Of a DNA stretch of 40,087 nucleotides, positions 1 through 40,087 are shown in pieces (positions within the stretch are counted from its first letter, which is position 1; every line of letters begins with the position of its first letter). The position numbers and the translations under genes were made by a program. The DNA is from Acidobacteriota bacterium (GTDB lineage Bacteria > Acidobacteriota > Terriglobia > Versatilivoradales > Versatilivoraceae): assembly GCA_022821775.1 (NCBI GenBank), contig JAJECY010000208.1, positions 1 to 40,087 on the forward strand. Reading direction: 5' to 3'. Under the pieces are notes generated by a model, which did no database searches, was not told where the DNA came from, and saw nothing but the letters and a program-made list of their open reading frames with translations.

Positions 1-392
1 AACAGGGCTCTCTCAAAGTTCTCGAAAATGTCGATGAACTTCTCGACTGTCTCTCCCCGTGACTGTTGAAGCCGTTTCTCGTACTCGTTTCGAATGCGTT
101 CTCGGGCCTGACGGTTTTCCGCCTCGGCCTTGTCCCGGAAATCCCGATAAGAAGCGAGGACCTGTTCGACTTTCCTCTCGGCTTCAGCCCGTCCTTTCTC
201 CAGTTCCTCCACATAGGTGGGCTTGAGCGATGCGGAGGATTCCCGTGACGGTGCATCCACTCCCTCCTGAACCCAAAAACGTTTGTCGGTGACGCGGATT
301 TTGACTTCCTGATCCTGGTCCCCGGTCTGGGGAACCCGGGGCGGGTCCGGGTCTTTCCTTGGCAGCGACTCGGAATTCTTGGACTTCTGCAT
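1..392 (-). CDS. grpE: GrpE nucleotide-exchange factor, 3' part outside the window
   Basis: The visible part encodes the first 130 residues of a GrpE-like protein, the nucleotide-exchange factor of the DnaK chaperone. It starts at ATG 392-390 and runs off the left edge without a stop. After a poorly conserved charged N-terminus of about 55 residues comes a long, highly charged stretch (about residues 60-118) with the spacing of the GrpE dimerising coiled coil. The visible part ends in a motif with the key residues VEKFIDIFENFERAL, typical of the family. The gene lies 17 bp downstream of clpB on the same strand, which suggests a clpB-grpE heat-shock operon. The C-terminal beta domain that contacts DnaK is not visible. 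Identification rests on coiled-coil character, the DNFERAL-like motif and the clpB neighbour. Confidence 0.85.
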   Translation of the reverse strand, partial: MQKSKNSESLPRKDPDPPRVPQTGDQDQEVKIRVTDKRFWVQEGVDAPSRESSASLKPTYVEELEKGRAEAERKVEQVLASYRDFRDKAEAENRQARERIRNEYEKRLQQSRGETVEKFIDIFENFERAL

Positions 393-409
393 GGGCAACT
401 GCCTCCTCG

Positions 410-3016
410 TCAGGCTTGCTCGGTGACCGCCTCGGTCCGGAAGACCAGCGACTCTCGTTTGGCGTCGGCATCCACTCGAACACGGTCGCCTGAATGGACT
501 TCGCCCTCGAGCAGCTTGAGCGCCAGCCGATCCTGGATGAGGCGCTGGAGGGCGCGCTTGAGCGGGCGGGCTCCGTAGTCCGGATCGTATCCCTGGTTAA
601 AGAGAACCTCCTTGGCCCGGCCGGTAAGCTCCAGGTCGATCTTGCGCTCCGCCAGCCGGGCCCTGAGCCGGTCCAGTTGAAGATCGACGATCCGGCTGAT
701 TTCTTCGCGTCCCAGGGCATTGAAGATGATGATGTCATCGATGCGGTTCAGAAACTCCGGCTTGAAGGAGGCGCGCAGCACCTCGAAGACTCGAGTCTGA
801 ATCTCCCCGGGATCTCGTCCTGTCATCTCCTGAATGGTCGATCCGGCCAGGTTGGAGGTCATGACGATCAGCGTATTCTTGAAGTCTACCGTCCGTCCCT
901 TCCCGTCTGTCAAGCGCCCATCTTCCAGGATCTGAAGCAGCAGATTGAAGACCTCCGGGTGAGCTTTCTCGATCTCGTCGAACAGGATCACCGAATAGGG
1001 TCTACGCTTGACGGCCTCGGTCAGGAATCCCCCCTCTTCGTAGCCCACGTAGCCCGGCGGTGCGCCAATAAGCCGCGCCACCGAGTGCTTTTCCATGAAC
1101 TCCGACATGTCCAGACGCACCATGGCCTTCTGGTTGTCGAACAGAAACTCGGCCAAGGCTCGCGCCAACTCCGTCTTGCCCACTCCGGTAGGACCCAGAA
1201 AAATGAAGGACCCGATGGGCCGATCCTGGTCCTGCAGCCCGGCACGGCTCCTGCGAATCGCGTTGGACACCGAGGCCAGAGCCTTTTCCTGACCGATGAC
1301 CCGGCGGCCCAGCCTCTCTTCCATGTGAACCAGCTTGCCGACTTCTCCTTCCAGCATCCTGGCCACCGGAATACCGGTCCATTTGGACACCACCTGGGCA
1401 ATGTCCTCCTCATCCACTTCTTCCTTCAGCATCCGGCTCGACTGCTGCATCTGTTCCAGCTTCCGGTTGGCGGCATCCAACTCCTTCTGCAGATCGACCA
1501 GAGATCCGTAGCGGATTTCCGCAACCCTGCCCAGGTCGCCGGCCCGCTCCTGATTCTGTTCCTCGATTCGAGCCTGCTCGATTCTCTCCTTCAGGCTCCG
1601 GATTCCGGAGATCAGGACACGCTCGTTCTGCCAGCGGGCCTTCTTCTCGGCCGAGGTTTCCTTGAGGTCAGCCAACTCGCGCTCCAGGGAAGCCAGCCGT
1701 TCCCTTGAGGCCTGGTCCTCTTCTTTCCTGAGGGCTTGCCGCTCGATTTCCAGTTGGCGAATCCGGCGCTCCACTTCATCGATCTCCACCGGCAAAGAGT
1801 CGATCTCCATCCTTAGAGAGGCCGCCGATTCGTCCACCAGGTCAATGGCCTTGTCGGGGAGGAATCGGTCGCTGATATATCGGTCGGAAAGGGTTGCAGC
1901 GGCCACGATGGCCGAATCCTTGATTCGGACTCCATGGTGCACTTCATAGCGCTCCTTGAGGCCGCGCAGTATTCCAATGGTATCGGCGACGGTGGGTTCC
2001 CCCACGAACACCTGCTGAAACCGGCGCTCCAGGGCGGCGTCCTTTTCGGTGGTTTTCTTGTATTCGTTCAGTGTGGTGGCGCCGATACAGCGCAGTTCCC
2101 CCCGGGCTAGGGCCGGCTTCAGCATGTTGGAGGCGTCCACGGCCCCCTCGGCGGCCCCGGCGCCGACCAGCGTGTGCAGTTCATCGATAAACAGGACCAC
2201 CCGGCCCTCGGCTTCCGTCACCTCCCGCAGCAGCGCCTTCAACCGATCCTCGAACTCGCCTCGAAACTTGGCGCCGGCAACCATGGCGCCAAGGTCCAGG
2301 GCCACCAGCCGCTTGTGCTTGAGACTCTCCGGAATGTCCCCGGCCACGATACGCTGCGCCAATCCTTCGACAATGGCCGTCTTGCCCACCCCCGGCTCTC
2401 CCATCAGGACAGGATTGTTCTTGGTCCGCCTCGACAGGACCTGAATCACCCGGCGAACCTCTTCGTCGCGGCCGATGACGGGGTCCAGCTTGCCCTTTCT
2501 CGCCAGGTCGGTGAGGTCGCGGGCATAGCGCTGCAGCGTCCGGTACTTGTCTTCGGGATTGGCGTCGGTGACCCGCTGTGAGCCTCGAACATCCACCAGG
2601 GCCTGCAGGATATTGTCGGAATCGACACCCTGGGCAGCCAGGATGCGGTGGGCGGCCGACCCCTTGATGTCGGCCAGGGCCAGCAGCAGGTGCTCGGTGC
2701 TGACATACTCGTCCTTGAGACGGTCCGCCTGGCGAAAGGCGGCTTCCAGGACGGTGTTGAGCGCGCCGGAAATCGGCCGGTTGCCAACGCCCTGGACCTT
2801 GGGCAGCCTGGCCAAGGCTTTCTCGATCTCCCCGGACAGCACCTCCCGGCCAACCCCCAGCTTGCTCAGGACCGGGGGAATGACGCCTTCAGCCTGATCC
2901 AGCAGCACCCGCAACAGGTGCTCCGGTTCGATTTGGGGGTGGGCGCGCTCACTTGCCAGCCGTTCCGATTCAACCAGGGCCTCCTGAGCCTTCAATGTCA
3001 GCTTGTCATGGCGCAT
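410..3016 (-). CDS. clpB: ATP-dependent chaperone ClpB
   Basis: This 868-residue protein is full length for ClpB, the hexameric cytoplasmic disaggregase that works with DnaK. A Clp_N repeat domain fills about residues 1-145. The first AAA domain has Walker A GEPGVGKT at 206-213 and Walker B LFIDELH. The middle coiled-coil domain (about 400-520) distinguishes ClpB from ClpA and ClpC. The second AAA domain has Walker A GPTGVGKT near residue 610 and Walker [11 protein letters not shown], followed by the C-terminal D2 small domain. ATG 3016 is preceded by a purine-rich AAGGGGAAG ribosome-binding site. The gene is followed after 17 bp by grpE and preceded by a recognisable promoter (3052-3080). 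Confidence 0.98.
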
Positions 3017-3051
3017 TGTCGTCTTCCCCTTGCGAGTTTCCCTACGGGGAA

Positions 3052-3080
3052 TAAATAAGATGGGCGCAGGTGCTTGTCAA
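3052..3080 (-). promoter_or_regulatory. Promoter of clpB-grpE
   Basis: Read on the minus strand, TTGACA (3080-3075) is followed after exactly 17 bp by TATTTA (3057-3052), a good housekeeping-type promoter. The predicted transcript starts about 30 nt before clpB. The spacer ends in CCCATCT, which resembles a sigma32 -10 element, so a heat-shock sigma factor could also read it. That second reading is only suggestive. No CIRCE inverted repeat (TTAGCACTC/GAGTGCTAA) is seen. Confidence 0.6.
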
Positions 3081-3185
3081 AAGGGCTCACCGGACATGCA
3101 AGCGTGGGTCTCGACAGGGAATTCTTTGGAGGGATCGGTTGCGAAGGCCTCCGGCAACCGGGTAACGGCGGGCGTAATTATCCCC

Positions 3186-3356
3186 TTAGTCCTCTTCCTT
3201 GGACTCATCGACCAGCATGATCGGGATGTCGTCCCTCACGGGAAAGACCCGTTTGCACCGGGCACATTTCAGGCCGTCGCCGTTGGGGGTCGGAATGACC
3301 GAATCCTTGCAGAGGGGACAGACCAGAATTTCCAGAAGCTCGGGGCTAAGTGGCAT
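3186..3356 (-). CDS. Trm112-family small zinc-ribbon-like protein
   Basis: This 56-residue protein matches the Trm112/UPF0434 (YcaR) family: an N-terminal LLEILVCPLCKD segment, a CxxC pair at residues 13-16, a second CxxC pair (CARC) at 31-34, and the closing FPVRDDIPIMLVDE motif. In eukaryotes and archaea Trm112 activates several methyltransferases; bacterial members are poorly characterised. ATG 3356 is preceded by a strong GGAGGAGA ribosome-binding site 4-5 nt upstream, which fixes the start. It lies 169 bp upstream of clpB on the same strand. About 114 bp of this gene recur inverted and decayed at 12077-12190, so one copy arose by duplication around the 3.4-12 kb island. Confidence 0.9.
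   Translation of the reverse strand: MPLSPELLEILVCPLCKDSVIPTPNGDGLKCARCKRVFPVRDDIPIMLVDESKEED
3196..3309 (-). repeat. Inverted repeat, copy 1 (inside the Trm112-like gene)
   Basis: This 114-bp segment pairs with 12077-12190 in the opposite orientation. A hand alignment without gaps gives about 98 of 114 identical bases. The two copies bracket about 8.8 kb that contains the DUF4268, HEPN and large ATPase genes. Confidence 0.8.
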
Positions 3357-3411
3357 AGGTTCTCCTCCTGCAATTATCCGGTCAGGCGGATCCGAGAATT
3401 TGCGGCTGCCG

Positions 3412-4335
3412 CTATTTGCCGGACGCCTCCTTCGAGGGTTGAGACGTGGAAGCACTCTCGAACACGCGGCGATACTCGACACTCTTGTCGTGGAGCCAGT
3501 CGGCCATGGCCGCCCAATTGCCGCGCTCGTTCGTCGCGAAAGCGCAACTGCTCCTGGCGTAACTGCCCCAGGAGGTTGCGTCACCGATCGCAACTCCCAA
3601 CCCCTCGCGCAGGACCTGCTCCCTGGCCTCAATGCGTTCTCGTACCTCTTCTACCGGCTCGCCCCTTTTGCCGCGCACCCAGATCCCTACGGCCCCTTGG
3701 GCTACGTATAGGGACAAGTATAGCTCTACTGATGGAACCCACATCCAGAACGAGCTTGCCTTGTACGGGATCGGAATCCCGTCGTTCGGATACCGCTTCG
3801 CGTAACACGCCCAGAACTCACGCCGGAAACGGGTCAACTCACTCTCGCTATCGACGGTCTTGCGCACGCTTCGATCCCAGGAACTGGGGCGTTCCAGCAC
3901 CTCGAATAGAGGGACCAGCGGTGAGTCGGCGATCCGCACGACCCGCACTCGCACAGCGAGGAACCCGAAGGACTGTACTGTGTGGTCATTGAGCCAGCGG
4001 ATAGCTGATCGGTGCGATTCGTCGAATTCTCGCGCGATCCAGATAACGGTCTGTGCTTGCACGCCGGCAAGGTAAGTGAGGATCTGGCCCAGGTGGGTGT
4101 GGTCGGAACCCTCCAACTGGTTCTCGATGAGCACCCGGCTGTCATCCGCGAGATTACGGGCGACGATATCCGCCGAGAATTGCTCCACAGCTACTTCCGT
4201 ACCCTCCAACTCCATTTGAAAGCCGACAGCCTTCGACAGCCGCTCCATGTTTGCGGCCAACCACGGTGTGAAGTCGTTCGCCTCATGCCCCCACACCTCT
4301 CGCAGGGTCACGTTTCGCAGTTCGCCAAATTCCAA
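3412..4335 (-). CDS. DUF4268-type PD-(D/E)XK nuclease-like protein
   Basis: The protein resembles DUF4268 proteins, whose N-terminal domain has a PD-(D/E)XK nuclease-like fold. The family-like opening reads VTLREVW...EANDFTPWLAAN. The nuclease-like core carries D56 (SADIVARN) and E71-x-Q73 (VLIENQ), then SDHTHLGQ with H79 and H81. The C-terminal half (about 190-300) fits the aromatic-rich DUF4268 region. I chose TTG 4335 because family similarity begins there, a GGAG site lies 9 nt upstream, and a TATACT box sits at 4394-4389. The open frame could extend to ATG 4470, but that extension looks unlike any family member. It is the downstream gene of the island, 322 bp after the HEPN gene. A nuclease effector or restriction role is inferred; EXQ in place of EXK is a variant seen in this type of fold. 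Confidence 0.75.
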   Translation of the reverse strand: MEFGELRNVTLREVWGHEANDFTPWLAANMERLSKAVGFQMELEGTEVAVEQFSADIVARNLADDSRVLIENQLEGSDHTHLGQILTYLAGVQAQTVIWIAREFDESHRSAIRWLNDHTVQSFGFLAVRVRVVRIADSPLVPLFEVLERPSSWDRSVRKTVDSESELTRFRREFWACYAKRYPNDGIPIPYKASSFWMWVPSVELYLSLYVAQGAVGIWVRGKRGEPVEEVRERIEAREQVLREGLGVAIGDATSWGSYARSSCAFATNERGNWAAMADWLHDKSVEYRRVFESASTSQPSKEASGK

Positions 4336-4657
4336 GGTTCGTCTCTCCACACCCCAACCCCAATCGCCGCCTGTAGCGATTGGCAGAGAGTATAGCAGTC
4401 GATCGCGGACGTCAGCGGCGCAACGGCATGATCTGCCCGCACGCGCCGAAGAAGGCCCAGTACGAAACACCTAAGCGCATCGCACCATCGCCAAGGATAT
4501 TGATCCGGCACGAAGGTCCCAACCCATCAAGCACGTGAACGGAACGCAAGCCCCTCAGAACCAAATGGCTGACGGAACCACAGGCACTGGCAAAGACTCC
4601 CCCGAACCAGTGCTATCACGACTACCGAGAACAAGCGGTGCATACGTCGCGCTTTCT
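4336..4657. other. 322-bp gap between DUF4268 and HEPN genes
   Basis: I see no convincing gene here on either strand. On the minus strand TATACT (4394-4389) lies 15 bp after CTGACG (4415-4410). This is a weak promoter candidate that would start a transcript about 47 nt before the TTG start of the DUF4268 gene. It suggests that gene may be expressed separately from the two upstream genes. Confidence 0.35.
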
Positions 4658-5749
4658 CTACCGGCGCCGCACAAGTTCGAGAGCTCGTTCCGCAGATAGC
4701 GGTCGACAATGCGCAAGATCGTTTCTGATGTTGCGAAGATCCTCCAGTCGACGCTCAGCGTGCCAATCAAAGCCGGGCCGCTCGAACACACGCTTGAGAT
4801 CAGGTATCTCCATTTCGTCTGGATCGGTTCCATTGCCTGTCCTACGGAGATAGGCCGCGATTTGAAAGTGGTGTTGCCGAACGATCTCCAAGCGTTCCGA
4901 CTCGATCGCCGGCAATAAGACTGCCGTCTGCGCACTCCAGACCCTTCGCCGAATTTCCTGCGGTTCTTTGAGTGCCGCCAATGCCGCATGCATCGACCCT
5001 GACCCCGATTCCGTCCCGATTCCCCAGTCCGGTCGCGTCTCGCGAGTCCATCCGCGTTCACGAGCCAGTGATCGCAACGCGTCACCCGGATCCAAGATGA
5101 CCTCTGCCGGCTCCTCCCGCAACGCGGCGGCGACCACACAGTCCCACGCCGCCACCCGTGCCACGGTCGTCGCGAGCAACATCCGCTCCTTCCTGTCGAT
5201 ACCGCGGTCACGCAAGCACCTGTCCGCAAGAAACAGCAAGTCCATCTCATCGACAATGCCACGCCAGTCATGAACCGCCAGGCAAATGTCGCCCGCCACC
5301 CGCGTCGATGGCGCACCGTCCACCAGAGCGACGAACACAGTGCGCTCCCTTGGGTGCACAGCCCCACTGGCGTGCGCGTACGCCGTGAGAAACGACAGCC
5401 ATCCGCCGCAATTGGTCCTGTGCAAACCATCGACCCAAATGAGACGGCGCCGAAACTCTTCTTCTTCACACAGGTCGGCGGCGGTCACTCGCGACACAGC
5501 CGACAACCGCGGCGCGAATCGCTCGCACAGGCCTTGCAGCACGTAACCACCGGACGCAGACTTGATCACCGCGTCCGCTTCAATGGTGGCCCACTGCCGG
5601 TAATCACCCAGTTGCGCTTGCAGTGCCGCCCGAAAACCTGCAGGCGCATCGCCCGGAAATCGTAGAACGACAGTCGCGCCATTCCGCAAAGACCGCTCCA
5701 CGGTTCCGAGATATCCCGCAGGACCTGCCAACGTCCATAGGTCCATCAT
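4658..5749 (-). CDS. HEPN-motif protein coupled to the large ATPase
   Basis: This 363-residue protein is not one I recognise as a named family. Its C-terminus carries a classical HEPN ribonuclease motif, RNDLAH (R342, N343, H347), inside an alpha-helical stretch with EDLRNIRN just before it. The N-terminal two thirds look like a degenerate AAA/STAND-type module: a glycine-rich GPAGYLG start, a hydrophobic VVLRFPGD strand, a Walker-B-like LIWVDGL without the usual DE pair, and a following strand TVFVALVDG. No Walker A lysine is present. The start ATG 5749 overlaps the stop of the 2010-aa ATPase gene (ATGA), so the two are almost certainly co-translated; a second in-frame ATG follows directly. 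By analogy with HEPN effectors in toxin and abortive-infection systems, it may cleave RNA when the ATPase partner senses a trigger. That role is inference. Confidence 0.7.
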   Translation of the reverse strand: MMDLWTLAGPAGYLGTVERSLRNGATVVLRFPGDAPAGFRAALQAQLGDYRQWATIEADAVIKSASGGYVLQGLCERFAPRLSAVSRVTAADLCEEEEFRRRLIWVDGLHRTNCGGWLSFLTAYAHASGAVHPRERTVFVALVDGAPSTRVAGDICLAVHDWRGIVDEMDLLFLADRCLRDRGIDRKERMLLATTVARVAAWDCVVAAALREEPAEVILDPGDALRSLARERGWTRETRPDWGIGTESGSGSMHAALAALKEPQEIRRRVWSAQTAVLLPAIESERLEIVRQHHFQIAAYLRRTGNGTDPDEMEIPDLKRVFERPGFDWHAERRLEDLRNIRNDLAHCRPLSAERALELVRRR

Positions 5750-8700
5750 GCGGATCCGCCACCGAGAAGTCTCTCGACTAGCGAATTGAACCGCCATTGG
5801 TCCTCAGCGCGTGTCAGAAGTCCCAGGCGTTCACCCCATATTGCCCGCCGCTCTAGTACCGTTGGATCCGCTCCCTCGAGATCCGACACACTCTTGATAT
5901 CACTCGGACCAAAGGGCTGGTGACGCAACAGCATGCCCAACTCCGTTCCGACGGCCGGAGTTATGCCAAGACGCAACAACCATTCTCTCTTTCCTTCCAA
6001 CTCCCGTCGCAACCGATCGATCCTTTTGTCCCAATCCATACTATTTCTCGACCGCCGGACGAATCGATCAAGAGCCATTGACCATCCACCGGAAAGCGCC
6101 ATAAGTGCCTTCCTGCCGTCGCGATCGCAAGGTAGCGTGTTGTCGTCAAGCCACTGACGCACGAAAATCTCATCCCATGGGGCGATGCTGATCCAATCTG
6201 GCTCGATCGGGGTTGTCTCCAAACCGATCATCACCTGCCAGAGTCTGTCGGGGTCTGTCACAAACACAACTCTGAGCAAATGCCCAAACTTTTTCCTCTT
6301 CAAAGCGGACGTCGCTACCTTAAGCCACTCGGAATCCCATGAGGCGTCGGGCGGCACCAGCACCACATTGATAGCGTCCGCCGAACCAGGCTGCAGTTTC
6401 ATTAAATTCTGCTGGAATTCCACCACATCCTTGGAAACAGAGAGTCTGTGGAAGGACTGCTTTTCGATTCGCTGCGGCAGAAAGTCCGCCACACTTCCAA
6501 TCTCTGCGGCATCGCATCCCGCAACAACCGCCACACCGCCCCTAGCCCTCAGCATTGACTCCTGCTCGTAGGTCAAGGGGCAACGGCGGCTCGCACCGTT
6601 GTCAGCATCACTCTGACGGGCATGAAAAACCGATGGCTCGAACTTCGTCGGCAGTTCTCGCGGACTATCCAAAGCCCGGGCGATCTCTTCTTCGTTCCCG
6701 AGTAGCGAGACGATGTACCTATTGCGAAACGTGTAACACCTTCCCCCTTCTGTGGATCGGAGTACGCCGAGCCCTTCCATTTCCTGGAGCAGGACGTTGA
6801 ACTCCCGACTGTCATCCCCGAATCCCTCCGGCCACCAGCCGCTGGCGTATTCCCTAATCTTCCCACGATCCAAACTGCGCCGATCCTCTTGCGGATTTCC
6901 CCTCAATTCGAAGGCCAGCGCGTAGGCGATCACAAAGTACCTTGGATCGAGTTCTAGCGTCCACCGGAAGCGTTCTCGGATAGCGTTGCGAAGCTCGTTG
7001 CCTCGATACACATCAGTGATATCCGTGGCCTGTATGTCGTACGGTACCGGTTTTCTCGAGTCGCGCAAGCGTCGGACCAGTGCCTCCCCGTAGAGCTGTA
7101 TCAGGGATGGATAGTAGTTCGTTTGCCACAGAATCCGGGTGCTCAGATCCCGGACCGCAAATCCGTATCCCACCGACTGCAACGGCTCCCGAATTAGCTG
7201 TTGGGCATGCAGCCACTCACGATTGTCCAACAACGGCCCAACTTTGATCGGAACACCGAAATGAGCCAACGGATGGTTGGCGCGCTGGGTCGTTCGCAAC
7301 ACGTTGTGCAGTCCTGCAAAAACCACCTTGAATCCACGATCGGTGCGGTCCATCAGCCCTTTCAACCGAGTCGATTCTCGAAAATCTGTCCTGGCGTCAG
7401 CATCAAGAAAATTGTCCGCCTCGTCCAGCAGAAGCAGCAACCGGCGGTTTCCCCGATCCGTGACCCATTGGCCGATCATGTCGATGAGCTTTCTGATGTG
7501 GTCTGCGTTGTCCGGATTCGGTTCCTCAGGCAACTGCACCCGCTTCACGACTTTGAGTTGACACAGTTCTCGCCAAAGCAAAGGCCAGATTTCGGCCGCC
7601 TTTCGCGCATGACCGATCTCTCGTGCCTTCAGATCAATCCATTTCGCGATCTGCTGCTTGTCAGGCTGATGGAACTCCCGCTCGACGGTCCGCAAGAGCG
7701 CCGTCTTACCGAGTTGACGTCCTCCATAGATGAAACACGTGCCGGTTTTTTTAGTGATTATCTCACGCTCACGTGCGCGACCGAAGAACAACTCGGGGGG
7801 TACGTACCCCGGGGTCGTAACGTAAGGTTCCACGGCCGTCAACGGTAGTGCACAGCAAAACAGCGCCGACAATCGCTCCGATCCACGAGGTGCCAGGAAA
7901 ACCACCAGTGCCGGATCAATTACCAGGAAAACTCGATGCTCATCGATCGCCCAGCGTCTCAACCAGTTTCTGTCTGCTCCCAGTGGTTCAAAATGAAGCA
8001 CAATCGTCGCGGCGTCCTGCGACCCGCTCATGATTTGCGGAATCGACTCTCGAGCGGTCTTTCCCCAATCGAGTAGGACGCGGTACCGTCCGCGAGCAGC
8101 GGAGCCGAACTGCGGAAGAGGGCATCGCGATCTGTCCTGAACGAAGTCGGTCTCCACTATGGCCTCAGCCCAATTCCGCCCCTGATTTTCCGGTTCCGGC
8201 GGGATACTGCGTAACGGCAGCCCGAGAGAAGTCAGTAGGTCATCCACCGTCTCCTTGAGGTACACCTTCCTTCGGGAGAGTTCTTCCCAGGCGCCAATCA
8301 GTTGCACCGCCGGTTCAATCTCCGATTCGGACATTTCTTCGAAGCGGACGCCGTCAACTGTCTTTCGCTCCTCTGCCGCCTTGACGAACACCTCAATCCC
8401 GTTCGCGTCGATGAGGCGGCGCTCGATTCCATCAACGACCTCGATGAACTCGCGAAACAACTCTCTCCGTTCCGATGCATCGGGATCGAGCCGCTCCCCC
8501 TTCTCAATCCGCGACATCAATTCGTCGGCCGTGAGAAGATCTCCCTGGTCGATCGCGTGCTCGACACGCAGTCGCCCGTCGGGCTCACAACCAACTGCCA
8601 GCGACTTGAACTTCGTGCGTGCCTCTGCCTTGCCCTTCTCCGTATGGGCGGCCAGCGATTGGCGAATTCTTTTGAGTCGAGCCTCTGCAGCACCGATGGC

Positions 8701-11700
8701 ATTGGTCTGCTGTTCGTTTTGGAGTTGGTCCTCAACCCAGACGAGATCCGTGCGCAGAGAGACTTCCTCTTCATCGGACAGTTGTTTAAAACAGAAGACT
8801 TGCTCCAACTCTTCCTGTAGCTCCGCATGTTTTTCCAGCAACTCGATTCGGCGCTTTCGTTCCGCTCGATCCAGAGAGGCACGGCACTGGTCCAGCCCAC
8901 TCTCCGGCTCGGTGCCTTTCGCCCCGCCAGCCTTCTCCATCATGTGGTATGCCAACCTGGCCCCGTGAAGGTCTCCCCGGTCGAGACGAGCCTGACACGC
9001 AGCACCCAAAGTCTGGGCATGGGCATCGACATCAGCCAGTAGACCGAGTGTGTCGGCGCCGTCGGGCGCAACCAGCCGGTGGGCATCCATGTCGACATCG
9101 AAACCAGTCACATACAGTAGATCGTTGGTCAGGAGAGCATCGGGGTTCTCAGAGCTAACTCCAACCGAATCAGGTTCCTCAAACAACCGATGCAACGCGT
9201 CGACAGTGGCCCCGGCACGGGTTAGTGCTGCACACAACGGCCCCGGCACGCTCAATCCCACGACTCTCTCGATTGCTTGTCTGGCGCGACCGCCACGCTG
9301 CTCGACTTTACGTCGTAGCGCCTCGAGACTCAGGTCGACAAAGTTGGCCCTTGATTCGGGCGCGGCATCGATCAGCCGTAACCACTCCTTAGCCAACTGA
9401 ATCAGCGGCTCAGCGTGTTGCTCCAACTGCGGACGAGCCCGTCCTTCTATGCTCCCGCGTTTCCCAGGTCGAACCCTCGCATAAGTATCCTCGACAAGGC
9501 TGTCAAAGGATTTCCTTGTACTTAGCTGCTCAATAAGGTGCTTGATCTGACGTTTCCCGCCAGCCTCGCGATTCAAGAGGAGAGCAGCCAACTTGCCGAG
9601 ACAGCCGGCATCTTCCAGCCACTTCAGCCAAACGCGATGAGCTGGTCCGTACAAAATCCGCTGTCTCTTCGCTTTCGCCAGCCAGTCGCGGGTACGGGCA
9701 CGGATACTCTCGAGTTGCTCCGTCCAGTCGAACCCAGCGAACAGCGAAATGTCGAGTCGCACATGCTGCAGGCGTTCCGCATGTTCCGCCACAGCAACGG
9801 CGAAATCACAGACCGGGGCCAGAGAATCAGATAGGTTGATTCGACGCAATAATGACGGAGCCCCTGTCGCGGGGACAATCAAGGCCGGTCGGATGGTTGC
9901 ACTGAACAGTAACAAGTGAAGGCTGTCCCGTAGGTGCGGATCGGATTCCGACATTCGATCTGGATCAACCTGCCGGAGTTGTTTCTCAAGTGCGTGGGCG
10001 ATCTTGTCATCCGCCGAACGCACATGGTCTGATAGTATCGTGGCCGCGACGAGGTCTGGTGGAGGCAACGCTGAATGGGAGCAGTTCTGCTCTGAAAGAA
10101 GGCGCGCAATGTGGTACGCGATTCCGGGCCGATGATTGATCGAACTCCAGAGGGCGTCGATTGCATCTGTGGAAGGCAGGATCGGCGCATCTTGTGACTC
10201 GGCAGGCAACCGTGCTTTGGCAGTTGTCACAGGATGCCGCACACCGCCTTTCGCACCTTCCAAGGGTTCCCCAGGATCGGCGGTTTTGGCATCACCGACC
10301 GAAGCGTTTTCGGCCGTGTCCGAGTCCCGAGATGCTTCGAAAGGTTCCGAAGCAGTTGTGGTGGCATAGTCTGGTGTCACGCCATCGGAGGGCACGGAAT
10401 CCGGTAGAACGTGTTCATTCTTCTGCGTACCGGCAGCACTGTGGATCTGGGATTTAGGTTGTGCCTGCTCCGCCGAACTGTCATTCCTAACAGTATCCCG
10501 TTGCATCCATTCTGTTTCGTAGTCCTTCGATGGATCGAATTTACAGCCCTCCGGCGCCACCCGGTCGAGCACGTCAAGCACGGAGGTTTGTCCTTGGTCC
10601 CTGTGGCGAGCAATGGACTTCGCCAGTTCGCCTCTTTGATTCTCGGTACTCAAAAAGCTCTCGAGGTTGTCCCCGGGTTGCTCGGGTAATGTGCTCAACT
10701 TGGCTTCGAGACGCACGATCTCATCCCTGGTGCGGCGCCATGCACTCAAGGCGTTCGGCAACTCCGATTCGACGCGCTTGATTTCCCTTCGAAGCTGGTC
10801 TGCTGCGCTGCCACCAGAGATCAGATAACGCAACTTCCACTGAGCATGTATCTGGCCAATCGCGTTGCGGAGCCAGTGTGCATCGTGTTCCTCAGCCAGA
10901 GCAGTAATTGTATCGGCAATCTGTTGAACCAGCTTCTCTAGCCGCTTTGCGTCCTGCACAGCCAGTAGCGAGTCGTGGAGTTCATCAAGGGCCTGTACTG
11001 CCCTGTGCAGGTCGGGCAAGAGTTGTGGCTGCGGGGAATCAGCCCCCATTTTCGACAGTAGCGCAACTGCTTCTCGACAGCTCCTATTCCACCTTTGAAT
11101 GACATCATTATCGTCACAGGGAGAATCGTCATCTTCTTCCGCTCCGGCATCTCCCTGGCGGGAATCGAGGGCAAACGCGAATTCGTCCGCCAAGTCGGGG
11201 ACCTGTTCACCCGCCCAGCGCAGAAGCGCCACGTCTTCAAGCACAGTCGCAACCGCAAACACGGCGGCGACAACACAGCTCTGCCGCTCCGGAGAGCACT
11301 CTGCCCAGTTGAGAACGTCCTGACGGAGGCTCGGCCAAACTGCCAGTGCCGGGCGACACGAGTCGGGAAAGTCGGCCAGTGATTGGTTGGCGTCGGAGAG
11401 ATTCGGGAGCATTTCGGCAAGTTCCTGCTCACGCACCTCTCGTGTCAAGTACTCTGGGTCGTATACCACCAAAGCGCGATGTTCCATCGACGGGAACAAA
11501 TCGTTTGGTTTGTCCACGACCGGCAACGTCCTATCCCAGTGATCCCGCCGAAAACCGGGTTGCGAGTACATAGTGGTGATGTAGAACCGGTGCCGTTCCT
11601 TGGTCGGCAGGCCCTTTGGCGGACGCAGGTTTGGGCTCGCTCGCTTGAATTGAGCGGCAAGTTGTTGACGTGCGGGTCGGCTGATGCCTAGGAGGTCGCA

Positions 11701-11778
11701 TAGCCGCACAAATCCTTGCTCGCCGACGAATCGCTTCGGCAGGCCGGTCGCGAATCGAGTCGCTTCTGTTTGGGTCAT
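5746..11778 (-). CDS. Giant 2010-aa ATPase of a putative defence system
   Basis: I do not recognise the full-length family. An N-terminal helical region (to about 500) leads into acidic low-complexity sequence and then long helical, partly coiled-coil sequence up to about residue 1230. A GRAREREI box typical of Orc1/STAND-like ATPases precedes an intact Walker A, GGRQLGKT with K1358, and a Walker B LLLLLDEAD with D1452 and E1453. An arginine-rich sensor region and a winged-helix-like segment (about 1600-1700) follow. The last 300 residues form a second module with ATPase-like strand pattern but no GKT/S. ATG 11778 was chosen over TTG 11799; no clear Shine-Dalgarno precedes either. Its stop overlaps the HEPN gene start. 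A sensor or regulator ATPase driving a HEPN effector is the inferred role. Confidence 0.7.
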   Translation of the reverse strand: MTQTEATRFATGLPKRFVGEQGFVRLCDLLGISRPARQQLAAQFKRASPNLRPPKGLPTKERHRFYITTMYSQPGFRRDHWDRTLPVVDKPNDLFPSMEHRALVVYDPEYLTREVREQELAEMLPNLSDANQSLADFPDSCRPALAVWPSLRQDVLNWAECSPERQSCVVAAVFAVATVLEDVALLRWAGEQVPDLADEFAFALDSRQGDAGAEEDDDSPCDDNDVIQRWNRSCREAVALLSKMGADSPQPQLLPDLHRAVQALDELHDSLLAVQDAKRLEKLVQQIADTITALAEEHDAHWLRNAIGQIHAQWKLRYLISGGSAADQLRREIKRVESELPNALSAWRRTRDEIVRLEAKLSTLPEQPGDNLESFLSTENQRGELAKSIARHRDQGQTSVLDVLDRVAPEGCKFDPSKDYETEWMQRDTVRNDSSAEQAQPKSQIHSAAGTQKNEHVLPDSVPSDGVTPDYATTTASEPFEASRDSDTAENASVGDAKTADPGEPLEGAKGGVRHPVTTAKARLPAESQDAPILPSTDAIDALWSSINHRPGIAYHIARLLSEQNCSHSALPPPDLVAATILSDHVRSADDKIAHALEKQLRQVDPDRMSESDPHLRDSLHLLLFSATIRPALIVPATGAPSLLRRINLSDSLAPVCDFAVAVAEHAERLQHVRLDISLFAGFDWTEQLESIRARTRDWLAKAKRQRILYGPAHRVWLKWLEDAGCLGKLAALLLNREAGGKRQIKHLIEQLSTRKSFDSLVEDTYARVRPGKRGSIEGRARPQLEQHAEPLIQLAKEWLRLIDAAPESRANFVDLSLEALRRKVEQRGGRARQAIERVVGLSVPGPLCAALTRAGATVDALHRLFEEPDSVGVSSENPDALLTNDLLYVTGFDVDMDAHRLVAPDGADTLGLLADVDAHAQTLGAACQARLDRGDLHGARLAYHMMEKAGGAKGTEPESGLDQCRASLDRAERKRRIELLEKHAELQEELEQVFCFKQLSDEEEVSLRTDLVWVEDQLQNEQQTNAIGAAEARLKRIRQSLAAHTEKGKAEARTKFKSLAVGCEPDGRLRVEHAIDQGDLLTADELMSRIEKGERLDPDASERRELFREFIEVVDGIERRLIDANGIEVFVKAAEERKTVDGVRFEEMSESEIEPAVQLIGAWEELSRRKVYLKETVDDLLTSLGLPLRSIPPEPENQGRNWAEAIVETDFVQDRSRCPLPQFGSAARGRYRVLLDWGKTARESIPQIMSGSQDAATIVLHFEPLGADRNWLRRWAIDEHRVFLVIDPALVVFLAPRGSERLSALFCCALPLTAVEPYVTTPGYVPPELFFGRAREREIITKKTGTCFIYGGRQLGKTALLRTVEREFHQPDKQQIAKWIDLKAREIGHARKAAEIWPLLWRELCQLKVVKRVQLPEEPNPDNADHIRKLIDMIGQWVTDRGNRRLLLLLDEADNFLDADARTDFRESTRLKGLMDRTDRGFKVVFAGLHNVLRTTQRANHPLAHFGVPIKVGPLLDNREWLHAQQLIREPLQSVGYGFAVRDLSTRILWQTNYYPSLIQLYGEALVRRLRDSRKPVPYDIQATDITDVYRGNELRNAIRERFRWTLELDPRYFVIAYALAFELRGNPQEDRRSLDRGKIREYASGWWPEGFGDDSREFNVLLQEMEGLGVLRSTEGGRCYTFRNRYIVSLLGNEEEIARALDSPRELPTKFEPSVFHARQSDADNGASRRCPLTYEQESMLRARGGVAVVAGCDAAEIGSVADFLPQRIEKQSFHRLSVSKDVVEFQQNLMKLQPGSADAINVVLVPPDASWDSEWLKVATSALKRKKFGHLLRVVFVTDPDRLWQVMIGLETTPIEPDWISIAPWDEIFVRQWLDDNTLPCDRDGRKALMALSGGWSMALDRFVRRSRNSMDWDKRIDRLRRELEGKREWLLRLGITPAVGTELGMLLRHQPFGPSDIKSVSDLEGADPTVLERRAIWGERLGLLTRAEDQWRFNSLVERLLGGGSA

Positions 11779-12227
11779 ATCAAGCGGGAAAAGGCACAAG
11801 CAGAACTGCCACAGTTGTGCGGGTAACTACTGATCCAAGTCCAGACCCGGCCATGCTCAGGCCTGTGGGCAATAGTCGGAGAATCGAAACGCAGACCGTG
11901 TTCGGCCGCTTCCAGTCGCCCGACTGCTCCGGGATGGCAACGCACACGGGCGCCAACAGGGACACATCCCGCACGACGGTTCGCCAGTGCCGATTTGCGG
12001 GAAGGCTTGGTGCTCCAGGCTGCGGAGCCGTTCCTGCGCACGGCATCCCCCCGCGTGGACACACCTTCGGCCCCACCAAGGAATCGGTCAGTCCGACCCC
12101 CAACGGCGACGGCCCGAAATGTCTCAGGTGCAAACGGGTCAATCCCGTCAGGGATGACTTCCCGATCATGCTGGTCAAAAAGAACAAGGTAAGCGATTGC
12201 CGGCAGGGTGCGATGCCGGCGTCTTTC
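11779..12227. other. 449-bp gap upstream of the large ATPase gene
   Basis: The gap separates the ATPase gene start from the DUF4340 stop. Its only recognisable content is the decayed Trm112 fragment at 12077-12190. A GCCGGC/GCCGGC stem with a 10-nt loop at 12199-12220 lies just past the DUF4340 stop, but it lacks a clear U-tract. I could not find a convincing promoter for the ATPase gene. Confidence 0.5.
12077..12190 (+). pseudogene. Decayed inverted fragment of the Trm112-like gene
   Basis: On the plus strand this stretch encodes a peptide parallel to residues 16-53 of the Trm112-like protein at 3186-3356. The shared core is SPTPNGDG...KC..CKRV.PVRDD.PIMLV. The second CxxC pair survives as CLRC, but the N-terminal LVCPLC segment with the first CxxC pair is missing and no start codon with a ribosome-binding site is in place. 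About 98 of 114 bases match the intact copy by hand alignment. It is therefore a gene fragment in inverted orientation at the far end of the accessory island. Confidence 0.8.
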
Positions 12228-13571
12228 CTAGTCGCTCGTTTCCAAGAGGTCCTCGACCTTGAAGGCGAGGTCCTCGAGAACCTTCTTGTCCACCTTGTAC
12301 AGGGTCGGGTCGGCGTCGGCTTTGCCGAAAACGATCTCATCCTCGGTCTTCCCCAACACCACCTCGATGACCCGATCGTCCTTTCGCACCACCTTGACCT
12401 GTGCCGAGGGTTCACTGAAGCCATACCGGGGGTCATCCAGACTGGCCCGGTCCACGACTTCCTTCCCCTCCAGATCCTCCAATGGCCAGAAGAGCTTGTA
12501 CTCCAGGACCGATTCCTCCTCATGACCGGACGGAGACCGCAACCGCCACTGGTCTTCGCTGTCCCTGGCGAACTCGAACTCCCGGTCGGGCAGCTTGACT
12601 TCGACCCGTTTCACCTCATCTCGCTCAAAGCGGGCCATCTTCCGGTCGCGGAGCTTGGAGAGGTCGAGATTCAACTTCGCCACCAGGTCTTCCTTGATCT
12701 TGAAGACATCCGACCCGGAGTCATCCTTGGCGTAGAATTGGGCGCCGACCTGCTTGCCGACCAGCAGTGTTTTCCTGGCCCGATTTTCGCCCAAATAGAG
12801 ATCAACGCGGGAGGAGGGCGCATTCAGTCCGTAGGGCTTGAGTCCGCCGGCTCCCCGTTCCAGGAATTCCTCCACTCGGGCGAACTCCAGGTCACTGAGG
12901 AAGGTCCTGATCTCGGAGCGGTCGGCCCTGGCCTGAATCGGCTCTCGGATAGACCAATCCTCTCCCTCCTTCTGCAACCGGTAGGTCTTGCGCCTCGAGC
13001 GGACCCGGACTTCCCGGACCTGTTCCCTGTCAAAATCCAGCACCGACTTGTCCCTGAAATCGAACAGTTCCTTGTCGACTGTGGTATGGAGCAACGTGGG
13101 CAACACCAGCACCTTGGCCTGGTGTGGAATCCTGCCGAAAACCGAGGCCTGGTTGAAGTCCTTGTCTCCAAGCTCCAGGTCCAGCCTGCGCCCATCCTCT
13201 AAACCCATGGTAATTTTCAGGTTGGGATCCTCCAGGCCATAGTCCTTCCAGTCCACCGAATCCGGCTCCAGAGATCTCTCCACCTGGGTGGAACTCAACT
13301 CGGAAACCAGCCCCTCCACCGCCGCCGCGTCGACCTTGGCTTCGATGGGAGCAACCAGCTTCCAGCCACCGTTCTCCTTGTTCAGGATGATGGAACCGGC
13401 GCCGCGGACCAGGGAAATGGAGTTCACCTCCTCCTTTTCGAACTGGAAGAGCTTCTTGGCCTCTTCGGCAGCCTCTTCGCGTTTTTTCCCGCCTTCGATC
13501 TCGTAAAAGTAGACGAAGGCCCCCAAGCCGACGAAGAGAACAGCCACGACGCCCAGGTTTCTCCAGATCAT
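12228..13571 (-). CDS. DUF4340-domain protein of the Gld-type ABC operon
   Basis: This 447-residue protein has one N-terminal membrane anchor (about residues 4-23, IWRNLGVVAVLFVGLGAFV) followed by a large charged extracytoplasmic region. The repeating pattern FxFExxEVxxIxLxR...LxKEGxxWxLxxP recurs at least three times and is the signature of DUF4340. Such proteins commonly lie next to GldG-like ABC auxiliary proteins; their biochemical function is unknown. ATG 13571 overlaps the stop of the upstream gldG-like gene (ATGA), so the genes are translationally coupled. A longer frame to 13592 exists but has no support. It is the last gene of the four-gene operon. Confidence 0.88.
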   Translation of the reverse strand: MIWRNLGVVAVLFVGLGAFVYFYEIEGGKKREEAAEEAKKLFQFEKEEVNSISLVRGAGSIILNKENGGWKLVAPIEAKVDAAAVEGLVSELSSTQVERSLEPDSVDWKDYGLEDPNLKITMGLEDGRRLDLELGDKDFNQASVFGRIPHQAKVLVLPTLLHTTVDKELFDFRDKSVLDFDREQVREVRVRSRRKTYRLQKEGEDWSIREPIQARADRSEIRTFLSDLEFARVEEFLERGAGGLKPYGLNAPSSRVDLYLGENRARKTLLVGKQVGAQFYAKDDSGSDVFKIKEDLVAKLNLDLSKLRDRKMARFERDEVKRVEVKLPDREFEFARDSEDQWRLRSPSGHEEESVLEYKLFWPLEDLEGKEVVDRASLDDPRYGFSEPSAQVKVVRKDDRVIEVVLGKTEDEIVFGKADADPTLYKVDKKVLEDLAFKVEDLLETSD

Positions 13572-15166
13572 GACTTGCGTCTCCTTGACCAAACCAGGAC
13601 GCCCAAGCCCAGCGCCGCCCCCGGCAACACGACCATGGTCACCCAGAACAGCGTCCTGGAGTCGGCAGAGGTCATCTGGACACCGCGGTTTTCCGAATCC
13701 TTGGGTCGAACCGATATCAGGTCCTCGTCCTCGGCCAGCCAGCTCACCGCATTCAGAAACAGGTCCCCGTTCCGCTGGAGCCGCAGAAAGGCGTTGTTGG
13801 CAAAGTCGGAATCGCCTATCACCACCACCCGGGCTTCGTTGCCGAAGGATCCTTCTTTCTCCGACTCGTTCGGGTCCGAATCTTCGCCCCCGTCTTCGTC
13901 TTGAGCTCCGTTCGAATCGGCCGCCGAACTCAACGAAAGGGTGCTGACCACCCCAAGGACCACCGGGCCCTCGATATCCACGTCCGGATTGAACTCCGCC
14001 GATCCGTCCACCAGGTTCTTTTCCCCCCAGCTTCGCTCCGAGGTACGAAACAGCTCCCTGGAGCTGAAGGAAGAATCCTCGTGATCGACTGTTTTCAGCG
14101 AGCGAGCTTCAGGAAACACGGTCATGGTATTTTCGAGGTCATCGGTAATGGGGTGCGACTCGTAGGAGGTCACCAGGGGAGCCGCGGGGCCCATGCCGAA
14201 AAGCTGCCCCAACCCGGTGGAGTCAACCACGATGTCGTCCTCCACCCCGATCTTCCACTTCTCCAGCAGTTCTTTCAGGCCGGAGTCGAGGTCGGGGTCC
14301 AGCAGCAGGAGAACTTTCCCCCCCGCGTCGACATATCCGTCGATGAGCGCCGTCTCCGTTGGGAGCAGGGCCACGGCCGGACCGGCGATCACCAGGGCGG
14401 AGCAATCTTCGGGAATGCTCCCCGCCTCGGCCAGATTGATGCTTTGCACACGGTAGTTCTGATTCTCGATGGCCTGCTTGGCGGCAGCGTATCCCCTCTC
14501 CTCCCGGCTGTTTTCGATGTCGGCCTCGCTGTGTCCCTTGGTGAAGTAGATGACCTTGTCCTGCTCCCGCGTAACCTTCAGGATGCTGTTGGTAATGTCC
14601 TCTTCCTGGGCAGCCTCCACGGTCTCCCGCTTCTCTCCCGCAACCACCAGGATTTCTCCAAAGCGGTTCACCTCGAACTTCCGGGCCAGTCCCGGCTCGG
14701 CCTGGGGGTCCACCTTGCGGTAGCTCAAAGCCGAGGGGTTGAGCGCCACATACTCCTTCATCAAGTCATCCAGACCTGCGTTGGGGTCCTTGTCGAAGTG
14801 GATGACTTCCACCTCCGTTTCCAACCCGCTGACCAGTTTCTCCGTCTGGTCGGACAGACTGTAGAGCTTGTTGCTGGTGAGATCCCAACGCTCCTGGTAT
14901 TTCTTGGCCAGGAAATTGATCATCCCCAGCAGGCCGACCACCATCACCACCATCAAGGCCGTGTTGGCGCCATACTGGGCGGACCGCCGCCGCAAGCCGG
15001 CCTTGAGTTGCTCGAAGTTCAGGGCAGCCATGGCCAATGTAAGAATCAGGCCTCCGTAGAGTGCGATCTGCACCCGGTAGTCCCAGACCCCCTGAATGGA
15101 GTACCAGACGTAGGCCAGTATGATCAGTACCGGGCCAAAGGAGGCGATGCTTTTCAGTACGTTCAT
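13568..15166 (-). CDS. GldG-like ABC transporter auxiliary protein
   Basis: This 532-residue protein has three N-terminal membrane helices (about residues 5-75), then a large external domain of the GldG/ABC_transp_aux type. Its opening reads YSLSDQT(E)KLVSGL.TEVEVI, with a later VIAGP...L...YVDAGGKVLLLLDP segment. A final membrane helix near residues 500-522 ends in WSRRRKS. In Flavobacterium GldA, GldF and GldG form an ABC complex needed for gliding. Outside Bacteroidetes the same trio is widespread and its substrate is unknown, so gliding is not implied here. ATG 15166 follows GGAGG with 10-nt spacing. The 3' end overlaps the DUF4340 gene by 4 bp. Confidence 0.9.
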   Translation of the reverse strand: MNVLKSIASFGPVLIILAYVWYSIQGVWDYRVQIALYGGLILTLAMAALNFEQLKAGLRRRSAQYGANTALMVVMVVGLLGMINFLAKKYQERWDLTSNKLYSLSDQTEKLVSGLETEVEVIHFDKDPNAGLDDLMKEYVALNPSALSYRKVDPQAEPGLARKFEVNRFGEILVVAGEKRETVEAAQEEDITNSILKVTREQDKVIYFTKGHSEADIENSREERGYAAAKQAIENQNYRVQSINLAEAGSIPEDCSALVIAGPAVALLPTETALIDGYVDAGGKVLLLLDPDLDSGLKELLEKWKIGVEDDIVVDSTGLGQLFGMGPAAPLVTSYESHPITDDLENTMTVFPEARSLKTVDHEDSSFSSRELFRTSERSWGEKNLVDGSAEFNPDVDIEGPVVLGVVSTLSLSSAADSNGAQDEDGGEDSDPNESEKEGSFGNEARVVVIGDSDFANNAFLRLQRNGDLFLNAVSWLAEDEDLISVRPKDSENRGVQMTSADSRTLFWVTMVVLPGAALGLGVLVWSRRRKS

Positions 15167-15170
15167 CCCT

Positions 15171-15959
15171 TTATGTCCTCCACCGCCAGGATTCAATGGA
15201 TCGATAGGTCAGGAAGAGCCCGAGAAAGACGAAGCTCAGGTAAACGACCAGGCTAGAGCTGTCGACCACTCCTTTCGAAAAGTCGTCAAAGTGGTTGAGA
15301 ATGGAAACGTAGCCGAGGATCTCCTGCACCAGGGGTCCCGCAGCCTGGGCGGAGAGGTCGATCACCCAGAGGATCAGGAGGACGCCGAAGGTGACGCTGG
15401 CGGCGACCATCTGGCTTTCCGTAAGGGTCGAGATAAAGATGCCCAGGGAAATCAACGCCGCGCCCAGCAACAACAGTCCCAGATATCCGGAAAGGACCGG
15501 TCCCAGAGCCATCTTGGGGGAGCTGTAGAAATAGAGGAAGGCGTGGTAGACCAACGTCGGCAACAGCATGACCACGAAAAAACCCATGGCTGCCAGGAAC
15601 TTTCCCAGGATGAGCTCGAAATGGGTCAGGGGAGAGGTCAGGAGAAGCTCGATGGTGGCTCGGCGTCTTTCGTCGGCAAAGGTCGCCATGGTGATCATGG
15701 GCACCATGAACAGAATGATGGTGCTGACGATGCCGAAGAAATTTCTTTCCACCAGCGCAGGAACATCCATGGCCGGGGCGCCGCCGCCGAACTGCTGGGC
15801 CTGGACGGCCATCATCATGGACCGCTGAATAAATACCGTCAGGATATTGTAGAAAAAATACCCGCTCACCAGGAGGAACACCGTCAGCACGCCGTAAGCG
15901 ACGGGGGAGGCGAAATAGACCTTCATTTCCTTGTCAATCACAGCCAGCAGGTTTCTCAT
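15171..15959 (-). CDS. ABC-2 type permease (GldF-like)
   Basis: This 262-residue integral membrane protein has six predicted hydrophobic helices. A cytoplasmic N-terminus NLLAVIDKEMKVYFASPVAY is characteristic of ABC-2 permeases, and a long first external loop precedes helix 2. The motif FADERRRATIELLLTSP is the conserved coupling segment of this permease group. It is the transmembrane partner of the ATPase encoded immediately upstream. Its ATG overlaps the ATPase stop (ATGA), and the gldG-like gene starts 4 bp after its end. The substrate is not deducible from sequence. Confidence 0.93.
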   Translation of the reverse strand: MRNLLAVIDKEMKVYFASPVAYGVLTVFLLVSGYFFYNILTVFIQRSMMMAVQAQQFGGGAPAMDVPALVERNFFGIVSTIILFMVPMITMATFADERRRATIELLLTSPLTHFELILGKFLAAMGFFVVMLLPTLVYHAFLYFYSSPKMALGPVLSGYLGLLLLGAALISLGIFISTLTESQMVAASVTFGVLLILWVIDLSAQAAGPLVQEILGYVSILNHFDDFSKGVVDSSSLVVYLSFVFLGLFLTYRSIESWRWRT

Positions 15960-16906
15960 TGACTACGCACCTCCTCCTGAGTGGTGAGTTGGGTGAAGAC
16001 TTCCTCCAGGCTCAACTGCAGGGAGCGAAACTCCAGGAGCTCAAAGCCTTCCTCGATGACACTATGAGCTATCCGGCCTCTGACATCCTGCTTCAGCTCC
16101 GTTTCGATGCGGTAGGAGAATACCCCCTCCTCCCCCAACGGTCTGGATACGACACTCAGCACTCCCTCGATCCGGTGCAGCCGCCGCTGCACCTCGACAT
16201 CCGAGCCCCTGGCTTCCATGTAAATGTGGGCGGCCCCCTGCTGCTGCCGAGTCAGGTTCTCGGGGGTGTCCACGGCCACGATCTTCCCGTCGGAGATAAT
16301 GACCACCCGCTGGCAGGTCATGCTGACCTCGGGCAGGATATGGGTTGAAAGAATAATGGTGTGGTTCCCCGAGAGGCTCTTGATGAGCTCTCGCACCTCC
16401 TTGATCTGATTGGGGTCCAGTCCGACCGTGGGCTCGTCCAGGATCAGCACCTCCGGGTCGTGGATCAATGCCTGGGCCAAGCCGACCCGCTGCTTGAAGC
16501 CCTTGGACAGGTGCTTGATCAGCTTCTTCCCGTAGCCCTCGATACGCACAGTCTCCTTGACCTCCCGCAGGCGCCTCTTGCGGTCTTCAGGAGCTACGCC
16601 CTTGATCCTGGCCACGAATTGAAGGTAGCCGTCCACCGTCATCTCGTCATAAAGGGGAGGGTGTTCGGGCAGGTAGCCGATGCGACGTTTCACTTCCATG
16701 GCATTCTCGAAAACGTCATACCCGGCTACCCGAGCCGTGCCTTCAGTGGCGGGAAGGAAACAGGTGAGAATGCGCATGGTCGTGGTCTTGCCGGCGCCGT
16801 TAGGTCCCAGGAACCCCAGAATTTCTCCCTTTTCCACCTGAAAGGACACCTCATCGACAGCCTTCAGGTTCCCGTATCTCTTGGTCAGCCGATCGACTTC
16901 AATCAC
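15956..16906 (-). CDS. ABC transporter ATP-binding protein (GldA-like)
   Basis: This 316-residue ATPase has all motifs of an active ABC nucleotide-binding domain: Walker A GPNGAGKTT (34-42), the Q-loop region near YLPEHPPLY, signature LSKGFKQR (133-140), Walker B LILDEP (154-159) and the H-loop in ILSTHIL. The C-terminal extension of about 80 residues is typical of GldA/ABC-2 exporters. It opens the operon ATPase-permease-GldG-DUF4340 and lies about 95 nt downstream of a good promoter. It powers export or membrane rearrangement through the ABC-2 permease. Confidence 0.96.
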   Translation of the reverse strand: MIEVDRLTKRYGNLKAVDEVSFQVEKGEILGFLGPNGAGKTTTMRILTCFLPATEGTARVAGYDVFENAMEVKRRIGYLPEHPPLYDEMTVDGYLQFVARIKGVAPEDRKRRLREVKETVRIEGYGKKLIKHLSKGFKQRVGLAQALIHDPEVLILDEPTVGLDPNQIKEVRELIKSLSGNHTIILSTHILPEVSMTCQRVVIISDGKIVAVDTPENLTRQQQGAAHIYMEARGSDVEVQRRLHRIEGVLSVVSRPLGEEGVFSYRIETELKQDVRGRIAHSVIEEGFELLEFRSLQLSLEEVFTQLTTQEEVRSQ

Positions 16907-17000
16907 AAGAACTCTCCCTTCCCGGATTCAAAGACACGATCCCGAGCGAGCCCCGCCGTGACCGACCCAGGGGTGAGCCTGAGGGTCGCTCGAACAGATT

Positions 17001-17028
17001 ATTATAAGGAAAACGCTTCGGCTGTAAA
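17001..17028 (-). promoter_or_regulatory. Promoter of the Gld-type ABC operon
   Basis: On the minus strand TTTACA (17028-17023) is separated by 16 bp from a perfect TATAAT (17006-17001). Transcription would start near 16994, giving an untranslated leader of about 88 nt before the ATPase gene. Confidence 0.65.
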
Positions 17029-17134
17029 GGGGGGACAACCGGAGGGGAAACACTCGCTGCCGTGGAGGTCCAGCGCCTCTGGAAACCCGGGAAATGAACG
17101 ATGGGTTCAAGCTTCGACCCTGGGCCGTGAGACC

Positions 17135-17410
17135 TCAGTGGACCGTGTCCGGCAGCAGCAGGCTGTTGCGGTCTCCGCTGGTGGCCCAACCCTGCTCGAC
17201 TTTCATGATGAGTCCGTGGAACAGGATGTCGCTCCCGGACAGAACCACCAGCACGTCGCCGGGATTGACCTCGGGGTTCTTGAGCTCGAACCGGATTACC
17301 GAAGCCCGTCCGTTCTGCTGTTGCACGGTCTGATAGGAAAAGTTCTCTACCTCGACTGCCAGTGTCCTGGAATTGGAAGGAACTTCGTTACTCTCCTGCC
17401 GATCGGTCAC
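17135..17410 (-). CDS. Hypothetical 91-aa protein
   Basis: I do not recognise this family. The protein starts at GTG 17410, preceded by GAGGTG with 4-nt spacing. It has a polar N-terminus, then a soluble, mostly beta pattern (VENFSYQTV...SVIRFELKN...DVLVVLSGSDILFHGLIMKVE). There is no signal peptide, membrane helix or cysteine. Its start faces that of the 162-aa gene on the other strand across only 22 bp, so the ribosome-binding sites of both genes sit in that gap. It lies upstream of the Gld-type ABC operon promoter on the same strand. Confidence 0.6.
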   Translation of the reverse strand: MTDRQESNEVPSNSRTLAVEVENFSYQTVQQQNGRASVIRFELKNPEVNPGDVLVVLSGSDILFHGLIMKVEQGWATSGDRNSLLLPDTVH

Positions 17411-17432
17411 GTTTCACCTCAAGGGATTGGCA

Positions 17433-17921
17433 ATGGTACAATCCGGCGCCATGAGCGGGACGGTCACCACGCATCGGAGGTCAGCGGCAGGCCGGGCGGC
17501 CGTAGTCGCTTTCGCGCTGCTGGCTCATCCCGGGCCGGCAACTTCCGGGGACAAGAACCTGGTGGTCAGCGGGCGCCTGGTGTGTCTGGGAGCAGGCCTC
17601 GAGGAAATCTCCTGCGAAGAGTCCGCCACCCGGTTGGCCCTCAAAGGAGACGCCGGGCGAATCCATCCCCTGGCGGCCGGGGACGCCGCCAACACCCTTC
17701 TGCAGGAAAAACGGCTCAAGACACGAGAATTTCGGCTGACCTTGAGATCCCTGGATGGCGGCAATACCTATCAAATCGTCAAATCCCAACTGATCCGCGC
17801 CGGAACAATCTACGATTTCCACTACTTCTGCGAAATCTGCAACATCACCACCTATGCGCCCGGACCCTGCATGTGCTGCCGCGCACCAACCGAGTACCGC
17901 GAGGCGCCAGCCACTCCCTAG
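17433..17921 (+). CDS. Secreted cysteine-cluster protein, function unknown
   Basis: This 162-residue protein starts at ATG 17433, preceded by AAGGGA at suitable spacing; an internal ATG at 17451 is an alternative. The N-terminus looks like a Sec signal (arginines, then AAVVAFALLAHPGPATS). The C-terminus holds a compact cysteine cluster, C133, C136, C146, C148 and C149, in the pattern CxxC...CxCC, which suggests metal binding or disulphides. I cannot assign a family. It is the only plus-strand gene among minus-strand operons here and diverges from the 91-aa gene with a 22-bp gap. Confidence 0.65.
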   Translation: MVQSGAMSGTVTTHRRSAAGRAAVVAFALLAHPGPATSGDKNLVVSGRLVCLGAGLEEISCEESATRLALKGDAGRIHPLAAGDAANTLLQEKRLKTREFRLTLRSLDGGNTYQIVKSQLIRAGTIYDFHYFCEICNITTYAPGPCMCCRAPTEYREAPATP

Positions 17922-17971
17922 TCTCCGTATGCGGTTGGAATTTTCGGGGCGGTGAATGCCGAAGTCGGAAT

Positions 17972-18505
17972 CTACCGGGACGCCGGCTCCGCGGAGGCAT
18001 CCTCCATGGACTGCTGGAGATAGTCGAGCACAGCCCGCACGGAGACGATCCTGGGGGGATGGTCATGGCTGACCACCGGGATGTGGCGAAATCCCTCCAC
18101 CGACATCTGGTGGAGGACAAAGCGAATGGATTCCTCTGCCTCCATGGTCACCGGATTGGGGGTCATGACCTCTGAAATTCTGACGGAACCGAGGGAGCCT
18201 TCCATTCCCCCCAGCTTGTAGAGCACGTCTCGTTCCGACAGGATTCCAACCACGATTTCCTCTTCCATAACCAGGACGCACCCCACGCTCTTGTTCTTGA
18301 GAAGTTCGACCGCCTCCTCGACCGGGGCCTCGGGCGCAACCGTGACCGCGGGTTTGGGCTTGAGGTCGGCGATCGTATCCTCCATGAGGCGCTTCTGCAG
18401 CCCCTCGGTGGGCAAGGGGATGTCCAGCTTGGTGAAAGGCAGCAGACATTCGTCGCACCTGTCCGCCCCGGGAAGATTATACGAGCCGCAGGCAGGACAG
18501 ATCAT
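17972..18505 (-). CDS. Zinc-ribbon and CBS-domain pair protein
   Basis: The 177-residue protein begins with a zinc ribbon (C3, C6, C17, C20), followed by two CBS domains (about residues 45-105 and 110-170). CBS pairs usually bind adenosine nucleotides and act as energy sensors. Typical strings VGILSERDVLYKL and VMTPNPVTMEAEESI are present. ATG 18505 follows GAGG with 6-nt spacing; an in-frame extension to 18550 lacks support. It lies 96 bp downstream of korB on the same strand, and a second CBS protein lies just upstream of korA. That arrangement suggests regulation of the 2-oxoacid:ferredoxin oxidoreductase by energy charge, which is an inference. Confidence 0.88.
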   Translation of the reverse strand: MICPACGSYNLPGADRCDECLLPFTKLDIPLPTEGLQKRLMEDTIADLKPKPAVTVAPEAPVEEAVELLKNKSVGCVLVMEEEIVVGILSERDVLYKLGGMEGSLGSVRISEVMTPNPVTMEAEESIRFVLHQMSVEGFRHIPVVSHDHPPRIVSVRAVLDYLQQSMEDASAEPASR

Positions 18506-18601
18506 GAGGTTCCTCACAAGAAGACAGATCTTCGGCTTACCTCTGCCCACTACATGGCCAGTGGCAATCGGGGCGCGGCCGGCGGGTCCACGGAAAGAAG
18601 A

Positions 18602-19645
18602 CTATTTCACGACCCAGGTATCGCCGCTGTTGAGCAGTCGTTCCAGGTCTCCGGATCCCGAACGGCTGATTGCGTCTTGCACCTGGGCTTCCATCAGCTC
18701 GTCGTAGGTCGGCTTGGCCACGGAGCGGAAAACTCCCAGGGGCACGGGAAAATCGGGATAGTCCATGCGCGCCAGCAGATTCGCCAGGTGGGGATCCGGG
18801 TCGTGAATATCGTGAATCAGCAGATCCGCTTCGGAATTCTCCCGGCGAAGATCGACTACCTCCAGTTTGAGGCCGTTCAGCCGAATTCCCTTGTCCCGGT
18901 CCCTGCCGAATACCAGCGGCATCCCGTCCTCCAGCCGGATGGTGCGATCGTCTCGAAACCCCCGTTCGGAGAAGTGCTTGAAGGCCCCGTCGTTGAAGAT
19001 GTTGCAATTCTGAAATACTTCCACGAAGGACACTCCCTTGTGGTGGGCCGCCTGGGTAAGGACCGAGGAGAGATGCTTCACATCCACGTCGATGGAGCGG
19101 GCCACAAAGGTGGCCTCGTTGGAGATCGCAATGCACAAGGGGTTGATCGGATAGTCGATGGACCCGGCCGGAGTGGACTTGGTCTTCTTGCCGAACTCGG
19201 AAGTCGGAGAATACTGGCCCTTGGTCAAGCCGTAAATCCGGTTGTTGAACAGAATGATGTTGACGTCCAGATTCCTGCGGACCGCATGCATGAAATGGTT
19301 GCCGCCGATGCTCAAGGCATCGCCATCCCCGGTAATCACCCACACCGACAACTCGGGACGGGAGGCCTTGATTCCGGTAGCCAGGGTCGGAGCCCGGCCG
19401 TGAATTCCGTGAAAGCCATAGGTGTTCACATAGTAGGGAAAGCGGCTGGAGCAACCGATCCCGGAGACAAAGACAAAGTTCTCCCTGGGGATGTTCAGAT
19501 CGGGCAGCATCTTCTGAGTCTGGGCCAGAATGGAGTAGTCCCCGCAACCCGGACACCATCTCACCTCCTGGTCGCTCATGAAATCCCGGCGTCTCAAGGG
19601 GAGCACGGCCGCCCCTTCCCGCCCTCTGTCGCCGTCATGGCTCAT
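18602..19645 (-). CDS. korB: 2-oxoacid:ferredoxin oxidoreductase, beta subunit
   Basis: The 347-residue protein is the thiamine-diphosphate-binding beta subunit of a two-subunit KorAB-type enzyme that oxidatively decarboxylates 2-oxoglutarate or a related 2-oxoacid using ferredoxin. Visible motifs are WCPGCGDYS (residues 30-38), GIGCSSRFPYY with a cluster cysteine, and the TPP-binding GDGDALSIGGNH (106-117) ending in NNRIYGLTKGQ. ATG 19645 has AGGAG 9 nt upstream; a second methionine at residue 23 is an alternative start. It follows korA by 59 bp. Substrate preference for 2-oxoglutarate over pyruvate is inferred from the two-subunit organisation. Confidence 0.92.
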   Translation of the reverse strand: MSHDGDRGREGAAVLPLRRRDFMSDQEVRWCPGCGDYSILAQTQKMLPDLNIPRENFVFVSGIGCSSRFPYYVNTYGFHGIHGRAPTLATGIKASRPELSVWVITGDGDALSIGGNHFMHAVRRNLDVNIILFNNRIYGLTKGQYSPTSEFGKKTKSTPAGSIDYPINPLCIAISNEATFVARSIDVDVKHLSSVLTQAAHHKGVSFVEVFQNCNIFNDGAFKHFSERGFRDDRTIRLEDGMPLVFGRDRDKGIRLNGLKLEVVDLRRENSEADLLIHDIHDPDPHLANLLARMDYPDFPVPLGVFRSVAKPTYDELMEAQVQDAISRSGSGDLERLLNSGDTWVVK

Positions 19646-19704
19646 GGTTGACTGCTCCTGGCCGGTTTCCCCGGAGGGACCGGCTCACTGTCGCCGCCCT
19701 GGAA

Positions 19705-21564
19705 TCAGAGCATCTCTCCAATGGCTTCCTGCAGTTCGGAAATCTTGAAGGGAAGGCCTCGCACCCTGTTGAAACCGACGGCATCCACCAGGTAGCGAGA
19801 CCGCAAGATCATCAACAACTGACCCAGATTAAGCTCGGGCACCAAAACCCTGTCAAATCGAGAGAGAACCTCTCCCAAGTTCCCGGGCAGAGGATTCAGG
19901 TACTGCAAATGTAGGCTGGAGACGGGATGGCCCTGCTCCTGCATACTCTCAACGGCGGAGGTGATGGCGCCGTAGGTTGAACCCCAGCCGACCACCAGGA
20001 TCTTTCCTTGCGGCTTTCCGAAGACCTCGGCCGGCGGAATGAAGTCGGCAATTCGGGCTATCTTCTCGGCCCGCAGACGCACCATGTGGTCATGGTTGTC
20101 AGGGTTGTAACTGACGTTCCCGGTGATATTCTGCTTCTCCAGGCCACCGATGCGATGCTCCAGTCCCGGGGTGCCCGGGATGGCCCAGGGCCGGGAAAGG
20201 GTCTTCTCATCCCGCAGATAGGGTTGAAACCCCTCCGCCTCTGTCCTGAAGCGAACCTCAATGTCGGGGAGGTTCGCCACCGACGGAATTTTCCAGGGCT
20301 CCGACCCGTTGGCCAGGTAGCCGTCGGAGAGGAAGAAGACCGGGGTCATGAACCGGGTGGCCAAGCGAAAGGCCTCGAAGGCCATGGTGAAGCAGCCGGA
20401 TGGCGTCGCCGGCGCAACCACCGCCACGGGACACTCCCCGTTCCGCCCGAACAGGGCCTGCAGCAGATCCGCCTGTTCGGTCTTGGTGGGCAGACCCGTG
20501 CTGGGACCGCCGCGTTGAATGTTGGCGATGACCAGTGGCAATTCCGTCATGACGGCCAGCCCGATGGCCTCCGACTTGAGGGCGACCCCCGGTCCGCTGG
20601 TTCCGGTCAGTCCCAGGTGACCCGCAAAGGAAGAACCGATGGCGGCCCCCACGGCCGCAATCTCGTCTTCCGCCTGAAACGTCTTGATCCCGAAATTCTT
20701 GTGGCGGGCCAATTCGTGCAGGATATCGCTGGCCGGCGTGATGGGGTAGCTGGCATAGAAAAGGGGCCGTCGCAGCTTCTGAGAAGCCGCGATGAAACCG
20801 AAAGCCGTGGCCTCGTTGCCGGTAATGTTGCGGTACTTGCCGGGAGCCAACCTGGCGGTGCGCACCCGATAGTGGGTGGTGAAGAGCTCGGTGGTGTCGG
20901 CGTAGTTGTAACCGCTTCGCAAGGCCAGGGAATTTGCGGCCAGAATCTGGGGCCTCATCTTGAATTTGGCCTCGATCCAGGAGAGCGTCGGCTCCAGGGG
21001 ACGATCGTAGAGCCAGTAGGTAATTCCGAGAGCGAAGAAGTTCTTGCACCGGTCCGCGTCCCTCTTGTGAAGGTTCAGCTCCTGCAGCGCCTTGCCGTTC
21101 AGCTCGGTCAAAGGCACGGCGATCAGACGGTAACCCGACAGGCTCCCGTCCTCCAGGGGGTTGGACCCATAGCCCGCTTTCTTCAGATTCAAGGGCAGGA
21201 AGGAATTGGAATTGGCAATGACAATGCCCCCGGGCTCGAGGTCCGACAGGTGCACCCTGAGAGCCGCCGGGTTCATGGCCACCAGAACGTTGGGCTGATC
21301 GCCGGGAGTCCGAATGTCTCGACTGCTGAAGTTTATCTGGAAACCGCTCACACCCGGCAGGGACCCGGCGGGTGCGCGAATCTCGGCCGGGAAATCGGGG
21401 AGGGTGCTGATGTCGTTCCCAAAGATCGCCGAGGTATTGGTGAACTGGGTCCCGGTCAACTGCATGCCGTCGCCCGAGTCCCCGGCAAACCGGATGGTTG
21501 CGTTTTCGATCTCGACGATGTCCCGGCCGGACTTGTGGTTTTTTTCGGTGGTTGTGGCAGGCAC
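19705..21564 (-). CDS. korA: 2-oxoacid:ferredoxin oxidoreductase, alpha subunit (gamma-alpha fusion)
   Basis: The 619-residue protein fuses the gamma domain (about residues 18-195, with [11 protein letters not shown]) to the pyrimidine-binding alpha domain (from about residue 245, [16 protein letters not shown]... YPITPAS) and the C-terminal transketolase-like domain ([12 protein letters not shown]). This is the standard KorA architecture. The start is GTG 21564; the AAGGAG upstream is about 17 nt away, so a slightly different start is possible. No separate ferredoxin-like delta subunit is present nearby, as usual for KorAB. The gene lies between a CBS protein gene and korB in one minus-strand unit. 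Confidence 0.93.
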
Positions 21565-21633
21565 GGTGGTTGAGATTTTCGCTCCTTGAAGCTCAACTTC
21601 CCAAATGGGCTCCGAAACCGGTGGAATTCCTCC

Positions 21634-22170
21634 TCAGGCTCCGTCAGGCTCGCTGAAATTCTGACCGGGCCTGGGCGGAAGGGAAAACACCTCCTGAGGG
21701 TAGCACTCCAACAGATAGTCAACGATGTTGATCACGGACAGGCAATCGCAGACTCGATTGGCCGAATCGACCAGCGGAATATGGCGGTAGCCGCCCTGGT
21801 TCATCAGACGAACCGCATCCAGCAGAGAATCGTCCGGACTCAGGACCGCCGGCTCCGGCGTCATGAGGTCGCGAATCGGCCGTTCCAGACCCGACCGGCC
21901 GCGTCCTACCACCTTGCGAATCAGATCCCTTTCGGTGAATATGCCCAGCAGACTCGATCCCGCCGCCACCAGGGCACAACCGTTGCGCCTTCGCTGCATG
22001 GTTGCAATGGTCTCCCCCAAACTGGTTTCCGGGGCCACGCAAACCATTTCCTTCAGTTGCAGGTGCCGAATCTTGGTCCGGCGCAGGTTCAATTCGACGC
22101 TCATGCCTTCAAGCCCTGCAATTTCCACCATCTCCAACCTGACATCATCACACTCGATTAGTTCCATCAT
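21634..22170 (-). CDS. CBS-domain pair protein upstream of korA
   Basis: This 178-residue protein carries two CBS domains at about residues 38-90 and 100-160, with motifs LGIFTERDLIRKVV and LMTPEPAVLSPDDSLLDAVRLM. A short N-terminal region (MELIECDDVRLEMVEI...) is unlike the zinc ribbon of the other CBS protein downstream. It lies 69 bp upstream of korA on the same strand and is probably the first gene of the kor unit. Nucleotide sensing is the usual role of such domains. ATG 22170 is followed by a second in-frame ATG. Confidence 0.88.
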   Translation of the reverse strand: MMELIECDDVRLEMVEIAGLEGMSVELNLRRTKIRHLQLKEMVCVAPETSLGETIATMQRRRNGCALVAAGSSLLGIFTERDLIRKVVGRGRSGLERPIRDLMTPEPAVLSPDDSLLDAVRLMNQGGYRHIPLVDSANRVCDCLSVINIVDYLLECYPQEVFSLPPRPGQNFSEPDGA

Positions 22171-22227
22171 AACACACCTATACCGCTACCAATGGCTACA
22201 TGCGGACGCCTCTTTTCGCCCTTCAGG

Positions 22228-22440
22228 TCAACCGATCACCAGAACGGCCGTGCCCTGGATCTTTCCCGCCCGAAGCGCCGACAGCGCCTGGTTGGCATCG
22301 CTCAGAGCAAAGGGATTGACCTGAGTTCCGATGGTGACCCGGCTCGCCAACTCCAGAAACTCCTCTCCATCGCGCCGGGTGAGATTGGCGACCGAGCGCA
22401 CCACCCTTTCTCCCCAGAGAATCGAATAGGGAAAGGCCGT
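22228..22440 (-). pseudogene. C-terminal remnant of a zinc-dependent alcohol dehydrogenase
   Basis: On the minus strand the 70 codons between the cyclase stop TAG (22443-22441) and TGA (22230-22228) encode a segment typical of the C-terminus of zinc-dependent alcohol dehydrogenases. Key strings are LWGERVVRSVANLTRRDG, PFALSDANQALSALRAG and KIQGTAVLVIG. The catalytic and Rossmann regions are absent and there is no start codon context. The fragment is directly abutted, in frame, by the end of the cyclase gene, so a deletion or rearrangement probably joined two genes here. Confidence 0.8.
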
Positions 22441-23427
22441 CTAGAATGTCGCGATGGGATTCAGAGGGGACCCGGTGGCGCCGGGCACCCGCAGAGGGGC
22501 TACCGTCATGAGGAACTCCCACCGCTGGCGGGCTTGGGCGGCCTCGCCGACAGCCTCCAGATCCAGAACATCCAGGATGGGTGTTCCCATTCCCACGATC
22601 AGGACCATGTGAACCGGCAGGAAAGAGTCCTTCACTTGAGAGGGCATGACGTCGGTGGCCAGATCGCTGCCCACGATGGCCACGTCGCGCTCTTTCAGCC
22701 AGGGCAGGCAGGAGGCGTGCAGACCGGCCGAATTCTGCATGATGTCCCAGCCGCCCTCGGCGCGACGCCTGGCCCAGCGTCCGGTCCGAAGCAGTAGGGC
22801 ATCTCCCGAGCCCACCCGGACTCCAGCCTTCTTCTCCCAGGCTTCCAGGTCTTCAGGGTAAATCGCCTTGTCTCCGGGGAGATAGTCCAAGCCCCACAGG
22901 CGGGGCATATCCATGAGCACGGCCCGGGTGAAAATACCGTCCTTCAGGGTGTGGACCGAGAGCTTGCCAGCCCCACTCCGGGTGACTTCGTCCCTGGAAA
23001 AACCGTTGTACATCTTTCCCTGGTAAAAGAAATGGCACAGGGCATCCACATGGGTGGTGGTGAATCCATGAAAGCTCACCGCAAACCGATCGTTGGCACC
23101 CACCGAGTCGGGCTTGAAACTCTCCGGCAACATCACGTGCTCGAAGGGAGGCGAGCCATCCTGCTCGACCTTTATGGCGTCGTGCGCCATGGAAACCGAG
23201 ACCCCCTCCTTCACCAGGGCGGCCGCCTGCTTGCGCTTTTCGGCCGTGATCAGGTTGATCGTTCCCAACTGGTCCTCCGCCCCCCAACGACCCCAGTTGG
23301 AAAGCGTGCTCATCATCCGGTCGACGTCCTTGCTGGTCAGGTTCTTTGAACTCCGGCAGACCATGACCGGCGCCGTTACCGTCAACAGCAGCACATGGGT
23401 GACAACAACGAATCGGGACAGTTTCAT
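22441..23427 (-). CDS. Cyclase-family (kynurenine formamidase-like) metal hydrolase
   Basis: This 328-residue protein belongs to the Cyclase family (PF04199), metal-dependent hydrolases that include kynurenine formamidase. The family metal-binding motif appears as THVDALCHF, and WGAEDQLGTINLIT is typical of the longer cyclase subgroup. A hydrophobic N-terminal segment (residues 4-24) looks like a signal peptide or anchor. ATG 23427 has GAGG 9 nt upstream; an in-frame extension to 23520 is unlikely. The C-terminus ends at a TAG that directly abuts an alcohol dehydrogenase remnant in the same frame, so the last residues may not be native. The substrate is unknown. Confidence 0.85.
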   Translation of the reverse strand: MKLSRFVVVTHVLLLTVTAPVMVCRSSKNLTSKDVDRMMSTLSNWGRWGAEDQLGTINLITAEKRKQAAALVKEGVSVSMAHDAIKVEQDGSPPFEHVMLPESFKPDSVGANDRFAVSFHGFTTTHVDALCHFFYQGKMYNGFSRDEVTRSGAGKLSVHTLKDGIFTRAVLMDMPRLWGLDYLPGDKAIYPEDLEAWEKKAGVRVGSGDALLLRTGRWARRRAEGGWDIMQNSAGLHASCLPWLKERDVAIVGSDLATDVMPSQVKDSFLPVHMVLIVGMGTPILDVLDLEAVGEAAQARQRWEFLMTVAPLRVPGATGSPLNPIATF

Positions 23428-23582
23428 CTTCTTGATCCTCCCATTGGAACGGCGACTCATCGCCAGGACCTCTCCCGTCTTTGGCTTCGATAGTTTATCG
23501 ATGCCCAACCGGCTCTTCAATCGTTTTGGCCGGCAAGGGCGGGACGCCGGCCGGAAGACAAAAAGAGATTCGAAAGCTGCAC

Positions 23583-23588
23583 TATAAT
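23583..23588 (+). promoter_or_regulatory. TATAAT box directly before the MFS gene
   Basis: A perfect TATAAT ends 9 nt before the preferred ATG (23598) of the MFS gene. No good -35 hexamer is seen at 16-18 bp. If used, the transcript would begin at or within a few bases of the start codon, that is, be leaderless. Confidence 0.4.
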
Positions 23589-23597
23589 GAACGCCAC

Positions 23598-24779
23598 ATG
23601 TTATTGAATCGAGAAGGCTTCAAATTTCTTGCCTATATAAGCATCAGCGCCCTGCTGAGCTTCACCATGTGGACGCTCATCCTGGTCCCCGACTACCTGG
23701 CTCATCAGGGGTGGTCGGCCCAGAAGATCGGCTGGGCCATGGGCCTGTTTTTCGTCTTTGCCCTCGTCACCCGGATCTTCTCGGGGCACCTGGCCGACCG
23801 CATCGGAAACGTGCCCACCGCCCTGGTCGGCACCGGCATTGCCTTGATTGGCTGTATCTTCTATTGGGTCTCCCTCTGGTGGCCGGACGCCCTCTTCGCG
23901 GCTCGCGCCCTTCACGGCGCCGGGGGATCGATGGTTGCCTCCGGCGCTCTTTTTCACCTGGTGAGATCGGTGCCCCAGAATCTCAAGGGGCGGGTGATGG
24001 GTTATTTCGGCCTGCCCGGGTTCGTGATGATGGGAGTGGGTCCCTTCATCGCCGAGACGTTGCATCGTACCTGGGGAATGGTCGGGGTGTTCACCTTCAT
24101 CCTGGTCAACTTCGTAGCGGTTGGCATTCTCCTCCGCTGCCTGCCGCGGCCCCTGGCTCCCAGGGGTACGCGAAGGACCACCTTCAGCCGCGCCTTCAGA
24201 GAGAGCTTCCCCAATCTGAGACCCGTGATTTTCTTCGCTTTTTGCTTTGGAGCCGGCTTGTCCGCCTGGAGCAGCTTTCTGGCTCCCACCGTGAGTTGGA
24301 TCGGAGCCGGAGCAGTCTCGGCCTTTGGCGTCGGCTACGGCTCGGGAGCCTTGATGACTCGTCTGGGCCTGAGTCAAAGACTGGATCGGGGCAGGAATCG
24401 CCTGATCGCCATCTCCAGCCTTACGCTATACGGAGTGGGGCTTGCCTGGATTCCTCATGCCGATCATGCCTGGCAATTGGGACTCATCGGGTTCGGTTGC
24501 GGGATGAGCCATGGCCTCTACTACCCGGCCTTGAGCTCCTACGCCGCCGAGCGTTTTCACCCCCTGCACACCGGAAACGCCATGAGTCTCTACATGTCCG
24601 CCTTCAGCCTGGGAATGTTTCTGGGGTCTCCGCTCTGGGGCTACGTGGGAAACCAATGGGGATACCTCTGGATCTTCGCATCGGCAGGCCTGCTGGTGTT
24701 CTGCTCGACCCTGATTTTTGTGATTTCACGTACCTGGCGGCCGGCCAGGAAGCTGATCTGGGCGAAGGCTGACCCCTGA
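23598..24779 (+). CDS. MFS transporter
   Basis: The 393-residue protein has about twelve hydrophobic helices and the MFS loop 2-3 signature in FSGHLADRIGN (about residues 60-70). A central charged loop near residue 195 separates the two six-helix halves, and related glycine-rich helix patterns recur in both. It is an inner-membrane secondary transporter; the substrate cannot be read from sequence. I chose ATG 23598 because hydrophobic MFS sequence begins shortly after it; the frame extends to 23481 but that extension is not MFS-like. No Shine-Dalgarno is present before this ATG and a TATAAT lies 9 nt upstream, hinting at a leaderless mRNA. Confidence 0.88.
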   Translation: MLLNREGFKFLAYISISALLSFTMWTLILVPDYLAHQGWSAQKIGWAMGLFFVFALVTRIFSGHLADRIGNVPTALVGTGIALIGCIFYWVSLWWPDALFAARALHGAGGSMVASGALFHLVRSVPQNLKGRVMGYFGLPGFVMMGVGPFIAETLHRTWGMVGVFTFILVNFVAVGILLRCLPRPLAPRGTRRTTFSRAFRESFPNLRPVIFFAFCFGAGLSAWSSFLAPTVSWIGAGAVSAFGVGYGSGALMTRLGLSQRLDRGRNRLIAISSLTLYGVGLAWIPHADHAWQLGLIGFGCGMSHGLYYPALSSYAAERFHPLHTGNAMSLYMSAFSLGMFLGSPLWGYVGNQWGYLWIFASAGLLVFCSTLIFVISRTWRPARKLIWAKADP

Positions 24780-24798
24780 AACTTTCCGTTCTTACAAT
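24769..24798 (+). promoter_or_regulatory. Possible promoter of the DapA-like gene
   Basis: CTGACC (24769-24774) and TACAAT (24793-24798) are separated by 18 bp, partly inside the end of the MFS gene. The match is moderate. It would start transcription about 45 nt before the DapA-like gene. Confidence 0.3.
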
Positions 24799-24851
24799 GA
24801 CAACCTCGAATGGGAGGCGAAAGCTACCCGGAACCTTGGGAGAAAGAGGCG

Positions 24852-25817
24852 ATGGAGACACAATCCAAGCAGAAACTCGAGACGGGGGCCGGTCCGCTCC
24901 CCTTCACCGAACTCGATACCGTCACCGTGCTGTTGCCGGTGCCTTTCCGGGGAGGACGGTTGGACGGGCGGGCACACGCCCGGAACCTGGACTACCTGCT
25001 GGGAAACTGTTCTTTGGATGAAGGGCGCAGGCGGGTCATTGGAATCGGGGGAACCAGCCTGATCCACCACCTCGACCGGAGCACCTTGTTGGAGTTGACT
25101 CGGTCGACCGGGCGCCGGCTGGGGGCAGAGGCGCTCTTCATGGCCGGGGTCATTCCCACGCCCCCCTCCGAAGCCAGGCGATTCATCCAGGAATGCCTGA
25201 GCCTGGAGAGACCCCCCGACTACTTTCTGCTGATGCCCATTCCCGGGCTGTGCAACCCCGAGGGTGTCGAAGCCGAGCTTTCCGCTCTTTCGGAGTTCTT
25301 TCAAGACCGAGGGGCGGGACGCTTTGTCCTCTACCTGCGCACTGGCCGCCTGAACGCGGCCTATGCTAGACTCGCCTCCAGACTTGCCAACATTGCCGGC
25401 ATCAAGGTGGGCACCCGGCCCGCAGACGTGCAGGAGCTTCGAAAGGCGGTGCCCCACTCCAAGAGGGTACTCTGGGGAGTAGGCGACCGGGTGACGGCGG
25501 CGGCCCGCCTGGGCGCGCGGGGCCACACCTCGGGACTGACGCTGATCTGTCCCCGCCTCTGCGATGCCATCAACAACGCCTGCCGGCGCGAGGACTTCGA
25601 GGCCTGCGCCGAGTTGGAGCAGGTGGTTTCGGGTCTTGAAGAGATTCGTTTCATGGAGGATCGAATCTACAACTACTCCGCCGTGGTCGCCGCCAGCCGG
25701 TTGGGTGGATTCCAGGACATCGACCTGGGAGAAGGGGGGCCGTTCAACGCCCCGCCACCGCCGGCGATCCTGCAGCAAATCGCCCGCTGCGTGGAGCGGT
25801 TGAAGCCCTACCACTGA
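24852..25817 (+). CDS. DapA-family (dihydrodipicolinate synthase-like) aldolase/lyase
   Basis: The 321-residue protein fits the DHDPS/N-acetylneuraminate lyase TIM-barrel family. The Schiff-base lysine is K185 in IAGIKVGT, and Y161 in FVLYLRTG occupies the position of the family tyrosine. The usual YNxP turn after that tyrosine is replaced by YLRTG, and the N-terminal GTTGE-type motif appears as GGTSLIHHLD. These differences suggest a substrate other than that of true DapA. ATG 24852 has GGGAGA about 8 nt upstream; an ATG at 24810 is the alternative. It lies 77 bp upstream of the pyruvate dehydrogenase E1 gene and is probably cotranscribed with it, so an aldolase acting on pyruvate or releasing it is a reasonable guess. 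Confidence 0.75.
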   Translation: METQSKQKLETGAGPLPFTELDTVTVLLPVPFRGGRLDGRAHARNLDYLLGNCSLDEGRRRVIGIGGTSLIHHLDRSTLLELTRSTGRRLGAEALFMAGVIPTPPSEARRFIQECLSLERPPDYFLLMPIPGLCNPEGVEAELSALSEFFQDRGAGRFVLYLRTGRLNAAYARLASRLANIAGIKVGTRPADVQELRKAVPHSKRVLWGVGDRVTAAARLGARGHTSGLTLICPRLCDAINNACRREDFEACAELEQVVSGLEEIRFMEDRIYNYSAVVAASRLGGFQDIDLGEGGPFNAPPPPAILQQIARCVERLKPYH

Positions 25818-25894
25818 CCGATTGCAGGCAACTGAATCGGAGCAAATCACCGAGTCGGCGGAAGAATGCCGACTCCAGGCGAGCGGGTCCAGGG

Positions 25895-28345
25895 ATGACC
25901 GGACATTCCCCAGAACTGACCAGCAGCGGCCAAGGGTCCAAGATCGGCGTGGAGCTTGCCGACAACCTGGCGGATTCCGAGGTCGACATCCTCGAGCGGA
26001 TTCAAGAGCGGGTTCTGTGGCTGAGCATGCAGATCGTGCACTACGCCAATTCCGAAAGGGAAAACGGCAGCGGCGCCAAGGTGGGAGGGCACCAGGCCAG
26101 TTGCGCCTCCATGGTCAGCTTGATGACGGCTCTCTATTTTCACTCGCTGCGATTTGGAGACCGGGTCTCGGTCAAGCCCCACGGCTCTCCGGTGTACCAC
26201 GCCATCCAGTATCTCCTGGGCAACCTGCCCGAGGAGAAGCTCCGCCAGTTCCGCAGCTTCAAGGGACTTCAGTCCTATCCCAGCCGCACCAAGGACGTGG
26301 ACCAGGTCGACTTTTCCACCGGGTCGGTGGGTCTGGGAGCCGTCGTTCCCAACTTCGCCCGGTTGACCCGGCAGTTTGTGCGCGACCATTTCGGGCACCC
26401 CCGGCGCAACCGCTTCATTGCCCTGATGGGCGACGCCGAGTTGGATGAGGGGAACGTGTGGGAGGCCCTGGGCGAAGAAACCTTGCAGGAACTGGGGCAG
26501 GTCCTCTGGATCGTCGATCTCAATCGCCAGAGCCTGGACCGGGTCGTCCCCAGCGGCAAGGCACAGAAGATCGAGGAGATGTTTCGCATCAACGGCTGGC
26601 GGGTGCTCGAGTTGAAGTATGGCCGAGCACTGGAAGCGGTCTTCAGGCGTCCCCACGGCGAGAAACTGAGACGGCGCATCGACCTGATGAGCAACGACGA
26701 GTATCAGAGCCTGCTGCGTATCGAGGACGGCGAGAAGATCCGGCGTCGGCTGGTCAAGACTCCCGACGGCCAGGACCAGGAACTGCTGGAATTGTTGAGC
26801 GACTACTCGACCGACGAAGTCAAGCCTCTGCTGGCCGATCTGGGTGGCCATGACCTGCGCAAGATCCTGGAGGGGCTGGACGAGGCCGACCGGATTACCG
26901 ACCAGCCGGTCGTCATCATCGCCTACACCATCAAGGGTTGGGAACTGCCGATCGCCGGGGATCCCCTGAACCACGCCAAGCTCCTGACCTCGGACCAGAT
27001 GGCCGAGCTTCGCTCGCGACTGGGGGTTGCATCCGGAGAAGAATTTACCCGATTCCACCCGGGAAGCTCCGAAGACCGGTTCATTCAGTCACGCCTCAAG
27101 CTCCTCAATGGAAATGCCGAGGCCGATGCGGCGCCTGCACCCGCGCCTCTCCCGATTCCCGCCAGCCTGGGGTCCGGCTACCGGGGCGACCTCTCCACCC
27201 AGCAAGCCCTGGGGACCCTCCTCACCGCCTTGAGCCGCATCCCGGAGGTGGCGGCCCGCATGGTAACCACTTCTCCCGACGTTTCCATTTCGACCAACCT
27301 GGGGGGATGGATTCACAAGATGCGGGTCTACAGCCCCGAGGAGAAGATCAATTTCTTCCGCGAGAATGCCGTGGGCTCCATGCTCAACTGGGAGCAGTCC
27401 CCCAAGGGACACCACATCGAGCTGGGAATCTCGGAAAACAACCTGTTCCTCCTGTTGAACATGCTGGGACTGTCGCAGGAATTCTCCGGGGAAGTGCTGC
27501 TTCCCTTCGGAACGGTCTATGACCCCTTTATCGGACGGGGGCTGGATGCGCTGACCTACGCGGCTTACACCGAATCCAAGTTCATTTTTGCCGGCACCCC
27601 CTCGGGAATCACTCTGAGCCCCGAGGGCGGCGCTCACCAATCCCTGATCACGCCTTCCATCGGCATGGAAATGCCCAACCTGGTCTACTACGAACCCACC
27701 TTCGCCCAGGAACTGGAATGGATCTTTCTGGCGGGCCTGCGGAACCTGCTGGACCGCAAGCGGGGTCAGATTCTCTACCTGCGGCTCTCCACCCGTCCCG
27801 TGCCGCAGAATCTCTTTCCGGCCGACCGGCAAACGGCTCCCAAAGAGTTGGAGCGCCTGCGCCGGGACGTCCTGCGGGGCGGATTTCGACTCCTGGAACA
27901 CAGGTCCGCCCCAGGGTACGCTCCCGGCAGAAACGTCCTCAATCTCTTCACCTGCGGGGTGATGGTGGTCGATGCCCTGGAGGCCAGCCGAAGACTCGCT
28001 CGCGAAGGCATCTTCGCCAACGTGATCGCCGTCACCAGTCCGGACCTGCTCTTCCGCGGCTGGCAGCAGGCCAACAAGCTCAAGATGAAAAACCCCGCTA
28101 CCCGTTTCACCTTTCACCTGGAGGGCCTGATTCCACCCTCGGAACGCCGGGTCCCTATCGTCACGGTGCTGGACGGGCACTCGCATGCCCTCTCCTTCAT
28201 CGGGAGCGTGTTCGGCAGCCAGGCGCTCTGTCTGGGCGTGGATGAATTCGGTCAGTCGGGTCAGGCCGAGGAGCTCTACGACCATTACCAGATCGGCGTC
28301 AAGGCCATCACTCAGGCCGCCCGCCAGTTGGTCCAGGCAGGTTAG
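25895..28345 (+). CDS. aceE: Homodimeric pyruvate dehydrogenase E1-type protein
   Basis: The 816-residue protein matches the long, single-chain E1 of pyruvate dehydrogenase complexes (AceE type, about 890 residues in enterobacteria). It is a thiamine-diphosphate enzyme with fused alpha- and beta-like transketolase domains. The TPP/Mg motif is GDAELDEG (179-186) ending at N210 (VDLNRQSLD). Upstream family motifs include GGHQAS and YPSRTKDVDQVDFSTGSVGLG. The second half contains ENAVGSMLNWEQSPKGHHIELGISENN. No E2 or E3 gene is adjacent. The gene follows the DapA-like gene by 77 bp. Other 2-oxoacid specificity is possible because the protein is shorter than classical AceE. Confidence 0.85.
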   Translation: MTGHSPELTSSGQGSKIGVELADNLADSEVDILERIQERVLWLSMQIVHYANSERENGSGAKVGGHQASCASMVSLMTALYFHSLRFGDRVSVKPHGSPVYHAIQYLLGNLPEEKLRQFRSFKGLQSYPSRTKDVDQVDFSTGSVGLGAVVPNFARLTRQFVRDHFGHPRRNRFIALMGDAELDEGNVWEALGEETLQELGQVLWIVDLNRQSLDRVVPSGKAQKIEEMFRINGWRVLELKYGRALEAVFRRPHGEKLRRRIDLMSNDEYQSLLRIEDGEKIRRRLVKTPDGQDQELLELLSDYSTDEVKPLLADLGGHDLRKILEGLDEADRITDQPVVIIAYTIKGWELPIAGDPLNHAKLLTSDQMAELRSRLGVASGEEFTRFHPGSSEDRFIQSRLKLLNGNAEADAAPAPAPLPIPASLGSGYRGDLSTQQALGTLLTALSRIPEVAARMVTTSPDVSISTNLGGWIHKMRVYSPEEKINFFRENAVGSMLNWEQSPKGHHIELGISENNLFLLLNMLGLSQEFSGEVLLPFGTVYDPFIGRGLDALTYAAYTESKFIFAGTPSGITLSPEGGAHQSLITPSIGMEMPNLVYYEPTFAQELEWIFLAGLRNLLDRKRGQILYLRLSTRPVPQNLFPADRQTAPKELERLRRDVLRGGFRLLEHRSAPGYAPGRNVLNLFTCGVMVVDALEASRRLAREGIFANVIAVTSPDLLFRGWQQANKLKMKNPATRFTFHLEGLIPPSERRVPIVTVLDGHSHALSFIGSVFGSQALCLGVDEFGQSGQAEELYDHYQIGVKAITQAARQLVQAG

Positions 28346-28433
28346 CAACGCCCCCGCCCTGCCGTGCAGATCAGACCAGGAAAAACGCCCGATCGTCCAA
28401 TCAAGACGAACCACGAAGTTGTTTTACACGAGC

Positions 28434-29534
28434 CTACCCCGCCAAGGGCTGCTGCAGGGTCATGCAGTGAAGGGTGCCGAAACCCCAGGCCAGGTCCACG
28501 CTGTGAATGCCGACCACGGAACGGCCCGGGAACAGCCGGCCAAGCCGGCTCAGGGCCAGGCGGTCGTTGGGGTCGTTGAAGGTGGGGACCAGGACCGTCC
28601 GGTTGGCGATGTAGAAGTTGGCATAGCTGGCGGGGAGGCGCCGGCCGCTGAAAAACAGGGGCTGGGGCATGGGGAGCTCAACCACCCGGAGGGGCCGGCC
28701 GTCCTGATCGGTGGCCTTCGCCAGCCGCCTGCGGTTTTCCCGCAGGGCTTCGTAGTTGGCGTCCCTCGGGTTGGATTCCACCGAAACCGCCAGGGTGGTC
28801 GGGTTCACGAAGCGGGCGATGTCGTCCACGTGGCCGTGGGTATCGTCGCCGGCAATGCCTCGACCCAGCCACAGGACTTTGCTGACGCCGAGCCAACACC
28901 GAAAGATCTCCTCCATCTCCTGCCTGGAAACTCCGGGGTTGCGGGCCTGGACGGAGCCGAGCAGACATTCCTCGGTGGTGACCAGGGTTCCCCGGCCGTT
29001 CACGTCGATGCCGCCCCCTTCCAGGACGATCCTGCGCCCGCCGGGTTCCATCTTGGACTGCCGGCATTTCATTCCGAGCAGACGGGCGATGGCTCCGGGA
29101 ACCGCGTCGTCCCGCTTCCAATTCGAATACCTGGCCCAGCCGTTGAATTTCCAGTCCAGAACCCCCACCCGGCCCGGCCCCGAACCGCATCGCCGGATGA
29201 ACATCGGACCGCTGTCGCGCAGCCAGCTCCGGTTGGTGGCCACCCGGTGGAATTCAACGGCAGCCAGATCCACCCCGGCCTGTGAAAGCAGCCGGCGGGC
29301 CCGCTGTTCCAGCCGCTCGTTCTCCACCAGGATCCTGACCCGTTCGTGGCGGTGCAGGTGGCGCACCACCTCGCCGAAGACCCAGGGGATGGCCGCGAAC
29401 TTACCGGGCCAATCGGCCCCATAGTGCGGCCAGGCGATCCAGGTGGCCTCGTGAGGCTCCCACTCCGCCGGCAGGCGGCAACCGTTCGGAATCGCAATCG
29501 GGTCCATGGCGGTCGTCGGACAAGACCGACTCAC
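28434..29534 (-). CDS. aguA: Agmatine deiminase
   Basis: The 366-residue protein belongs to the agmatine deiminase/peptidyl-arginine deiminase family, which converts agmatine to N-carbamoylputrescine and ammonia. Family motifs are RLPAEWEPHEATWIAWPH, WLRDSGP, LEGGGIDVNG, and GDDTHGHVDD. The catalytic cysteine is C357 in GTLHCMT near the C-terminus. GTG 29534 overlaps the stop of the TraB gene (GTGA); ATG 29507 is an equally possible start, since family similarity begins there. It completes the aguB-TraB-aguA operon, whose two enzymes perform consecutive steps from agmatine to putrescine. Confidence 0.9.
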   Translation of the reverse strand: MSRSCPTTAMDPIAIPNGCRLPAEWEPHEATWIAWPHYGADWPGKFAAIPWVFGEVVRHLHRHERVRILVENERLEQRARRLLSQAGVDLAAVEFHRVATNRSWLRDSGPMFIRRCGSGPGRVGVLDWKFNGWARYSNWKRDDAVPGAIARLLGMKCRQSKMEPGGRRIVLEGGGIDVNGRGTLVTTEECLLGSVQARNPGVSRQEMEEIFRCWLGVSKVLWLGRGIAGDDTHGHVDDIARFVNPTTLAVSVESNPRDANYEALRENRRRLAKATDQDGRPLRVVELPMPQPLFFSGRRLPASYANFYIANRTVLVPTFNDPNDRLALSRLGRLFPGRSVVGIHSVDLAWGFGTLHCMTLQQPLAG

Positions 29535-30463
29535 AACTGCTTCACGGTATATCCCTGCTTTTCCAAGAGTGCCACAACACTCTCCGGGCCCACCAGGTGG
29601 AGCGCTCCGACCACCAAAAGGGTGGTTCCCGGCCGATCCAGAATCGGATCGATCTCGAGCAACCAGTTCTTGTTGCGCTCGACAATCAGCCTTTGATACA
29701 GGCCGGGATAATCCTCGAAGCTCTTCCGCATCAACTCCGCCAGAACCTCGACTTCGCCGCCGGACCAGGCTTGCACGAGTTGTTCCGTTTCCTCCCCCAG
29801 GCGATCCAGTTCTCCCAGCGTCTGCAGGAGGAACTCCTCCTGCAACCTGTCGGACATTCCATCGAACAGGTCCAACTGGTACTCCATGGTTTCCAAGGCT
29901 CGGATTTCCTTGCCCGCCTGCTTCCCCTTTTCGAAGTAATAGCGGTCCACGCCGTGCTTGGGGTCGAATCCGAGAGTCTGCAACTTGAAGAGGCTAAGAG
30001 TCAGACTGAGAGACCAGGGCTTGAGGTTGCGGAGCCGCTCAAAGGGGAGTCCCAGCGCTTCGGTTTTGTCTTTGGCCAGATCCAGCGTCTCCCGGGAGAC
30101 TTTGTCCTCGAGCGTCTCCCCCTGGAGCGTTGCCTTCCGGGCGAACATTTGCCGGCTCTCCGGAGACTCGCCTTCGTCCAGGTCCAATTCCAGCAGGATT
30201 GTGCCGGCTTGCTGAAAAGCCGCCGCCGCTGCCGGAGAGACGGTATGAGTCCCGGGTTTCAGCAGATGCACGGTCCCCAGCAGAAACAGGGTGCCTTTCT
30301 CGGAAGAAACTTCCCACAAACAGCCCCTGGAGGTCTTCTCGGTTGCGGGAGACTGCTGGGCTGCCACCGTAGCGGCGCCCAGGCTGAGGCTGAAAACGAT
30401 CGCCAACAACGCAAGGACGGCCCTCTTCGGCTTGCGGTCCATGGTCCACTGGTTGAATGACAT
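29531..30463 (-). CDS. TraB/GumN-family protein
   Basis: The 310-residue protein resembles TraB/GumN (PF01963) proteins. The N-terminal conserved box GTLFLLGTVHLLKPG and the C-terminal GTTLLVVGALHLVGPESVVALLEKQGY are both visible. A signal-like segment (about residues 10-35, KRAVLALLAIVFSLSLGAATVAAQ) suggests export. The GxxH motifs at both ends are thought to form a metalloprotease-like site in this family, but its function is not established. ATG 30463 is preceded by GGAGAGG. The gene sits between aguB and aguA and overlaps aguA by GTGA, which is unusual for a polyamine operon. Confidence 0.87.
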   Translation of the reverse strand: MSFNQWTMDRKPKRAVLALLAIVFSLSLGAATVAAQQSPATEKTSRGCLWEVSSEKGTLFLLGTVHLLKPGTHTVSPAAAAAFQQAGTILLELDLDEGESPESRQMFARKATLQGETLEDKVSRETLDLAKDKTEALGLPFERLRNLKPWSLSLTLSLFKLQTLGFDPKHGVDRYYFEKGKQAGKEIRALETMEYQLDLFDGMSDRLQEEFLLQTLGELDRLGEETEQLVQAWSGGEVEVLAELMRKSFEDYPGLYQRLIVERNKNWLLEIDPILDRPGTTLLVVGALHLVGPESVVALLEKQGYTVKQL

Positions 30464-30544
30464 CGATCCCTCTCCTTTCCGATTGTGGCCGTTCAGGCAC
30501 AGATGGGAACATTGCAAAAGGCTCACCGGTTTGCTCCCGCTCAT

Positions 30545-31453
30545 TCAACCTGTCGGCGGACCGTCGAGGAGGCGATGGACGATCGGCGCGTAGCTGTCGA
30601 TGCGGCGGTCTCGCAAGAACGGCCATTGCCGCCGGACTTCTTCAATTCGACCCCAGTCGCATTCCGCCACCACCAGCTCCTCTTTCCCGGACGCTTCAGC
30701 CAACATCACGCCGAACGGGTCGCAGACGAACGAGGCTCCCCAGAAGTCCAGACCCTCGCCGCCCGGGGGGCATTCGAAGCCCACGCGGTTGACCGAGGCC
30801 ACGAAGATCCCGTTGGCAATGGCGTGGGAGCGCTGCATGGTCTTCCAGGCCTCCTGCTGGGCGGCGCCGTCTTGCTGTTTCTCCGAGGGGTGCCATCCGA
30901 TGGCGGTGGGATAGAAGAGGATCTGGGCTCCGCCCAGGGCGATCAGGCGGGCTGCCTCCGGATACCACTGATCCCAGCACACCAGCACGCCGATGCTTCC
31001 GTAGCGGGTCTCGAAGGTCGGGTAGCCCCGATCTCCCGGCGTAAAGTAGAATTTTTCGTAGTAGAGGGGGTCGTCGGGAACGTGCATCTTGCGATAGCTT
31101 CCCAGCAAGTCGCCATCCGCATCCAGGACGACCGCGGTATTGTGGTAGACGCCGGCCGCTCTCCTCTCGAAGAGAGGAACGACCATCACCATTCGATGCC
31201 GCCGGGCCAGCACCGACAGACTCTCGGTGGTGGGGCCGGGAATCGACTCGGCCAGATCGAAGAAGGCCTCGTCCTCCGCTTGGCAGAAGTACTGCGACCG
31301 GAACAGCTCCTGCAGGCAAAGGATCTGAACCCCCTGTTCGGCCGCCCGGCCAATGCCCTCCCGGACCTTCTCCAGGTTGTCCCGAGGTTGGAGGCAGCTC
31401 GTCATCTGCAGCAGACCCACCTTCACCTTGGAGGATGGTTGTGTCTCGTTCAT
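30545..31453 (-). CDS. aguB: N-carbamoylputrescine amidase
   Basis: The 302-residue protein is a nitrilase-superfamily carbon-nitrogen hydrolase with the catalytic triad E49 (LQELF), K122 (YRKMH) and C159 (VLVCWDQW). The flanking strings RSQYFCQ, MHVPDDPLYYEKFYF and the C-terminal RRQWPFLRDRRIDSY are typical of AguB, which hydrolyses N-carbamoylputrescine to putrescine. ATG 31453 is the first methionine with similarity; GAGGAGG lies about 14 nt upstream. It is the first gene of the aguB-TraB-aguA unit and sits about 40 nt downstream of a good promoter. Confidence 0.93.
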   Translation of the reverse strand: MNETQPSSKVKVGLLQMTSCLQPRDNLEKVREGIGRAAEQGVQILCLQELFRSQYFCQAEDEAFFDLAESIPGPTTESLSVLARRHRMVMVVPLFERRAAGVYHNTAVVLDADGDLLGSYRKMHVPDDPLYYEKFYFTPGDRGYPTFETRYGSIGVLVCWDQWYPEAARLIALGGAQILFYPTAIGWHPSEKQQDGAAQQEAWKTMQRSHAIANGIFVASVNRVGFECPPGGEGLDFWGASFVCDPFGVMLAEASGKEELVVAECDWGRIEEVRRQWPFLRDRRIDSYAPIVHRLLDGPPTG

Positions 31454-31492
31454 ACAGGTGTTCTTGGCCTCCTCTGCCTGGTCGGCGGCGAC

Positions 31493-31521
31493 ACTATATG
31501 GGGCCGGCCCTGAAAATTCAA
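31493..31521 (-). promoter_or_regulatory. Promoter of the aguB operon
   Basis: On the minus strand TTGAAT (31521-31516) and TATAGT (31498-31493) are separated by 17 bp, giving a predicted start about 30-35 nt before aguB. The spacer contains GGGCCGGCCC, a 10-bp palindrome that could be an operator. Confidence 0.6.
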
Positions 31522-31632
31522 CGGGCGCCGTTTGCGGCTGCAACCCCTGACCACCAAGCCAATTCCGTGCACAGGATCGACCCCATTTTGACGGGCGATC
31601 GGGCAGCCCGGTGGGGGATGGGGCCTAAACTT

Positions 31633-31640
31633 GTGATAAT
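31633..31640 (+). promoter_or_regulatory. Extended -10 box before the chorismate synthase gene
   Basis: TGTGATAAT-type sequence (TG at 31633-31635 region followed by GATAAT 31635-31640) resembles an extended -10 promoter. No -35 hexamer is apparent. The predicted start is about 30 nt before the aroC ATG. Confidence 0.4.
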
Positions 31641-31675
31641 ATGGCATTTGTCAGTTCATGCCTTGCCAGGAGTTT

Positions 31676-32926
31676 ATGATGGAGATATTGGGTGGACCGT
31701 TGTACGGGGTTGCCGGCGCCGGGGAGTCCCACGGGCCGGCCATCACCACCATCGTTTTCGGTTGCCCTCCCGGGCTCAGGATTTCCCGCCAGGGGATTCA
31801 GCGCTACCTGGATCGCCGGCGTCCGGGAAGCAGCAAGCATGGAACGCCTCGCCGCGAGCAGGATCGGTTGATCCTCTTGTCGGGGTTGTACCAGGCGGAT
31901 ACCGATCGCTTGACGGCCGGCGCTCCCATCCGGGTGGGCGACGCGGACCAGGCCCTTACGGTTCCCTCTTATGACGAAGGCTACTGCAGCGGCGAACCGG
32001 TGGCGGCCCTGGTGCTCTCCTCATCCAAGCGTCCGCAGGACTATGAGCAGTTTGCAGGACCCGAAGGGGAGGTTCGTCCCGGACACACCGACCTGGTCAA
32101 GCATCACCAGTCCCGAGGCTACGCCGACCCGAGAGGAGGGGGGCGCTCAAGCTACCGGTCGACTATCTCCGATGTGATCGCCGGCTCCATCGCCCGGATC
32201 TTTCTTCGGGAACATTTCCGGACGGTGATCCTGTCCTCCATCTGCCAGGTGGGACCCTTGAAGAGCTCGCTGACTCTGGCCGATCGGCTCGAAGACATGC
32301 AGGGGCCCGGCTCGCGGAGTTGTTCGCCGGACGCCCTGGAAAACCTGGAAGATTCCCTGGAGGGATCCGAGATCCACACGTTGGACCCGACCTTCGCCCG
32401 GAGTGCCGCCGAAGCCATCAGGGAAACCCGCAGGAAGGGAGATTCCCTGGGAGCATCCATCGAGGTGGCGGCCGTCAATCCGCCCCCGCTGGTCGGGGAG
32501 CCGCTCTATCAGAGCTTGAAGTTGCGCCTGATGGGTTCTTTGGGAGGATTGCACGCGGTGCAGTCGTGCGAGATCGGCGCGGGTTCGGCAGCCGTCGAGC
32601 GAAGGGGGAGCGAAAACAACGACCCCATCCGGCGTTCAGGCTATCAAGGCAATCGCCACGGCGGATTGCTGGGTGGAGTCACCACCGGCAGTCCCCTGAT
32701 CTGCCGGGTCGGGTTCAAGCCGACCTCCTCCATTCTGCGCCCCCAGCAGTCGGTCCGCAAAAACCTGAAAGAGATCGAGTTCAAGCTCAAGATGGGACGC
32801 CATGACCCTTGCGTAGGCATCCGCGCGGGAATCACACTGGAGTCGCGCCTGGCCATCGAACTGATGAACGCGGTGCTCATGCACCAGTCGCGCCGGCTGG
32901 ACTTGAAGGCCCACCAACTCTTTTGA
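31676..32926 (+). CDS. aroC: Chorismate synthase, divergent
   Basis: The 416-residue protein belongs to chorismate synthase, which converts EPSP to chorismate using reduced FMN in aromatic amino-acid synthesis. Conserved boxes include GAGESHG (residues 14-20), RPGHTDLVKH, GGGRSS, NRHGGLLGG, KPTSSI and RHDPCVGIRA. The second signature, normally RSSARET, reads RSSYRST, so the conserved RET triplet is lost. The segment between about 180 and 270 is also variable. Two ATGs (31676, 31679) follow AGGAG; I chose the first. The enzyme may still be the housekeeping AroC, or a paralogue. It diverges from the aguB operon. Confidence 0.85.
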   Translation: MMEILGGPLYGVAGAGESHGPAITTIVFGCPPGLRISRQGIQRYLDRRRPGSSKHGTPRREQDRLILLSGLYQADTDRLTAGAPIRVGDADQALTVPSYDEGYCSGEPVAALVLSSSKRPQDYEQFAGPEGEVRPGHTDLVKHHQSRGYADPRGGGRSSYRSTISDVIAGSIARIFLREHFRTVILSSICQVGPLKSSLTLADRLEDMQGPGSRSCSPDALENLEDSLEGSEIHTLDPTFARSAAEAIRETRRKGDSLGASIEVAAVNPPPLVGEPLYQSLKLRLMGSLGGLHAVQSCEIGAGSAAVERRGSENNDPIRRSGYQGNRHGGLLGGVTTGSPLICRVGFKPTSSILRPQQSVRKNLKEIEFKLKMGRHDPCVGIRAGITLESRLAIELMNAVLMHQSRRLDLKAHQLF

Positions 32927-33012
32927 AGTAACCTGCCCAACCGTGCCGGGACACCTGCCGGTGGACCGCAAGGAACCCGTCAGGAAAGCCGCGGTGCGGC
33001 CCCGCCGGCCGC

Positions 33013-33040
33013 TTGACGCCCTTCGAATCGGTGTTAGACT
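33013..33040 (+). promoter_or_regulatory. Promoter of the YHS-domain gene
   Basis: TTGACG (33013-33018) and TAGACT (33035-33040) are separated by 16 bp, with the predicted start about 45 nt before ATG 33091. The match to the housekeeping consensus is good. Confidence 0.55.
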
Positions 33041-33090
33041 CATGGCATGAGGGTCAGGTTCGCATTTCTCACCGGGGGTGAGCATCTGCC

Positions 33091-33369
33091 ATGAAATGGA
33101 TGTTCTATTTCGCCATTCTCCTGGCGGCATTGATGTTTGTCCGCGGCGTGCTGCGGGCGCTGCTGGCCCCCATGCGGGCGCCCTCCAACTTCGAGAACCC
33201 CGGTCCCTCCCGGTCCCGCGGGTCGACGGTCAAGCAGGGGACCATGGAGAAGGATCCCGTCTGCGGCACCTACGTCGACACCGACTCCGCCCTGCGCCGC
33301 TCCTTCCGCGGAGAAACCAAGTACTTCTGTTCCTCGGAATGCCTCGAGAAGTTCAAGCAGAGCCGTTAG
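33091..33369 (+). CDS. Membrane-anchored YHS-domain protein
   Basis: The 92-residue protein has one N-terminal membrane helix (residues 3-25) and a C-terminal YHS/TRASH-like domain: KDPVCGTYVD with C58, then KYFCSSECLEKF with C80 and C84. YHS domains bind metals and occur in metal-handling ATPases and monooxygenases, but single-domain anchored forms like this are uncharacterised. A GGGGTGAG site lies upstream of ATG 33091. It stands alone between aroC and the restriction-type island, on the plus strand. Confidence 0.85.
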   Translation: MKWMFYFAILLAALMFVRGVLRALLAPMRAPSNFENPGPSRSRGSTVKQGTMEKDPVCGTYVDTDSALRRSFRGETKYFCSSECLEKFKQSR

Positions 33370-33515
33370 GCCTTGGCAGCGCTCTTGTGCCGGGCCGGGA
33401 ATTTTGCTTTCGGCTGTTCATCAGCAGAACATCCCCTTCACCAGCCCAAAGCCCTGCCCCGCTCCGAGTTTTGCAAAGGCTCAATCAATACGTCAAAGCG
33501 GTTTACCGGAAAGTC

Positions 33516-33653
33516 TCAGGGGATGTCCACAGCCTCTTTCTCGAGTCGGACGACCTGGTAGCTGGCCGGATCGACACAGCACTTGCCTCGGTAAGCCGTG
33601 ATGATGGTCTGATCGTTTGACCATCTCTTGATTTTAATAACTTGCGAATTCAT
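33516..33653 (-). CDS. Small 45-aa protein downstream of the TIM-barrel gene
   Basis: I do not recognise this protein. ATG 33653 lies 14 nt after the stop of the TIM-barrel gene and leads to 45 codons ending at TGA 33518-33516. The peptide is balanced in composition, starts MNSQVIKIKRW, and has a paired cysteine GKCCVD and the strand-like SYQVVRLEKEA. A weak GAGAAG precedes the start. Its close spacing suggests the last gene of the nucleotidyltransferase/TIM-barrel unit. The coding status is uncertain; the amino-acid composition, not homology, supports it. Confidence 0.45.
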   Translation of the reverse strand: MNSQVIKIKRWSNDQTIITAYRGKCCVDPASYQVVRLEKEAVDIP

Positions 33654-33667
33654 TCGAGATTTACTTC

Positions 33668-34384
33668 TCAGCGCATAAGCTCAGCATCTTGGCATAGCGG
33701 GAGTGATTCGATAGCACGTTGAATTTCCGACGTGATCTGGTCTTCATGGATCGGGGTCTCAAGAATTACCGGAACTGATTCCGGGATTAAATGGGCAACT
33801 TTCCTGAACGCCAGGATCGATTCATAGGAGAGTGAATCGTGCTTGCTTCGAGTATTGACCTCGCTGAGGTGGACCTGACGAAGTCGACTGCCGAACGCCT
33901 TTAACATGAGGTATGCCTCGGTCATCGTGCTGTCCAACTGTCTTGCGTGACCAATATCGAAGCAGAAAGAGGCATCTGAAACTCTCTGGAATATCTCTTC
34001 CAGTTCTTCCGCGGTCCTGCCGAGGGGCTTTCGTTTATCCATGTTTTCTATGCAGAGCAGGCCTCCGAAGTTTTTCCAGAGGGACCAGTCGTGGACTGCA
34101 TCGGGATGCAGAATGATAGGCCAACGGCGATGACAGATTCTGGTTAGGAGAGCAACGACGTTTTCTTCGGCACTAGCATCTATCTGACTGGGAGCGTGGA
34201 CCGCAATGTGCGTAAATTGATTGAGGTCTAAACCATCGAGAGATTCCACTAGCGGCAAGAGTTCGTTTTGTCGTAGGGCGGAAAGTTCCAGAGCGTGGAT
34301 ATCCCGGTGACGAAGCATGGAGAGGCCGCGCCGAAAGTCAGCGTAAGCTAAGGCCCCTGAAGAAAACCCGATCGGTCGCATCAA
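33668..34384 (-). CDS. Xylose isomerase-like TIM-barrel protein
   Basis: The 238-residue protein resembles the AP endonuclease 2/sugar phosphate isomerase superfamily. The family's metal-binding positions are occupied: E113 (LLCIEN), D143 and H146 (CFDIGH), H172 (VHLSE) and E209 (VILETP). The C-terminal barrel strands are clear. ATG 34384 overlaps the stop of the nucleotidyltransferase gene (ATGA), so the two are co-translated. An intact metal site suggests an active enzyme acting on a sugar phosphate or a nucleic acid. Its pairing with a nucleotidyltransferase beside a restriction locus suggests a defence role, by inference. This stretch has visibly lower G+C than the flanks. Confidence 0.75.
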   Translation of the reverse strand: MMRPIGFSSGALAYADFRRGLSMLRHRDIHALELSALRQNELLPLVESLDGLDLNQFTHIAVHAPSQIDASAEENVVALLTRICHRRWPIILHPDAVHDWSLWKNFGGLLCIENMDKRKPLGRTAEELEEIFQRVSDASFCFDIGHARQLDSTMTEAYLMLKAFGSRLRQVHLSEVNTRSKHDSLSYESILAFRKVAHLIPESVPVILETPIHEDQITSEIQRAIESLPLCQDAELMR

Positions 34385-35442
34385 AATACCCCGTATCGTT
34401 GTGTTAGCTCCGACAGTTCGGATTTGTCGTCAAAGAACAATTCAATGAGGCCGTCCGTGAATTTGCGGCTCAGTTTTCTCGCACGTTGGAACTCCACGTC
34501 AGATTGATCTTCTTCAGGAGGTAATTTATAGAGGTGTTCGCGGATTTCCTCGTCGCAAAGCATCCCGAGGAATTCGTCGTAGGCGTTTAGTAACTTCCGA
34601 GCGGTTGGCTCCAGATGCTTATACCTCATAAGAGTAGTGGCAAGAATCTCCAACGGAGTATACCGCAGCAGTGACCGTAAGCGCTCAATGCACTCCTGAG
34701 GCCCATTCGACCGTTGGCAGTCAAGGGGGCCCAATCGTTCGTCGAACCCCAGATGAAAACTGAAGCATGTCAAAAGGCCCGAGACATAAAGCAACTTGCG
34801 GGACATCCGTAGTTTGATGTTGCGGATAGCCCATCCCTCCCCGAAACGCGTCCTTTGCTTATATGCGAAATCAACGGCCATCGTTCGCCAATACCGGGCG
34901 AAGTCGTTCAGGAGAAAATGAGGAATCTGGTACCGTGCGGAACCCCGACAGAAACCGACGTCCTCAAGAATGTATCGTTGGAGAACGGTCCTCAGAACTC
35001 TCTCATAGGCTTCCGATCTGCCGACAACATCCGATTCCAGTAGAAGAAGAATGCGTCGTGTTGTATTCCGGTTCGTGTCATCCTCACCGCCAATCTGGTG
35101 AATGATCTCATGGCTAAATGCCATGTTTCCGAATGTGCCTTCAGGTCCGGGTTGCTTTTTCGCAGTCGGATCTATTTCCTGCTTGATTCTCTGTTCGAGC
35201 TCAAGGTGCTTCGAATCGGCCGAGCCATCTATCAAGAGCATCCAATCGACGTCACTTCCTTCCGTGAATTCATTCCTCGCGAGAGATCCGAAAATGACGA
35301 TGCTTGTATCTTCCGAATCAATCCCAGCCACGGCCGATTTCAGTTGAGCGCGCATCTTCAGAGATTTCTCACGGGAAGAGTTGATGTACCGCCAGTTCTC
35401 GCCGAGACGATCTTCCAATTGGCGCAACCGCGACATTTCCAT
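34381..35442 (-). CDS. DNA polymerase beta-type nucleotidyltransferase
   Basis: The protein (353 residues from ATG 35442) has the nucleotidyltransferase hallmark FGSLARNEFTEGSDVDW, with GS at 52-53 and the metal-binding acidic pair D64 and D66. The helical C-terminal two thirds (about residues 130-340) are unlike tRNA CCA-adding enzymes or PII uridylyltransferase in length; the closest type I can name is the uncharacterised DUF294-like nucleotidyltransferases. The open frame extends to 35604, but that would run into res, and similarity begins near 35442. The gene overlaps the TIM-barrel gene by ATGA. It may modify a small molecule, a protein or tRNA; the substrate is unknown. Confidence 0.75.
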   Translation of the reverse strand: MEMSRLRQLEDRLGENWRYINSSREKSLKMRAQLKSAVAGIDSEDTSIVIFGSLARNEFTEGSDVDWMLLIDGSADSKHLELEQRIKQEIDPTAKKQPGPEGTFGNMAFSHEIIHQIGGEDDTNRNTTRRILLLLESDVVGRSEAYERVLRTVLQRYILEDVGFCRGSARYQIPHFLLNDFARYWRTMAVDFAYKQRTRFGEGWAIRNIKLRMSRKLLYVSGLLTCFSFHLGFDERLGPLDCQRSNGPQECIERLRSLLRYTPLEILATTLMRYKHLEPTARKLLNAYDEFLGMLCDEEIREHLYKLPPEEDQSDVEFQRARKLSRKFTDGLIELFFDDKSELSELTQRYGVF

Positions 35443-35531
35443 AGTTGACTCGAGCCTTTTGCAATACTCGGCAAGTAGCGGGGGGTTTTTACCGGGAGAT
35501 ATAAAGAGTCGTGGCGCAGGTGCTGGTTGGA

Positions 35532-38288
35532 CTATGTGAGGTCGCTCAGTCCACGTGCTTTTTGTGCGTCGAAGTCCGTTTGATTGATTCGCACGTAGCG
35601 CCAAGCCGCTCCAGTTGCCGCAGATACACGTTCACACCAATTCTTCATTGCCGCGTCCTTTATTTCCGTGCCTTCCCAGACTCTCCCTTTGGTCTCGACG
35701 ATCCAGTTCACCAGGCCGGTCCCGGTCGTCTGCACTACTACCCAATCCGGATGATAAAAGCCGATGGCGCCGCTGGGCTTCAAGTAGTCGATCCGAAACT
35801 GTGTGCCTGATGTCCCCTGCTCGGTGACACCAAGCGCGGCGAAGCGCACAACATCCTTGGCCCTCTTGTCGAGGAACTCCGCAAACCGCCGCTCGAAATC
35901 GTTGTAGGTGGCGACGAAATTGAAGATGGTCTTTTCCGCTTCCAGAGGCGGCAAGTTGCGTCTCCAGCTAAAGGGCTTTGTTTCGGAAAGGCGGAAATCC
36001 GCCCTGTCGAACTCGATTGAGCGCTGCTCGATGGTGAGTTTCGAGATCTTGCGGGCCAAATATCCGGCGATGCCTTCCTGCAACTCCAACCGCGCCAAAT
36101 GAGAGCGCAGAATCCGGTCGTCCAGCTTGACCGTCCTGCCGAAGCAACGGCAGGCCACGTACTCCCTCACTGCCGGATACAACTGGGCGAAGCGGTTGGG
36201 TAACTTGGCCTGCTGGATGACCTTGTTGGCGATGCTCGCGACGAGTTCCTGTGCCGTTGGAAGCTCATGCGCAGCGACGTTGGCTTGATGGACCTCAGTT
36301 TCGGTGGTGGCAAATTCCAGCTTCAGGCTGACTCTGAACGGCTCGGCAAGTTCCTCCTGCTCGTAAATGGCGTCCAACAAACCCACGTCCAAATTGGACA
36401 ACTTACGAAAGTCGTGCTTCAGGCTCGGCTTGGTGATGGGAATCGCAATGTCGTACTTCAGCCGTTCACGTACCGGCTCGATGATGACGGGAAGAGGAGG
36501 GTTCTGTTTAGTGCTGGTAACGCCGACGCCCTCTGCTTCCAGTTGGTTTCGTAGCAAGTTGAGCAGGTTGCGGGTGCCGAGAACCTCGAGCGTCTGTGTC
36601 CGGTCAGGGCTTACCTGAGTCATGAGTCGGAGCCCGCGTCCGACCACTTGCTCCGGCAGGATATCCGCCTTGGCCGTAAATGGTCGAAGTCCAAGCACTA
36701 CGGTCACGTTGCGCACGTCCCAGCCCTCGCGCAGCATCATTACACTGACGATGACCTTGACCTTGTTTTCTTTCCCGTCGATGTCGCGCGCTGCCTGACG
36801 CGCCTTGTCGAGGTCCCTCTTGGTAATCTCGCCCGCCGTATCGGTGTGGATAACAAGCACCTCAGACTCTTTGAAGCCGAATTCTGTGGTCTTGCAGAGA
36901 TAGTCACCAATAGCGTCGGCAAAGACATTTTTCTCGGCCATGATGAAGAGTACAGGTTTCGTGGCGAGCTGACGGTAGACCTTCCAGTGCTCCTTCCAAC
37001 GCTGCACTGCTGCTCGGAGCCAGTATCCGTATTTTTCCGCCACGTTCGCCTTGGTCACCTTGTCGGGGTCGTCCGTTGGCTGTTCCGGATCGTCCTCCTT
37101 GGTGACGATGATGGGCGCCTTGACGATCCGGTCTTCCACCGCTTGCGCCAGCGGATAGTCCACAACCGTCCAGGGGAAGTACATGCCGTTTTGGTCCTTG
37201 GGCGTCGCCGAAAAGTCGAGCCAGAGTGCGAAGCCCTGCGGCAATGCCCCATGGATAGCGAGCAGCGATTGGCTCCAGGCCAACTGCTCGTTGTGAACAT
37301 GGTGGGCTTCGTCGTTCAGCACCACCAGGTCCTTGAGGGATTTGGCGCGATCCAGCATCGAGCGTTGACCGGAAGCGGCGAGATCCTGGGAGGGCTTCTT
37401 TCCCAACAGGGCCTGGATGGCGTTCTCCGCTGTCCATTTCCCGTCACGCGACTCGTAGAGTTGATGGATATTGGTGAGGAATAGATTCCCCGACGGGTCA
37501 GGCTCGGTGGCCTCACCCCTCAGGATCACTTTTTGTGAGAAGGCTCCTTTCCACTCCGGAGGAATCAGCGGCAACTCTTGAAAGATGCGGTTGTTCGCGA
37601 AGTCTCTCTCCAGCCGTTGATAGACGATTACATTAGGCGCCACGATCAGGAAGTTGGTCGACAGTTGCGAGTCGGGTACTCGCAACTTGTGAAAGCAGGC
37701 CCAGACGATGGCCATCGCCATCACCCACGTCTTGCCGGATCCGGTGGCCATCTTTAAGGCGAAGCGGCGGAGATTTTCAGGTGGCAGCTCTTGTACCCCG
37801 TCTCGACCAAGTTCCGGTACGTAGCGACGGACCTGACGCCGCCCATCCATGGTGGTCTGGAATTCGATGTTGTTGGAGATCAAATCCTTCTGGGAAATGG
37901 TGGCGTGGGCTTCGATGAGCGCCTTGGCATCGTGCTGCCCGGCAACCTCCACCAGCCAGGCAAGTGTCTCGATGGCTTCACGCTGGCAAAAGTAGTAGCG
38001 GAACGGCACGTCGTAGCCGGGGACGGCGTGATCCTCCTCAAACCAATACTCAAAAAGCCGCCGGGTAACCTCGGAGGCGCCTTGGTAGCCGCCGTTGCGC
38101 CAGGCATCCACCGCGGCGCGGATCTTCGGTATCAGGAGAAGCTCGCTGGGTCGCCGGCCTGAGCGGTCTTCGCGCCAGCCGATTGGCGCTGTTTCGTCCT
38201 TGACCAGGTAGGAGGCCGGTTTCTCCCACGGACGGCGATTGGCGATCTCCGGGAGGTCCTTGTCGTACGAAATGACTGCCTCAGCCAC
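35532..38288 (-). CDS. Type III restriction enzyme Res-type helicase-nuclease
   Basis: This 918-residue protein has the type III Res layout. The SF2 helicase core has motif I TGSGKT (182-187), motif II DEAH (326-329) and motif VI region QVVGRGLRL. The C-terminal PD-(D/E)XK nuclease has PD at 847-848 and ETK at 865-867. Res subunits translocate on DNA and cleave only with the Mod subunit. I chose GTG 38288 because GGAGG lies 6 nt upstream and it overlaps a 31-aa micro-ORF by 8 nt; a frame to ATG 38315 exists. Upstream mod is truncated by an insertion sequence, so this Res may be without its partner. Confidence 0.92.
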   Translation of the reverse strand: MAEAVISYDKDLPEIANRRPWEKPASYLVKDETAPIGWREDRSGRRPSELLLIPKIRAAVDAWRNGGYQGASEVTRRLFEYWFEEDHAVPGYDVPFRYYFCQREAIETLAWLVEVAGQHDAKALIEAHATISQKDLISNNIEFQTTMDGRRQVRRYVPELGRDGVQELPPENLRRFALKMATGSGKTWVMAMAIVWACFHKLRVPDSQLSTNFLIVAPNVIVYQRLERDFANNRIFQELPLIPPEWKGAFSQKVILRGEATEPDPSGNLFLTNIHQLYESRDGKWTAENAIQALLGKKPSQDLAASGQRSMLDRAKSLKDLVVLNDEAHHVHNEQLAWSQSLLAIHGALPQGFALWLDFSATPKDQNGMYFPWTVVDYPLAQAVEDRIVKAPIIVTKEDDPEQPTDDPDKVTKANVAEKYGYWLRAAVQRWKEHWKVYRQLATKPVLFIMAEKNVFADAIGDYLCKTTEFGFKESEVLVIHTDTAGEITKRDLDKARQAARDIDGKENKVKVIVSVMMLREGWDVRNVTVVLGLRPFTAKADILPEQVVGRGLRLMTQVSPDRTQTLEVLGTRNLLNLLRNQLEAEGVGVTSTKQNPPLPVIIEPVRERLKYDIAIPITKPSLKHDFRKLSNLDVGLLDAIYEQEELAEPFRVSLKLEFATTETEVHQANVAAHELPTAQELVASIANKVIQQAKLPNRFAQLYPAVREYVACRCFGRTVKLDDRILRSHLARLELQEGIAGYLARKISKLTIEQRSIEFDRADFRLSETKPFSWRRNLPPLEAEKTIFNFVATYNDFERRFAEFLDKRAKDVVRFAALGVTEQGTSGTQFRIDYLKPSGAIGFYHPDWVVVQTTGTGLVNWIVETKGRVWEGTEIKDAAMKNWCERVSAATGAAWRYVRINQTDFDAQKARGLSDLT

Positions 38289-38376
38289 CCCCCGCCTCCT
38301 TTCCGAGATCGTCATCGGTCAGGCCATTCTCGATCAAGTAACGCCGAATTCGTTCGATGAACTCCCTTCGATTCAT
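38281..38376 (-). CDS. 31-aa micro-ORF between MNT gene and res
   Basis: ATG 38376 overlaps the MNT gene stop (ATGA). Thirty-one codons then run to TGA 38283-38281, which lies inside the GTG start region of res. The peptide begins MNRREFIERIRRYLIENG and looks like one amphipathic helix. The AAAGGAGG ribosome-binding site of res lies inside its 3' end. Tight overlaps on both sides argue for translation, at least as a coupling device. I do not recognise the peptide. Confidence 0.5.
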   Translation of the reverse strand: MNRREFIERIRRYLIENGLTDDDLGKEAGGG

Positions 38377-38708
38377 AGCACCGACACCCCGTCGCGCTCG
38401 ACCGAGTTCTGGAACGGGTATCCTCTTTCCTTCCTTTGCTGCCACTCATCCTGCGTATAGGCCAAAATCGACGGCACGGCGTAGGAGGTTGCCGCCAACT
38501 CGTAGCCGATATGGCGCAAGGTGCGCTTCAGGGCACCGGCCTCGTTCCTGACGATGAGGAGCACATCGAGATCGCTGTCCTCGTGCGCGTCTCCACGTGC
38601 CTTCGAGCCGTAGATGAGCATCCGAGCGACCGCTCCAGGTTGTTGCTCCAGGAGTGCCTTCCGGTATTCGTCCAGCCAAGCCTGTTCTTCGGGATGGAGC
38701 TTCAACAT
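38373..38708 (-). CDS. MNT-type minimal nucleotidyltransferase
   Basis: The 111-residue protein is a small DNA polymerase beta-type nucleotidyltransferase. Its core YGSKARGDAHEDSDLDVL has GS at 34-35 and D46 and D48. Such MNT domains often pair with a HEPN partner in toxin-antitoxin modules, where they act as antitoxins; no HEPN protein is adjacent here. ATG 38708 has GAGG 8 nt upstream and lies 4 nt after the mod stop; ATG 38726 is less likely. It sits between mod and res, which is not the usual type III order, and overlaps the 31-aa ORF. Confidence 0.8.
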   Translation of the reverse strand: MLKLHPEEQAWLDEYRKALLEQQPGAVARMLIYGSKARGDAHEDSDLDVLLIVRNEAGALKRTLRHIGYELAATSYAVPSILAYTQDEWQQRKERGYPFQNSVERDGVSVL

Positions 38709-38712
38709 GGGT

Positions 38713-39756
38713 TCATACCTCGACATCGTACGCCTGTGAAGTGTCGTTGCCGAAAATGTCGATTACCTTGATCAGGACGCGGTGCTTGCCCGGCTTTTCG
38801 TAGGTGTGTGGGTCAGAGACCAGCGTCAGCGCGCGCTCCTTGCGCGTACGGTAGGCCACCCATGCCTGCATGAAGGTGTCATTCCGGAAGTCCCAGTCGA
38901 CAGCCCAGTAGTCGATATAGTCCGACCACTTCTTGACCTTGCTTCGCACCTCTTCCGGGATCAACTCTGTGTTGGGGATCACGAAATCCTTGAGAGCCAC
39001 CTCGGCCGTGAGTTTCTTTTTCTGCTTGATCTCGGCTTCCAGGTACGCCAGCTCGAAGAAGCGGACGTCGCCCTTTACCGCAGCCTGCTGCTCCATCACC
39101 TCGCGAGGTATCTGCAACAGCAGGAGCTTCACGCCTTTCTTCTTTGCCTCCGGAACCACGAGATTCTGGAGCCCCATCTCCCACTCCCAGCCCAGGACGT
39201 GCAGATCCTTCTGCTTGAGCTTCGTGCACTCGTCCACCGCAGCGTCAATCTCGCTGAAGGTGACCGGCGCGTCCACCGCTCCGATGTGGATCATGGCCTT
39301 GCCCTTCTTGCCATGGAGGTGCGCCATGCCAGCCACCGGCTGGGCTCCGTAGAGCTTGAGGATGAACGCGAGGTACTCGTAGAGCGCTTGCTCTGTAATC
39401 GGCCGATCCTCATTCCCGCCGAAGGTCACACCCTGCCAGTACTGGCGTTCGTACTTGCCGAGGTTGAGCACTTCGAAGGGCTTGCAGTTCTTGATGCCGA
39501 GCAGCCGCTTGCGGGTAACGTGGATTCCCCAACGGCCCAGGTCACAGCCTATCCAACGACGGCCAAGCTTCTCAGCCACGGCGAGGGTAGTCCCGGAACC
39601 GCAGAAGAAGTCGGCTATGAGGTCACCCTCGCGCGAATGCCCTCGTACGATGCGGTCCAGCAGGCCTTCTGGCTTTTGAGTCGGGAACTTAAGATTCTCG
39701 TAGGCAGTAGGACTCAGGATCTTCTGAACGACCTTGTCGGCCCACCAATCATCTAG
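38713..39756 (-). pseudogene. Type III DNA methyltransferase Mod, 3' fragment truncated by IS5
   Basis: The remaining reading frame encodes about 347 residues of the C-terminal part of a site-specific adenine methyltransferase. Near its start are KFPTQKPEGLLDRIV and motif I DFFCGSGTT, the SAM-binding site, followed by GRRWIGCDLGRWGIHVTRKRL. In this class motif IV (DPPY) and most of the target-recognition region lie N-terminal to motif I and are missing here. At 39756 the frame runs into sequence leading to an IS5-type transposase, and an in-frame TAA (39771-39769) closes it. No start codon is available. The fragment is therefore non-functional, although its tail is intact to the TGA at 38713. 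Confidence 0.85.
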
Positions 39757-40087
39757 GGAAACTCTGATTTATTCCTTCCTCTCATGAGATCATAAAACGG
39801 TCCGTGACCGAATCAACAGGAGGTGAGGATCGATGCGTCAGAGCAGCTTTGCCGAAGCCGGATTTGAGCGCTATAGCAAACGCACTCGCCGAGAGCGATT
39901 TCTCCAAGAGATGGATCGAGTGGTTCCCTGGGAAGCGCTGGAGGCGCTGATCGAACCGTGCTACCCCTCGAAGCGCCAAGGGGCGGGGCGTCCGGCAGTG
40001 GGATTGGATCGCATGTTGCGGATTCACTTTCTGCAACACTGGTTCAATTTGTCGGACCCCGCGGTGGAGGAAGCGCTCTACGATTCC
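39757..40087 (+). mobile_element. IS5-family insertion sequence, left part
   Basis: The element begins inside the mod gene and runs off the right edge of the window. CTAG at 39753-39756 fits the YTAR-type target duplicated by IS5-group elements, and GGAAACTCTGATTTATTCC at 39757-39775 is the probable terminal inverted repeat. The transposase gene starts at 39833. The right end and second target copy lie beyond the window, so the exact boundary is inferred. Confidence 0.7.
39833..40087 (+). CDS. IS5-family transposase, N-terminal part
   Basis: The 85 visible residues match the N-terminus of IS5-family transposases, with key strings TRRERFLQEMDRVVPW, LEALIEP.YP and GRPAVGLDRMLRIHFLQHWFNLSDPAVEEALYDS. 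This is the DUF772 region that precedes the DDE catalytic domain. AGGAGGTGA lies 8 nt upstream of ATG 39833. The gene is cut by the window edge. Confidence 0.92.
   Translation, partial: MRQSSFAEAGFERYSKRTRRERFLQEMDRVVPWEALEALIEPCYPSKRQGAGRPAVGLDRMLRIHFLQHWFNLSDPAVEEALYDS

Follow-up and report, generated by a model that had tools for sequence, protein, structure and literature searches.

A giant AAA+ ATPase and a HEPN partner form a candidate defence module on an 8.8-kb island of an Acidobacteriota genome

The pairing of a STAND-type NTPase with an RNase effector is already known from prokaryotic immunity. Among the closest described relatives, the BREX-related systems centred on DUF499/BrxC and the systems with DndF-type ATPases have a STAND/ORC-Cdc6 core that is optionally equipped with a HEPN domain (PMC12839542, PMC10853773). 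HEPN domains themselves are defined (PMC3710099) by an Rx4-6H motif with a polar residue after the arginine, placed at the end of helix 3. Published pPIWI-RE operons join pPIWI-RE to an REase and a DinG helicase, in a text without an ATPase or AAA domain, and the module has been proposed to act in inter-genomic conflict (PMC3702460). Here, we report a pair of coupled genes from an Acidobacteriota bacterium, encoding a giant ATPase and a HEPN protein, which deserves the label of candidate defence module.

The window (the whole stretch of DNA analysed) comprises 40,087 nucleotides of contig JAJECY010000208.1 (GenBank assembly GCA_022821775.1), in which an island at 3405 to 12197 holds only three genes, all on the minus strand. 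The genes flanking the island are present in all six congeneric genomes at about 81 to 96% nucleotide identity, and in 6/6 of these a few tens of bases take the place of the stretch from about 3405 to 12197, with nothing homologous to it; the trio is therefore one 8.8-kb insertion, or else was cleanly lost in all six. Inside the right end of the island (12077 to 12189, plus strand) lies a degenerate inverted copy of the neighbouring Trm112-like gene, 86% identical over 113 nt to the local gene (arm at 3197 to 3309) and 84 to 91% identical to the congeners' gene. The copy is equally close to the genes of other congeners, which suggests that a related species, at the same site, was the source of the island. 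Inspection of the island ends by eye recognised no integrase, att-like repeat or target-site duplication.

The first gene (P0001; 5746 to 11778, minus strand) encodes a protein of 2010 aa, assigned as a giant STAND/ORC-Cdc6-like AAA+ ATPase from its open reading frame, motifs, family alignments and structure model. The single intact Walker A/B pair attributed to it in an earlier note made from the sequence alone is present and invariant across 43- and 51-row family alignments, both in Walker A (GGRQLGKT with K1358; 7702 to 7725, minus strand; G, G, R, G and K invariant) and in Walker B (LLLLDE with D1452-E1453; 7420 to 7437, minus strand; D and E invariant). A GLHNV-R segment is invariant or nearly invariant in the family alignment, and Pfam returned AAA_22 at 1.1e-5, slightly below the curated cut-off. 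The core was modelled over residues 1065-2010 (pLDDT 89; plasmid-derived sequences were left out of the alignment rows used for structure models). Its best Foldseek matches were PABY2304 (E 1e-6, TMt 0.64), SSO1545, Orc1/Cdc6 (1.6e-6), including DNA-bound Orc1/Cdc6, and TnsC, with CED-4 and plant NLRs lower down, so that the fold as well as both Walker motifs places the protein in the AAA+ class. The predicted models show an active STAND/ORC-Cdc6-like AAA+ domain (residues ~1335-1640) and, after its helical lid, what we read as a second alpha/beta region that has no P-loop, a degenerate AAA-like fold (~1735-2010). The N-terminal ~1000 aa vary strongly among homologues; the N-terminal half of the window ATPase has no Pfam match, and pPIWI-RE X, MID and RNaseH domains are absent from the protein.

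The second gene (4658 to 5749, minus strand) begins with a 4-nt overlap (ATGA) with the end of the ATPase gene, in keeping with the translational coupling already proposed, and its 363-aa product has the C-terminal RNxxxH motif described with it. In the predicted structure (pLDDT 94.5), residues 1-231 (5057 to 5749, minus strand) form an AAA-like domain, delimited with Foldseek and a motif scan: the whole chain matched RFC clamp loaders and other AAA+ proteins (best E 3e-4; whole-chain TM-scores low, 0.26-0.35), and a GxxxxGK[ST] Walker A was found in this domain in 0/65 partners. Residues 245-363 (4661 to 5017, minus strand), assigned to HEPN from alignment, predicted structure and Pfam, are helical with pLDDT >90, the whole-chain Foldseek matches being led by the N-terminal AAA-like part. 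HEPN_Swt1 was the commonest Pfam match (15/54 partner members; best E 0.004, all below the gathering score) and matched the window partner weakly (E 0.06). The putative active-site motif RNDLAH (4709 to 4726, minus strand) includes the two most conserved columns among 65 aligned partners, R342 being kept in 64/64 and H347 in 63/63 where aligned, which argues against a chance motif; N follows R in 55/64, and the next most conserved positions are W, D and other scaffold residues. R342 lies near the end of helix 329-346 and H347 is the first loop residue, ahead of helix 353-361, so that the partner has the Rx4-6H motif, the polar residue after R and the helix-end/loop-start placement of HEPN proteins. 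We interpret it from these models as a probable AAA-like adaptor that lost Walker A, joined to a C-terminal HEPN domain and predicted to be an RNase. At one homologous locus (L087:15266-16371), the partner's RNKLAH motif is in another frame, through sequencing error or decay.

The trio had been described as matching no named system, which remains true of the pair: PADLOC, NCBIfam and PDB sequence searches name nothing for it, and Pfam gives only the sub-threshold AAA_22 and HEPN_Swt1. In PADLOC, the ATPase and partner matched no Avs or other STAND model and only LmuB at E 0.039; neither DUF499 (Pfam) nor BrxC (PADLOC) was matched by the window proteins. The third gene (3412 to 4470, minus strand), by contrast, has a name, its product matching the PADLOC candidate PDC-S11 at 1.3e-82 over residues 46-341, an extent that suggests a true start near GTG 4350, not 4470. 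It had been called a DUF4268 nuclease-like protein on the same strand; the strand is as described, whereas Pfam gave no family at E<=1 to confirm the label. A gap of 187-308 nt, without coupling, separates it from the partner gene. Beside the other 91 ATPase loci, among the matches listed, no PDC-S11 homologue is found; relatives occur elsewhere without the pair, and this genome itself has one more such PDC-S11 (DUF4268-like) gene (G000:C90:56324-56830, 43% identical). Of the two roles offered for this protein, second effector or separate unit, the latter fits: it is probably a candidate defence gene in its own right, carried along on the island.

Homologues of the pair were collected from 27 plasmid records, 80 genome loci and two viral contigs, the 80 loci being those used out of at least 549 confirmed ATPase relatives among at least 592 candidate genome stretches. 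The comparison covered 92 loci, spread over more than a dozen phyla, with the window locus and one near-duplicate counted among them and the genome loci taken from the matches listed. That homologues of the two coupled genes co-occur was borne out: among the matches listed, a partner homologue lies immediately downstream of the ATPase in 67/92 loci or, leaving aside 12 cyanobacterial loci treated below, in 67/73 of those where 1 kb or more of sequence follows the ATPase gene, and the partner start is offset from the ATPase stop by -3 in 29 loci and by 0 in 9. A plasmid search with the partner alone returned 4 records, every one beside an independently found ATPase homologue. Across 297 genomes of the phylum, the ATPase occurs in 5, the partner in 5 and both in 4 (chance expectation 0.08); the exceptions are an ATPase without this partner (G373) and a truncated partner without ATPase (G302). 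The two proteins diverge in a correlated way (Mantel r=0.83, reached by 0/999 permutations; best permutation 0.17), which indicates joint travel rather than contact because shared ancestry contributes.

PADLOC matches are in excess among the genes flanking homologues: 76 PADLOC families (E<=1e-15) were found among 130 such genes versus 3 among 133 control genes, where counts are of redundant families, not genes, and the controls were drawn from contigs of relatives of the window rather than from the genomes of the homologues. The flanking matches include two TatD-type DNases (QatD) and, in a few cases, the HKD-helicase partner of the cyanobacterial loci. The Agrobacterium homologue adjoins ThiF and patatin genes, which we read as CBASS-like, and that of Methylocystis adjoins STY4851-type and helicase genes, which we read as Druantia-like; on other annotated plasmids the neighbours are N-6 DNA methylase or HipA-toxin genes. 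Many neighbours are ordinary metabolic genes by Pfam, which makes the link to defence islands a partial one, and the expected neighbourhood of known defence genes was found to that extent.

The family is rare and patchy, occurring in 2/101 relatives, 5/297 genomes of the phylum and 4/292 cyanobacteria; phage records gave no homologue, and IMG/VR gave two contigs only. A mainly core, non-mobile context, named in the earlier note as one of the findings that would count against its proposal, is not what we see: beside this patchiness there are the 6/6 empty sites and many plasmid copies, although many homologues do sit among metabolic genes. Adjacency, co-divergence, invariant catalytic residues, patchiness, empty sites and the PADLOC excess support that note's view of the ATPase-HEPN pair as an accessory, transferable conflict system.

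Some relatives of the ATPase carry other modules. In 12 cyanobacterial loci, a sigma-70 factor is fused N-terminal to the ATPase (L003:5640-12509, with regions 1.2, 2, 3 and 4; L023, L025, L027, L031, L032, L033, L039, L044, L050, L053 and L069), and in most of them an HKD-nuclease/SNF2 helicase gene adjoins it, upstream or downstream, in place of HEPN. The tree sets these loci beside cyanobacterial HEPN-type members, which makes replacement of HEPN in this group probable. Single proteins of 3100-3400 aa in which pPIWI-RE is N-terminal to the ATPase are encoded by plasmids of Microvirga, Azospirillum and Bradyrhizobium and by one viral contig (L007:2702-12886, L009:3185-12955, L140:3155-12457 and L092:783-10316), with X, MID and RNaseH domains in L007 and L140 and RNaseH only in L092. 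The sampled plasmid cases have a HEPN partner with an added C-terminal AAA_33 kinase-like domain. A large P-loop protein gene lies upstream at the pPIWI-RE-fused loci. Agrobacterium has such a HEPN-AAA_33 partner beside an ATPase without pPIWI-RE, and branches with the pPIWI-RE-fused members. On a Euzebya plasmid (L142:11784-14471), an ATPase homologue is coupled to an 895-aa TPR-type protein, not a HEPN partner, possibly another effector swap.

Taken together, we consider it rather probable that the two coupled genes, on an island that moves horizontally, encode an immune module in which an NTPase gates a HEPN RNase. The switch would be the giant ATPase, with its variable ~1000-aa N-terminal half and post-AAA region as likely sensor and scaffold; the on/off state would be stored by its single intact AAA+ domain. 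A phage or plasmid product would trigger the ATPase into an ATP-bound, probably oligomeric form. The 363-aa partner may dock via the AAA-like domain that lost Walker A, carrying the C-terminal HEPN domain with it. HEPN RNases usually act as dimers, and the activated switch would bring HEPN domains together to cut cellular and/or invader RNA, aborting the infection, an anti-phage outcome. A wider proposal is more tentative and falls somewhat short of an even bet: the ATPase may be the common core of undescribed, widespread immune machines with exchangeable effectors (a HEPN RNase in the window type; an N-terminal pPIWI-RE guide-binding module with HEPN-kinase on alphaproteobacterial plasmids; or N-terminal sigma-70 with HKD-nuclease/SNF2 helicase in cyanobacteria). 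Guided recognition, transcription machinery and abortive infection gated by an NTPase would then be brought together within a single lineage.

Other accounts start from the same observations. Foldseek matches to DNA-bound Orc1/Cdc6 and TnsC, and the pairing of cyanobacterial relatives with an HKD-nuclease/SNF2 helicase, the effector type reported for Type-2 BREX-related systems (PMC12839542), would suit a restriction-like DNA-sensing complex comparable to the DUF499/BrxC-centred systems, in which an ORC/Cdc6/TnsC-like ATPase would engage invader DNA, by binding or loading, with HEPN as a suicidal back-up; the window island has no methyltransferase, PglZ or helicase, and DUF499 is unmatched in Pfam, and we hold this to be unlikely. 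Translational coupling, mobility and plasmid location are what would be expected of a toxin-antitoxin-like or plasmid-maintenance unit, with an always dangerous HEPN RNase that the ATPase mainly restrains, to the gain of the mobile element and not of host immunity. Known antitoxins are, however, far smaller than this ATPase, with its 2000 aa, its conserved active AAA+ domain and its rapidly varying N-terminal half, and the ATPase gene stands first in the loci examined, which makes such a unit unlikely. In known HEPN-MNT pairs, the companion of HEPN is a small nucleotidyltransferase (PMC3710099), whereas here no minimal nucleotidyltransferase adjoins the partner and the neighbour is an AAA+ ATPase.

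The sigma-70 fusion, as transcription control, and the many homologues beside ordinary genes could instead point to a role outside defence, in which the pair would regulate RNA turnover or development of environmentally versatile bacteria. Against such a role stand the rare and patchy occurrence in phylum and genus, the empty sites in all congeners and the PADLOC excess near homologues, and we judge it quite improbable. Finally, the trio lies in one insertion and on one strand, and PDC-S11 is itself a PADLOC candidate, so one three-component system with PDC-S11 as second effector was considered; its absence from the other 91 loci (among the matches listed), the standalone copies and the 187-308 nt gap make this highly improbable, and PDC-S11 was rejected as a third component.

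The preferred reading, an NTPase-gated HEPN RNase module, can be set against known systems. With the STAND/MNS-clade and ORC-Cdc6-like NTPases (PABY2304, SSO1545, Avs, NLRs, CED-4), the window ATPase shares a single intact Walker A/B AAA+ domain and, with STAND NTPases, a large, multidomain build and a variable region that could sense. Unlike STAND NTPases and Avs, it has its effector in a separate coupled gene and an active AAA followed by a degenerate AAA-like fold, and it matches no Avs model in PADLOC. The partner resembles HEPN RNases (Swt1/Abi2-like) in its R-N-x3-H motif, which lies where helix 3 ends and has invariant R and H. It differs from known ones in the fusion of HEPN to a Walker A-less AAA-like domain and in the link to an ATPase of ~2000 aa, a pairing absent from the HEPN families described in the available part of PMC3710099. 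The DUF499/BrxC-centred and DndF-type ATPases introduced above have the same kind of core and a HEPN effector, and BREX-related systems share the HKD nuclease-helicase with some relatives of the window ATPase; unlike BREX-related and Dnd systems, the island has no methyltransferase, PglZ or Dnd genes and no DUF499 match, and its HEPN is in a partner subunit conserved in most loci. In the resources searched, the pair, the AAA-like adaptor and the effector exchanges appear under no name, nor were the pair and fusions found in the open-access literature, and priority is not claimed. If the preferred reading is true, a multi-phylum immune module joins NTPase-gated RNase immunity, as a two-gene cassette with directly testable predicted catalytic residues, and the exchange of HEPN, HKD-helicase, pPIWI-RE and sigma-70 on one conserved switch would be a natural experiment on sensor-effector wiring. 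The window ATPase differs from pPIWI-RE systems (PMC3702460) in having no pPIWI-RE domains, while its relatives with N-terminal pPIWI-RE X, MID and RNaseH domains resemble them and keep the HEPN partner; these would provide a setting where a prokaryotic Argonaute relative may be the recognition part of an NTPase/RNase system.
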